Source of the DNA: Gammaproteobacteria bacterium
GTDB taxonomy: Bacteria > Pseudomonadota > Gammaproteobacteria > GCA-001735895
NCBI GenBank assembly: GCA_030066085.1
Contig: JASJCI010000008.1
Coordinates: 1-44,230 of the forward strand
Reading direction: 5' to 3'
DNA: 44,230 bases
Shown one piece after another: positions 1 through 44,230 of this stretch. Below the pieces are notes generated by a model. The model was not told the DNA's origin, made no database searches, and saw only the letters and a program-made list of their open reading frames with translations. Numbering within the stretch: the stretch's first letter is position 1; every line of letters starts with the position of its first letter. The position numbers were made by a program, and so were the translations under genes.

Positions 1-528
1 GACGGGGCGCACAACCCGGTGACCACCCGCGCGCTCGAGGCCGGCGATATCCTGAGTCTCAATACCTTCCCGATGATTTCCGGTTACTACACCGCACTTG
101 AGCGCACGCTGTTCATCGGCGAACCCGACGCGGCCTCGCTGAAGATCTGGGAAGCCAATGTCGGCGCGCACGAACTCGGGCTGTCGCTGATCAAGCCCGG
201 CGCAACCTGTAGCGGGATCTGTGCCGAGATCAATCGCTACTTCGCCGATCTCGACCTGCTGCAGTACCGCACCTTCGGCTACGGCCACTCCTTCGGCGTG
301 CTGTCGCACTACTACGGCCGTGAGGCCGGCCTCGAATTGCGCGAGGATATCGATACCGTGCTCGAGCCCGGCATGGTGGTATCGATGGAGCCGATGCTGA
401 CCTTGCCGCAGGGTAAGCCGGGTGCGGGCGGATACCGTGAACACGACATCCTGGTTGTGCACGAGGACGGTGCCGAAAACATCACCGGTTTTCCCTACGG
501 CCCCGAGCACAACATCATTTCTGCCTGA
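1..528 (+). CDS. Creatinase (creatine amidinohydrolase), 3' part
   Basis: The gene is open at the window's left edge, so only the last 175 residues are present, beginning DGAHNPVTTR. The fragment reads through the pita-bread (M24) catalytic fold, with GYYTALERTLF, FGYGHSFG, LEPGMVVSMEPM and a GGYREHDILV block, and ends FPYGPEHNII. From memory these blocks match Pseudomonas creatinase almost word for word, which is much closer than to prolidases or aminopeptidase P. Creatinase hydrolyses creatine to sarcosine and urea in the cytoplasm; unlike most M24 enzymes it needs no metal and uses His and Glu residues of this fold. The next gene is 458 bp away, so this is the last gene of its transcript. 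Creatinase is well supported; the start and N-terminal domain cannot be seen. Confidence 0.9.
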   Translation, partial: DGAHNPVTTRALEAGDILSLNTFPMISGYYTALERTLFIGEPDAASLKIWEANVGAHELGLSLIKPGATCSGICAEINRYFADLDLLQYRTFGYGHSFGVLSHYYGREAGLELREDIDTVLEPGMVVSMEPMLTLPQGKPGAGGYREHDILVVHEDGAENITGFPYGPEHNIISA

Positions 529-578
529 GTATCGGACCTGCCCCTGTTTCGATTCCCGGGGTCGCTAAGTATGCAGTC

Positions 579-661
579 GGGGTGCCGTTAGTAATTCCGG
601 TGTCTGTCCGGGGCCCGTTGGGCCCCGGCCTTTAGGCCGCCGGAAATACTAACGGCACCCC
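579..661. repeat. Palindromic repeat element A (REP/MITE-like hairpin)
   Basis: A 22-nt left arm at 579-600 (GGGGTGCCGTTAG followed by TAATTCCGG) faces a right arm at 640-661 that is its reverse complement apart from one mismatch (a T where the left arm has A). The 39-nt centre itself holds a CCGGGGCCC / GGGCCCCGG-type fold and the palindrome GGCCTTTAGGCC, so the whole 83 bp can form a branched hairpin. Its size, GC-rich core and intergenic position resemble RAYT-associated or MITE-type repeats; that assignment is inference because no transposase is nearby. It might also act as a transcription terminator for the creatinase gene, since CCTTTTC follows the right arm. Confidence 0.65.
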
Positions 662-721
662 CTTTTCACTACATCAACCCGGGTCTCGGTGGCATGGGCA
701 TCAGGCGGGTCAACCGGCACA

Positions 722-799
722 TGTCATACCGCGGCTTGACCGCGGTATCCAGAATTGACGGCAGAGCACTGGACCCCGCGGTCAAGCCGCGGGGTGACA
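722..799. repeat. Palindromic repeat element B (paired 31-nt arms)
   Basis: The arm at 722-752 begins TGTCATACCGCGG and ends GCGGTATCCAG. It is the reverse complement of the arm at 769-799 (CTGGACCCCGCGG to GCGGGGTGACA) except for two adjacent bases. Each arm is itself nearly palindromic (CCGCGG-CTTGA-CCGCGG), so the unit is a double hairpin with a 16-nt spacer. The TGTCAT...ATCCAG / CTGGA...TGACA layout is the design of a widespread bacterial intergenic repeat with ends like TGTCATCCCCGCG. The spacer and arms contain no gene. Confidence 0.65.
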
Positions 800-986
800 A
801 CTTTCTATGTAATATTTGAAGTTGAGATTCGATAAACCGAAGCATCAGTAAGGTCCGAAGCAGCGTGTGGTCCACTAAACCTGGATTGGATAGGTTTGTT
901 GATTCCGGTTGTGAGTTTGTGACAGGGAATGGAAGCGTTGTGGGCTGATCGGGTACACTCGCCGTTTTTGATCGAGGCTCTAATAG

Positions 987-2144
987 ATGGCCAGGGAACG
1001 CAGTTACCCGGAAGTACGCGACGCGGTTGCGCGCCTGTGCGCCGATTATCCCGACGCCTACTGGCGCGACAAGGACCGCGACAAGTCGTATCCCACCGAG
1101 TTCGTGCAGGCGCTGACCGATGCCGGCTACCTGTCGGTGCTGATCCCGGAGGAGTACGGTGGCGCCGGCATGGACCTCGGTGCGGCCTGCGCGGTGCTCG
1201 AGGAGATCCAGCGCAGCGGCGCCAATGGTGCCGCCTGCCATGCGCAGATGTACATCATGGGTACGCTGCTGCGTCACGGCAGCGACGAGCAGAAACGCAG
1301 GTACCTGCCCGGAATCGCGTCGGGCGAGCTGCGCCTGCAGGCTTTCGGCGTGACCGAGCCCAGCAGCGGCACCGACACTACCCGGATCAAGACCCGCGCG
1401 CGGCGCGAGGGCGATTTTTATGTCGTCGACGGTCAGAAGGTGTTCATTTCGCGCGTCGAGCATTCCGACCTGCTGCTCCTGCTGGTACGCACCACGCCGC
1501 GTGACCAGGTCGACAAGCCAACCCGCGGGATGTCGGTGCTGCTGATCGACCTGCGCGAGGCGGTCGGCAACGGCCTGACCGTGCGCCCGCTGGAAACCAT
1601 GCTCAACCACGCCACCACCGAGCTGTTCTTCGACGGCCTGCGCGTGCCGGCGGAAAACCTGGTCGGCGAAGAAGGCAAGGGCTTCGGCTACATTCTCGAC
1701 GGCATGAACGCCGAGCGGATCCTGATCGCGGCCGAGTGTATCGGCGACGCGCGCTGGTTCATCGACCGGTCCAGCGAATACGCCGCCGGGCGCGAAGTGT
1801 TCGGCCGGCCGATCGGCGAAAACCAGGGTATCCAGTTCCCGATCGCGCGCGCCTACGCGCAAACCGAGGCGGCGTCGCTGATGGTCGATCGCGCGGGCGA
1901 GCTGTTCGATGCCGGCGAAGCCTGCGGTTCCGAGGCCAACATGGCCAAGCTGCTGGCGGCCGACGCGTCCTGGGCCGCGGCCGACATGTGCCTGCAGACC
2001 CACGGTGGCTATGGCTTCACCGTCGAGTACGATATCGAGCGCAAGTTTCGCGAAACCCGGCTGTACCAGGTTGCGCCGATTTCGACCAACCTGATCCTGT
2101 CGAACATCGCCACCCACGTGCTCGGACTGCCCAAGTCCTTCTGA
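987..2144 (+). CDS. Acyl-CoA dehydrogenase family protein
   Basis: This 385-residue FAD enzyme has the full acyl-CoA dehydrogenase layout: helical N-terminal domain (PEEYGGAGMDLG around 54-65), beta domain with FGVTEPSSGTD near 120-130, and C-terminal helical domain with GRxVFGRPI-like and QTHGGYGF signatures. It should introduce a 2,3-double bond into an acyl-CoA and pass electrons to ETF. The usual C-terminal catalytic Glu (YEG motif) is Gln361 in LYQVAP, while Glu243 in NAERILIAAE sits where isovaleryl-CoA dehydrogenase keeps its base, so activity is probably retained with the alternative base. Its stop overlaps the start of the next gene by one base (TGATG), so it is co-translated with a CoA-transferase that could supply its substrate. 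The substrate is unknown, possibly a branched or dicarboxylic acyl-CoA. Confidence 0.88.
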   Translation: MARERSYPEVRDAVARLCADYPDAYWRDKDRDKSYPTEFVQALTDAGYLSVLIPEEYGGAGMDLGAACAVLEEIQRSGANGAACHAQMYIMGTLLRHGSDEQKRRYLPGIASGELRLQAFGVTEPSSGTDTTRIKTRARREGDFYVVDGQKVFISRVEHSDLLLLLVRTTPRDQVDKPTRGMSVLLIDLREAVGNGLTVRPLETMLNHATTELFFDGLRVPAENLVGEEGKGFGYILDGMNAERILIAAECIGDARWFIDRSSEYAAGREVFGRPIGENQGIQFPIARAYAQTEAASLMVDRAGELFDAGEACGSEANMAKLLAADASWAAADMCLQTHGGYGFTVEYDIERKFRETRLYQVAPISTNLILSNIATHVLGLPKSF

Positions 2145-3262
2145 TGCTGCGGCTCGACGATATCCTGGTGGTCTCGCTGGAGCAGGCGGTGGCGGCACCC
2201 TTTTGCTCCAATCGGCTGGCGCATGCCGGTGCGCGGGTGATCAAGATCGAGCGCGCCGAGGGCGATTTTGCGCGCGGCTACGATTCGGTAGTGCACGGTG
2301 AATCGGCCTATTTCGTCTGGCTCAACCAGGGCAAGGAGTCGCTGGTACTCGATATCAAGGACGACGCGGACGCGGCGCTGCTGCACCGGATCCTCGCGCG
2401 CGCGGACGTGTTCATCCAGAATCTCGCGCCCGGCGCCGCGGCGCGCGCCGGCTTCGGCAGCGAAGCGCTCGTCGGGCTTTACCCGCGCCTGGTGTGTTGC
2501 GATATTTCCGGTTACGGCGAACACGGCGCCTACCGGGAGATGAAAGCCTACGACCTGCTGGTGCAGTGCGAGTCGGGCGTGGCATCGATTACCGGTACGC
2601 CCGAGGCGCCCGGGCGCATCGGGGTGTCGGCCTGCGACATCAACTGCGGCCAGCAGGCCTACAGCGCGATACTCGAAGCCCTGATCGAGCGCGAGCACAG
2701 CGGACGTGGCGGGCAGATCGGGGTGTCGCTGTTCGACGGCATGGCCGAGTGGATGGCCGTGCCCCTATTGCACTACGACTACGGCGGCCGGGTACAGGGC
2801 CGGGTCGGTATCAATCACGCGACTATTTCACCTTACGGGGCCTATACCTGTGCCGACGGCGAGCAGATCGTGATCGCGATCCAGAACGAACGCGAGTGGC
2901 AGCGACTGTGTTGCCGGGTGCTCGAGGATGACGAGTTTGCCGGCGACGAGCGCTTCGGCAGTAACCAGCGACGGGTCGAGCGGCGTGACGAAGTCGATGC
3001 GCGCATCGGCGCGGTGTTTGACGCGCTCGAACGCGACCAGGTCGTGGCACGCCTGGATGCGGCCGGCATCGCCTATGGCCGCCTCAACGACGTCGCCGGG
3101 CTGGCCGGGCATTCGCAGCTGCGTCGCGTTGCGGTCGACACGCCGAGCGGCGCGGCCGAGGTGGTAGCGGTAGCGGCGCAGTCGCCCGGCCGCGACGAAC
3201 CCCGCCGGCGGGTGCCCGCGCTGGATGAGCACGGCCAGCGTATTCGCGAAGAATTCAGCTGA
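2144..3262 (+). CDS. CaiB/BaiF family (class III) CoA-transferase
   Basis: The 372-residue protein starts at the ATG that shares its A with the upstream stop codon. It shows the class III CoA-transferase pattern: N-terminal [23 protein letters not shown], an [15 protein letters not shown] block, [10 protein letters not shown] and [13 protein letters not shown], followed by VSACDINCG, whose Asp (about residue 166) corresponds to the catalytic aspartate that forms the mixed anhydride in formyl-CoA transferase. It moves CoA from a donor thioester to a carboxylic acid without free CoA. Coupling to the acyl-CoA dehydrogenase suggests that the pair activates and then desaturates one acid. Similarity to mesaconate/itaconate-type or carnitine-type transferases cannot be resolved by eye. 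Confidence 0.87.
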
Positions 3263-3282
3263 CAACAAGACGAGGAGCAAGC

Positions 3283-3621
3283 ATGGAAACCATAGACTGG
3301 GCCGACTTTGCCCGGGTGGAACTGCGTGTCGGCACGGTGGTGCGAGTCGAGGATTTTCCCGAAGCGCGCAAGCCGGCCTACAAACTTTGGGTCGACTTCG
3401 GCGAAGAAATCGGCGAGCGCAAGTCGAGCGCGCAGATCACCGACCTGTACGGCAGGCAGGAGCTGCTCGGTCGGCAGGTGGTAGCGGTGGTCAATTTTCC
3501 GCCCAAGCAGATCGGGCCGATGCGCTCCGAATGCCTGGTTACCGGGTTTTACCGCGAGGACGGCGCGGTAGTGCTGGCGCAACCGGAGCGACCGGTACCC
3601 AATGGCGCCAAGCTCGGTTGA
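3283..3621 (+). CDS. csaA: CsaA-like tRNA-binding protein
   Basis: This is a 112-residue single OB-fold protein of the EMAPII/Trbp111 class. Diagnostic stretches are the N-terminal [20 protein letters not shown], then [38 protein letters not shown], and VPNGAKLG at the C-terminus. Length and motifs fit CsaA, which dimerises, binds the outside corner of tRNA and was first described as having export-chaperone activity. It follows the CoA-transferase by 20 bp, with a GAGGAGCAAGC ribosome-binding region before the ATG, so it probably sits on the same transcript although its role is unrelated. Confidence 0.9.
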
Positions 3622-3672
3622 GATTCTCGGCTATACTGGGTAGGGCTGAAGCCTGAAGACGAGGAGAACTAC

Positions 3673-4041
3673 ATGTACAAGAGCATCGTGCTGCGCGGAT
3701 TTGTGCTACTGCTGCTGAGCGTTTCTGTTTTTCTGCCGGCCCAGGCCGGTATGGTCGGGACCGCGCAAATGGCGAGCGGTTCGACGCTGGCGGTCGAGCT
3801 GGCCGCGATCGGCGAACAGCGCGCCTGGATCGAGCAACAGCTGATCGCGGGCGGCGTGAACGAAGCCGACGCGCTGCAGCGGGTCGCCGCGATGACCGAC
3901 GCGCAGGTGGTCGAACTGCACCGGCGTATCGATGCCGAGCCGGCCGGCGGCAACGCGATAGTCTGGCTGCTGGTCATCCTGCTCATCACCGAGCTGGCAG
4001 GCTGGACCGATATCATTCCCGCGATTCGCCCTGTCAACTAG
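3673..4041 (+). CDS. PA2779 family (DUF6627-like) small membrane protein
   Basis: The 122-residue protein has an N-terminal signal sequence (about 1-25, ending LPAQAG), a soluble middle with EQRAWIEQQLIAGGVNEADALQRVAAMTDAQV-type helices, and one C-terminal hydrophobic segment (IVWLLVILLITELAGW). This architecture is characteristic of the PA2779 family, which is nearly always followed by a PA2778-type cysteine peptidase, as here. GAGGAG at 3661-3666 gives a strong ribosome-binding site, and a TATACT hexamer at 3632-3637 could be a -10 box. Function is unknown; I infer an envelope protein acting with the downstream peptidase. Confidence 0.78.
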   Translation: MYKSIVLRGFVLLLLSVSVFLPAQAGMVGTAQMASGSTLAVELAAIGEQRAWIEQQLIAGGVNEADALQRVAAMTDAQVVELHRRIDAEPAGGNAIVWLLVILLITELAGWTDIIPAIRPVN

Positions 4042-4096
4042 CGCGTTCGAATCACGCTCCGCCCGCCGCCTGGCGGGCGGGCTGTTACTCCTGCTG

Positions 4097-4987
4097 ATGC
4101 TGGCGGGCTGTGCCAGCGCGCCGCAAACCCGGCTGCTGCTGGAAAATCCGCCCGCTCTGCCAGCGACGGTCGAACTCACCGAAGTTCCTTTTTTCCCGCA
4201 ACAGGAGTATCACTGCGGCCCGGCCGCACTGGCCAGCATCTTCAATTACCACGGTACGCCGGCGCAACCGGAAGAGATCGCGCGCCGCGTGTACGTGCCG
4301 GGACTCAAGGGTAGCCTGCGCAGCGAGGTGGTGGCCGCGACCAGGCAGTACGACCTGTTGCCGGTACGCATGCAGGGTTCGATGGAGGCACTGCTGGCGG
4401 AGCTGGCGGCGGGTAACCCGGTGTTCGTGCTGCAAAATCTGGGTCTCGACGCGGTGCCGGTCTGGCACTACGAGGTGGTCGTCGGTTACGATTTCGCGCG
4501 CCGGGAAATGATCCTGCGCTCGGGCGAGTATCCGCGAGCGCTGCGCGAGTTTGCGCTGTTCGAGCGGACCTGGCAGCGCGCCGGCCACTGGGCGCTCGTT
4601 ATCGTGCCGCCCGAGCGCGTGCCGGAGACCGCCGGCGCCGCTGATTTCCTGCAGACCGCGATCGACCTCGAGCAGGTCGGCCGTATCGATACCGCGCTGC
4701 GCGCGTACCGCGCGGCCGCGCAACGCTGGCCGCAAAACCTGCTCGCCCACAGCGGCGCCGGTAACGCGGCCTATGCGCTCGGCGACTTTACCTCGGCGGA
4801 GGCAGCCTATCGCAGAGCGCTGCAAATCGATGCGGCGCAGGCGGACGTCTGGAACAACCTGGCTTACGCACTGGCGCAGCAGGGCCGGCACGAGGCCTCG
4901 CTCGCAGCCATCGAGCGTGCGCTGGCGCTCGAGCCCGACAATACAAACCTGCGTGCAAGCCTGCGGGAGCTCAGCAACTGGCCCTGA
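4097..4987 (+). CDS. PA2778-type C39-like cysteine peptidase with TPR repeats (lipoprotein)
   Basis: Residues from about 30 to 175 form a papain-like C39 domain. VPFFPQQEYHCGPAALAS carries the catalytic Cys, and WHYEVVVGYD carries the His. After a linker come TPR repeats (FLQTAIDLEQVGRIDTALRAYRAA, NAAYALGDFTSAEAAYRRALQID, NNLAYALAQQGRHEASLAAIERALALEP). The codons just upstream of this ATG encode the rest of a classic lipoprotein signal (SARRLAGGLLLLLMLAGC), so translation probably begins earlier. However, no ATG, GTG or TTG exists in frame between the stop at 3959-3961 and 4097; the likeliest start is CTG at 4031, overlapping the upstream gene by 11 bp. Partner of the PA2779-like gene. Substrate unknown. 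Confidence 0.82.
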   Translation: MLAGCASAPQTRLLLENPPALPATVELTEVPFFPQQEYHCGPAALASIFNYHGTPAQPEEIARRVYVPGLKGSLRSEVVAATRQYDLLPVRMQGSMEALLAELAAGNPVFVLQNLGLDAVPVWHYEVVVGYDFARREMILRSGEYPRALREFALFERTWQRAGHWALVIVPPERVPETAGAADFLQTAIDLEQVGRIDTALRAYRAAAQRWPQNLLAHSGAGNAAYALGDFTSAEAAYRRALQIDAAQADVWNNLAYALAQQGRHEASLAAIERALALEPDNTNLRASLRELSNWP

Positions 4988-5000
4988 GCGGGGTCCGGCG

Positions 5001-5777
5001 TCAGTTGCGGTAGTCGGGTTCCGCGCGCGCCAGCAGCTCGTGAACTTCGCGCAGGTGCGCGTCGCCGAGGCCCACGCGATCGAGATAATCTTCCCATTGG
5101 CGAGCGGTTTTTTCCGCCACCGCGTCGCTGACCACGCGCAGCGGTTTGCCGGTCGCGAGCGCGGTCAGGTAGGTTTCGCAGGCGCGCTCGAAGTAATACA
5201 GTTCGTCGAACGCGCGCGCGACCGTATCGCCGACCACCATGACACCGTGATTACCCATGATCAGGATGCGCTTGTCGCCAAGGGTTGTCGTCAGGCGCTC
5301 GGCCTCGTCGCCGAGACCCATGCCGTCGAAACCCTCGTCGAGCGCGATCCGGTCGAAAAAGCGCATCGTGTTCTGGTCGATCGGCGGCAATCCCGTTACG
5401 TCCATCGCCGCCAGCGCGGTTGCATATTTCGAATGCACGTGCATGACGCAGCGCGCCTGCGGCAGGTTGCGGTGCATCGCGCCGTGGATTGCCCAGGCTG
5501 TCGGGTCGGGTGCATCGGGTCCGTCCATCGTGCCCTCGTCATGCGCATCCAGCAGCAACAGCTCGCTCGCGCGGACGTTGGCGAAGTGGCGGCCGAAAGG
5601 GTTGATCAGGAAGCGGCTGCCGTCGTCCGATACCGCCAGGCTGAAGTGATTGGCAACGCCCTCGTGCATGTTCAGGCGCGCGGTCATGCGCAGTGCAGCG
5701 GCCAGGTCGACGCGCTGCTGGTAATGCGGATCGGATTCGATGGCGTTTGACTGTCGGTCGACCACGCTGATGGACAT
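5001..5777 (-). CDS. Class II aldolase/adducin-fold protein
   Basis: The 258-residue protein matches the class II aldolase/adducin fold. Metal-binding histidines are visible as His113 and His115 in MHVHSKYATAL and His177 in IMGNHGVM, and N-terminal MTARLNMHEGVANHFS is typical. The Glu that serves as catalytic acid in fuculose-phosphate aldolase (SSEW motif) is replaced by Ala94 in PTAWAIHG, so a true phosphosugar aldolase reaction is doubtful; a decarboxylase, dehydratase or other carbonyl-lyase role is as likely. It is transcribed away from the LysR gene at 5896, separated by 118 bp with a perfect LysR box, which suggests control by that regulator. Confidence 0.82.
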   Translation of the reverse strand: MSISVVDRQSNAIESDPHYQQRVDLAAALRMTARLNMHEGVANHFSLAVSDDGSRFLINPFGRHFANVRASELLLLDAHDEGTMDGPDAPDPTAWAIHGAMHRNLPQARCVMHVHSKYATALAAMDVTGLPPIDQNTMRFFDRIALDEGFDGMGLGDEAERLTTTLGDKRILIMGNHGVMVVGDTVARAFDELYYFERACETYLTALATGKPLRVVSDAVAEKTARQWEDYLDRVGLGDAHLREVHELLARAEPDYRN

Positions 5778-5858
5778 GGGAGGCTCCGTCGGTTGATGAA
5801 CGCGATTAATCTAGCGTCGATTCGACGGATGGACAAACGATTATTTTGAGCCCATAGT

Positions 5859-5873
5859 ATTAGTCAAACTAAT
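5859..5873. promoter_or_regulatory. Candidate LysR-type operator (T-N11-A box)
   Basis: ATTAGTCAAACTAAT is a perfect 6-bp dyad with a 3-bp centre and fits the LysR T-N11-A consensus (T at 5860, A at 5872). It lies between the divergent aldolase-fold gene and lysR, 23 bp upstream of the lysR start, where autoregulatory LysR sites are usually found. Confidence 0.6.
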
Positions 5874-5895
5874 GGCCAGCTAATGAGTTTGCCCG

Positions 5896-6771
5896 ATGAA
5901 GGACCTGCCCCCGCTGCAGTGGCTGCGGGTTTTCGAGGCCTCGGCGCGTCACCTGAGTTTCACCCGCGCGGCCGAAGAGCTGAATATCACCCAGTCGGCG
6001 GTAAGCCAGCAGATCAAGCTGCTGGAGAACTTTATCGGCAGCGCGTTGTTCATTCGTCGCCCGCGCGCGCTGCAGCTTACCCCGGCAGGCAAGAATTACC
6101 TGCCTGACGTACAGCGGGCGATCGAGCTGCTGCGCGCCAGTACGCGCAGCAATTTCCTGCGCTCGGAACAGCACCGCATAACGCTGCGCTGCAACTGGTC
6201 GTTCGCGTCCCTGTGGCTGATTCCACGTCTGCCGGATTTCACCCGCGCGCATCCCGGGATCTCGCTCAATATCGTACCGGTCATGTGGGAAACGGATTAT
6301 GCCGCGAGTACCGACAGTATCGAGATCCGCTTTGCCTCCGGCAGCGGCGAAGACCAGCTTGTCGTGCTGCGCGACCGGGTGACCTGTTTCCCGCTGTGTT
6401 CTCCGCGGCTCGCGCGCCGGATTCGTGAGCCCGCCGACCTGCTGCGTTGCGGGCGCATCAATTCGCTCGGCGTGACTTCACCCTGGCCGCAGTTGTACCG
6501 CAGGCTCGGGATCAGCGAGACTTGCGCGCGGGACCGTGCCGAGCTCACGTCCCAGGCCTATTTGCTCGCGCTCGAAATGGCGCGCAATCATCTGGGCGTG
6601 ATGCTCGGCGTGTCGCTGATCACCGACGATTTGATCGCGCGGGGCGAACTGGTACGCTTGTTCGACGTGGAACAGCCCATCGACGACCTTTACTTCCTCA
6701 AAGCCGACCGTGCGCGCCTGACGCACAGCGAAAACCTGTTTTGCGACTGGCTGCTGGAACGCTTCGAGTAA
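5896..6771 (+). CDS. LysR family regulator, GcvA-like
   Basis: The 291-residue protein has an N-terminal winged helix-turn-helix: LRVFEASARHLSFTRAAEELNITQSAVSQQIKLLE is the canonical LysR reading head, in the GcvA/AmpR-like subgroup style (PPLQWLRVFEA). A periplasmic-binding-like effector domain follows (about 90-290). It is divergent from the class II aldolase-fold gene and shares an intergenic dyad with it, so it most likely controls that gene and itself. No clear Shine-Dalgarno precedes the ATG; an earlier in-frame start is not apparent. acpH begins only 11 bp after its stop. Confidence 0.9.
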   Translation: MKDLPPLQWLRVFEASARHLSFTRAAEELNITQSAVSQQIKLLENFIGSALFIRRPRALQLTPAGKNYLPDVQRAIELLRASTRSNFLRSEQHRITLRCNWSFASLWLIPRLPDFTRAHPGISLNIVPVMWETDYAASTDSIEIRFASGSGEDQLVVLRDRVTCFPLCSPRLARRIREPADLLRCGRINSLGVTSPWPQLYRRLGISETCARDRAELTSQAYLLALEMARNHLGVMLGVSLITDDLIARGELVRLFDVEQPIDDLYFLKADRARLTHSENLFCDWLLERFE

Positions 6772-6782
6772 GCGCAACACCA

Positions 6783-7367
6783 ATGAATCACTTCGCTCAT
6801 CTTGTCCTGGCGCGACCAACGGTCGAGTCCACGGTTGGCAACCTGCTCGGTGATTTCGCCAGGGGGGTCGATATCGAGGCGTTGACGCCGGCGGTGCGTG
6901 CCGGGCTCGACAATCACCGCGCGGTCGATCGCTTTACCGACACCCATCCGCTGGTCAGCGCGATGAAAGAGGCGTTCAGCCCGGCGCGCCGACGTTTCGC
7001 CGGCATTGCACTCGATATCTACTTCGACCACCTGTTGATCCGCTATTGGGATCGCTTCGATGCGCGTGATCCCGACGAAGTGATCGGCGAATTCTATCGA
7101 CGCATGCTCGACGGCCAGGCGCTGATGCCGGCCGCGAACATGCGCAGCACCACCCGGCGCATGGTCGAAACCGACTGGTTCGGGTCTTACCGGCATGTCG
7201 ATTCGGTGGCGCAAGCGATCGACCGGGTAGCGGCGCGCATCCGCTTCGAGCACAGCTTCGATAACGCAATCGAGGATCTGCGGCGCAATCACGAGCAGAT
7301 CCGCGACGGCTTCTTCGAGTTCTTCCCGGCGCTGCGCCGGCACATCGCCGACCTCGCCCTCGAATAG
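6783..7367 (+). CDS. acpH: ACP phosphodiesterase
   Basis: The protein starts MNHFAHLVLA and is 194 residues, the usual AcpH length. It carries the family's spaced motifs: GNLLGDFARG, GLDNHRAVDRFTDTHP, RRRFAGIALDIYFDHLL and an H-rich C-terminus. AcpH (PF04336) removes the 4'-phosphopantetheine arm from acyl carrier protein, recycling holo-ACP to apo-ACP; it belongs to the HD hydrolase group and the His/Asp residues in these motifs are the likely metal ligands. It follows lysR closely but is functionally independent. An upstream reading frame continues into lysR, so this internal ATG is chosen from family alignment. Confidence 0.88.
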   Translation: MNHFAHLVLARPTVESTVGNLLGDFARGVDIEALTPAVRAGLDNHRAVDRFTDTHPLVSAMKEAFSPARRRFAGIALDIYFDHLLIRYWDRFDARDPDEVIGEFYRRMLDGQALMPAANMRSTTRRMVETDWFGSYRHVDSVAQAIDRVAARIRFEHSFDNAIEDLRRNHEQIRDGFFEFFPALRRHIADLALE

Positions 7368-7416
7368 CCGCTGCTGCTACTGGTTACCGAGGAATTTTCC
7401 AAGGGGCAGGATCGTG

Positions 7417-7430
7417 ACCGGGCGCCCGGT
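7417..7430. repeat. 14-bp perfect palindrome between convergent genes
   Basis: ACCGGGCGCCCGGT is a perfect palindrome in the 129-bp gap between acpH and the convergent flavoprotein gene. There is no T-tract on either side, so it is at most a weak terminator or a protein-binding site. Confidence 0.35.
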
Positions 7431-7496
7431 GTCAGTCTCCCGGCAGCGGACGCGCGCATTCCGGGCGAGCGCCTCGCGGCAACAAAATGCGGGCAC

Positions 7497-8894
7497 CTAG
7501 CAGTCGACGACCTTGCCGGGGTTCATGATGTCCTGCGGATCCAGCGCCTGCTTGATTCCCTGCATGACCGCAACCGCGCCGTCGCCGTGCTCGGCCCGCA
7601 TGTGCTTGAGTTTGCCCATGCCGATGCCGTGTTCGCCGGTACAGGTTCCGCCCATGTCGAGCGCGCGTCGCACCAGGCGCCGGTCATACTCGAGCACGCG
7701 CGCCATCATGTCGTCGTCGTCGGGATCGACGAACACGGTGCTGTGAAAATTGCCGTCGCCAACGTGGCCGACGATCGGCGCAAACAGGTTCGACTCGGCT
7801 ATGTCCTGCTGCGTTTCGGCAATGCAGTCCGCCAGCCGGGAAATAGGGACACAGACATCGGTGACGTAGCCGCGCGATCCGGGCTTGACCGCGAGGCCGG
7901 CATAATACGCGTCGTGGCGTGCACGCCAGAGCTGCTGGCGCTCGCTTTCCTGGTCGGCCCACTGGAAATCGCCGCCGCCGAAATCGCGCGCAATCTCCGC
8001 GAACATCGCGACCTGTTCGGCCACACCCGCCTGCGTGCCGTGAAACTCGAGGAACAGCGTGTCGCGTTCGGGGTAATCGGTTTTGCTGTAGGCGTTGATT
8101 GCGCGCATGTAGGTGCTGTCGAGCAGCTCGATGCGCGCTACCGGGATCGCCATCTGGATGGTCTGAATGGTCGCCTCTGCCGCCGAGCGTATATCGGGGA
8201 AGTTGACGATTGCCGCCGAGATTGCCTCGGTCAGGCCATACAGCCGCAGGTGCACCTCGGTAATCACCCCGAGGGTACCCTCGGAACCGACGAACAGTCG
8301 CGTCAGGTCGTAACCGGCGGCCGACTTGCGCGCGCGTGTGCCGGTGCGAATGATATCGCCGCTGGCGGTTACCACGGTCAGGCCGAGCACGTTTTCGCGC
8401 ATCGTGCCGTAGCGCACGGCGTTGGTGCCCGAGGCGCGCGTGGCGGTCATGCCGCCGAGCGACGCGTCGGCACCCGGATCGATCGGGAAAAACAGCCCGG
8501 TGTCGCGCAGGTACTGGTTGAGCTGGCGGCGGGTAACGCCGGCCTGCACCCGGCAATCCATGTCCTCGGCGTTGACTTCGATGACTTCGTTCATTTGCGA
8601 CAGGTCGATACAGACGCCGCCGCGCAGGGCCTGCACCTGCGCTTCCAGCGAGGTCCCGCTGCCGAACGGAATCACCGCGGTCCCGGTCTCGGCGCAAACC
8701 CGAACCACGGCGGCTACCTCGTCGCTGGAGTGCGGAAAACAGACCAGGTCGGGCAGCTGCGGCGCATGCCAGGACTCGCCGCGGCCGTGCTGTTCACGCA
8801 GCGAGTGGCCCGCGGAAACGCGCTCGCCGAGCATTGCCTGCAGGCGCGACAGCAGGTCGCTTGTTACGGATGTGGCGGCAGCGGGCTGGTTCAT
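7497..8894 (-). CDS. FAD-linked 2-hydroxyacid dehydrogenase (D-lactate dehydrogenase/GlcD-like)
   Basis: The 465-residue VAO-type flavoprotein has an N-terminal FAD-binding (PCMH) domain with VIPFGSGTSLEAQ, DPGADASLGGMTATRASGTNAVRYG and FVGSEGTLGVITEVHLRLY. Its C-terminal FAD-oxidase domain has the substrate/metal His motifs GHVGDGNFHSTV and GTCTGEHGIGMGK. Length and motifs fit the cytochrome-linked D-lactate dehydrogenase branch, oxidising D-2-hydroxy acids with electrons going to a quinone or cytochrome. It stands alone, without GlcE or GlcF partners, unlike the paralog at 24717. The exact substrate cannot be read from sequence. Confidence 0.88.
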   Translation of the reverse strand: MNQPAAATSVTSDLLSRLQAMLGERVSAGHSLREQHGRGESWHAPQLPDLVCFPHSSDEVAAVVRVCAETGTAVIPFGSGTSLEAQVQALRGGVCIDLSQMNEVIEVNAEDMDCRVQAGVTRRQLNQYLRDTGLFFPIDPGADASLGGMTATRASGTNAVRYGTMRENVLGLTVVTASGDIIRTGTRARKSAAGYDLTRLFVGSEGTLGVITEVHLRLYGLTEAISAAIVNFPDIRSAAEATIQTIQMAIPVARIELLDSTYMRAINAYSKTDYPERDTLFLEFHGTQAGVAEQVAMFAEIARDFGGGDFQWADQESERQQLWRARHDAYYAGLAVKPGSRGYVTDVCVPISRLADCIAETQQDIAESNLFAPIVGHVGDGNFHSTVFVDPDDDDMMARVLEYDRRLVRRALDMGGTCTGEHGIGMGKLKHMRAEHGDGAVAVMQGIKQALDPQDIMNPGKVVDC

Positions 8895-9085
8895 TGTTGC
8901 ACCGATAGAGTTCGAGCCGGGTAGCGATTATGCATCAGGCTCGAGCCGGACGCACGCGAGGCGTCCCGCTACATGGCAAACGGCTCGAAGCTGTCTATAC
9001 TCAATCCGACTACCCCGAACAGCAAAAACTACCAGCCGATCCCCGTGTGTTTTGACGGATATTCAGTAGCCTGGCGAGGTCACGC

Positions 9086-11401
9086 GTGATGTCGAGCGAC
9101 GACCGGGACGGCAATCCCGATAGCCTGCGCGCCGAACTCGAGCGCTTTCGCCGGCTCGAGGCGCTGTACAACGCCACCGAGCAGCTCGCGCTGATCGGCC
9201 ATTTCGAGTGGGATTATGCCTCCGATCGCCTGCTGTCATGCTCGCAGCAGTATGCCAGCCTGTTCGGCATGGATGTCGACGCGGTCATCGAGGACCAGGA
9301 CGGCTGGGAAAAACTACTGCAGTGGGTGCATCCCGACGACCACGCGCGCTACCGTGACGCTCACGAGCGCCTGTTAAGGAAGCGCGAACTCGAGGAACAG
9401 TACCGGATCGTCAGCGGCGACGGCGCCGTGCGCCACATTCGCGAATCCAGCGTGCTCACGGTGGACGACGAAGGCCGCGCCACCGGTTGGTTCGGCATCC
9501 TGCAGGACGTCACCCAGCAGGTCAAACACGAGCGTGATCTCGAGTACCGCGACGAGCTTGCGCGCCAGGCGGAATCGATTACCGATATCGGCCATTTTAT
9601 CTACGACGAGGAGTCCGAACGCTACGTCTACATGAGCGCGGGTTGCGCGCGTATCTTCGGCAGCACGCCGGAGGCCTACGTCGCCCGGGTCGACAGTTTC
9701 GAGCAGGATCTGGCCGATATCGTCGTCGAAGACCGTGCACGGGTCGAGGAAGAGTACCGCAGCTACCGCAGGTCGGGCGAGGACTGTGCGATCGAGTACC
9801 GCATTCGCCGGGCGGATGGTTCGATTCGCTGGGTGCGGGAGCTGAGCAAGGCCAAGATCATCCACAACGGGCGGGTCCGGCAAACGCTCGGTGTAATGTG
9901 CGACATCACGCAGCGCGTGCAGCGTGAACAGGAGCTGGTGTTCAAGGATGCCCTCGCCAACCAGGCCGAGGAAATCACCGACATCGGTTACTTCCTGTTC
10001 GACGAACGGCAGGATTGCCACCTTTTCGTCAGCCCGGGCCAGGCGCGTATCGTCGGCCTCGACGTCGACGAATACATGAAAAAAGTCGTCAGCAACGAGG
10101 ACTACATCAACCTGGTGTACGAACCCGATCGCGATATCCTGCGGCGGGCCTACTACGAGGATATCGACCGCGTGGGCGGCTGGAACGTGGAGTACCGCCT
10201 GCTGCGGCCCGACGGCGAACTGCGCTGGATTCGCGAAATCGGCCAGTCGCTCAAGGTCGACGCCCGGGGCGTCGAGCAAACCATCGGCGTGCTGCAGGAT
10301 GTTACCGAGCAGAAACAGGCGGAACAGGAGCTGGTGTTCAGGGACGCGATGGCCAACCAGGCCGAGGCCATTACCGAGATAGGGCACTTCGTCTACGACG
10401 AGATCCGCCAGGAATACCTGTTCGCCAGTCCCGGCCTGGCCCGCATTCACGGCTTGTCGGAAATCGAGCTGACCCGCAGCAAGATTTCATGGGACGGCGA
10501 CATGAAGCTGATTCACCCGGAGGATCGTGCCCACGTGCGCAAGGCCTACGATGACTTTCTCGTCAATGGCGGCGACTGGCAGGTCGATTACCGTCTGATC
10601 CGCGGCGACGGCGAAATCCGCTGGGTACGTGAAATGGGCAAGGCGCACGTCATGAACCACGGCATCCCGGAACAGACCATCGGCGTGTTGCAGGACATTA
10701 CCGCGCAAAAGCAGGCCGAACAGGAAATCATCGAGGCGCGCGACACGCTCGAGCAGCAGGTGATCGAGCGCACCCGTGAACTCGCCAATACCGTCAAGCA
10801 GCTGCAGGACGAAGTCAAGGAACGCGAAAAGATTGCCGCCGAACTCGATTTTCTCGCCAACCACGATGCGCTGACCGGTTTGCCGAGCCTGCGCCTGTGC
10901 AAGGATCGCCTCGACCAGTCGCTGGCCGAAGCCCGCCGCAACCGGCAGACCTCGGCGGTCATGTTCCTCGACCTTGACGGTTTCAAGGAGATCAACGACG
11001 AACACGGCCACGAGGTCGGTGACCTGGTGCTGAAGGTGATTGCCGACCGGATCAAAGCCGAGATTCGCGAGACCGATACCGTTGCCCGTATCGGTGGCGA
11101 CGAATTCGTTATCATCCTGTCCAGCCTGCCGGACCTGGCGATTTCCGAGCGCATCGCCGGCAACCTGATCGAGCAGGTCGCGCAGCCCATCCAGATCGAG
11201 CAAATCCATCTCGGGGTCAGCTCGAGCATCGGGATTGCGCTCTACCCCGACAACGGCACGACTGCCGAGCAACTGATCCGCGCGGCTGACAAGGCCATGT
11301 ACCAGGTCAAGCGCGCGGGCAAGAACGCCTACGGCTTCGCTGAGCGCGAGCGACGCTACGAGGTAGTGGGCGGCAAGGATCACAAGCCGGTGGAGGGCTA
11401 G
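9086..11401 (+). CDS. Diguanylate cyclase with four PAS domains
   Basis: The protein has 771 residues from GTG 9086 (770 from the ATG at 9089, equally likely). Four consecutive PAS/PAC units occupy roughly 24-150, 155-280, 285-415 and 415-545; each ends in a W(V/I)RE...GVLQDVT-like PAC strand and is linked by ELVFxDAxANQAExITxIGxF. A coiled coil follows (about 548-590) and then a GGDEF domain. The active-site GGDEF is intact at 670-674 and the RxxD inhibitory site (RETD) is present five residues upstream. No EAL domain and no membrane segment are seen, so this is a soluble c-di-GMP synthase sensing cytoplasmic ligands or redox state. It ends 3 bp before a paralog with the same GGDEF module. 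Confidence 0.93.
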   Translation: MMSSDDRDGNPDSLRAELERFRRLEALYNATEQLALIGHFEWDYASDRLLSCSQQYASLFGMDVDAVIEDQDGWEKLLQWVHPDDHARYRDAHERLLRKRELEEQYRIVSGDGAVRHIRESSVLTVDDEGRATGWFGILQDVTQQVKHERDLEYRDELARQAESITDIGHFIYDEESERYVYMSAGCARIFGSTPEAYVARVDSFEQDLADIVVEDRARVEEEYRSYRRSGEDCAIEYRIRRADGSIRWVRELSKAKIIHNGRVRQTLGVMCDITQRVQREQELVFKDALANQAEEITDIGYFLFDERQDCHLFVSPGQARIVGLDVDEYMKKVVSNEDYINLVYEPDRDILRRAYYEDIDRVGGWNVEYRLLRPDGELRWIREIGQSLKVDARGVEQTIGVLQDVTEQKQAEQELVFRDAMANQAEAITEIGHFVYDEIRQEYLFASPGLARIHGLSEIELTRSKISWDGDMKLIHPEDRAHVRKAYDDFLVNGGDWQVDYRLIRGDGEIRWVREMGKAHVMNHGIPEQTIGVLQDITAQKQAEQEIIEARDTLEQQVIERTRELANTVKQLQDEVKEREKIAAELDFLANHDALTGLPSLRLCKDRLDQSLAEARRNRQTSAVMFLDLDGFKEINDEHGHEVGDLVLKVIADRIKAEIRETDTVARIGGDEFVIILSSLPDLAISERIAGNLIEQVAQPIQIEQIHLGVSSSIGIALYPDNGTTAEQLIRAADKAMYQVKRAGKNAYGFAERERRYEVVGGKDHKPVEG

Positions 11402-11404
11402 AAC

Positions 11405-12910
11405 ATGGGAGGCCGGGTTTACAAGTTGTACAACCAGCAGGGTGTGCTGGCCGAGCTCGACAAGCTGCGTCACCGGGAAACCCTGCTCGACGCCACCGAG
11501 CAGATCGCGCACATCGGTCACTGCGAATGGGACTATGCAAACAACTGTATCCGCTCCTGTTCCGACGGGTACGCGCGCCTGTTCGGCCTGACGGTGGGCG
11601 AGATCATGGAGCTGCACGACAGCTGGGAAAAGTCACTGGAACAGATTCATGCGGACGATCGCGAGCGCTACCGGCAGTCCTACGAATCGCAGGAGCGGCT
11701 CGGTTCGCACGAGGTCGAGTACCGGTTACTGCGCAAGGATGGTGAACTGCGCCATATCTACGAAACCGGCACCGTTGAATTCGATGACGAAGGCACACCG
11801 ATCTCCGCCTTCAGCCTGCTGCAGGACATAACCGATCGCAAGCAGTACGAACTCGAACTCGAAAGCCGCGATGCGCTGGCCCAGCAGGCCGAGGCCATCG
11901 TCGATATCGGCCATTTTATTTTCGATACCTCGAGCGAGACCTACAGCTACATCAGCCCGGGTTTCGCCAAGATTCACGGCGTTTCCGTCGACGAATACCT
12001 GAGCATGGTCAAAACGGTCGACGACGATATCGAGGACGTGCACCCCGACGACTACGACATGGTCCAGGAAACCTACCGCCATACGGACCAGACCGGTGAA
12101 GAGTTCCTGATCGAGTACCGGATTTTTCGCAGCGACGGCGAAATGCGCTGGCTGCGCGAGCAGGGCACGGCGCGGCCGTCGGCCGAGGGCGGGGTGATCC
12201 AGCGAATCGGTGTTATCCAGGATATTACCCAGCAAAAGCGCACCGAGCAGAGCCTGCGCGAGGCGCGCGATTCGCTCGAGGTCATGGTCAGAAACCGCAC
12301 GCGAAAACTGGCGCAGACCGTCAAGCGCCTCGAGGAAGAGGTCGAGGAGCGCGAAAAAATCGCCGCCGAACTGGATTTCCTCGCCAACCACGACGCCTTG
12401 ACCGGACTGCCCAGCCTGCGCCTGTGCAAGGATCGGCTCGAGCATTCGCTGGCGGAGGCGCGCCGCAACCGCCAGATGTCGGCGGTCATGTTTCTCGATC
12501 TCGACGGTTTCAAGGAAATCAACGATGCCCACGGACATGAATTCGGCGACCTGGTGCTGAAGGAAATCGCCTGCCGAATCAAGGGAGAGATTCGCGAAAC
12601 CGACACGGTCGCGCGCATCGGTGGCGACGAGTTCATCATCATCCTGTCGAGCGTGCCGGAGCTCGAAATCGTCGAGCGTATCGCCGCCAGCCTGATCGAT
12701 GGGGTTGCGGCGCCTTTTGATATCGAGCGGGTCGAGGAATGCGTCAGCGCCAGTATCGGCATCGCGCTTTACCCGGACCACGGCACGACCGCCGAGCAGC
12801 TGATTCGCTCCGCCGACAAGGCGATGTACGCGGTCAAGCGCCAGGGCAAGAACAATTACGGTCTCGCGCAGTCCGGCGACGAGACCACCAGGCTGGCCGA
12901 TCCGGGCTGA
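11405..12910 (+). CDS. Diguanylate cyclase with two PAS domains (paralog of upstream gene)
   Basis: This 501-residue paralog has two PAS/PAC units (about 17-140 and 150-280), a coiled coil (about 285-320) and a GGDEF domain with intact GGDEF at 406-410 and an RETD inhibitory site. The GGDEF domain is nearly identical to that of the upstream gene over long runs (e.g. LANHDALTGLPSLRLCKDRL), and the first PAS resembles the upstream PAS1 (LxDATEQIAHIGHCEWDYA). So it arose by duplication with loss or gain of two PAS units. Three bases separate the genes, implying cotranscription. It predicts c-di-GMP synthesis; no EAL domain or membrane segment is seen. Confidence 0.93.
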   Translation: MGGRVYKLYNQQGVLAELDKLRHRETLLDATEQIAHIGHCEWDYANNCIRSCSDGYARLFGLTVGEIMELHDSWEKSLEQIHADDRERYRQSYESQERLGSHEVEYRLLRKDGELRHIYETGTVEFDDEGTPISAFSLLQDITDRKQYELELESRDALAQQAEAIVDIGHFIFDTSSETYSYISPGFAKIHGVSVDEYLSMVKTVDDDIEDVHPDDYDMVQETYRHTDQTGEEFLIEYRIFRSDGEMRWLREQGTARPSAEGGVIQRIGVIQDITQQKRTEQSLREARDSLEVMVRNRTRKLAQTVKRLEEEVEEREKIAAELDFLANHDALTGLPSLRLCKDRLEHSLAEARRNRQMSAVMFLDLDGFKEINDAHGHEFGDLVLKEIACRIKGEIRETDTVARIGGDEFIIILSSVPELEIVERIAASLIDGVAAPFDIERVEECVSASIGIALYPDHGTTAEQLIRSADKAMYAVKRQGKNNYGLAQSGDETTRLADPG

Positions 12911-13007
12911 TTAGCGACAGTTAACAGCAGCAGTTGCTGGCCCTGTCACCGATTTAGTCGATACAATCGCGTGGGCGGAATTTTGCCGCTGCAACTTCCA
13001 GCAGGAT

Positions 13008-13931
13008 ATGGCCGCGTCCTCGCAACCGCTGGCCGGGCACCGCGATCTTCCGGGTTTCGGCATCACGTTTTTCATCGGCAACATGGCCATCATGGCATTG
13101 CTCGGCGCGGGCGTGCGTGAACTGCTCGGACGCGATTACTCCCTTGGCCAGGTGCTGCTGTTTCGGTTTGCTTTCGCCAGCCTGATTTTCTGGGCGGTTT
13201 TGTTGGCAACCGTCGGGTTCGCCGGCCTGGCCACGCGCCGGCCGCTCGACCACGCCATTCGCGGATGCAGCGGCGTGATAAGCCTCGGCCTGCTGTATTT
13301 CGCCCTCGGCCGCATACCGCTGGCCGATGCTACCGCGATCGCCTACGCGGCACCGATTTTCATCACCGTACTGGCCATCTTCCTGCTCGGGGAGACGATC
13401 GGTATCCGCCGCTGGCTGGCGGTCATCGCCGGCTTCGCCGGCGTGTTGCTGATCGCGCAGCCCGGCGGGTCCGGCTGGGATATCGGCATGCTGGCCGCCG
13501 CCGGCTCGGCGCTCGGCGGTGCTTTGGTCGCGATCTGGCTGCGCAAGCTGAGCAGCAGCGAACGGCCGGTCACGATCGGCATCTACTACAACGGGCTGGG
13601 TACCCTGATCTGCGCGGCCTGGATAACCTGGAGCGGGTGGCATGCGCCCGTTGCCGGGGATGCGTGGTTACTCGCCGGCTTTGCGCTCGGCTGCGGGCTG
13701 CAGCAATGGCTGCTGACGATCTCGTTTCGCTACGCCGAAGCCAGCCTGCTTGCACCCTTCGAAAACCTGGCGATGGTGTTTGCCGCGATCGTCGGCTTCC
13801 TGCTGTGGGGGGAGGTGCCGGCACTGACGACCTGGCTCGGCGCCGCGGTGATTGCCGCCAGCGCGCTGTTCATCCTCCGCCGTGGTCGCGTGCGCAGCCA
13901 GTCCTCGGCAAAAACGGCGCGATTTGAATAA
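13008..13931 (+). CDS. EamA/DMT family transporter
   Basis: The 307-residue polytopic protein has two EamA repeats of about five helices each. The first carries LLYFALGRIPLADATAIAYAAPIFITVLAIFLLGE and the second ends FENLAMVFAAIVGFLLWGEVPALTTWLGAAVIAASALFIL, both standard drug/metabolite-transporter signatures. Members export amino acids, nucleosides or other metabolites; the substrate cannot be deduced. Its stop overlaps the probable TTG start of the MFS gene by 8 bp. A TACAAT hexamer at 12962-12967 upstream may be a -10 box. Confidence 0.88.
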   Translation: MAASSQPLAGHRDLPGFGITFFIGNMAIMALLGAGVRELLGRDYSLGQVLLFRFAFASLIFWAVLLATVGFAGLATRRPLDHAIRGCSGVISLGLLYFALGRIPLADATAIAYAAPIFITVLAIFLLGETIGIRRWLAVIAGFAGVLLIAQPGGSGWDIGMLAAAGSALGGALVAIWLRKLSSSERPVTIGIYYNGLGTLICAAWITWSGWHAPVAGDAWLLAGFALGCGLQQWLLTISFRYAEASLLAPFENLAMVFAAIVGFLLWGEVPALTTWLGAAVIAASALFILRRGRVRSQSSAKTARFE

Positions 13932-15078
13932 GCGCTCGCTGACGCTGCCGGCCTGCATGCTGGTCACGCTGGTGCTCGGAACGGTGCACGGTTTCTCGGT
14001 TTTACTGGTGCCGCTGCAGGAAGCGCTGGCGCTGCCGCGCGCGCAGGTCAGCCTGCTGTACTCGCTGGCGCTGGTGGCGATAACGCTGGCGGTATTCGGC
14101 GGCCATCGATGGTACGCGCGCGGACCGGCGTGGCTGCTGGTAATCACGACCTGTTGCCTGGCGGCCAGCGGCCTGTGGTTATGTGGACGCGCGCAGGGCT
14201 GGGGCTGGCTGTTGCTGGGCTACAGCCTGGTATTCGGCCTCAGCAACGGTTTCGGTTACGGCTATTGCCTGCAGCTCGCCGGCCAGGTGCTGGCGCGCTC
14301 GCGCGGGCTGGCGATGGGCGCGGTTACCGCGACCTACGCGGTGGGTTCGGTCGTTTTTGCCTACGTCGGCGGCCGCCATCTCGATGGCGGCACGGTCGAG
14401 GCGGTGCTGCTTGCGCTGGCGGCAGCAATCCTGCTGATCGGGCTGCTGGCCGCCGGCCTGCTCGCGCTCGCCGGCGTGCGTTTCGAGTCGGTTAGCCTGG
14501 AGCCGGGGTCGGATATGCCGGCGCTGCCGCTGGCGAAGGTGCTGCGCTACTGGCTGGCCTACCTGTCGGCTGTGTTTGCGGGACTGATGGCGATCGGTCA
14601 TGCCGCCGGTATCGCGCTCGCCGACGGCGCGTCGACCGACCTTTCCAACCAGGCCGCGGCCATGGTCGGCGTTGGCAGCACGCTGGGCGGGTTCGCCGCC
14701 GGCTGGCTGGTGGACCGGGCGGGGTCGCGCCGACTGCTGATCGGCTTGCCATTGCTGTCGACCCTGGCGCTGGTCGTGCTGGCCCTGTCCGGCGGCCCGC
14801 TGGCCACGGTGGCGCTGCTCAGCCTGGCCGGCTTTTCCTACGGCGCCGTGATCGCGGTGTACCCGGTCGCCATCGCCGACGATTTTGGCGCGCGCGGGCC
14901 GCAGGTTTACGGGCTGGTTTTCACCGCCTGGGGCCTCGCCGGCCTGTGTGCGCCCTGGAGCGCCGGCCTGCTGTTCGACTGGCGCGCGGATTATCGCGTC
15001 GCGCTGCTCCTGGCAGCGATCGTTGCCGCCGCCTCGGCCGGGTTTGCGGGCGCTTATCGCCTCGGCGGGCGCGGCTGA
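13924..15078 (+). CDS. MFS transporter
   Basis: A major-facilitator protein of about 384 residues with twelve hydrophobic segments in two six-helix halves. The N-terminal half begins LVTLVLGTVHGFSVLLVPLQEALALPRAQVSLLYS, resembling the oxalate/formate-antiporter-like branch of MFS; the second half begins near VLRYWLAYLSAVFAG. I chose TTG 13924, giving MNKRSLTL directly before helix 1 and an 8-bp overlap with the upstream EamA gene; an ATG at 13852 would add 24 residues of non-membrane sequence shared with the EamA gene in another frame. The substrate is unknown; monocarboxylates are plausible for this branch. Confidence 0.82.
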   Translation: MNKRSLTLPACMLVTLVLGTVHGFSVLLVPLQEALALPRAQVSLLYSLALVAITLAVFGGHRWYARGPAWLLVITTCCLAASGLWLCGRAQGWGWLLLGYSLVFGLSNGFGYGYCLQLAGQVLARSRGLAMGAVTATYAVGSVVFAYVGGRHLDGGTVEAVLLALAAAILLIGLLAAGLLALAGVRFESVSLEPGSDMPALPLAKVLRYWLAYLSAVFAGLMAIGHAAGIALADGASTDLSNQAAAMVGVGSTLGGFAAGWLVDRAGSRRLLIGLPLLSTLALVVLALSGGPLATVALLSLAGFSYGAVIAVYPVAIADDFGARGPQVYGLVFTAWGLAGLCAPWSAGLLFDWRADYRVALLLAAIVAAASAGFAGAYRLGGRG

Positions 15079-15147
15079 ATCCTGCGCGCATCGAAGCGGT
15101 CCGTGCCCGGTTTGCAATGGAGTCGTGGATGATGGTCCAATCGCGCG

Positions 15148-16044
15148 ATGCCGCATCAATCTAACCTGCTGGGTTGCCTGTGGATGGTGGCCGGCGGGCT
15201 GCTGTTCGTCGCCGTGACCGTGCTCGTGCGCCATCTCGGCTCGGACCTGCCGGCGGTGCAGGCCGCGTTCATTCGTTATCTCGTCGGCGTTGTGCTGGTG
15301 CTGCCGATGCTGTGGCGCATGCGCGGCCGCCTGCGGCAGGCGCGCGGCATGAAGCTGTACTTCGCGCGCGGTGTCGTACACGGCGGTGCGGTCATGCTCT
15401 GGTTCTACGCGATGGCGCGGATACCGCTGGCCGACGTCACCGCGATCGGTTTTTCGACGCCGGTATTTACCGCGCTGGGCGCGGTGCTGATTTTCGGTGA
15501 AAAGATCCGCGTGCGGCGCATGCTCGCGATCGCCACCGGCTTCATCGGCACCTTGATTATCCTGCGGCCCGGGTTGCAGGTAATCGAGCCGGGTGCGCTG
15601 GCGCAGCTGGTGGCGGCGCTGCTGTTTGCGGGGTCTTTCCTGCTGGCCAAGCGCCTGACCCGGGAAGAGCCGTCAGCCGATATTCTCGTCATGCTGACGC
15701 TGTTCTGCACGCTGGCGCTGCTGCCGGGCGCAGTCTATTACTGGCAGACGCCGACCCCGGTGGAAGTGGGCTGGCTTGCGCTGGTAGCGGTGTTCGCCAC
15801 CGCCGGTCACTATGCGCTGACGCGAGCGATCGCGCATGCGCCGCTGACCGTCACCCAGCCGCTGTCGTTCCTGCAGCTGGTGTGGGCGGTACTGTTCGGC
15901 TACTGGCTGTTCGACGAGATCCCGGATGTCTGGGTCATCGGGGGCGCGGCGCTGATCGTGGCGGCAATTTCCTACCTGACGCACCGCGAGGCTGTCGCCG
16001 CGCGCCGGGTGCGGGTGCAGGCGGCCTCGACCACCGCTCCCTAG
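15148..16044 (+). CDS. EamA/DMT family transporter
   Basis: The 298-residue protein has two EamA repeats and about ten membrane segments. HGGAVMLWFYAMARIPLADVTAIGFSTPVFTALGAVLIFGEK in the first repeat and FLQLVWAVLFGYWLFDEIPD in the second are typical. It is the third transporter in a row on this strand, 69 bp after the MFS gene, and belongs to the RhaT/YdcZ-like exporter group by general pattern. Its substrate is unknown. It converges on the class V PLP gene with only 10 bp between stop codons. Confidence 0.88.
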   Translation: MPHQSNLLGCLWMVAGGLLFVAVTVLVRHLGSDLPAVQAAFIRYLVGVVLVLPMLWRMRGRLRQARGMKLYFARGVVHGGAVMLWFYAMARIPLADVTAIGFSTPVFTALGAVLIFGEKIRVRRMLAIATGFIGTLIILRPGLQVIEPGALAQLVAALLFAGSFLLAKRLTREEPSADILVMLTLFCTLALLPGAVYYWQTPTPVEVGWLALVAVFATAGHYALTRAIAHAPLTVTQPLSFLQLVWAVLFGYWLFDEIPDVWVIGGAALIVAAISYLTHREAVAARRVRVQAASTTAP

Positions 16045-16054
16045 GGTTCAATCG

Positions 16055-17293
16055 TCAGCCCAGCGCGGCGTCGAGCGCGCGCAGGATCCGGTCGACCTCG
16101 TCGAGGTTGCCGTATTGCACCAGCGACAGGCGCACGACGCCGTCGTCGGGATCGATGCCGAGATCGCTGACCAGGCGGTGGGCATAGAAGCTGCCGTTCT
16201 CGGTGCCGATGCCGGCGTCGACCAGTTTTTGCGCCAGGTCCTGCGAACTCATGTTCAGCGGTTTGAGCGCGATCGTCGGTGCGCGATCGCCGTCGCGCGC
16301 GTGGGTTTTACCGATCAGGCGCAGGCCGGGATGATGGTCGACGAAGTCGAGCAGCGGCGCCGCCAGCGCGGATTCGTGCGCGAGGATCAGCGGGTGCAGG
16401 TCGTCCAGCTTGCGCGCGAGCGGAGCAGCGGAGGCGCCGAAATGGTGGGCGTGCAGGTCGGCAAAATAGTCGGTCACGCCCGCGCAGCCGGCAACCTGCG
16501 CGTGTTGCGGTCCGGCCGGATTGAAGTCCTTGGTCGGGCTGCCGCGGTTGAAGTAATGCGCCTGCGAGGCCAGTTCGCCGTGGATATCGCGGTTGACGTA
16601 AAGCAGGCCCTGGTGAGGGCCGAACACCTTGTACAGGCTGAAGCTGTAGCCGTCGACGCCGAGCGCTTTCAGGTCCGCTACATGGTGCGGTGCATAGGCC
16701 ACGGCGTCGACGAATACCCGCGCGTTACTGGCCGACTTGATCCGGTCGACGATTGCGCGCACCGGGTTGACCGTGCCGACGATGTTCGAGCAGTGGCTGA
16801 AGAATACCCAGCGGGTATTGTCGCGCACGAGCGGCATCAGCTTGTCGACGTCCAGCAGCCCGCTGTCGGGTTCGACTTCCCACTGGCGAATCGTGACGCC
16901 TTTTTCCTTCGCCTTGCGTCGCCAGGCGCCGCTGTTGGCCTCGTGGTCCTGGTTGGTCACGATGATTTCATCACCCTCGTGCCACTGGTGACCCACGGCC
17001 TGTGCCATGACGTAGGTGTTCATCGACGTCGACGGACCGAAGGTCAGTTCCGACGGATCGATATTGAGTGCCTGCGACCAGTCGCGCCGGGCGCGGTCCA
17101 TCGCTTCGCCGGCCGCGGCCGAGCTCGGATAGGCCGCGTAGGGCTGCACCCGCGTGTGGCGGTTGTAGTGTTCCAGTACCGCGTTGGCCTGGTTGCAGAC
17201 GTAACTGCCGCCGGCATTGGACGCAAACACGAACTGCGGGTCGTCCTGGATCTGGTCGAACTGTTGGCGAACGTATTCGATATCGAGTTGCAT
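16055..17293 (-). CDS. Class V PLP-dependent enzyme, cysteine desulfurase-like but Cys-less
   Basis: The 412-residue fold-type I enzyme belongs to the cysteine-desulfurase-like subgroup. PLP contacts are visible: TNQDHEANSGAW (phosphate/ring region), VFVDAVAYAPH with Asp196, and SFSLYKVFGPHQG with Lys222 as the Schiff-base lysine. In NifS/SufS a catalytic Cys lies in a GxxxxxGxxC loop. The equivalent here is GIGTENGSFYAHRL, with Tyr370 at the Cys position, so persulfide chemistry is unlikely and another PLP reaction (lyase, epimerase or transaminase-like) is more probable. It lies 22 bp downstream of the phosphotransferase gene on the same strand, implying an operon and related substrates. 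Confidence 0.85.
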   Translation of the reverse strand: MQLDIEYVRQQFDQIQDDPQFVFASNAGGSYVCNQANAVLEHYNRHTRVQPYAAYPSSAAAGEAMDRARRDWSQALNIDPSELTFGPSTSMNTYVMAQAVGHQWHEGDEIIVTNQDHEANSGAWRRKAKEKGVTIRQWEVEPDSGLLDVDKLMPLVRDNTRWVFFSHCSNIVGTVNPVRAIVDRIKSASNARVFVDAVAYAPHHVADLKALGVDGYSFSLYKVFGPHQGLLYVNRDIHGELASQAHYFNRGSPTKDFNPAGPQHAQVAGCAGVTDYFADLHAHHFGASAAPLARKLDDLHPLILAHESALAAPLLDFVDHHPGLRLIGKTHARDGDRAPTIALKPLNMSSQDLAQKLVDAGIGTENGSFYAHRLVSDLGIDPDDGVVRLSLVQYGNLDEVDRILRALDAALG

Positions 17294-17315
17294 GGCTGGA
17301 TTCCGCTGCTGAAGG

Positions 17316-18200
17316 TCAGGTATAGGTAGAGCAGTAGTTGTGGTAAACGTCCTCGAAACGCGACAGGTTTTTCGCCGTGTATTCGGCGAAGTCCATGTCC
17401 ACGCGCGAGCCGAGTTCGGACACCATCGACCACATGGTTTCGCGCAGCAGCGATGCGCACTTCAGCGCGTGGTAGCTGGCGAGCCTTGCATCGTTCGGCG
17501 GTGTAGCGTAGTAGGCGTCGAGCATGCCGAGCTCCTGCTCGGCGGCGAGTTCGTTGTTCGACGCCAGGTTGGACAGGTCGAACAGCGGGCTGTCGAAGCC
17601 GGCGTAATCGAAGTCGATCAGCCAGATACGCTCGCCGTCGTCGATGAAATTGGCGGGCAACAGGTCGTTGTGCGCGAACACGATCTCGACCGGGCCGGTG
17701 CGGGTCTCGAGGTCCTCGGCGATGCGTCGCAGCTCGGCGAGGCGCGGACGGTGCGCGCTGTCGCCCCGCTCCAGCAGGTTGTGGTAGTGACGCAGCACCT
17801 GGAATACCCAGAACATGACCGGCACGGCATTGAATTGCCGTGGCGCTTCGCGGTGCAGGCGGCGCAGCAGGTCGATGATCCGCCCGAGGTTGTGCGGATC
17901 GCGCACGTCGGCTTCGTCGAACACCTTGCCGTCGATAAAGCGCACCACCAGCATACCGGCCTCGTGATAAACCAGTTCGGGCGATACGCCGACCGCGTGC
18001 GCGGCGCGGCAGGCCGCGATTTCGTTGGCGCGCGAAATCAGGTGAACCGGGTCGTCTTCGCCCAGGCGCACGACAAAATCGCCGGCGTCGTCGCGCACGC
18101 GGTAGTTCAGGTTGGTCATACCGCCGCTGAGGGGCTCGATGTCCACCGACCCGCGCCAGCAGGGTAGCGCGGCGATGCGTTGTTCGGTCGATTGTTGCAT
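17316..18200 (-). CDS. APH/choline-kinase-like phosphotransferase
   Basis: Starting MQQSTEQRIAALPCW, the 294-residue protein has the aminoglycoside-phosphotransferase/choline-kinase fold. It shows a glycine-rich nucleotide loop (PLSGGMTNLNYRVR), the Brenner-type catalytic motif VFAHNDLLPANF (Asp179, Asn184) and the metal-binding LIDFDYAG (Asp196). Together with YHEAGMLVVRFIDGK, the pattern is closest to LicA/choline-ethanolamine kinases rather than drug kinases. A longer reading frame runs upstream but overlaps the divergent PhyH gene; this ATG leaves a 51-bp divergent promoter region. First gene of the operon with the class V PLP enzyme, so the product may be a phosphorylated amino-alcohol handled by it; that is inference. 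Confidence 0.84.
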   Translation of the reverse strand: MQQSTEQRIAALPCWRGSVDIEPLSGGMTNLNYRVRDDAGDFVVRLGEDDPVHLISRANEIAACRAAHAVGVSPELVYHEAGMLVVRFIDGKVFDEADVRDPHNLGRIIDLLRRLHREAPRQFNAVPVMFWVFQVLRHYHNLLERGDSAHRPRLAELRRIAEDLETRTGPVEIVFAHNDLLPANFIDDGERIWLIDFDYAGFDSPLFDLSNLASNNELAAEQELGMLDAYYATPPNDARLASYHALKCASLLRETMWSMVSELGSRVDMDFAEYTAKNLSRFEDVYHNYCSTYT

Positions 18201-18251
18201 GCCCGGGGTTGTTCTGATTGGCGAACGAGGCATGATAGCATCGGCGCCGAG

Positions 18252-19049
18252 ATGCGCAATCAGGCCGAACATTTCTTCGCCCGCGGCTGGTGCCGCTTCC
18301 CGTTCGATCGGCAAATCCTGGCCTGGCGGGATGCCGCGGTCGACGCCGCGCGCGCGACGCTGGCCGATCCCCGGCACGCGGCCTGGTATCGCTACGATAA
18401 TACCTGGTTCGCGGGGGTAAACGTGTTGCCGAACCGGGGCGACAGCGCTGTCGGCGAAGGCAGGCCGCTGGCTGGCGAGGTGATCGAGTTTATCTCGCAC
18501 ACGCTCGGCCTGTCCGACTTTGCCTGGGATCCGGCGCAGGTGTCGGTCTGTTTCCCCGGCTACCCCCGGCCGATGGCGGGCGAATCGGAGGCACGTGCGC
18601 GCTACCGTCGCGAGCGCGATGCGGCACACGTCGACGGCCTGCTGCCGGAGGGTGAGCGGCGTCGCCGACACCTGCGCGAATATCACGGTTTTATCCTCGG
18701 CATCCCGCTGGTCGAGTTCGACCCGGGCGCGGCGCCGTTCGTCGTTTACGAGGGTTCACACGAAATCATGCGCGCCAGTTTCAGGCGCAGTTTCGCCGGG
18801 CTTGCGCCGGCGGACTGGGGTGAGGTCGACGTTACCGACGCCTACCAGGCCGCGCGCGAACGCGCGTTCGCCGAATCGCCGCGGGTGGAAGTGCATGCCC
18901 GCCCCGGCGAAACTTTCCTCGTGCACCGGCTGTTGTTGCACGGCACCGGGCCGTGGCAGGAGCAGGCCGGGGCCGGACCCGACGGTCGCATGATCTGTTT
19001 CTTTCGCCCGCCTATACTCGCGCCCGGTGACTGGCTCGAGCGTCCCTGA
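18252..19049 (+). CDS. PhyH-like Fe(II)/2-oxoglutarate dioxygenase
   Basis: The 265-residue protein (MRNQAEHFFARGWC start) shows the facial triad His126-x-Asp128 in AAHVDGLLPE and distal His230 in FLVHRLLLHGTGPW, with Arg246 (DGRMICFFRPP) as the likely 2-oxoglutarate anchor. The spacing and VVYEGSHEIMR (a PGSH-like motif) match the phytanoyl-CoA dioxygenase superfamily. It would hydroxylate or demethylate a small substrate using O2 and 2-oxoglutarate. Divergent from the phosphotransferase across 51 bp, and convergent with the glyoxalase-fold gene with only 2 bp between stops. The substrate is unknown; a shared pathway with the kinase and PLP enzyme is plausible. Confidence 0.74.
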   Translation: MRNQAEHFFARGWCRFPFDRQILAWRDAAVDAARATLADPRHAAWYRYDNTWFAGVNVLPNRGDSAVGEGRPLAGEVIEFISHTLGLSDFAWDPAQVSVCFPGYPRPMAGESEARARYRRERDAAHVDGLLPEGERRRRHLREYHGFILGIPLVEFDPGAAPFVVYEGSHEIMRASFRRSFAGLAPADWGEVDVTDAYQAARERAFAESPRVEVHARPGETFLVHRLLLHGTGPWQEQAGAGPDGRMICFFRPPILAPGDWLERP

Positions 19050-19051
19050 AG

Positions 19052-19723
19052 TCATCCCCGGCGGGTGATCGGCCGCGATTCGAGAGTGACGGTTGCGCGC
19101 GTCGGGGTCTCGATTGTCGCCTCGAGATAAGGTGCGTGGTCATCGTCGAGCGGGGTGATCCGCACCAGGCTCCCGGCATCGAGTTCGTCGATGCACGAGG
19201 CCAGCCAGTCCGGTCGATTGTGGTACAGCGTGAGCCGTCGCAGCCGGCAGCCGGGGTCGGCCATCGCCAGTGCCGGATGCGGCGCGCTGTGCCACTGGAT
19301 ACAGTACGGCAGCAGGCCGTCCGCCAGCAGGCGGCCGTCGTCGGTCAGCGCAATCTGCCACTCCAGCCGGTCACGCGCGAGCCGGGTCGGCGTGCCGAGG
19401 TCGAAGTTGCAAGCCTGCGCCAGTCGCGCCAGGTCGGGCGTGTTCAGCGCCCAGGTCACCAGCCGCGGGCCGTGGCGCAGGCTGTCGCGCATCAGGGCCG
19501 AATCGAGCCCGAACCAGCGTGGCCGCGCCGGCGCCGCGGCTGCCGGGTCGATCGCGATGACCTCGAGATAAATACTGTCGCCGAGCTGCATCAGCAGGTT
19601 ATGCGTACCCATCGCGACGTGTTTGCCACCCGGCGCGATGTCGACGCCGAGCTGTGCGCTTACCCAGGCCCCACCCTCGGCCAGGCTGGCGGCGGCGACG
19701 ATCAGGTGGTCGATACGTTGCAT
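19052..19723 (-). CDS. Glyoxalase-like (VOC fold) domain protein
   Basis: From MQRIDHLIVAAASLAEG the protein is 223 residues. It has the glyoxalase_3-type N-terminus (DHLIVAAxxLxxG...LGVDIxxGGKHxxMGTHNLLMQLGDSIYLEVIAIDP), which recurs in a family of uncharacterised VOC-fold proteins. Candidate metal ligands are His6 of DHL, His in GGKHVAMGTHN and Glu in YLEVI. A longer frame extends 37 codons upstream, but it would overlap the divergent hydrolase gene and lacks family similarity. Function unknown; VOC proteins include dioxygenases, isomerases and resistance proteins. Confidence 0.78.
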   Translation of the reverse strand: MQRIDHLIVAAASLAEGGAWVSAQLGVDIAPGGKHVAMGTHNLLMQLGDSIYLEVIAIDPAAAAPARPRWFGLDSALMRDSLRHGPRLVTWALNTPDLARLAQACNFDLGTPTRLARDRLEWQIALTDDGRLLADGLLPYCIQWHSAPHPALAMADPGCRLRRLTLYHNRPDWLASCIDELDAGSLVRITPLDDDHAPYLEATIETPTRATVTLESRPITRRG

Positions 19724-19811
19724 GCCGACATGGTAGGGCAGGGCGCTACCGGAGAACAGGTTTCCGGAGTAGAATTTCGCCCAGTCCACGAATAAGAACG
19801 AGGTTCCGCCG

Positions 19812-20540
19812 ATGAATATCCTGACCAACCGCATCGAATACAGTGTCGGTGACGCCAGTCACCAGGCTTACCTGGCCTACGACGACGAGATTACCGAGGC
19901 CCGCCCCGGCGTCATCATCGTGCACGAATGGTGGGGCCTGAACGACTACCCGGTGCGCCGCGCGCACATGCTGGCCGAGCTCGGTTACGTCGCGCTCGCG
20001 CTCGACATGTTCGGTGGCGGGCGCACCGCGGACAACCCCGACCAGGCGGGCGCGTTGATGAACGGCGTGCTCGGCGATATGGATACCGGCACGGCGGCAT
20101 TGCGCGCCGGCCACGAACTGCTGCTGCAGCAACCGGGGGTCGATCCCGCGCGCACCGCCGCGATCGGTTACTGTTTCGGCGGCGCAATGGTGCTGCACAT
20201 GGCGCGTATCGGTATGCCGCTGGCGGCGGTAGCCAGTTTTCACGGCGCGCTGGGATCGTTTCACCCGCCGCAGCCCGGCGAGGTCAGGGCGCGTGTCCTG
20301 GTATGCCACGGTGCCGCCGACAGCATGGTCAGCATGGACGATCTCGACGCTTTCAAAACCGAGATGGACGCCGCCGGGGCGGATTACGAGGTGCTGTTGC
20401 TCGACGGTGCAAAGCACGGCTTCAGTAATCCCGAGGCCAGCGTCAACGCGGAAAAATACGGGCTCGATCTCGCTTACGACGAGGCCGCCGACCGGCAGTC
20501 GTGGAGCGCGATGACCGATCTTTTCGGCCGGGTGTTCTGA
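19812..20540 (+). CDS. Dienelactone hydrolase family protein
   Basis: The 242-residue alpha/beta hydrolase has the DLH triad: Cys121 in GYCFGGA, Asp170 in CHGAADSMV and His202 in AKHGFSNP. Glu39 in VHEWWGLN is the partner that activates the cysteine in dienelactone hydrolase. DLH cleaves dienelactone to maleylacetate, but many family members act on other esters or are of unknown role. It opens a run of five plus-strand genes; its stop overlaps the pdxH start by one base. A TAGAAT hexamer at 19770-19775 in the 88-bp divergent gap may be its -10 box. Confidence 0.87.
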   Translation: MNILTNRIEYSVGDASHQAYLAYDDEITEARPGVIIVHEWWGLNDYPVRRAHMLAELGYVALALDMFGGGRTADNPDQAGALMNGVLGDMDTGTAALRAGHELLLQQPGVDPARTAAIGYCFGGAMVLHMARIGMPLAAVASFHGALGSFHPPQPGEVRARVLVCHGAADSMVSMDDLDAFKTEMDAAGADYEVLLLDGAKHGFSNPEASVNAEKYGLDLAYDEAADRQSWSAMTDLFGRVF

Positions 20541-21190
20541 TGCAGAAACTCGACATGGACCTGAAGGATGTCAGGCGCGACTACGAGTCGCAGGGTATCC
20601 TGCGCAAGGACATGGACTCCGATCCCTTCGCGCAGTTCGGCCAGTGGCTGCAGCGCGCGCGTGACCTCGAGCTGCTCGACGCGACCGCGATGACGCTGGC
20701 GACCTGCGACGCGGACGGGCAGCCGTCGGCGCGCATCGTCCTGCTCAAGCATGTCGACAGCGAGGGTTTCTGCTGGTACACGGATTCGCGCAGCCAGAAA
20801 GGACGCGAACTCGTGGCCAATCCGCGCGCGGCGCTGTTATTTCACTGGCGCGACCTGAGCCGCCAGGTGCGCGTGCACGGCAGCGTGGCGCCGCTGCCGG
20901 CCGAGGACGCGGACAAGTACTTCAACCTGCGTCCCGAGGGCAGTCGCTTCAGCGCGGCGGCGTCGGTACAGTCGGCGGAAGTGCCGGGGCGTTCGACGCT
21001 GGAGGACGAAGTGCTGCGCCTGCGCGCCGCCTACCCGGACGGTGATGTGCCGCGGCCCGCGGCCTGGCTGGGATACCGCCTCGTGCCCGACTACTTCGAG
21101 TTCTGGCAGGGACAGGACAATCGCCTGCACGACCGTATCGTTTACCGTCCGCTCGCGAGCGGCTGGCAAATGGCGCGACTTTCGCCCTGA
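20540..21190 (+). CDS. pdxH: Pyridoxamine/pyridoxine 5'-phosphate oxidase
   Basis: The 216-residue FMN enzyme is full length. Hallmarks are MTLATCDADGQPSARIVLLK, FCWYTDSRSQKGRELVANPRAALLFHW (FMN-binding), the PEGSRFSAAASVQS stretch, and a C-terminal RPAAWLGYRLVPDYFEFWQGQDNRLHDRI block. It makes pyridoxal 5'-phosphate from PNP or PMP using O2. The ATG shares its A with the upstream TGA, and the downstream gene overlaps by one base in the same way, so all three are translationally coupled. Relevant locally because two PLP enzymes are nearby. Confidence 0.96.
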   Translation: MQKLDMDLKDVRRDYESQGILRKDMDSDPFAQFGQWLQRARDLELLDATAMTLATCDADGQPSARIVLLKHVDSEGFCWYTDSRSQKGRELVANPRAALLFHWRDLSRQVRVHGSVAPLPAEDADKYFNLRPEGSRFSAAASVQSAEVPGRSTLEDEVLRLRAAYPDGDVPRPAAWLGYRLVPDYFEFWQGQDNRLHDRIVYRPLASGWQMARLSP

Positions 21191-21642
21191 TGCTGCTGGC
21201 CGCGCTGATCGCATTCGGCCATTTCATGGCCTTCTTCGCGCTGACCGCGGCTATCGTGCTGACGCTTGCGCTGGTGCGAGAATCGCTCGACTTTGACACG
21301 GCACGTCGGATTCGACGCGCCGACCGTGTCGCCGGCATTGCCGGCCTGCTGCTGCTCGTGTTCGGATTGCTGCGCGTATTTTATTTCGAAAAGGGTAGCG
21401 AGTTTTACTTCGGCAACACGTTTTTCCTGCTCAAGCTCGCGCTGTTCGTGGCCGCGGCGCTGGTTTCGCTATATCCGAGCCTGCAGTTCCGACGCTGGAA
21501 CAGTGAACTGGAACAGCGGCTTGCGCCGGAGATCGACCCGGTTGCGGTCATGCGGATCAAGTCGGCGCTGCACTGGGAACTGGTTCTGATCATCGGAATC
21601 CTGCTGTGCGCGTCGTTGATGGTCAGGGGTTTTGGTAGTTGA
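21190..21642 (+). CDS. DUF2214 family inner-membrane protein
   Basis: The 150-residue protein has four predicted membrane helices: about 2-27 (AALIAFGHFMAFFALTAAIV), 45-65 (AGIAGLLLLVFGLLRVFYF), 75-97 and 125-147. FEKGSEFYFGNTFFLLKLALF between helices 2 and 3 is the most distinctive DUF2214 stretch. No function is established for the family. It starts in a TGATG overlap with pdxH. Confidence 0.85.
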   Translation: MLLAALIAFGHFMAFFALTAAIVLTLALVRESLDFDTARRIRRADRVAGIAGLLLLVFGLLRVFYFEKGSEFYFGNTFFLLKLALFVAAALVSLYPSLQFRRWNSELEQRLAPEIDPVAVMRIKSALHWELVLIIGILLCASLMVRGFGS

Positions 21643-21660
21643 ACGGGGGAGTACGGCGAC

Positions 21661-22422
21661 ATGATTGACGAGGGATTTGGCAAACGGTTGCGCGCCGGCG
21701 AGCTTTTGCGCGGCACCATGCTGACGCTGCCATCGCCGGAGGTGGCCGACATGGTGGCACGCTGCGGCTTCGACTGGCTGTTTCTCGACGGCGAACACGG
21801 TTCTCCGACCACGCTGGACTGGCAGCGCATGCTGATGGCCATCGGCGGTCGCTGCGCCAGCCTGCTGCGCGTACCGTCGCTCGGTGAAACCCGTATCAAG
21901 ACCGCGCTCGACCTCGGCGTCGATGGCATCATCGTGCCGATGGTAAACAATGCCGAACTCGCGCGCGAAGCGGTTGCCTGGACCCGGTACCCGCCGCAGG
22001 GGCGGCGCGGCATCGGCCTGGCGCGGGCCCAGGGTTACGGACTCGAATTCGGCGATTACGTGGAAAACGCCAATGATCGCCTGGCGCTGGTGGTGCAGGT
22101 CGAACATATCGACGCGGTCGAAAACATCGAGGAAATTGCCGCGGTCGATGGCCTGGACGCGGTTTTTGTCGGGCCCTACGACCTGTCGGCGAGTCTCGGC
22201 AAGACCGGCGCGGTGGACGATCCCGAAGTGGTCGCCGCGATCGAGCGAGTAACGCGTGCCTGTCGCGCGCGCGGGCTGGCGCTGGGATACTTCGGCGTCA
22301 GTGCAGCCAGCGTGCTGCCCTACATCGAACGCGGCTTCAACCTGATCTGCGCGGGCACGGATGCCGGTTTGATCACCGGCGGCGCGGCGGAGGTCCTGCA
22401 ACAGCTGCCGGCCCGAGACTAG
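21661..22422 (+). CDS. HpcH/HpaI family aldolase
   Basis: The 253-residue class II (metal-dependent) aldolase has the family's residues: FLDGEHGSPT with His46, LLRVPS with Arg70, QVEHIDAVENIEEIA with Glu148, and FVGPYDLSASLG with Asp174. Glu148 and Asp174 bind Mg or Mn, Arg70 stabilises the pyruvate enolate, and His46 is the base. HpaI cleaves 4-hydroxy-2-oxoheptanedioate to pyruvate and succinic semialdehyde, but relatives act on 2-keto-3-deoxy sugar acids. The following Ldh-type oxidoreductase could reduce or supply the 2-keto acid. The gene lies 18 bp after DUF2214 with GGGGGAG before the ATG. Confidence 0.88.
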   Translation: MIDEGFGKRLRAGELLRGTMLTLPSPEVADMVARCGFDWLFLDGEHGSPTTLDWQRMLMAIGGRCASLLRVPSLGETRIKTALDLGVDGIIVPMVNNAELAREAVAWTRYPPQGRRGIGLARAQGYGLEFGDYVENANDRLALVVQVEHIDAVENIEEIAAVDGLDAVFVGPYDLSASLGKTGAVDDPEVVAAIERVTRACRARGLALGYFGVSAASVLPYIERGFNLICAGTDAGLITGGAAEVLQQLPARD

Positions 22423-22472
22423 CCGGAGGCTTGCATTCGCCAGCGCCGCGGCAAATCGACACGGAGCAAGAC

Positions 22473-23501
22473 ATGAACGACGACAGTAAAATCCTGGGCC
22501 TGGACGAGATCGACGACCTTGCCCGGCGCGCACTGGCGGGCTGCGGCGCGCACGGGTCGCAACTGGACTGGGCGGTACAGTCGATCGTCGATGCCGAATG
22601 CGACGGTATCCGCACCGTCGGTCTCGGTTACCTGCCGCTGTACTGCGGACACCTGCAGGTCGGCAAGATCAACCGCGACGCGGCGCCGCAGCACGGGCAA
22701 ATTGCGCCGTCGGCGCTGCGTTCGATGGCCGACAGCGGTTTTGCGCACGCGGCCTTCGCCGAGGCCGAACAGGATTTCTACGCGCTGGTCGAGCGCCAGG
22801 GCATCGCCGCGCTGTCGATCGTCGACTCCTACTCGGCCGGCGTGGTCGGCTGGTTCGTGCAGCGCATGGCAAGTGCCGGGCTGATCGGCCTCGGGTTTGC
22901 CAATTCGCCCTCGGCGGTCGCGCCGGCACCGGGGGCCGGTAAGTTTTTCGGCACCAACCCGATGGCGTTCGCGATTCCGCGCGGCGAACGGGATCCGATC
23001 ATTGCCGACATGGCGACCAGCCAGGTTGCGCTGGTGACGATCAAGCAGGCCGCCGCCGAGGGCAGCCCGATTCCGCTCGGCTGGGGATACGACAGGGACG
23101 GCAACGATACGACCGACGCCGCCGCGGTGATCGACGGCGGTACGCTCGCGCCCGCGGGCGGCTACAAGGGCATGCTGCTCGGCCTGCTGGTCGACCTGCT
23201 CGGCGGGGTATTGAGCGGACCCCATTGCTCGTTCCAGGCGCCGGTGTTCAAGGACAATACCGGCGGTGAGCCGAAGGTCGGGCAGATGTTCATCGGCCTG
23301 GCGCCGGGCAGTTTTACCCCGGGCGGTGACCACGCCTACGCCGAGCGCCTCGAAACCATGCTGAGCGCGCTGGCGGCCGAGCCGGGCGTGCGCCTGCCGG
23401 GCGTGCGCCGGCACGAGTTCCGCCTGCGCGCCGAAACCGATGGTGTCGAGGTGCCGCAGGCGCTGATCGACCGGCTCGAAGCATTCGCCTCGTCTTCCTG
23501 A
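22473..23501 (+). CDS. Ldh family (malate/L-lactate dehydrogenase type) oxidoreductase
   Basis: Beginning MNDDSKILGLDEIDDL after an ACGGAGC ribosome-binding site, the 342-residue protein has the type 2 malate/lactate dehydrogenase fold. VDSYSAGVVGWFVQRM, a GTNPMAFAIPR block, IADMATSQVA, and APAGGYKGMLLGLLVDLLGGVLSG near the C-terminus are typical. The family reduces 2-oxo acids or cyclic imines with NAD(P)H and includes sulfolactate dehydrogenase, ureidoglycolate dehydrogenase and delta-1-piperideine-2-carboxylate reductase. Last gene of the dlh-pdxH-DUF2214-hpaI run, 50 bp after hpaI. An alternative in-frame ATG at 22431 lacks a good ribosome-binding site. Confidence 0.85.
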   Translation: MNDDSKILGLDEIDDLARRALAGCGAHGSQLDWAVQSIVDAECDGIRTVGLGYLPLYCGHLQVGKINRDAAPQHGQIAPSALRSMADSGFAHAAFAEAEQDFYALVERQGIAALSIVDSYSAGVVGWFVQRMASAGLIGLGFANSPSAVAPAPGAGKFFGTNPMAFAIPRGERDPIIADMATSQVALVTIKQAAAEGSPIPLGWGYDRDGNDTTDAAAVIDGGTLAPAGGYKGMLLGLLVDLLGGVLSGPHCSFQAPVFKDNTGGEPKVGQMFIGLAPGSFTPGGDHAYAERLETMLSALAAEPGVRLPGVRRHEFRLRAETDGVEVPQALIDRLEAFASSS

Positions 23502-23560
23502 AGTCGCCGGCGCTCCTGCCAGGACGCATAGTCACCTGCCGGTGATGTTCTATCAGGCAC

Positions 23561-23650
23561 ATGAGGGCGCTCTACGAAGCGGTAGGCAGCGCCGAGGCGC
23601 AGATGGTCGACATCCGCCACAAGTGGAAAGCCGCCGGCAAAGTCACCTGA
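23561..23650 (+). pseudogene. Possible 29-codon gene remnant
   Basis: This tiny frame (MRALYEAVGSAEAQ, then MVDIRHKWKAAGKVT) is open from a TGA at 23543 to its own TGA. Its codons are strongly GC-biased at third positions like the real genes around it, whereas the adjacent DNA is not. It reads like the C-terminus of a larger lost protein cut off by decay or by arrival of the neighbouring element; it could also be a genuine microprotein. I do not recognise the family. Confidence 0.25.
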
Positions 23651-23656
23651 TCCACC

Positions 23657-23809
23657 GGGGACAGTTTACTTTTCTATTTTGGTGACACCTTGAATAACCA
23701 TTTGTTTTTCATACGGTTTCTGGGTAACCCTGTTTGTAGCACAAAGCGGCCGGTATGGCCGTCAAGGCTTGATTAAACTGTCCCCGAAATAGAAAAGTAA
23801 ACTGTCCCT
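23657..23809. mobile_element. MITE/REP-like inverted-repeat element C
   Basis: Perfect 22-bp inverted repeats at 23658-23679 (GGGACAGTTTACTTTTC then TATTT) and 23787-23808 bound the element. Next to each end is a second, weaker copy of the motif: GGTGACACC at 23681-23689, and AAACTGTCCCC at 23775-23785 on the other side. The core is AT-richer than the host DNA and has no coding capacity. The same outer motif bounds element D at 35985-36150. Such GGGGACAGTTTACTTTT-type ends are often seen beside REP-associated (Y1/IS200-like) transposases, so a non-autonomous element mobilised in trans is the likely explanation; that is inference. Confidence 0.75.
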
Positions 23810-23812
23810 GAA

Positions 23813-24667
23813 TTAGATGAGGGTGGCGCGCGCGTAGGCGATGTAGATTTCGCGCATGCGCCGCGTGGTCGGTCCCGGGCTGCCGGTGCCGACCGCCTGA
23901 TCGTCGATGCGGGTGACCGGCAGCACGTAGCTCGAAGCGCCGCTCAGGAAAGCCTCGTCGGCGCCGAGCGCATCGTCCAGCGTGAAGCGGCATTCGCGCA
24001 GGGCCAGGTCATGTTGCCGACAAAGCTCCACCACCGCCCGCCGGGTCACGCCCGGCAGGATGTCGTTGCCCAGCGGGCGGGTCAGTATCTCGCCACCACG
24101 GACGATAAAAAAACTGCTGCTGCCGCACTCGGTGATGTTGCCGTCGGCGTCGAGCAGCAACGCTTCGTAGGCGCCCGCGTCGTGCGCGGCGCGTTTTGCC
24201 AGTACCTGCCCGAGCAGGTTTACCGACTTGATGTCGCGCCGTGCCCAGCGCAGGTCCGGCGTACTGACGACGCCGACGCCGGTTGCGGCCGCCGCGTTTT
24301 CGCTGGATGACTTGACCTGGGTGAACATGAACAGGTTGGGCTGAATGTCGTCCGGCCAGACGAAATCGCGCTCCGCCTCGCCGCGGGTGACCTGCAGGTA
24401 GACCAGGCCCTCGTCGATCTGGTTGAGCTCGACCAGCCGGCGAAACGCGGCGAGGATCTCGTCGCGCTCGAGCGGGGACGGGATGCCGAGCTTGTCCAGC
24501 GACGAAAAGTAACGCTGCACGTGGTGATCGAAATCCACCAGCCTGCCGTCGAGCACGCCGGCGACGTCGTAGACGGCGTCGCCGAAAGTAACGGCACGAT
24601 CGAAGATCGATATGCGCGCCGCTTCCTGCGGCAGATATTCCCCATTCAAATACACGATCCGGGTCAT
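23813..24667 (-). CDS. Class IV aminotransferase, D-amino acid transaminase-like
   Basis: The 284-residue protein (MTRIVYLNGEYLP) has the fold-type IV PLP signature. RAVTFGDAVYDVAGVLDGRLVDFDHHVQR opens the small domain; RRDIKSVNLLGQVLAKRAAHDAGAYEALLLD carries the Schiff-base Lys147, and GNITECGSSSFFIV has the PLP-contacting Glu180. The arrangement fits D-alanine/D-amino acid aminotransferase, with branched-chain transaminase or aminodeoxychorismate lyase less likely. It is divergent from glcD with 49 bp between starts, and its stop codon almost touches element C. A role linking amino acids with glyoxylate made by GlcDEF is possible but unproven. Confidence 0.86.
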   Translation of the reverse strand: MTRIVYLNGEYLPQEAARISIFDRAVTFGDAVYDVAGVLDGRLVDFDHHVQRYFSSLDKLGIPSPLERDEILAAFRRLVELNQIDEGLVYLQVTRGEAERDFVWPDDIQPNLFMFTQVKSSSENAAAATGVGVVSTPDLRWARRDIKSVNLLGQVLAKRAAHDAGAYEALLLDADGNITECGSSSFFIVRGGEILTRPLGNDILPGVTRRAVVELCRQHDLALRECRFTLDDALGADEAFLSGASSYVLPVTRIDDQAVGTGSPGPTTRRMREIYIAYARATLI

Positions 24668-24699
24668 AGCGCTCGCGAGCCTGTCAAACGGAAGACAAA

Positions 24700-24720
24700 A
24701 TGCTAGCATATCGCGCATGA
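24700..24720 (+). CDS. Possible leader mini-cistron MLAYRA before glcD
   Basis: A seven-codon frame (ATG CTA GCA TAT CGC GCA TGA) is preceded at ideal distance by GGAAGA (24690-24695), and its TGA overlaps the glcD ATG as ATGA. glcD itself has no Shine-Dalgarno sequence in its last 15 bases, so ribosomes ending the hexapeptide could reinitiate on glcD. It may be chance. Confidence 0.3.
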   Translation: MLAYRA

Positions 24721-26180
24721 GTGAACGCAGTCGCGAAAAACTGGCCGCCCGCTTCCGCGAATTCCTGGCGCATGACAACGTCATCGACCAGCCGACGTCG
24801 CTGGCCGCCTACGAGTGCGACGGTCTGTCCGCCTATCGCGAACAGCCGCTGCTGGTGCTGTTGCCGGAAAACGTCGCGCAGGTGTGCAAGATCATGCAGG
24901 TCTGCCACCGCCAGCGGGTTCCGGTCGTAAGTCGCGGCGCGGGCACCAGCCTGTCGGGCGGGGCGCTGCCGCATGCCGAGGGGGTCGTTTTGAGCCTGGC
25001 GAAGATGAACCGTATTCTCGACGTCGACGTGTTGTCGCGCGTGGCGGTGGTCGAGCCGGGGGTGCGCAACCTCGCCATTTCCGAGGCCGTGCGACAGCAC
25101 GGGCTGTACTACGCCCCGGACCCGTCATCGCAGATCGCCTGCTCGATCGGCGGCAACGTCGCCGAGAATGCCGGCGGGGTGCACTGCCTCAAGTATGGCC
25201 TGACGCTGCACAATATCCTGGGTCTGAAGATCGTCACCTCGGAGGGCGAACTGATGGAAATCGACCAGCGCGCGCTGCAGACCCCGGGTTACGACCTGCT
25301 GCCCCTGCTGGTCGGTTCCGAGGGTATGCTCGGCATCGTCGTCGAGGTTACGGTCAAGCTGCTGCCGATTCCGCGCTGTGCGCGCGTCGTCATGGGTGTA
25401 TTCGATTCGGTCGAGGTCGCCGGCGCCAGCGTTGCCGATATCATCGCGCGCGGCATTATCCCCGGCGGCATCGAAATGATGGACAACCCGGCGATTCGCG
25501 CCGCCGAGGACTTCGTGCACGCCGGTTACCCGGTAGAGGCGGAGGCGATACTGATCTGTGAGCTCGACGGTACCGAGGAAGAGGTCGTGGCCCAGATCGA
25601 GCAGGTGGAAACGGTACTGCGCGACAACGGCGCGGTCGAAACCCGGCTCGCGCGCGACGAGACCGAACGCCTGCTGTTCTGGTCCGGGCGCAAGTCGGCG
25701 TTTCCGGCGGTCGGGCGGATTTCACCGGACTATTACTGTATCGACGGTACCATCCCGCGCAAATCGCTGGCGACGGTGCTGAGCGGTATCCGCCAGCTGT
25801 CGGCCGAATTCGGGCTGCCGGTGGCCAACGTGTTTCACGCCGGCGACGGTAACCTGCATCCACTGATCCTGTACGATGCCAACAATCCCGGCGAACTGGA
25901 AAAAACCGAGCAACTCGGCAGCCGCATTTTGCAGCTGTGTATCGAGCAGGGCGGCACCATCACCGGCGAACACGGTGTCGGCATCGAAAAACTCGGCGAG
26001 ATGTGCCTGCAGTTCAGCGATGCCGAGCGCAACCAGTTCCACGCCCTGCGCGAGTGTTTCGATCCGCTGAAACTGCTCAACCCGGGCAAGGCTATCCCGA
26101 CGCTCGCGCGCTGCGCCGAGTTCAACGGCATGCACGTGCACAAGGGCCAGCTGCCGCACCCGGAGCTGGAGCGGTTTTAA
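24717..26180 (+). CDS. glcD: Glycolate oxidase FAD subunit
   Basis: The 487-residue VAO-fold flavoprotein is close to the usual GlcD length. FAD-binding motifs are VPVVSRGAGTSLSGGALPHAEGV, DPSSQIACSIGGNVAENAGG and LLVGSEGMLGIVVEVTVKLLP; the C-terminal substrate domain has NVFHAGDGNLHP and GGTITGEHGVGIEKLG. GlcDEF oxidises glycolate (and D-lactate) to the 2-oxo acid, feeding electrons to the quinone pool. The stop overlaps glcE (TAATG). The start at 24717 follows family alignment. No glcC-type regulator or glcG lies beside the operon. Confidence 0.93.
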   Translation: MSERSREKLAARFREFLAHDNVIDQPTSLAAYECDGLSAYREQPLLVLLPENVAQVCKIMQVCHRQRVPVVSRGAGTSLSGGALPHAEGVVLSLAKMNRILDVDVLSRVAVVEPGVRNLAISEAVRQHGLYYAPDPSSQIACSIGGNVAENAGGVHCLKYGLTLHNILGLKIVTSEGELMEIDQRALQTPGYDLLPLLVGSEGMLGIVVEVTVKLLPIPRCARVVMGVFDSVEVAGASVADIIARGIIPGGIEMMDNPAIRAAEDFVHAGYPVEAEAILICELDGTEEEVVAQIEQVETVLRDNGAVETRLARDETERLLFWSGRKSAFPAVGRISPDYYCIDGTIPRKSLATVLSGIRQLSAEFGLPVANVFHAGDGNLHPLILYDANNPGELEKTEQLGSRILQLCIEQGGTITGEHGVGIEKLGEMCLQFSDAERNQFHALRECFDPLKLLNPGKAIPTLARCAEFNGMHVHKGQLPHPELERF

Positions 26181-27244
26181 TGGCCGCTATCCCCGCGGCC
26201 GATATCGAGGCCGAACTCGCCGAGCAGGTTGCCGCGGTATCGGCCACCGGCGGCGAAGTCATGATTGTCGGCGGCGGCACGAAAACCTTCTACGGCGAAC
26301 CGATCGAAGCCCTGCCGCTCGAAGTCGCCGCTCACAGTGGGATCATCGATTATGATCCCGCGGAGCTGGTGATTACGCTGCGCGCCGGTTGTCGCCTGGC
26401 CGAGGTCGAAGCCCTGCTGGCGGAAAATCGACAGATGTTCGGTTTCGAGCCGCCGCATTTTGGTGAAGCCGCGACCATCGGCGGCATGATCGCCTGCGGC
26501 CTGGCCGGCCCGCGGCGCGCCTATGCCGGCAGCGTGCGCGACTTCGTGCTCGGCGCGCGCCTGCTCGACGGTCGCGGTGAAGCGCTGAACTTCGGTGGCC
26601 GGGTGATCAAGAATGTCGCCGGCTTCGATATTTCACGCTCGCTGGTCGGTTCGCTCGGCACTCTCGGCGTCATCCTGGAAGCCTCGATCCGCGTGATACC
26701 GGCCTATCAACAGGAAATCACGCTGGCCTTCGAGCATGCCCGGGCTGCTGATCACGTCAAGTGGATCAACCAGCTCGGCGCCGAGCCCTGGCCGATTTCG
26801 GCTTCCTGCTGGCATGACGGCCAGAGCCTGCTGCGATTGTCGGGCAGCGAGCAGGGTGTCGCGCAGGCGCAAGCGCAACTCGGCGGCGAAGTCGCCGATT
26901 CGCCCTGGCAGGCCTTGCGTGAACAGACGCATCCCTTTTTTGCCGGCGATGAAGACCTGACCCGCGTGGCGGTGCCTCCCGCCAGCGGTGATCTCGACTA
27001 CGACCTGCCGCAACTGATCGAGTGGGGCGGAGCGCAGCGCTGGCTGCGCGGAGATCTCAGGATTGCGTCGCTGCGCAAGCGTATCGAACCGCATGGCGGC
27101 AACGCCTGCGCCTGGCGCGGCCACGCGGGCGAGCCGCGTTTTCAGCCGCTGCCGGCCGCGCTTTTGAAGCTGCAGCGGAACATCAAGTCGAGTTTCGACC
27201 CGGCCCTGATCTTCAACCGTGGCCGCCTGTTCACGAGACGCTGA
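26180..27244 (+). CDS. glcE: Glycolate oxidase FAD-binding subunit
   Basis: The 354-residue protein is a shorter FAD-binding PCMH-domain protein with MIVGGGTKTFYG, ATIGGMIACGLAGPRRAYAGSVRDFVLGARLLDG and GGRVIKNVAGFDISRSLVGSLGTLGVI, exactly the GlcE pattern. It lacks the HxGDGNxH substrate motif of GlcD, as GlcE normally does. Start and stop overlap glcD and glcF by one base each, consistent with equimolar subunits of the membrane-associated complex. Confidence 0.93.
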   Translation: MAAIPAADIEAELAEQVAAVSATGGEVMIVGGGTKTFYGEPIEALPLEVAAHSGIIDYDPAELVITLRAGCRLAEVEALLAENRQMFGFEPPHFGEAATIGGMIACGLAGPRRAYAGSVRDFVLGARLLDGRGEALNFGGRVIKNVAGFDISRSLVGSLGTLGVILEASIRVIPAYQQEITLAFEHARAADHVKWINQLGAEPWPISASCWHDGQSLLRLSGSEQGVAQAQAQLGGEVADSPWQALREQTHPFFAGDEDLTRVAVPPASGDLDYDLPQLIEWGGAQRWLRGDLRIASLRKRIEPHGGNACAWRGHAGEPRFQPLPAALLKLQRNIKSSFDPALIFNRGRLFTRR

Positions 27245-28455
27245 TGCAGACGAACCTGACAGCGCGCCAGCAGCAATCCGAACATGCCGAGGTGGTCGAG
27301 TCGATCCTGCGCAAGTGTGTACACTGCGGATTCTGCAACGCGACCTGCCCGACCTACCAGCTGCGCGGCGACGAACTCGACGGACCGCGCGGGCGCATCT
27401 ACCAGATGAAGCAGTACTTCGAGGGCGCGGAAGCCAACCCGCAAATCCTCAAGCATCTCGATCGTTGTCTTACCTGCCGCGCCTGCGAAACGACCTGCCC
27501 GTCGGGCGTGAACTACAGCCACCTGCTCGAAGTCGGGCGCGAGGCGATCGAAACCGAGCTGCCGCGGCCGCTGTGGGACCGCCTGCGGCGCAGGGCGATC
27601 GTCGCCTTCATCAACTCGGGCTGGCTGTTTGCGCTGTCGATCCGGGTGGGACAGTTTTTTGCGCCTTTGATGCCGCAGGCATTGCGCGCCGCGGTACCGG
27701 CCAAACAACCGCCGGTTACCCGTCGCGCGGGGAAACATGCGCGCAAGATGCTGATGCTGGCCGGCTGCGTGCAGCCGGCGGTAACGCCCAATACCAATCA
27801 CCTTGCGAGCAACCTGCTCGACCGCCTCGGCATCGAAGTCATCGAGCTCGACGGCAACTTCTGCTGCGGCGCCGCGGCCGCGCACACTTCCGCGCCCGAA
27901 TACGGTCTCGAGCAGGTCAAGCGCCTGGTCGATGCCTGGTGGCCGCATATCGAGGCCGGCGCCGAAGCCGTGGTAGTAACCGCCACGGGATGTGGCGTCA
28001 GCGTGCGCGATTACGGCCGCCTGCTGGCGCATGATCCGGCTTATGCCGAGCGCGCGCAACGGGTCAGCGAACTCTACCGCGACCTGCTCGAGGTGGTCGA
28101 AGCCGAGGCGGAACAGCTCGATCCCGGCCAGCTGCCGGTACAGCGAGTGGCGGTACACACCCCCTGCAGCATGCAGCACGGGCTCGGCATCAACGGCCGC
28201 GTCGAGGCGCTGCTGGCGCGCGCCGGCTACCGCATCTGCCGCGTCGAGGATGCCCATCTTTGCTGCGGTTCCGCGGGCACTTACTCGATGCTGCAGCCGA
28301 AGCTCGCCGGCCAGCTGCGGCGCAACAAGATTCGCGCGCTGTCGGTGGAAAAACCCGAGGTCATCGCGACCGCCAATGTCGGCTGCCAGCTGCACCTGGC
28401 GCAGGGTAACCCGGTGCCGGTGCGTCACTGGATCGAGCTGCTGCAGGCGGACTGA
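27244..28455 (+). CDS. glcF: Glycolate oxidase iron-sulfur subunit
   Basis: The 403-residue protein has two [4Fe-4S] ferredoxin motifs near the N-terminus (Cys25-28-31-35 in CVHCGFCNATCP and Cys75-78-81-85 in CLTCRACETTCP). Two CCG domains follow (LAGCVQPAVTPNTN...NFCCGAAAAHT and HTPCSMQHGL...HLCCGSAGTYS) that bind further clusters, as in heterodisulfide reductase and GlpC. It passes electrons from GlcD/GlcE to the quinone pool. It ends the glc operon; a short GC dyad at 28461-28475 follows the stop by 5 bp. Confidence 0.94.
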   Translation: MQTNLTARQQQSEHAEVVESILRKCVHCGFCNATCPTYQLRGDELDGPRGRIYQMKQYFEGAEANPQILKHLDRCLTCRACETTCPSGVNYSHLLEVGREAIETELPRPLWDRLRRRAIVAFINSGWLFALSIRVGQFFAPLMPQALRAAVPAKQPPVTRRAGKHARKMLMLAGCVQPAVTPNTNHLASNLLDRLGIEVIELDGNFCCGAAAAHTSAPEYGLEQVKRLVDAWWPHIEAGAEAVVVTATGCGVSVRDYGRLLAHDPAYAERAQRVSELYRDLLEVVEAEAEQLDPGQLPVQRVAVHTPCSMQHGLGINGRVEALLARAGYRICRVEDAHLCCGSAGTYSMLQPKLAGQLRRNKIRALSVEKPEVIATANVGCQLHLAQGNPVPVRHWIELLQAD

Positions 28456-28779
28456 GCGCGGCCCCGATTCGGGGCAAATGTAACCAGGCTGTCATCATGC
28501 CGCGGCAATAATGCCGTCGCCATTCGTGGCGTTACGGCGTTGCGGGCAGTGTTCCCAGGCACGCGAAAGCACGGTTTTTTCGAATCAGCGCGCGGCTTTT
28601 CGCGCCTTGAAAACCGAGTTACGGGTGGTCAGCGGGCATTCGGCCCGCGAACGAGGGTCGCTGGCAGTCTGCGAGAGATTTGCTTAATGCACCGAGGTAA
28701 GTTAATTTTAATCGGCTTGCCCGACTTCGCGCGGCAGGCACCCAACAATAAAACCGAAGGGCTCGTGAGGAAACTTCCG
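28456..28779 (+). promoter_or_regulatory. 324-bp structured leader upstream of the ABC operon
   Basis: No gene is supported here. Three dyads follow one another: 28461-28475 (GCCCCGATTCGGGGC), a nested pair with outer arms 28572-28578/28610-28616 (CGGTTTT/AAAACCG) and inner arms 28588-28592/28601-28605, and 28632-28637/28643-28648 (GCGGGC-ATTCG-GCCCGC). Downstream, TTGCTT (28680-28685), 17 bp and TAATTT may be a weak sigma-70 promoter. GTGAGGAAAC just before the substrate-binding-protein ATG is a strong ribosome-binding site. The first dyad may terminate glcF transcripts, though no T-tract follows it. Confidence 0.4.
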
Positions 28780-30825
28780 ATGAAAAAACTGAGATACGTA
28801 GTAGGTCTTGGCCTGATGGCCATGGCCGGTTCCGTGTGGGCGAACTGCCCCGCGGTTACGGTTGCGGATATGAAAGGCGTGGGCGCCGGCAAGTATCCGC
28901 AACAGTACGAGCTGGCCGAGTTCGAAGGTCTGGCCGGCTGTAAAATGTCATTTTCCGAAAATCCGGATATCGCCAGGCTGAGCGGCCAGATTCGCGGTAA
29001 CCCGTCCCCGTTGCCGCCGGTGGCCGAGCGCTTGCCGGACGAGCCGCTGGTGGTGGCGCCCTATGAAAGCATTGGTAAATACGGCGGCACTTTCGACATG
29101 CTGTCGAACGCGACCGAGGCCGGTACCTCCGACTTCCTCGCGGTTCGTCACGTCAACCTGGTGCGCTACTCCGACGACCTGCAGACTATCGTGCCGAACA
29201 TTGCCAAGGGCTGGGAGTGGAACGACGATTTCACCCAGTTGACCTTTTTCCTGCGCAAGGGCCACAAGTGGTCCGACGGCGAACCGTTCACCGCGGAAGA
29301 CGTCGAGTACTGGTACGAAGGCCTGTCGCTGAACCCGAAGGTTTACGAAAAGCCGAAAAATTACGTACTGGTCGGCGGCGAACCGATGACGGTCGACGTG
29401 CTCGACCCGCAAACCGTGCGTTTCAACCTGCCGGCGCCGAAGCCTGGCCTGCTGGTGCACTTCGCCAACTCTTACGCGCAGGGCTTCCAGCCGAAACACT
29501 TCCTCGGACAGTGGGATCCGAACATCAGTCCGGATGCCGATGCCAAGGCGCAGGCGATGGGCTTCGAAAACGGTTACGCGGTGATCGCGGCTTATTATGG
29601 CAACTCCGACTGGACCGATACGCCGACGCCGATGCTGTGCTGCCCGGACAAGGTCGCGAACATGCCCAAGGATACGATGCCGACGCTGGAATCGCATATC
29701 CTGATCGCCGAGTCCACCGAGGGCCGTCGCCTGGTCGCCAACCCGTTCTTCCACCAGGTGGATACCGCGGGCAACCAGCTGCCTTACGTCAGCGAACAGG
29801 ACGAGATTTTCGTCAACGAGGACGAGGTGCGCCTGCTCAAGCTGGTCAACGCCGAGGCCGATTTCAAGGCGCAGTCGCTGCAGCTGTCGACCGCGCCGCT
29901 GCTGCTGGAAAACCAGGAAAAGGGTAACTACACGGTTCATCTGCGTCCCGAGGTTACGATGGCGACGCTCGGCATCAACATGACCCACGAAGACCCGGAA
30001 AAGCGCAAGGTCTTCGGCGACCTGCGTTTCCGCCAGGCGATGTCGGTCGCGATCAACCGCGACGAAATCAACGAGACCGCGTTCTTCGGCATGGGCCAGG
30101 GCAAGCAGTACACCGGTTTCACCGATTCTCCCCAGTTCCTCGATAAGAAGTGGGAAAGCTATTATTCGCAGTATGATCCGGCACTGGCCAGCAAGCTGCT
30201 CGACGAAATCGGTATGAAGGACGTCGATGGCGACGGTTTCCGCGAACTGCCCAACGGCGACAAGCTGGTGATCAACCTGCAGTTCTCGGTGCAGGGCGTG
30301 GCCGCCGCGCTGATGGAACTGGTCGGCCAGCACTGGGGCGCGGTCGGCATCAACAGCACGGTCAAGGAGGTGACCCCGGACGAGTACCGCTCGGCGCAGT
30401 CGGCCAACAAGCTCGACGTCACCGTCTGGCGTAACGGTCAGCCGCTGGCGATCGTGCTCGGCACCAACCAGATCTGGGTACCGCCGTATCACGATTACTT
30501 CACCCAGCGCACCAACATGCTGTGGGCCGAGTACATCGACACCAACGGCGCCAGCGGGGTCAAGCCGCCGGATTACGCCATGCAGATGATCGACGACATC
30601 AACGCGTTCCAGTCGACCCCGGTGGGTTCGGCGGAGTCTAACGAGCTCGGTGCGCGCCTGGTCGAGAACCTGGTGGAAAACCTGCTGTTCATCGGTACCG
30701 TGCAGACGCCGGCGCCGATTTACCATCGTAACGAGGTGCAGAATTTCGTCGAGTACAAGACGCACTCGTTCGAGTACTATCGTTCCTACCCGTACCGCCC
30801 CACCCAGTGGTGGCTGGACGAGTAA
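28780..30825 (+). CDS. Peptide/opine-type ABC transporter substrate-binding protein
   Basis: The 681-residue secreted protein has a signal peptide (MKKLRYVVGLGLMAMAGSVWA, likely cut after Ala21) and the SBP_bac_5 (DppA/OppA) fold. The typical VPNIAKGWEWNDDFTQLTFFLRKGHKWSDGEPFTAEDVEYWYE block occurs near residues 130-175, and a C-terminal lobe has FRQAMSVAINRDEIN. It is about 150 residues longer than DppA, closer to YejA-like proteins, and has a paired-Cys insertion (PMLCCPDK). No lipobox is seen, so it should be a free periplasmic protein. It heads a complete importer operon; a dioxygenase gene overlaps the operon's last ATPase gene, hinting at a non-peptide ligand. Confidence 0.9.
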   Translation: MKKLRYVVGLGLMAMAGSVWANCPAVTVADMKGVGAGKYPQQYELAEFEGLAGCKMSFSENPDIARLSGQIRGNPSPLPPVAERLPDEPLVVAPYESIGKYGGTFDMLSNATEAGTSDFLAVRHVNLVRYSDDLQTIVPNIAKGWEWNDDFTQLTFFLRKGHKWSDGEPFTAEDVEYWYEGLSLNPKVYEKPKNYVLVGGEPMTVDVLDPQTVRFNLPAPKPGLLVHFANSYAQGFQPKHFLGQWDPNISPDADAKAQAMGFENGYAVIAAYYGNSDWTDTPTPMLCCPDKVANMPKDTMPTLESHILIAESTEGRRLVANPFFHQVDTAGNQLPYVSEQDEIFVNEDEVRLLKLVNAEADFKAQSLQLSTAPLLLENQEKGNYTVHLRPEVTMATLGINMTHEDPEKRKVFGDLRFRQAMSVAINRDEINETAFFGMGQGKQYTGFTDSPQFLDKKWESYYSQYDPALASKLLDEIGMKDVDGDGFRELPNGDKLVINLQFSVQGVAAALMELVGQHWGAVGINSTVKEVTPDEYRSAQSANKLDVTVWRNGQPLAIVLGTNQIWVPPYHDYFTQRTNMLWAEYIDTNGASGVKPPDYAMQMIDDINAFQSTPVGSAESNELGARLVENLVENLLFIGTVQTPAPIYHRNEVQNFVEYKTHSFEYYRSYPYRPTQWWLDE

Positions 30826-30847
30826 GCGCGCTTAGTTGACAAAAAAA

Positions 30848-30878
30848 ATGGCTGCGGGCAGGATTTGCCCGCAGCCAT
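30848..30878 (+). terminator. Strong hairpin between binding-protein and permease genes
   Basis: A 13-bp perfect stem (ATGGCTGCGGGCA, 5-nt loop, TGCCCGCAGCCAT) lies 22 bp after the binding-protein stop. It is flanked by an A-run on the left and AAATAAAAAATAA on the right, so there is no T-tract in the operon's direction; only a minus-strand transcript would have hairpin plus U-run. In the plus direction it most likely blocks 3' exonucleases or attenuates, keeping binding-protein mRNA above permease mRNA. Confidence 0.65.
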
Positions 30879-30943
30879 AAATAAAAAATAACCGCCTCGG
30901 TCGAATGACCCTGAGCGGGAGGTTGGGGGGCGCACAAACACCC

Positions 30944-31948
30944 ATGTTGCACTTCATTCAGTTTGCCGCTACGCGCGCCGCGCTGGCCGTAATTACGCTG
31001 ATCATGGTGTCGTTCATTGTGTTCAGCCTGATGGAGCTGGTTCCGGGTGACTGTGCGGAACGTTATCTCGCGTTCAAAAATACCACCGGCGCCCAGATTT
31101 CGATCGAGGATATCGAGGCCGAGCGCGTGCGCCTCGGCCTGGACAAACCCTACGTGGTTCGCTGGGGGGTCTGGATCGTCAACGCCTTCCAGGGCGATTT
31201 CGGTGACAGCTGTATTCTGCGGCTCAATATTTCCCAGTTGCTCGGGGAAAAATTCTGGATCAGCCTGCTCATTTGCCTGACTTCGCTGCTGTTGGCCTAC
31301 CTCATCGCGATACCGGTCGGTATCATCTCGGCGACTTCCAAGAGCCCGATCGTCAATAACAGCCTGCGGCTGGTGAGTTATCTCGGCCTGGCGATGCCGA
31401 ACTTCCTGCTGGCGCTGATGATCATGCTGTTTTCGACCATGGTCTTCGGCGACAGCCTGACCGGCCTGTTCTCCAAGGAATTCCGCGACGCGGAGTGGTC
31501 CTACGAACGGGTCATGGATTTCCTTTCGCGTGCCTGGCTGCCGATTTTCATCCTCGGCTGGTCGGCGACCGCGTTCGCGATCCAGACCGTGCGCGCGCTG
31601 ATGTCGGACGAAGTCGGCAAGCTCTACGTGCTGGCAGCCTCGGCGCGCGGCGTCAGCGGGCGGCGCCTGCTGTGGCGCTACCCGGCGCGGCATTCGCTGG
31701 GGCCGATCATCAATTCACTGGGTTTCGACCTGAACCGGATTTTCAACGAACTGCCGATCGTCGCGCTGATCCTGACGCTAACCGAGGCCGGTGCACTGCT
31801 GATCGAGGCGCTGGCGCGCTCCAACGACCAGCAGCTCGCGGGCGCGATTATTTTCCTGCTGACCGCCAGCATCGTCGGTATCAATTTTGTCACCGATATC
31901 ATACTGGCGTTGACCGATCCGCGGGTTCGCCGCAGCATCCTGGGGTAG
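30944..31948 (+). CDS. ABC transporter permease (DppB-like)
   Basis: The 334-residue DppB/OppB-type permease starts MLHFIQFAATRAALAVITLIMVSFIVFSLMELVPGD, the standard first helix and motif. About six membrane segments follow, and the coupling-helix (EAA) region reads YVLAASARGVSGRRLLWRYPARHSLGPIINSLG. ATG 30944 places residue 1 at the helix and has GGGAGGTTGGGGGG upstream; an ATG at 30905 is possible. It pairs with the DppC-like permease 5 bp later. Confidence 0.9.
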   Translation: MLHFIQFAATRAALAVITLIMVSFIVFSLMELVPGDCAERYLAFKNTTGAQISIEDIEAERVRLGLDKPYVVRWGVWIVNAFQGDFGDSCILRLNISQLLGEKFWISLLICLTSLLLAYLIAIPVGIISATSKSPIVNNSLRLVSYLGLAMPNFLLALMIMLFSTMVFGDSLTGLFSKEFRDAEWSYERVMDFLSRAWLPIFILGWSATAFAIQTVRALMSDEVGKLYVLAASARGVSGRRLLWRYPARHSLGPIINSLGFDLNRIFNELPIVALILTLTEAGALLIEALARSNDQQLAGAIIFLLTASIVGINFVTDIILALTDPRVRRSILG

Positions 31949-31953
31949 ACGAG

Positions 31954-33105
31954 ATGAGCGATACCGCTGCCGCCGCAGACACCGACGCCAATGTCGATCA
32001 AAGCCTCAAGGAAGCGTATTTCACTGCCTCCCAGGGACAGCTGATCTGGGCCCGTTTCAAGAAACAACGCGCGGCGATGGTTGGCGCCGCGGTGCTGATA
32101 GCGCTGATCCTGGCGGGTTTGTTCGCGCCGTTCCTGACGCCTTACGATCCGACGATCAAGGGCCGCAACCCCGATTACCAGAATGGCGCGCCGAATATTC
32201 CGAAATTCTGGGACGAAAACGGTTTTTCGTTTCGACCCTTTATTTATTCCTACGAGCGTACCCGCTCCATCGAAACCAATTTCCGCTGGGTTACCACCGT
32301 CAACCGCGACAAGCGACGTTACGTGGTTTTATTCCCCGAGGGTGACGAATACACGTTGCTCGGAATCAAGTTCAACACGCACCTGTTCGGTGTCGACGAG
32401 GGCAAGATTCACCTGTTCGGCACCGACGGCACCGGCAAGGATATCTTTTCGCGAACATTTCATTCGATCAATACCTCGCTGGCGGTGGGCACCATCGGCG
32501 TGTTGATCGCCTTCGTGCTGGCGCTGATCATCGGCGGCATATCCGGCTACTACGGCGGCTGGGTCGATTCGATCCTGCAAATGATTACCGACGCGGTGCG
32601 AACCGTGCCGGCGATCCCGCTGTTCATGGCGATCGCCGCGTTCATCCCGGATACGGTGAGTTCGGAGGGGCGATTTTTCATCATTTCGATCATTCTCGGT
32701 TTCATCGGCTGGCCGACGCTGGCGCGGCGGGTACGCACCCACCTGTTGACCGAGCGCAACCAGGAATACGTACTGGCCGCGCAGCTCTGCGGCGCCCCCG
32801 CCGGTCACGTCATTCGGCGCCACCTGCTGCCGAGCTTTACCAGTTACATCATCGTCGACCTGATTATTTCGTTCCCGTACATGGTGCTGTCCGAAACCGC
32901 GCTCAGCTTCATCGGACTCGGTCTGAAAGAACCGGTCAACTCGCTCGGGGTGCTGCTGCAAAACGTGACCAAGGCCGACGTGCTGCTCAATTACCAGTGG
33001 AACTTCATCCCGGTCATCTTTTTCATCACGCTGGTGCTGGCGTTCGTATTCGTCGGCGACGGGCTGCGCGATGCCGCCGATCCCTATGCGGATACGAAGA
33101 AATGA
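31954..33105 (+). CDS. ABC transporter permease (DppC-like)
   Basis: The 383-residue permease has a DppC-type first helix (KKQRAAMVGAAVLIALILAGLFAPFLTPYDP), an unusually long periplasmic insertion of roughly 80 residues (about 70-150, ending LFGTDGTGKDIFSR), and then the canonical core with VGTIGVLIAFVLALIIGGISGYYGG and the EAA loop YVLAAQLCGAPAGHVIRRHLLPS. DppC is usually near 300 residues; long insertions of this sort are known from YejE-like permeases. GAGATGAG gives the start, and the stop overlaps the ATPase gene as ATGA. Confidence 0.91.
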   Translation: MSDTAAAADTDANVDQSLKEAYFTASQGQLIWARFKKQRAAMVGAAVLIALILAGLFAPFLTPYDPTIKGRNPDYQNGAPNIPKFWDENGFSFRPFIYSYERTRSIETNFRWVTTVNRDKRRYVVLFPEGDEYTLLGIKFNTHLFGVDEGKIHLFGTDGTGKDIFSRTFHSINTSLAVGTIGVLIAFVLALIIGGISGYYGGWVDSILQMITDAVRTVPAIPLFMAIAAFIPDTVSSEGRFFIISIILGFIGWPTLARRVRTHLLTERNQEYVLAAQLCGAPAGHVIRRHLLPSFTSYIIVDLIISFPYMVLSETALSFIGLGLKEPVNSLGVLLQNVTKADVLLNYQWNFIPVIFFITLVLAFVFVGDGLRDAADPYADTKK

Positions 33106-34103
33106 GTGACGCACTGATCTCCGTACAGGACCTGACGCTGCGCTTCAGGACCGACGAAGGCCTGGTTACCGCGGTCGACAACGTGTCCTTCGATATCGCC
33201 CCGGGCGAGGTGCTCGGCCTGGTGGGAGAGAGCGGCTCGGGCAAGTCGGTAACGGCCAAGTCGCTGATGATGCTGAATGCCGAAAACTCGGTATACGACG
33301 AGCGCAGCCGGATTACGCTGCGCGTCGACGGCAAGGAAATCGACGTGTTGTCACTGCAACGCCCGCGCGATCAGATCGTCATTCGCGGCGGCGCGATCTC
33401 GATGATATTCCAGGAACCGATGGCGAGTTTCGCGCCCGCGATTACGATTGGCGATCAAATGGTCGAGCAGCTGCTGATTCATTCGGATATGAGCAAGGCC
33501 GAGGCGAAAAAAGTATCGATCGAAATGCTGGAGCGGGTCGGAATTCCCGAACCGGCGCAGCGTTTCAACCAGTACGCTTTCGAGTTTTCCGGCGGCATGC
33601 GCCAGCGCGCGATGATCGCGATGGCGCTGTCGACCAAACCGCGCCTGCTGATCGCGGACGAGCCGACCACCGCGCTCGATGTCACCATCCAGGCCCAGGT
33701 CATCGAACTGATGAAGGACCTGGTCGACGAATTTCACATGTCGATCCTGTTCATCACCCACGATCTCGGTGTCATCGCGCAGACCGCCGACCGCGTCGCG
33801 GTCATGTATCTCGGCAACCTGGTCGAAACCGGCACCGTGCGCCAGGTCATCAACTCGCCGGCACATCCCTACACGCGCGGCCTGTTGAACGCGCTGCCCA
33901 AGCTCAACGATCTCGACGCACCGCTGACGCCGGTGCCGGGCGATATTCCGTCACCGCTGGACCGGCCGACCGGTTGCGTGTTCCACACCCGCTGCCAGGA
34001 GTACATCGGTGACGTGTGCAAGCAGCAGGTGCCCGAATACAGCTTCGACAGCGGCAACCACCAGGTCGCCTGCCATCTCGCCAGCCAGGAGAAATCGGCG
34101 TGA
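33102..34103 (+). CDS. ABC transporter ATP-binding protein (DppD-like)
   Basis: The 333-residue ATPase has Walker A GESGSGKS (about 43-50), Q-loop SMIFQEPMASFAP, ABC signature FSGGMRQR, Walker B LLIADEPTTALD and switch His in FITHDLG. The C-terminal oligopeptide-transporter domain includes GDIPSPLDRPTGCVFHTRC with the Cys motif that can bind a [4Fe-4S] cluster in this family. It overlaps the preceding and following genes by 4 bp each (ATGA, GTGA), a fully coupled operon. It energises import with the DppF-like partner. Confidence 0.94.
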   Translation: MSDALISVQDLTLRFRTDEGLVTAVDNVSFDIAPGEVLGLVGESGSGKSVTAKSLMMLNAENSVYDERSRITLRVDGKEIDVLSLQRPRDQIVIRGGAISMIFQEPMASFAPAITIGDQMVEQLLIHSDMSKAEAKKVSIEMLERVGIPEPAQRFNQYAFEFSGGMRQRAMIAMALSTKPRLLIADEPTTALDVTIQAQVIELMKDLVDEFHMSILFITHDLGVIAQTADRVAVMYLGNLVETGTVRQVINSPAHPYTRGLLNALPKLNDLDAPLTPVPGDIPSPLDRPTGCVFHTRCQEYIGDVCKQQVPEYSFDSGNHQVACHLASQEKSA

Positions 34104-35089
34104 GCGACATCCTGATCTCGGCGAAAGAGCTGTCGGTCCACTTTCCGCTGCGCGGCTTCACCTTCGGCGAGCGACCGGTCGTGCGTGCCTGCCAGGGCAT
34201 CAACCTCGATATTCCCAAGGGCAGTTTTGTCGGCCTGGTCGGTGAATCGGGTTCCGGTAAAACCACGCTCGGCCGTGCGATGCTGAAGGCGGCGCCGATC
34301 AGCGAGGGCAGCGTGACCTTCACCGATACCGACGTGACCTACGATCTCGCGACGCTCGACGGCCAGGAACTCAAGGATTACCGCAAGCGCGCGCAGCTGA
34401 TCTTCCAGGACCCCTATGCCGCGCTCAGCCCGCGCATGACCGTGCGTGACATCATCGCCGAGCCGCTGGAGGTCATGAAAATCACGAAGACGCGCGAGGA
34501 AACCGATGCACGCGTGCGCGAGATCGCGGCCATGTGCCGGCTTAATCTCGAACATCTGCGGCGCTTCCCGCACGCGTTCTCCGGCGGTCAGCGGCAGCGC
34601 ATTTCGATTGCGCGCGCGCTCGTGTCCGACCCGCATTTTATCGTTGCCGACGAATCGGTGGCGGCGCTCGACGTCTCGATCCAGGCCGACGTGCTGAACC
34701 TGCTGCGTTCGATCCAGGAGCAGAACCACATCACCTTCCTGTTCATCAGCCACGACCTGTCGGTGATAGCGCATACCTGCGACTTCGTCGCGGTCATGTA
34801 TCTCGGCAACATCGTCGAGGCCGCGCCGACGCGCAAGCTGTTCTCGGAAACCGCGCATCCCTACACCAAGGCGCTGCTGTCGGCGATCCCGTCGCTGGAC
34901 CCCGACGATCAGCACAAGGCCGAGAAACTCGAGGGTGAAATCCCGAGCCCGATCAACCCGCCGCCGGGCTGCCGCTTTCACACGCGCTGTCGCTTTGCGA
35001 AGGACCGCTGCAAAACCGAGGTGCCGGAGTGGCGCGAAATGAGCGAAGGCCACAGCGTCGCCTGTCACTTCGCCGAAGAACTTGCCTGA
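34100..35089 (+). CDS. ABC transporter ATP-binding protein (DppF-like)
   Basis: The 329-residue second ATPase begins at a GTG (VSDILISAKELSVHFPLRG). Walker A is GESGSGKTT, the signature is FSGGQRQR, Walker B region is IVADESVAALDVS (Ser where most relatives have Pro), the switch His lies in FISHDLSV, and the C-terminal Cys motif is GCRFHTRCRFAKDRC. It forms the heterodimeric motor with the DppD-like protein. Its last codons overlap the TTG start of the dioxygenase gene by 8 bp. Confidence 0.93.
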   Translation: MSDILISAKELSVHFPLRGFTFGERPVVRACQGINLDIPKGSFVGLVGESGSGKTTLGRAMLKAAPISEGSVTFTDTDVTYDLATLDGQELKDYRKRAQLIFQDPYAALSPRMTVRDIIAEPLEVMKITKTREETDARVREIAAMCRLNLEHLRRFPHAFSGGQRQRISIARALVSDPHFIVADESVAALDVSIQADVLNLLRSIQEQNHITFLFISHDLSVIAHTCDFVAVMYLGNIVEAAPTRKLFSETAHPYTKALLSAIPSLDPDDQHKAEKLEGEIPSPINPPPGCRFHTRCRFAKDRCKTEVPEWREMSEGHSVACHFAEELA

Positions 35090-35972
35090 GACCCGCCTCA
35101 GCCTGGAACCCCTGCATGCCGAGTTCGGCGTCCGCGTGACGGGCGTCGACCTGTCGCGACCGCTAACGGATGCACAGTTCGCCGCGATCGACGATGCACT
35201 CAATCGTTACTCGATGCTGCTGTTCGAAGGCCAGCATGATATGGGGGACGCGGCGCAACTCGCCTTCTCGCGACGGTTCGGCGCGCTCGAGGAAGAGCAC
35301 GTGAGTTATTACAGCCGCGGCGAGATTACCTATATCGGTCGCGTCGGCAACATCAATCCCGACGGCAGCCGGGTGAGCGATCGCCAGGTCAAATCGTCGA
35401 CCGGTAACGAGATGTGGCATAGCGACAGCTCGTTTCGCGAGATCCCGGCGATGTATTCGATCCTGTGCGCCTACGAGGTCCCCGACGAAGCCGGCGAAAC
35501 GGAGTTTGCCAGCGCGCGCGCGGCCTGGCAGCGACTCGACGCGGACACCCGCGCGCTGATTCATGACCGCGTCGGTATTCACGACTACATTTTTTCGCGC
35601 ACCAAGGTTTCGCAGGACGCGGTCAACGAGGGCCAGCGAACCTACATGCACCCGGTGCGTCAGCGACTGGTGCGGCAAAACCCGGTGACCGGTGAAAAAA
35701 ACTACTTCGTCGCATCGCACGTGAAGGCCATCGAGGGGATGCCCGAGACCGAGGGCAGGGCACTGCTCGATCGACTGATGGCCGAAGCCACGCGTCCGGA
35801 GTCGGTGTACCGGCACTGCTGGCGCGCGGGCGATTTCATGATCTGGGACAATCGCTGCATCCTCCACCGCGGCTGCGGCTACGATGCGCAAAAGTATCGC
35901 CGGCGAATGCATCAGACCCGCGTGCGTTGTGCGAACCCTTCGCTCGCGGAACCGCTCGACCCGCCCACCTGA
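35082..35972 (+). CDS. TauD/TfdA family Fe(II)/2-oxoglutarate dioxygenase
   Basis: The 296-residue enzyme starts at TTG (PETRLSLEPLHAEFGVRVTGVDLSRPL is the standard TfdA N-terminus). The triad is His113-x-Asp115 in MWHSDSSF and His262 in ILHRGCGY; Arg residues in RRRMHQTRVR bind 2-oxoglutarate. Family members release sulfite from taurine, cleave 2,4-D or hydroxylate small acids and amines. It is the last gene of the ABC importer operon and overlaps its DppF-like gene by 8 bp, strongly suggesting that it acts on the imported solute. The substrate is unknown; the gene is followed by element D. Confidence 0.9.
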   Translation: MPETRLSLEPLHAEFGVRVTGVDLSRPLTDAQFAAIDDALNRYSMLLFEGQHDMGDAAQLAFSRRFGALEEEHVSYYSRGEITYIGRVGNINPDGSRVSDRQVKSSTGNEMWHSDSSFREIPAMYSILCAYEVPDEAGETEFASARAAWQRLDADTRALIHDRVGIHDYIFSRTKVSQDAVNEGQRTYMHPVRQRLVRQNPVTGEKNYFVASHVKAIEGMPETEGRALLDRLMAEATRPESVYRHCWRAGDFMIWDNRCILHRGCGYDAQKYRRRMHQTRVRCANPSLAEPLDPPT

Positions 35973-35984
35973 CGCCACCCGATT

Positions 35985-36150
35985 CGGGGACAGTTTACTT
36001 TTTTAATTCGAGGACACCTTACTTAAATCGTTAATTTTACGAGAGTTTTATTCCAGCCTGGGTTCCCGGTATTCAACTGATGTCATAGTTGTCCCGGTAG
36101 ATATGCCTGGATGTAAGCTGTCCCTGGTGAAATTAAGTAAACTGTCCCCG
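35985..36150. mobile_element. MITE/REP-like inverted-repeat element D
   Basis: Outer 16-bp perfect inverted repeats (CGGGGACAGTTTACTT at 35985-36000 and its complement at 36135-36150) bound an AT-rich, non-coding 166-bp element. As in element C, a second motif follows each end (GAGGACACC near 36010-36018 and AAGCTGTCCC at 36115-36124). Ends match element C but the internal sequence does not. It occupies most of the 200-bp gap between the dioxygenase and usp genes. Confidence 0.75.
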
Positions 36151-36172
36151 AAACGAGGTTGAGGTTAGCGAT

Positions 36173-36673
36173 ATGGGCAACAAAACGATACTGGTACCGT
36201 TGAATCAGTCCGAACTCAGCCGCAAGGTGCTCGACAGCGTGGTCGAGATGTTCCCGGCAGATAGCAACGACTTGATTCTTTATTACATCACCCGGCCGCC
36301 CAGCGCGGAAGGATTCGGCAAACCCGATCTTGCCGCCGGGTATGATCCCCTGCAGGCCGATCAACCGGTGCTGCCGACCCTGCACCCGATTTACGAGTCG
36401 CAGCAGCGCGACAGCATCAAGGCGCACGTCAGGACCGAGTTGTTGCCCACCACCAACCAGCTGCTGGATGCCGGGTACGGAGTGTCGGTCAAGGTCGGAT
36501 TCAGTAATCATCCCGACGATTCGATCGCGCGTTACGTCAAGGAATGCGGCGCCGACCTGGTGGCGATGACCACTCGCGGCCGCGTCGGGATGACGCGTTT
36601 TTTCTTTCGTAACATTGCAGACAGCATCGTCGAACGGGCCGATGTTCCGGTCATGCTCGTGCATACCAGCTAG
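36173..36673 (+). CDS. Universal stress protein (UspA family)
   Basis: The 166-residue single-domain Usp starts MGNKTILVPLNQSELSRKVLDSV and ends with the typical DDSIARYVKECGADLVAMTTRGRVGM...DVPVMLVHTS. The ATP-binding G-2x-G-9x-G(S/T) motif is only partly kept: GRVG is present, but the distal Gly is Ala (NIADS), so nucleotide binding is uncertain. Usp proteins bind ATP or act as scaffolds under starvation and stress. The gene begins 23 bp after element D, whose right end may shape its promoter. Confidence 0.87.
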   Translation: MGNKTILVPLNQSELSRKVLDSVVEMFPADSNDLILYYITRPPSAEGFGKPDLAAGYDPLQADQPVLPTLHPIYESQQRDSIKAHVRTELLPTTNQLLDAGYGVSVKVGFSNHPDDSIARYVKECGADLVAMTTRGRVGMTRFFFRNIADSIVERADVPVMLVHTS

Positions 36674-36709
36674 GGTCGGCCTGCGGACCGCTGCTGCCGT
36701 GCACAAAGC

Positions 36710-37837
36710 ATGATTGAAGATCTGTTAGATGGCGCAACCTACGACAAGCTGCGCAAACCGCTGCGCGAGGCGTCGACGCTGCCGCCCGGCTGTTACACCG
36801 ATCAAGCTTTCTACGAGCGCGAAGTCGATCGACTGTTCCGCCGTCACTGGCAGTTTGTCTGCCGCGCGGAACAGCTCGCGCAAGCGGGCGATTTTCGCTG
36901 TCATGACGGCCCGGCAGGGCCGGTGATGCTGGTGCGCGGCGACGATGGCCGTATTCGGGCCTTTGCCAACAGCTGCCGTCATCGCGGCGCCCGCCTGCTG
37001 TCCGGCGCCGGTCGCTGCAAGCGCATCGTCTGCCCCTATCATCGCTGGTGCTACCGGCTCGACGGGCGGCTCGTCGGTGCGCCGGGCATGACCGGAGTCG
37101 ATGATTTCGATCGCGTTGAATACCCCCTGGTCGAACTGCCGGTCGACAGTTGGGCGGGTTTCGTGTTTTTCCACTGGCAATCCGATCCGCCGCCGCTGAC
37201 GCAAGCGCTGGGAAATTTCGTCGATCGTTTCGCCAGCCATGGCTGCGATCGGCTGCAGTTCGTCGGTGAACTCGAGTTCGAAATCGAGAGTAACTGGAAG
37301 TTGCTCGCCGAAAACGCGCTCGAGGCTTATCACACCGGTGCGGTTCATCGCGATACGCTGGGACAGCAGACGGCCAGCGCGCTGGCAACGCGGGGTGACT
37401 GGACCGGTTTGCTGGTCGAGGACGAGCAAAGCGTCGCGACCCTGCAGGGTGCGGATAAACCCTTCGCACACATCGAGGGACTGGATTCGGAGGCGCTTCG
37501 CGGCGCTTTTTTCACCCTGGTTTACCCGTCGACCCAGTTCGTATTTGCCCAGGACTGCGCCTGGTGGCTGGCATTCGAACCGCGAGCTGTCGATCATACG
37601 AGGCTGGTGATCGGCGCCTGTTTCCCGCAGTCGACGGTAACCCTGCCCGATTTCGCCGAACGGGTCGAACTCTACTTCGAGCGCTGGCGGATAGCGACCG
37701 CCGAGGACAACGCGATCTGCGAGCAACAGCAACTGGGACAGCGTGTCGAGCGCGCAGCGGGACGTTTCGCCGCGAGCGAATTTGCGGTGCACGCATTCGA
37801 TAACTGGGTGGTTGACCAGGTCCTGGCCCAGGCCTGA
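36710..37837 (+). CDS. Rieske aromatic-ring-hydroxylating-type oxygenase, alpha subunit
   Basis: The 375-residue protein has a Rieske [2Fe-2S] domain with Cys89-x-His91 (SCRHRGARL) and Cys108-x2-His111 (CPYHRW). The catalytic domain has the bridging/mononuclear iron motif ENALEAYHTGAVH (His208, His213), with a likely third acidic ligand in the ATAEDNAICEQQQLG block. The pattern resembles glycine betaine, carnitine or stachydrine monooxygenases more than classic aromatic dioxygenases, which fits the creatinase at the other end of the window. No reductase or beta subunit is adjacent. Starts after a gap of 36 bp from usp; a LysE exporter follows. Confidence 0.86.
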   Translation: MIEDLLDGATYDKLRKPLREASTLPPGCYTDQAFYEREVDRLFRRHWQFVCRAEQLAQAGDFRCHDGPAGPVMLVRGDDGRIRAFANSCRHRGARLLSGAGRCKRIVCPYHRWCYRLDGRLVGAPGMTGVDDFDRVEYPLVELPVDSWAGFVFFHWQSDPPPLTQALGNFVDRFASHGCDRLQFVGELEFEIESNWKLLAENALEAYHTGAVHRDTLGQQTASALATRGDWTGLLVEDEQSVATLQGADKPFAHIEGLDSEALRGAFFTLVYPSTQFVFAQDCAWWLAFEPRAVDHTRLVIGACFPQSTVTLPDFAERVELYFERWRIATAEDNAICEQQQLGQRVERAAGRFAASEFAVHAFDNWVVDQVLAQA

Positions 37838-37874
37838 ATCTTTCCGCGAATACAACTCTGCTCGCTAACTGAAG

Positions 37875-38465
37875 ATGCTCGCGTTTGCCCTCGCCGTTTT
37901 CCTGCTGTTGATTACCCCGGGCCCCGGCGTGCTGTCGACTGCCGGCGTCGGTGCCGCCTTCGGTTTTCGCGCGGGACTGCACTATGTTGCCGGCCTGTGC
38001 CTCGGTACCAATGCCGTCGCCCTGATCGTGGTGTCGGGCCTCGCCGCGGTCATCCTCGCGCTCGACTGGGCGCGGTTGGCGCTGATGACCGCGTCCACGC
38101 TGTACCTCGGTTACCTCGCGCTGCGGATCGCTTTCGCCGGCCGCAGAATCGCGTTCATCCACGCCGAGCAGAGGCCCGGCCTGGTTGCCGGGTTGCTGCT
38201 GCAGTTGATCAACCCGAAGGCTTACGCGGTCAACCTCGCGTGGTTCAGCGGGTTCGCGCTGCTGCCCGGCGCGCTGCTGGCGGAAACCCTGCTCAAGTTC
38301 GCGATTATCAACCTGCTGTGGATCCCGATTCACCTCGGCTGGCTGGCCGCCGGCAATCTCGTCAACCAGGTCGAGCTCGCGCCGCGAACCCATTTCGCGA
38401 TCAACCTGGCGATGGCGCTGGCGATGCTGATCGTGGTCGGCCTGGCCTGGTTTTCGCTGCCCTGA
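37875..38465 (+). CDS. LysE/RhtB family exporter
   Basis: The 196-residue six-helix protein has the family motif LLLITPGPGVLSTAGVGAAFGFRAGL at the N-terminus and GLLLQLINPKAYAVNLAWF in the middle. It exports amino acids or related small metabolites in exchange for protons. It lies 37 bp after the Rieske gene and may be cotranscribed. Substrate unknown. Confidence 0.88.
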   Translation: MLAFALAVFLLLITPGPGVLSTAGVGAAFGFRAGLHYVAGLCLGTNAVALIVVSGLAAVILALDWARLALMTASTLYLGYLALRIAFAGRRIAFIHAEQRPGLVAGLLLQLINPKAYAVNLAWFSGFALLPGALLAETLLKFAIINLLWIPIHLGWLAAGNLVNQVELAPRTHFAINLAMALAMLIVVGLAWFSLP

Positions 38466-38570
38466 TTCGGCCGACGGGCGCATGCCTGGACGACGTCAAA
38501 CGCGTCGCGCGTCGCCCGGCAGGGCCTGTCGATATTTGCCACGAGCGCGCGGGGTGGATTTAGCGCAGGG

Positions 38571-38598
38571 CCCGGTGCTTGATCCGGGGCAGATTTTT
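38571..38598 (+). terminator. Possible weak intrinsic terminator after the LysE gene
   Basis: CCCGG at 38571-38575 pairs with CCGGG at 38584-38588 (8-nt loop) and is followed after GCAGA by TTTTT at 38594-38598. The stem is short; this is a plausible but weak rho-independent terminator in the 195-bp gap before the antiporter gene. Confidence 0.3.
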
Positions 38599-38660
38599 AT
38601 GCAATCTCGTGCTGCCGGTCGAATCGTGCCGGCGCATTTTTGAAGGAGAGAAGTCGGGCC

Positions 38661-40265
38661 GTGGATTTCGAGTGGGTAGCCATTGCACTCGGTGACGTCA
38701 CCTGGATTTCGCTGGCGTTTTTCCTCGGATACCTGGCCAGCCGGATCGGGCTGCCACCGCTGGTGGGATTTCTCGCGACCGGGTTCCTGCTCAATTACCT
38801 CGGCTTCGCCAGCGGTGACATGCTGGAGAAGCTGGCGGATCTCGGGGTTACCCTGCTGCTGTTTACCGTCGGGCTCAAGCTGAATCTGAAAACCCTGGCG
38901 CGGCCGCAGGTCTGGATGGTAACCGCACTGCACGTGCTGTGCATAATCACCCTGTTCGGTGGCGGCATCTTTATCCTCGCCCTGCTGGGTTTGCCGCTGT
39001 TTGCCGAGCTCGAGTTCGAGCATGCGCTGCTGCTCGGTTTCGCGCTGAGTTTTTCGAGCACGGTGTTTGTGGTCAAGTTGCTGGAAACCAAGGGCGAGAT
39101 GAAATCCCTGCACGGCCGTATTGCGATCGGTATCCTGGTCGTGCAGGACCTGGCGGCGGTAATCTTTCTCGCCGCCTCGACCGGCAAGCTTCCTGCCGAG
39201 TGGTCGCCGCTGCTGCTGCTGCTGATCCTGCTGCGACCGCTGCTGCTCTACCTGCTCAGGAAAACCGGCCACGGTGAATTGCTGGTTCTTTACGGACTGG
39301 TACTGGCGCTGGGTGGCGCGGAAATATTCGAACTCGGCGGTGTCAAGGACGATCTCGGCGCGCTGATCATGGGAATGATGATCGCATCCCATCCAAAGGC
39401 GTCCGAGATGGCCAAGGTGATGCTGAATTTCAAGGACCTGTTCCTGGTCGGATTTTTCCTGACCATCGGCATGACCGGTGAACTCTCGCTGGCGGCTTTT
39501 GTTGTCGGCGCACTGCTGGTGCCGTTTGTGCTGATCAAGTCGGGACTGTTTTTCCTGTTGCTCAACGCCTTCAGGCTGCGTGCCCGCACCGCGCTGCTGA
39601 CCACGCTGAACCTGACCAACTACAGCGAGTTCGGCCTGATCGTGGTCGCGATCGGGGTTGCCAACGGCTGGCTCGCCGCCGACTGGCTGGTGGTGCTGGC
39701 AATTGCATTGTCGCTCTCTTACGTGCTGTCTTCGCCGCTCAATGACCGGGACGACCATATCTACAGCTCGAAGCGAAAATTCTGGCGCCGCTTCCAGTCC
39801 TCCCAACGGCTGCCGGACGACCGGTTGCTGCACACGGCGGGCGCGCGCATCGCGGTTTTCGGCATGGGACGCGTCGGCTCCGGCGCCTACGACAAGATGC
39901 GCGAGTTGCATGGCGATACCGTTATCGGGGTTGATTTCAACGCGGACCTGGTGAAGAAGCATTGCCAACTGGGGCGTAATGCGCTGCACGGGGATCCGAG
40001 CGATGCCGATTTCTGGGACAAGACCAAATCCGACGGCAAGCTGGAACTCGTCATGCTGGCGTTGCCAAACCTGCAGGCCAACCTGGATGCGCTGGACGAG
40101 TTGCGCGAGGTTCGCTTTACCGGCCGGATCGCCGCGATCGCCAGGTATCCCGACGAGGTGCCGCGGTTACAGAAAGCCGGCGCCACCGCGGTATTCAATA
40201 TCTATACCGAGGCGGGCGCGGGTTTTGCCGAGCACGTCGAGCGTCAAGACACCGGTGCGGCCTGA
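38661..40265 (+). CDS. Kef/YbaL-type cation:proton antiporter with TrkA-N domain
   Basis: The protein is about 534 residues from GTG 38661 (GGAGAG ribosome-binding site at 38645-38650). An N-terminal CPA2 antiporter domain of about 12 helices (LAFFLGYLASRIGLPPLVGFLATGFLLNYLG, LALLGLPLFAELEFEHALLLGFALSFSSTVFVVKLLE) is joined to a C-terminal Rossmann RCK domain with GMGRVGSG and a downstream VIGVDFNADLV acidic residue for NAD(H)/ligand. This arrangement fits YbaL/KefB-like potassium or sodium/proton exchange regulated by nucleotides. It is shorter than E. coli KefB or KefC. A TTG at 38640 is an unlikely alternative start. Confidence 0.87.
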   Translation: MDFEWVAIALGDVTWISLAFFLGYLASRIGLPPLVGFLATGFLLNYLGFASGDMLEKLADLGVTLLLFTVGLKLNLKTLARPQVWMVTALHVLCIITLFGGGIFILALLGLPLFAELEFEHALLLGFALSFSSTVFVVKLLETKGEMKSLHGRIAIGILVVQDLAAVIFLAASTGKLPAEWSPLLLLLILLRPLLLYLLRKTGHGELLVLYGLVLALGGAEIFELGGVKDDLGALIMGMMIASHPKASEMAKVMLNFKDLFLVGFFLTIGMTGELSLAAFVVGALLVPFVLIKSGLFFLLLNAFRLRARTALLTTLNLTNYSEFGLIVVAIGVANGWLAADWLVVLAIALSLSYVLSSPLNDRDDHIYSSKRKFWRRFQSSQRLPDDRLLHTAGARIAVFGMGRVGSGAYDKMRELHGDTVIGVDFNADLVKKHCQLGRNALHGDPSDADFWDKTKSDGKLELVMLALPNLQANLDALDELREVRFTGRIAAIARYPDEVPRLQKAGATAVFNIYTEAGAGFAEHVERQDTGAA

Positions 40266-40303
40266 TCCCGGAGCGCGGTTCGGGTCCCGCGATAGCCCGT
40301 TGG

Positions 40304-40411
40304 TACAATAATTGCGCCCATTCGTGCAAAAGCCGGCGCGCTGACAACCGCGCTGGCGGTTTCTGGCTTAAGCTCCGGCAACAGGCAAAAACACGAATGG
40401 AGTTCAGGCAT
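40304..40411 (+). promoter_or_regulatory. Promoter and structured 5' leader of the OmpV-like gene
   Basis: TACAAT at 40304-40309 is a good -10 box (5 of 6 consensus bases), though no clear -35 precedes it. A transcript starting near 40316 would have CCATTCGTG (40318-40326) at its 5' end and the exact complement CACGAATGG at 40392-40400, which covers the first two bases of the GGAG ribosome-binding site (40399-40402). The 9-bp long-range stem could mask translation initiation. Confidence 0.4.
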
Positions 40412-41236
40412 ATGGGAGCGAAACAACTGCTGATCGCACTGGGCCTCGGCATCATGGGCCAGCAGCTGGTGATTGCGGCCGAGCGTGACGCACTGGTACC
40501 CCTGCCGTCGATTTTCGACTTTACCGACGGCGACGGCTGGGGGGTGGGTCTCGGCGCCGGCATCGAGTACGAATCGGCCTACGACGGCGCGGACGAATAC
40601 GAGTTCGAGTTCGACCCGGCGGGCGCGATCCAGTGGCGCGATGGTAACAACCTGTACTTCTGGGAAGGTATCGAACTCGGCTGGCGCGGACGCCGTGCCG
40701 ACGACTGGCTGCTACAGGGGGGCATTCGTTACGAAAGCGGGCTCGAAGCCGATGATTCGGATGACGGTCGCCTCGACGGCCTGCCGGACCGGGATTCGCA
40801 CACGGTCGGTTTTTTCGAGGCGCGCAGGGCCATCGGCGCCAACTGGCGCAACTGGATCGGCGGGCGCGTGATGGGCGGCGACAGCGACTTCGGCTGGCTC
40901 GGCGTCATCGCCGCCGGGCATCGGTTCGGCGCGCGGCGTGATGGCAGCGGTACCGAGCTGTTCGCCTTCGTCACCGTCGGCAATGACGAATTCATCAACA
41001 AGGATTTCGGGATTTCGGCGAGCGACTCGGCCGCTTCCGGGCTCGAGGCGATCGATCTGGATGGCGGTTACCGCTCCAGCGGGATTACCCTGATCCATCG
41101 CCGCGACCTGGGCGACAGTCTCCACCTGCTCGGCCAGGCTGGCGTCGAGCTGTACAGCGACGATATCCGGGACAGCGCTATCGCGCGCGAGGATTTCGAG
41201 GCTGAAACCGGAATCTCGCTGATCTGGGTGTTCTGA
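40412..41236 (+). CDS. MipA/OmpV-like outer-membrane protein
   Basis: From ATG 40412 the 274-residue protein has a signal peptide (MGAKQLLIALGLGIMGQQLVIAA) and a beta-barrel-like remainder. Alternating aromatic/polar strands include WGVGLGAGIEYESAYDGADEYEFE near the start and an aromatic C-terminal residue in SLIWVF, as outer-membrane barrels require. The acidic strands and overall form resemble the MipA/OmpV family (scaffolds for lytic transglycosylase complexes), but the match is moderate. An ATG at 40397 would overlap the leader stem; the GGAG at 40399-40402 favours 40412. The following 100 bp to the convergent thioesterase gene hold a 7-bp dyad at 41259-41280. Confidence 0.65.
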   Translation: MGAKQLLIALGLGIMGQQLVIAAERDALVPLPSIFDFTDGDGWGVGLGAGIEYESAYDGADEYEFEFDPAGAIQWRDGNNLYFWEGIELGWRGRRADDWLLQGGIRYESGLEADDSDDGRLDGLPDRDSHTVGFFEARRAIGANWRNWIGGRVMGGDSDFGWLGVIAAGHRFGARRDGSGTELFAFVTVGNDEFINKDFGISASDSAASGLEAIDLDGGYRSSGITLIHRRDLGDSLHLLGQAGVELYSDDIRDSAIAREDFEAETGISLIWVF

Positions 41237-41336
41237 AGCGCGCGCCGCACGCGCAATTCCGGGTGCGCTTGCCCACCCGGCCGGCACTGCGCGATCCGGC
41301 TGCCCGCGGTAATCGCGGACAGCGACGGTGCAGCGC

Positions 41337-41717
41337 TCAATCGTCGTCCACCGGCCGCGGCCTGCCGTCGGCGCCGAGCGCAACGAAGGTAAACTTGGCC
41401 TCGGTCACCTTGACCATGCGGCGCGAGCGGTCGCGCTGGACCCAGGCCTCGACATGGACGTCGATCGACGTGTGGCCGACGCGCTCGATTTCGGTGTAAA
41501 CGCAAAGCACGTCGCCGGTTTTGACCGGTCGAATGAAGTGCATGCTCTCGAGCGCCACCGTGACCGTGCGCGCCTTCGCGCGTTCACTGGAGCAGATGCC
41601 GCCGCCGATATCCATCTGCGACAGCACCCAGCCGCCAAAAATATCGCCGGCCGGGTTGGTATTGGCCGGCATTGCCAGGGTGCGTATGGTCAGTTCGCCG
41701 CGGGGTTGTTCGTTCAT
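41337..41717 (-). CDS. Acyl-CoA thioesterase, YciA-like
   Basis: From MNEQPRGELTIRTLAMP the protein is 126 residues, a single hot-dog domain. PANTNPAGDIFGGWVLSQMDIGGG carries the conserved catalytic Asn/Asp region and the central helix; VESMHFIRPVKTGD-like and IDVHVEAWVQRD strands complete the fold. YciA-type enzymes hydrolyse broad acyl-CoA thioesters as hexamers and regenerate free CoA. A longer upstream frame of 25 codons is unlikely because it lacks family similarity. The gene converges with the OmpV-like gene. Confidence 0.9.
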   Translation of the reverse strand: MNEQPRGELTIRTLAMPANTNPAGDIFGGWVLSQMDIGGGICSSERAKARTVTVALESMHFIRPVKTGDVLCVYTEIERVGHTSIDVHVEAWVQRDRSRRMVKVTEAKFTFVALGADGRPRPVDDD

Positions 41718-42031
41718 GCTCGAATCTCGTTTCCAGGCGGGTGGCTCGATTATCCCGCCGCGACCGGTCTTCCACCAGGTTTGCCGCTGCAACCGGCAAA
41801 CGCCGGGCTGCGGCAGCAGACGGTGGCAGGTCGAGGCCGGCGCGGATCGGGTCGCCGAAATACCGGGGGTATCCCGTTTTCCGGCAGGCCGATTTTAACC
41901 GAACCTGCCCGCTACTGGCGAACGATTACCGCGGAGGCTGGTATTCACCGCGCGATCGGCGAATAATTCGGGTCTCGAATGCGCGGCCCGACGGCCGCTT
42001 GCCTGACTACCAACCGCTGCCGGGGAGCGTC
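41718..42031. other. 314-bp divergent gap between thioesterase and EamA genes
   Basis: No recognisable gene lies here although the plus-strand frame of the next gene happens to stay open through it. It holds a perfect 8-bp hairpin at 41779-41801 (GTTTGCCG, 7-nt loop, CGGCAAAC) and presumably the two divergent promoters, which I cannot pinpoint. Confidence 0.45.
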
Positions 42032-42955
42032 TTGTCGACTCGAGCACACAGCCTGACGCCGCCGCGCTCCGGCCCGCTGGCTTCCAACCTCGCCTGTTTC
42101 ACGGCGATGATGATCTGGTCGTTCGCGTTTCCGATCGCGGAAGTCCTGATCGAAACCTGGGGCGCCGTGGCCGTGGTGCTCTATCGCCTGCTGATCGGCG
42201 TTGCGTTCCTGCTGCTGGTCTGGCTCTGGCGCGAGGGTATCGACACCCTGCGGCGCGCGGACTGGAGCCGCGGCATCGGGGTTGGCGGCATCGGCTTCGG
42301 CGTGGGCTCGATCCTGTTCCTGGTCGGGCAGGCAATGGCGGACGCGGTGACCCCGGCGATAGCCGCGGCAATGATGCCGATCGTCGGCGCGGTGCTCGAA
42401 GTCCTGCTCGATCGCAGGCGCCTGACCCCGCGCCTGTCGCTCGGTATTTGCCTCGCGCTGGCGGGTGGATTGCTGGCGACCGGCACGCGCTTCGGCGAGG
42501 GCCGCTTCGGCTGGGGTAGCCTGCTGTGCCTGCTATCGGTAGTGCTGTTCGCCTGGGGCACGCGCGCGACCACGCGCAATTTTCCATCATTGTCGGCGGT
42601 GGGCCAGACCTCGGTCACGCTGCTCGGTGCGCTGGTCGTGGTGTTCGTGATTTATCTCGCCATGCTCGTTGCCGGCATGCCCGGCACCGCTATCGGTTCG
42701 CTCGACCGCCTGAACCTCGGCCTGCTGGTATTTTCGTCGGTGGCGTCGCTGGCGCTGGCGCAGTTCCTGTGGATCCGCGGCGCCGCCGGGCTCGGGATTT
42801 TGCTGGCCTCGTTCCACATGAACGCGGTGCCGTTTTACGTCATGCTGATCGTGGTACTGTTGCTCGGCGCCGACTGGAGCTGGTGGCAGGCGGGTGGCGC
42901 GGCGCTGGTCATGCTCGGCGTGCTGGTGGCGCAGGCGAAACGCGGCGGGGGCTGA
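42032..42955 (+). CDS. EamA/DMT family transporter
   Basis: I place the start at TTG 42032 with GGGGAG just upstream, giving MSTRAHSLTPPRSGPLASNLACFTAMMIWSFAFP, in which helix 1 begins about residue 17; the total is 307 residues. Two EamA repeats with about ten helices follow, including GSILFLVGQAMADAVTPAIAAAMMPIVGAVLEVLLDR and SFHMNAVPFYVMLIVVLLLGADWSWWQAGGAALVMLGVLVAQ. The open frame upstream to 41672 is poor in hydrophobic residues and rich in Arg, so it is not coding. Third EamA transporter in the window; substrate unknown. Confidence 0.84.
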   Translation: MSTRAHSLTPPRSGPLASNLACFTAMMIWSFAFPIAEVLIETWGAVAVVLYRLLIGVAFLLLVWLWREGIDTLRRADWSRGIGVGGIGFGVGSILFLVGQAMADAVTPAIAAAMMPIVGAVLEVLLDRRRLTPRLSLGICLALAGGLLATGTRFGEGRFGWGSLLCLLSVVLFAWGTRATTRNFPSLSAVGQTSVTLLGALVVVFVIYLAMLVAGMPGTAIGSLDRLNLGLLVFSSVASLALAQFLWIRGAAGLGILLASFHMNAVPFYVMLIVVLLLGADWSWWQAGGAALVMLGVLVAQAKRGGG

Positions 42956-42984
42956 GTGTGCGACGGGCCCGCCGCGCTGCAGGT

Positions 42985-43767
42985 TCAGTTTTCGCCGTTG
43001 GGCTCGTCGTCGCGTTCGGTCAGCGAAGACAGGTCTTCGGCCGCCTGGCGCAGTAACGGCAGGAAGCGGTCGCGGTCGGCGGCGGTGACGCGCGCGGTCG
43101 GTGCCTGGATCGCAAGCGAACTGTAAAAACGCCCCTGCTGGTCCTTGATCGGTACCGCGATGGCGACCACGTCGTCGTACAGCTCCTGGTTGTCGACCGA
43201 AACCTCGCTGCGATGTATTTGCTCGATTTCCTCCAGCAGTTGCGCTGGATCGGTAATCGTGTTCTTGGCGCGTTCTACCAGGTCGAGCTTGCCGACGATC
43301 GCGCGCCGGCGCGCGCGCGGCAACGTGCTCAGGTAAAGCTTGCCGCTAGCCGTGCAGTACAGCGGCACGCGCATGCCGATCGGAAACTGCAGGCGCAACG
43401 GGGCCTTGGTCTCGACGCGGTCGGAGTAGGCCATGTAGAGCCCGTCCGGGTAGGCAATGTTGCAGGTTTCCCCGACTGCTTCCGCCAGCCGCGTCAGGAT
43501 CGCGTGGCGCGTGGCGCTGAAACGCGTGTTGGCCAGTACGCCGACAGCGACGTCGCGCAGGCGGTTGCCGGGCACGTAACTCTTGCCGTTGATCTGTTTC
43601 AGCAGGTAGCCGCGGGCCTCGAGCTCGCTGCACAGGCGGTGCGCGGTGGCCTTCGGCAGGTTGAGCTCGTCGTTGATCTCGGTCGCGCTGAGCGGCTTGG
43701 GTGACGACGCCACCGCGTCGAGTATATCCAGCACCCGCTCGATCGTGGAGCCGCGTTCGCGTTTCAT
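42985..43767 (-). CDS. IclR family transcriptional regulator
   Basis: The 260-residue regulator has an N-terminal winged helix (TIERVLDILDAVASSPKPLSATEINDELNLPKATAHRLCSELEARGYL, about 8-60). An IclR effector domain follows, with GETCNIAYPDGLYMAYSDRVETKAPLRLQFPIGMRVPLYCTASGKLYLS and VAIAVPIKDQQGRFYSSLAIQAPTAR. It lies 82 bp downstream of the TRAP permease gene on the same strand, so it probably regulates that uptake system in response to its substrate or a metabolite. The C-terminus (ERDDEPNGEN) is acidic and extra. Confidence 0.93.
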   Translation of the reverse strand: MKRERGSTIERVLDILDAVASSPKPLSATEINDELNLPKATAHRLCSELEARGYLLKQINGKSYVPGNRLRDVAVGVLANTRFSATRHAILTRLAEAVGETCNIAYPDGLYMAYSDRVETKAPLRLQFPIGMRVPLYCTASGKLYLSTLPRARRRAIVGKLDLVERAKNTITDPAQLLEEIEQIHRSEVSVDNQELYDDVVAIAVPIKDQQGRFYSSLAIQAPTARVTAADRDRFLPLLRQAAEDLSSLTERDDEPNGEN

Positions 43768-43808
43768 ACCTGCCGTCCTTGTCGCCTGGTTAGCGGCCTC
43801 AAGCCGCT

Positions 43809-43827
43809 CCCCCTCTCGACGAGGGGG
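43809..43827. repeat. GC-rich hairpin between dctM and iclR
   Basis: CCCCCTC (43809-43815), loop TCGAC, GAGGGGG (43821-43827) is a perfect 7-bp stem in the 82-bp gap. No T-tract follows on the minus strand, so it may attenuate or stabilise the dctM message rather than terminate it. Confidence 0.4.
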
Positions 43828-43849
43828 GTCGAAGGCAATGTATCATGAT

Positions 43850-44230
43850 TTACCCACCGGACATTATCCTGGGTAACCAAAGCACCATTTGCGGGAAGGC
43901 AAACAGCAGGATGAGGCCGACAAGTTGAATGCCCATGAACTGCATCATGCCGTAGTAGATGTCCTTGAGATCCCAGTCCGGCACGACCCCCTTCAGGAAG
44001 TAGGCCGACAAGGCCACCGGTGGCGATAGCCAGGCTGTCTGCAGGTTCACCGCGACCAGGATGCCAAACCAGACCATCAGGTCGTAGCGACTCAGCCCAT
44101 AGAGCTCCAACGCCTCGACCGTCGGCAGCAAGATTGGCACAACGATCAGAACGATTGGCACCCACTCCAGCGGCCATCCCAGAAGGAAGATCAGTGCCAT
44201 GACCAGGATCAGAATGAGGTAAGGCGACAT
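43850..44230 (-). CDS. TRAP transporter large permease (DctM-like), C-terminal part
   Basis: The gene continues past the window's right edge; 126 residues of the C-terminus are seen. LILILVMALIFLLGWPLEWVPIVLIVVPILLPTVEALELYGLSRYDLMVWFGILVAVNLQTAWLSPPVALSAYFLKGV is the conserved end of DctM-type (DedA-like) proteins, with the SPP motif in the last part. The large permease forms the sodium-driven channel of a tripartite ATP-independent periplasmic transporter for carboxylic or amino acids. The methionine at the edge is probably internal. iclR follows on the same strand. Confidence 0.88.
   Translation of the reverse strand: MSPYLILILVMALIFLLGWPLEWVPIVLIVVPILLPTVEALELYGLSRYDLMVWFGILVAVNLQTAWLSPPVALSAYFLKGVVPDWDLKDIYYGMMQFMGIQLVGLILLFAFPQMVLWLPRIMSGG

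Follow-up and report, generated by a model that had tools for sequence, protein, structure and literature searches.

In carnitine biosynthesis, a trimethylated amino acid is hydroxylated by an Fe(II)/2-oxoglutarate enzyme (TMLH) and is then cleaved in a PLP-dependent retro-aldol reaction by HTML aldolase. Both the hydroxylation and the retro-aldol cleavage are described in PMC13245600. In the fusaoctaxin starter-unit route of Fusarium graminearum (FGM1/FGM2/FGM3), sections of two reports state that, once a separate hydroxylase has acted, FGM3 splits 4-hydroxyarginine at its Cβ-Cγ bond into L-alanine and an aldehyde (PMC10967133; PMC10367076), and that Y225 of FGM3 has been proposed as the general base (PMC10367076).

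Here we describe a bacterial locus, contained in a stretch of 44,230 nucleotides that was analyzed as a whole (the window), in which the genes of an oxygenase (OX), a PLP enzyme and a kinase (KIN) lie side by side. We propose tentatively that the three proteins form one metabolic module that may combine hydroxylation, Cβ-Cγ retro-aldol cleavage and phosphorylation. Literature searches on the gene set, on bacterial trimethyllysine breakdown and on Woeseiaceae with methylated amines found no assignment, in agreement with an initial annotation of this DNA that had called the pathway unassigned. A term search of the text of PMC12175321 returned none of betaine, methylamine, sarcosine, choline and taurine.

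The bacterium probably originates from marine sediment and its genus is probably Woeseiaceae. The order of the Woeseiaceae makes up 1-22% of the 16S sequences retrieved from marine sediments and its niches are little known, according to PMC7082342. If the assignment is right, the trio belongs to that abundant marine-sediment order.

Organization of the locus

The features of the locus are as follows.

15148..16044, plus strand: gene of an EamA-family transporter, convergent with the PLP enzyme gene, whose stop is 10 bases away
16055..17293, minus strand: PLP enzyme, a Cys-less class-V fold-type-I enzyme resembling FGM3 and UstD, 412 aa
16184..16186, minus strand: codon of Tyr370, which takes the place of the desulfurase Cys
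16628..16630, minus strand: Lys222 codon, Schiff base with PLP by alignment
16706..16708, minus strand: Asp196 codon, contact to the PLP pyridine N by alignment
17316..18200, minus strand: KIN, choline-kinase/APH-type kinase and leading gene of the KIN-PLP pair, 294 aa when read from the start that homologues support
18201..18251, no strand: 51 bases between the divergent genes KIN and OX
18252..19049, plus strand: OX, PhyH-type Fe(II)/2-oxoglutarate oxygenase by fold matches, 265 aa, model pLDDT 96.4
18627..18635, plus strand: His126-x-Asp128 codons of OX, predicted iron-binding HxD

The three genes are indeed found in one locus at the coordinates first given. The KIN stop codon ends at 17316 on the minus strand, and its start at 18200 is supported by homologues, with an earlier in-frame start at 18233. 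Measured from 18200, the divergent gap to OX is the 51 bases that had been reported. The KIN stop and the PLP enzyme start are 22 bases apart on the same strand, so the operon claimed for these two genes is plausible, and it is retained here as putative. The EamA-family transporter adjoins the PLP enzyme gene in only part of the genus and is a possible accessory of the trio. No methylated-amine gene was recognized in the window from the N-terminal residues encoded by its long frames.

Linkage of the three genes

Within the genus, OX adjoins the PLP enzyme gene or KIN in 20 of 21 testable loci, and KIN adjoins the PLP enzyme gene in 17 of 21. The flanking genes vary while PLP-(KIN)-OX is retained, an arrangement whose conservation across the genus indicates more than chance. 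Additionally, 13 of the 14 family genomes that lack the PLP enzyme also lack both OX and KIN. Five PLP-positive genomes of the genus are without a partner: OX is missing from G007, KIN from G001 and G004, and both from G016 and G024; G004, G016 and G024 are 71-87% complete and their contigs end at the site. The genus alignments, with the window counted, used 15 of 21 OX sequences (A1), 13 of 27 PLP enzyme matches (A2) and 10 of 18 KIN sequences (A3).

The neighborhood search across genomes suggested in the initial annotation was only partly successful, as the co-occurrence of OX and the PLP enzyme holds but the trio was seen adjacent in one genus only and OX-KIN fails in the alphaproteobacterial sample. 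In Gammaproteobacteria outside the genus, the PLP enzyme is present in 4 of 6 OX-positive genomes versus 9 of 360 OX-negative ones (p 1.4e-5, no control pair); in Alphaproteobacteria without the centre it is present in 3 of 5 versus 28 of 234 (p 0.017, no control pair). This co-occurrence is strong in the sampled Gammaproteobacteria and weak in the Alphaproteobacteria. The PLP enzyme also occurs without OX, in 9 of 13 PLP-positive gammaproteobacterial genomes outside the genus and in 28 of 31 alphaproteobacterial ones. KIN was rejected as an obligatory partner of OX, since the pair was found in 0 of 5 alphaproteobacterial genomes (sample without the centre); at the genus level, in Gammaproteobacteria without the window's genus, p was 0.044 for OX-KIN and 0.14 for PLP-KIN. 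None of 40 outside OX loci has the PLP enzyme gene nearby (up to 10 kb on each side, less at contig ends), and a conserved three-gene neighborhood beyond the genus was rejected, adjacency having been seen in one genus only. One of the 41 "outside" genomes (G445) in fact belongs to the genus, sharing its contig position with G009. With G445 left out, the PLP enzyme is found in 33 and KIN in 32 of 40 "outside" genomes at E 1e-40, proportions that are no population estimate because these genomes were found via two OX peptide patterns and contain clusters of near relatives.

Taken with the linkage throughout the genus and the joint absence from the family genomes, the co-occurrence of OX and the PLP enzyme elsewhere makes it likely that the three genes are functionally linked. 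The three genes could instead have unrelated functions and be adjacent in one genus by descent, which we consider somewhat unlikely. Such an explanation would account for the restriction of adjacency to one genus with a separate context for each gene elsewhere, for the alphaproteobacterial genomes that have OX without KIN, and for the five genomes without one or both partners; it is at odds with the retention of the genes among varying flanks, with their joint absence from 13 of 14 genomes and with the co-occurrence in Gammaproteobacteria outside the genus.

Outside the genus, the neighbors suggest methylated amines. A demethylase gene overlaps KIN or lies within 70 bp of it in 18 of 28 loci (the demethylase and permease queries were taken from L241, one of the 28). 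Of 41 loci, 5 have a BCCT betaine transporter and 3 a type III glutamine synthetase within 3 kb of the PLP enzyme gene (8 of 41 together; the queries came from L277 and L220, both among the 41), and SoxA (sarcosine oxidase) is found within 7 kb of OX in 10 of 51. In the cultured Alphaproteobacteria Salipiger and Ruegeria, KIN adjoins genes for a betaine-type ABC transporter and for an FAD oxidoreductase, and the Salipiger locus additionally has ETF, FolD and PurU. Methylated-amine genes are common in marine Alphaproteobacteria, and for this reason the counts for OX and the PLP enzyme may be little above background.

The PLP enzyme

The protein scores 152.9 bits against Pfam Aminotran_5 (cut-off 21.5), which places it among the fold-type-I class-V PLP enzymes. 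Lys222, Asp196 and, at the desulfurase Cys site, Tyr370 are all present as originally claimed, and each is invariant in the 26 rows of the family alignment. The missing Cys is thus a family trait and not a peculiarity of the window's protein. R388 is invariant in the same alignment and is aligned with what we take to be the carboxylate-binding Arg of SufS, to which it is presumably equivalent.

Against solved structures, the profile of the PLP enzyme matched FGM3 (E 7.2e-99), UstD (1.2e-67) and, at best among the desulfurases, at 9.1e-56. FGM3 is the nearest solved relative by sequence, about 100 bits ahead of UstD, with the desulfurases behind both. The top fold match of the predicted structure is UstD, and FGM3 is absent among the 50 fold matches listed. 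Judged by sequence, the enzyme is closer to C-C bond enzymes than to desulfurases. Y225 of FGM3 most likely corresponds in the alignment (numbering inferred) to F224 of the window's protein, which is the residue of UstD as well; the family has 12 F and 14 Y at this position among its 26 rows. The NCBIfam SufS model gave 136.4 bits (cut-off 475.1), and TIGR01976, named "cysteine desulfurase-like protein", gave a full-length match of 285.6 bits that is below its curated cut-off of 352.35, as were those of all nine relatives tried. If the assignment proposed here is true, this misleading label would be corrected.

In all 3 of the records viewed, out of 33 from plasmids, distant relatives of the enzyme share an operon with amino-acid ABC importers and adjoin a dihydropyrimidinase gene. 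Because R388 is invariant and the distant relatives accompany amino-acid importers, an α-amino acid is favored as the substrate, and the amino-alcohol named in the initial annotation is less likely.

The oxygenase and the kinase

OX had been described as a PhyH oxygenase. Its Pfam match to PhyH (PF05721) is below the gathering cut-off (18.8 bits versus 22, E 0.0021), and PhyH matches 6 of the 30 rows of OX alignment A4 at E 0.1; the fold does support the description. The predicted structure matches SnoK in Foldseek (E 6.9e-07) and SnoN in VIA (Z 16.7, rmsd 2.5, 183 aligned), and its fold matches are PhyH-type Fe/2OG enzymes that include GriE and proline hydroxylase H11, two hydroxylases of free amino acids. 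H126, D128, H225, H230 and R246 are invariant in 30 of 30 rows, and we take H126, D128 and H230 together with R246 to be the HxD...H and Arg motif of Fe/2OG oxygenases. Pfam gave no TauD or GBBH match to OX at E 0.1, the solved proteins include no clear relative by sequence, and the plasmid collection gave no match.

KIN is choline-kinase/APH-like, as first described: it exceeds the Pfam cut-offs of both APH (78.5 bits) and Choline_kinase (77.3 bits), and the catalytic motif H177-N178-D179 ... N184, D196 is invariant in 10 of 10 sequences. An amino-alcohol is a plausible substrate. The best NCBIfam match is GntI kinase (NF041256, E 9.6e-47), which further kinases of the KIN loci also match; KIN itself, with 159.6 bits where the cut-off is 357, was rejected as a member.

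Proposed pathway

The reaction types that we infer for the three enzymes can be arranged as follows. OX would hydroxylate a free amino acid whose distal end bears an amine, which may be methylated. The resulting γ-hydroxy-α-amino acid would form an external aldimine with the PLP enzyme through Lys222, and retro-aldol cleavage of the Cβ-Cγ bond would give L-alanine and an amine-bearing aldehyde. KIN may then phosphorylate the choline-like alcohol to which that aldehyde is converted, or a different amino-alcohol from this metabolism. A trimethyllysine-like or methylated ornithine- or arginine-like amino acid would fit as the substrate; the substrate, the order of the steps and the direction, breakdown as opposed to synthesis, are all guesses. 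If FGM3-type chemistry is true, bacteria would gain a route that cleaves C-C bonds of amine-bearing amino acids, and the family would be a bacterial source of γ-hydroxy amino acid lyases or aldolases for biocatalysis. A very unlikely narrower version has OX hydroxylating C4 of a trimethyllysine-like amino acid, the PLP enzyme releasing alanine and a betaine-type aldehyde, and KIN phosphorylating the alcohol of that aldehyde. If true, it would be a new entry from methylated amino acids to betaine and methylated-amine metabolism, by a bacterial route so far undescribed.

It is unlikely that the module runs in the synthetic direction, with OX making or modifying an aldehyde-bearing acceptor and a UstD-like PLP enzyme decarboxylating aspartate and adding the enamine to give a γ-hydroxy amino acid. 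The rank of UstD (first by fold, second by sequence), its residue at F224 and the adjoining EamA-type transporter in part of the genus would agree with synthesis, but FGM3 is nearer by sequence by about 100 bits, uptake and demethylation genes are among the recurrent neighbors outside the genus, and no peptide or secondary-metabolite synthetase was recognized in the window from the N-terminal residues encoded by its long frames.

The initial annotation had proposed that an amino-alcohol or aminophosphonate-like compound is phosphorylated, oxidized and cleaved. The link of the three genes that this presupposes is likely and the PLP enzyme does lack the desulfurase Cys; the aminophosphonate found no support, as no phosphonate gene was recognized by eye among the recurrent neighbors. 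In its phospho-lyase form, with KIN phosphorylating an amino-alcohol, OX oxidizing it and the PLP enzyme cleaving the phosphorylated product, the scheme is quite unlikely: R388 and the likeness to FGM3 and UstD point to α-amino acids, as do the importers beside the distant relatives. It draws on the choline-kinase-like KIN, found elsewhere in demethylase and betaine-transport operons, and on an inositol-monophosphatase-family gene that is no more than 8 kb away from KIN in 3 of 31 loci (L299, L320 and L228), adjoins the PLP enzyme gene in 1 of 41 (L280) and is also present in two annotated plasmids. It is highly improbable that the PLP enzyme has remained a desulfurase or C-S lyase that does without the mobile Cys, and desulfurase function was rejected, since despite the shared fold and the SufS match none of the 26 rows has a Cys at the site and the nearest sequence relatives act on C-C bonds.

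Comparison with known systems

The module proposed here, hydroxylation followed by retro-aldol cleavage and accompanied by phosphorylation, resembles the FGM route in that FGM3 is the nearest solved relative of the PLP enzyme by sequence and in that hydroxylation of the amino acid comes first and is the work of a separate oxygenase (PMC10967133), as is proposed for OX. FGM3 works with the amidohydrolase FGM2, according to the same source, and the dihydropyrimidinase gene beside the distant bacterial relatives is comparable. The oxygenase of the FGM route is a P450 whereas OX is of the PhyH type and is accompanied by a kinase, and the bacterial signatures KVQPY and HHF are not as in FGM3. The decarboxylative aldolase UstD is similar in fold and in the order of active-site residues in the alignment but is a weaker sequence match than FGM3. 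TIGR01976 covers the PLP enzyme in full length with a score under its cut-off, and GntI kinase is the best NCBIfam match of KIN, likewise below cut-off. TMLH and HTML aldolase share the hydroxylate-then-retro-aldol logic proposed for OX and the PLP enzyme; there, however, the Cα-Cβ bond is cut, and Pfam finds neither TauD nor GBBH in OX at E 0.1. The logic of hydroxylating and then cleaving is already known, and the trio would be a fresh variation on it.

Organization and conservation of the locus

The three genes considered here are arranged in the window as follows:

17293-16055, minus strand: PLP, a Cys-less class V PLP enzyme (Aminotran_5, 152.9 bits), 22 bases downstream of KIN
18200 (homologue-supported start) to 17316 (end of the stop codon), minus strand: KIN, a choline-kinase/APH-type kinase (APH 78.5 bits, Choline_kinase 77.3 bits)
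18252-19049, plus strand: OX, a PhyH-type Fe(II)/2-oxoglutarate (2OG) oxygenase, beginning 51 bases away from where KIN starts; no family was matched at E 0.001

A Glyoxalase_3-domain protein (144.7 bits) is encoded at 19052-19834, adjoining OX; its gene is next to OX in part of the genus and displaced in other members.

Among 41 genomes from the order, PLP (E <= 1e-40) is present in 27, all of them among the 31 in the window's own genus; none of the 10 in two sister genera has it. Of 26 further genus loci, 21 (L034-L054) extend far enough past PLP for a neighbour test, with OX beside PLP/KIN in 20 and KIN beside PLP in 17. Flanking genes vary between members while PLP-(KIN)-OX is kept. At locus L056 (genome G027) the first 49 OX residues lie next to KIN at the contig end, whereas genome G007, an exception, has KIN but no OX anywhere. 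The other exceptions are four loci (L048-L051) without KIN next to PLP; three of these genomes hold a KIN homologue elsewhere, beside a gene judged demethylase-like by eye, and no KIN homologue was found in the fourth, a gutless-worm symbiont in which PLP is broken by a frameshift (L051:7971-8978 and onwards).

Among PLP-negative genomes of the family, 13/14 are also without OX and KIN; the exception, G011, has KIN and an interrupted OX (L322:4744-5517), its contig stopping shortly after KIN. In the other direction the pattern is looser: PLP-positive G016 and G024 yielded neither partner and G004 yielded OX without KIN, in assemblies that are 71-87% complete with contigs ending at the site. 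The frameshifted PLP and the interrupted OX may reflect decay or assembly error. The same arrangement is found in Gammaproteobacteria bacterium MAGs and the Olavius algarvensis Gamma 3 endosymbiont. KIN also adjoins OX in an uncultured Woeseiaceae bacterium (L066), and the genus therefore probably belongs to Woeseiaceae.

Co-occurrence outside the genus

OX was located at 62 loci in a scan, of which 22 are taken from their synteny to belong to the genus, leaving 40 elsewhere. PLP was in none of these 40 within up to 10 kb on each side, and one had a kinase match that was weak (30% identity) and some 7 kb off. In 41 genomes taken as lying outside the genus, one of which turned out to be a member, PLP (34) and KIN (33) were detected at E 1e-40, both away from OX.

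A less biased sample of 369 Gammaproteobacteria contained OX in 8, PLP in 15, and KIN in 7. Without the window's genus, co-occurrence was 4/6 vs 9/360 for OX-PLP (p 1.4e-5), 2/6 vs 3/360 for OX-KIN (p 0.002), and 2/5 KIN-positive vs 11/361 for PLP-KIN (p 0.011). These genome-level p values, like those for Alphaproteobacteria below, ignore phylogeny and are nominal, uncalibrated against control pairs, with each of the three genes scored at its own threshold (1e-10, 1e-60, 1e-40). Counted by genus, the values were 3/3 (p 3.7e-5), 1/3 (p 0.044), and 1/4 (p 0.14), respectively. A second less biased sample, of 240 Alphaproteobacteria, contained OX in 6, PLP in 32, and KIN in 20; without the centre, OX-PLP was 3/5 vs 28/234 (p 0.017), OX-KIN 0/5, and PLP-KIN 9/20 vs 22/219 (p 2e-4).

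Structural features of the three enzymes

Across 26 diverse aligned rows, PLP Lys222, Asp196, His117, and Arg388 are invariant, as is Tyr370, which occupies the position of the desulfurase Cys. The best NCBIfam match, TIGR01976 ("cysteine desulfurase-like"), falls below its cut-off in PLP and likewise in nine relatives tried. Searches of solved structures returned FGM3, a Fusarium graminearum fusaoctaxin starter-unit enzyme, and the decarboxylative aldolase UstD, at E 6.7e-61 and 1.5e-39 with the single sequence and 7.2e-99 and 1.2e-67 with a profile (best desulfurase 9.1e-56). The top fold match of the AlphaFold model (pLDDT 93.4) is UstD (E 5.0e-31, TM 0.87), and FGM3 is absent among the 50 fold matches listed. 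FGM1 is reported to hydroxylate arginine, after which FGM3 cuts the Cbeta-Cgamma bond of 4-hydroxyarginine to give alanine and an aldehyde (PMC10967133, PMC10367076), with Tyr225 proposed as the general base of FGM3 (PMC10367076). Judging from chain numbering, its equivalent in PLP is most likely F224, a position at which F and Y alternate across the family (12 F vs 14 Y in the 26 rows).

OX scores below the Pfam PhyH cut-off (18.8 bits against 22), and PhyH is matched at E 0.1 by 6/30 rows of its alignment. The model (pLDDT 96.4) resembles PhyH-type Fe/2OG enzymes by fold, including SnoK (E 6.9e-07), SnoN (Z 16.7, rmsd 2.5, 183 aligned), GriE (Z 15.5), and proline hydroxylase H11 (Z 14.9). 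H126, D128, H225, H230, and R246 are invariant in 30/30 rows, and by motif we presume these conserved residues to have iron- and 2OG-binding roles.

KIN motifs are intact in 10/10 rows. In a tree of 46 kinases, with four second kinases as the outer group, the 11 genus kinases encoded within the operon group together with support (100/98) in a clade which five kinases from other OX-positive Gammaproteobacteria join (16 rows, 100/100). A demethylase gene, identified by eye at L319-L321, adjoins 20 of the 26 kinases outside this clade and one of the five non-genus kinases within it (L224).

Genomic contexts outside the genus

A DMGDH/SoxA-GcvT-like demethylase gene overlaps KIN or lies <=70 bases away at 18/28 loci, and a betaine/choline-type permease lies <=8 kb away at 15/28. 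Three of 19 plasmid records with KIN relatives were viewed: those of Salipiger and Ruegeria carry DeoR, a betaine-type ABC transporter, KIN, an FAD oxidoreductase, and an inositol-monophosphatase-family gene, with ETF, FolD, and PurU additionally in Salipiger, and that of Shinella carries DeoR, KIN, and an FAD oxidoreductase. A recurrent operon (L222-L241, L297-L304, L319-L321, L325-L327) combines a KIN-family kinase, an ~815-aa FAD/GcvT demethylase, a betaine/choline-type ABC transporter, and a DeoR regulator. Some copies also include a second choline-kinase-like gene, a phosphatase, ETF, FolD, and PurU; a literature search gave no assigned substrate for the operon.

PLP has a BCCT transporter <=3 kb away in 5/41 (L213 and L277 confirmed by profile) and a type III glutamine synthetase <=1.3 kb away in 3/41 (TIGR03105 for L220), a family which we take to include gamma-glutamylmethylamide synthetase. 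At L219, L220, and L221, from three Gammaproteobacteria also carrying OX, PLP relatives are accompanied, at distances of 54-1261 bases, by genes for a type III glutamine synthetase and glutamate-synthase-like proteins, a set that is presumably N-methylglutamate-pathway-like. Three of 33 plasmid records with PLP relatives were viewed (Aureimonas, Polaromonas, and Rhizobium, L328-L330; 36-37% identity), and in 3/3 an amino-acid ABC transporter precedes the PLP relative and a dihydropyrimidinase gene follows. This pairing of a "cysteine desulfurase-like" enzyme with a ring-opening amidohydrolase resembles FGM3/FGM2.

SoxA lies <=7 kb from OX at 10/51 loci, many of them near relatives, and a GBBH-like oxygenase gene is about 2 kb from OX at L091. 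At L287:5780-11198 an OX relative sits amid two genes that by eye appear glutamine-synthetase-like, along with a class III aminotransferase gene, in what looks like a polyamine-breakdown locus. These outside contexts point to methylated amines, strongly for KIN and weakly for OX and PLP.

Proposed pathway and comparison with known systems

The two closest characterised relatives of PLP handle gamma-hydroxy alpha-amino acids, and OX next door could supply the hydroxyl that the PLP substrate needs. Because of these substrates, the adjoining hydroxylase, and the methylated-amine contexts, we tentatively propose hydroxylation by OX, retro-aldol Cbeta-Cgamma cleavage by PLP, and phosphorylation by KIN, starting from an amino acid that carries an amine and may be methylated; we place this reading as a whole well short of even, and the substrate itself is a guess. 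The gene linkage has better support than the chemistry. The combination of a PhyH-type oxygenase, an FGM3-type enzyme, and a choline-kinase-like kinase did not turn up in searches of open-access papers. The same hydroxylate-then-cleave logic is already known from FGM1/FGM3, and it is known from carnitine biosynthesis as well, but there a different bond is cut.
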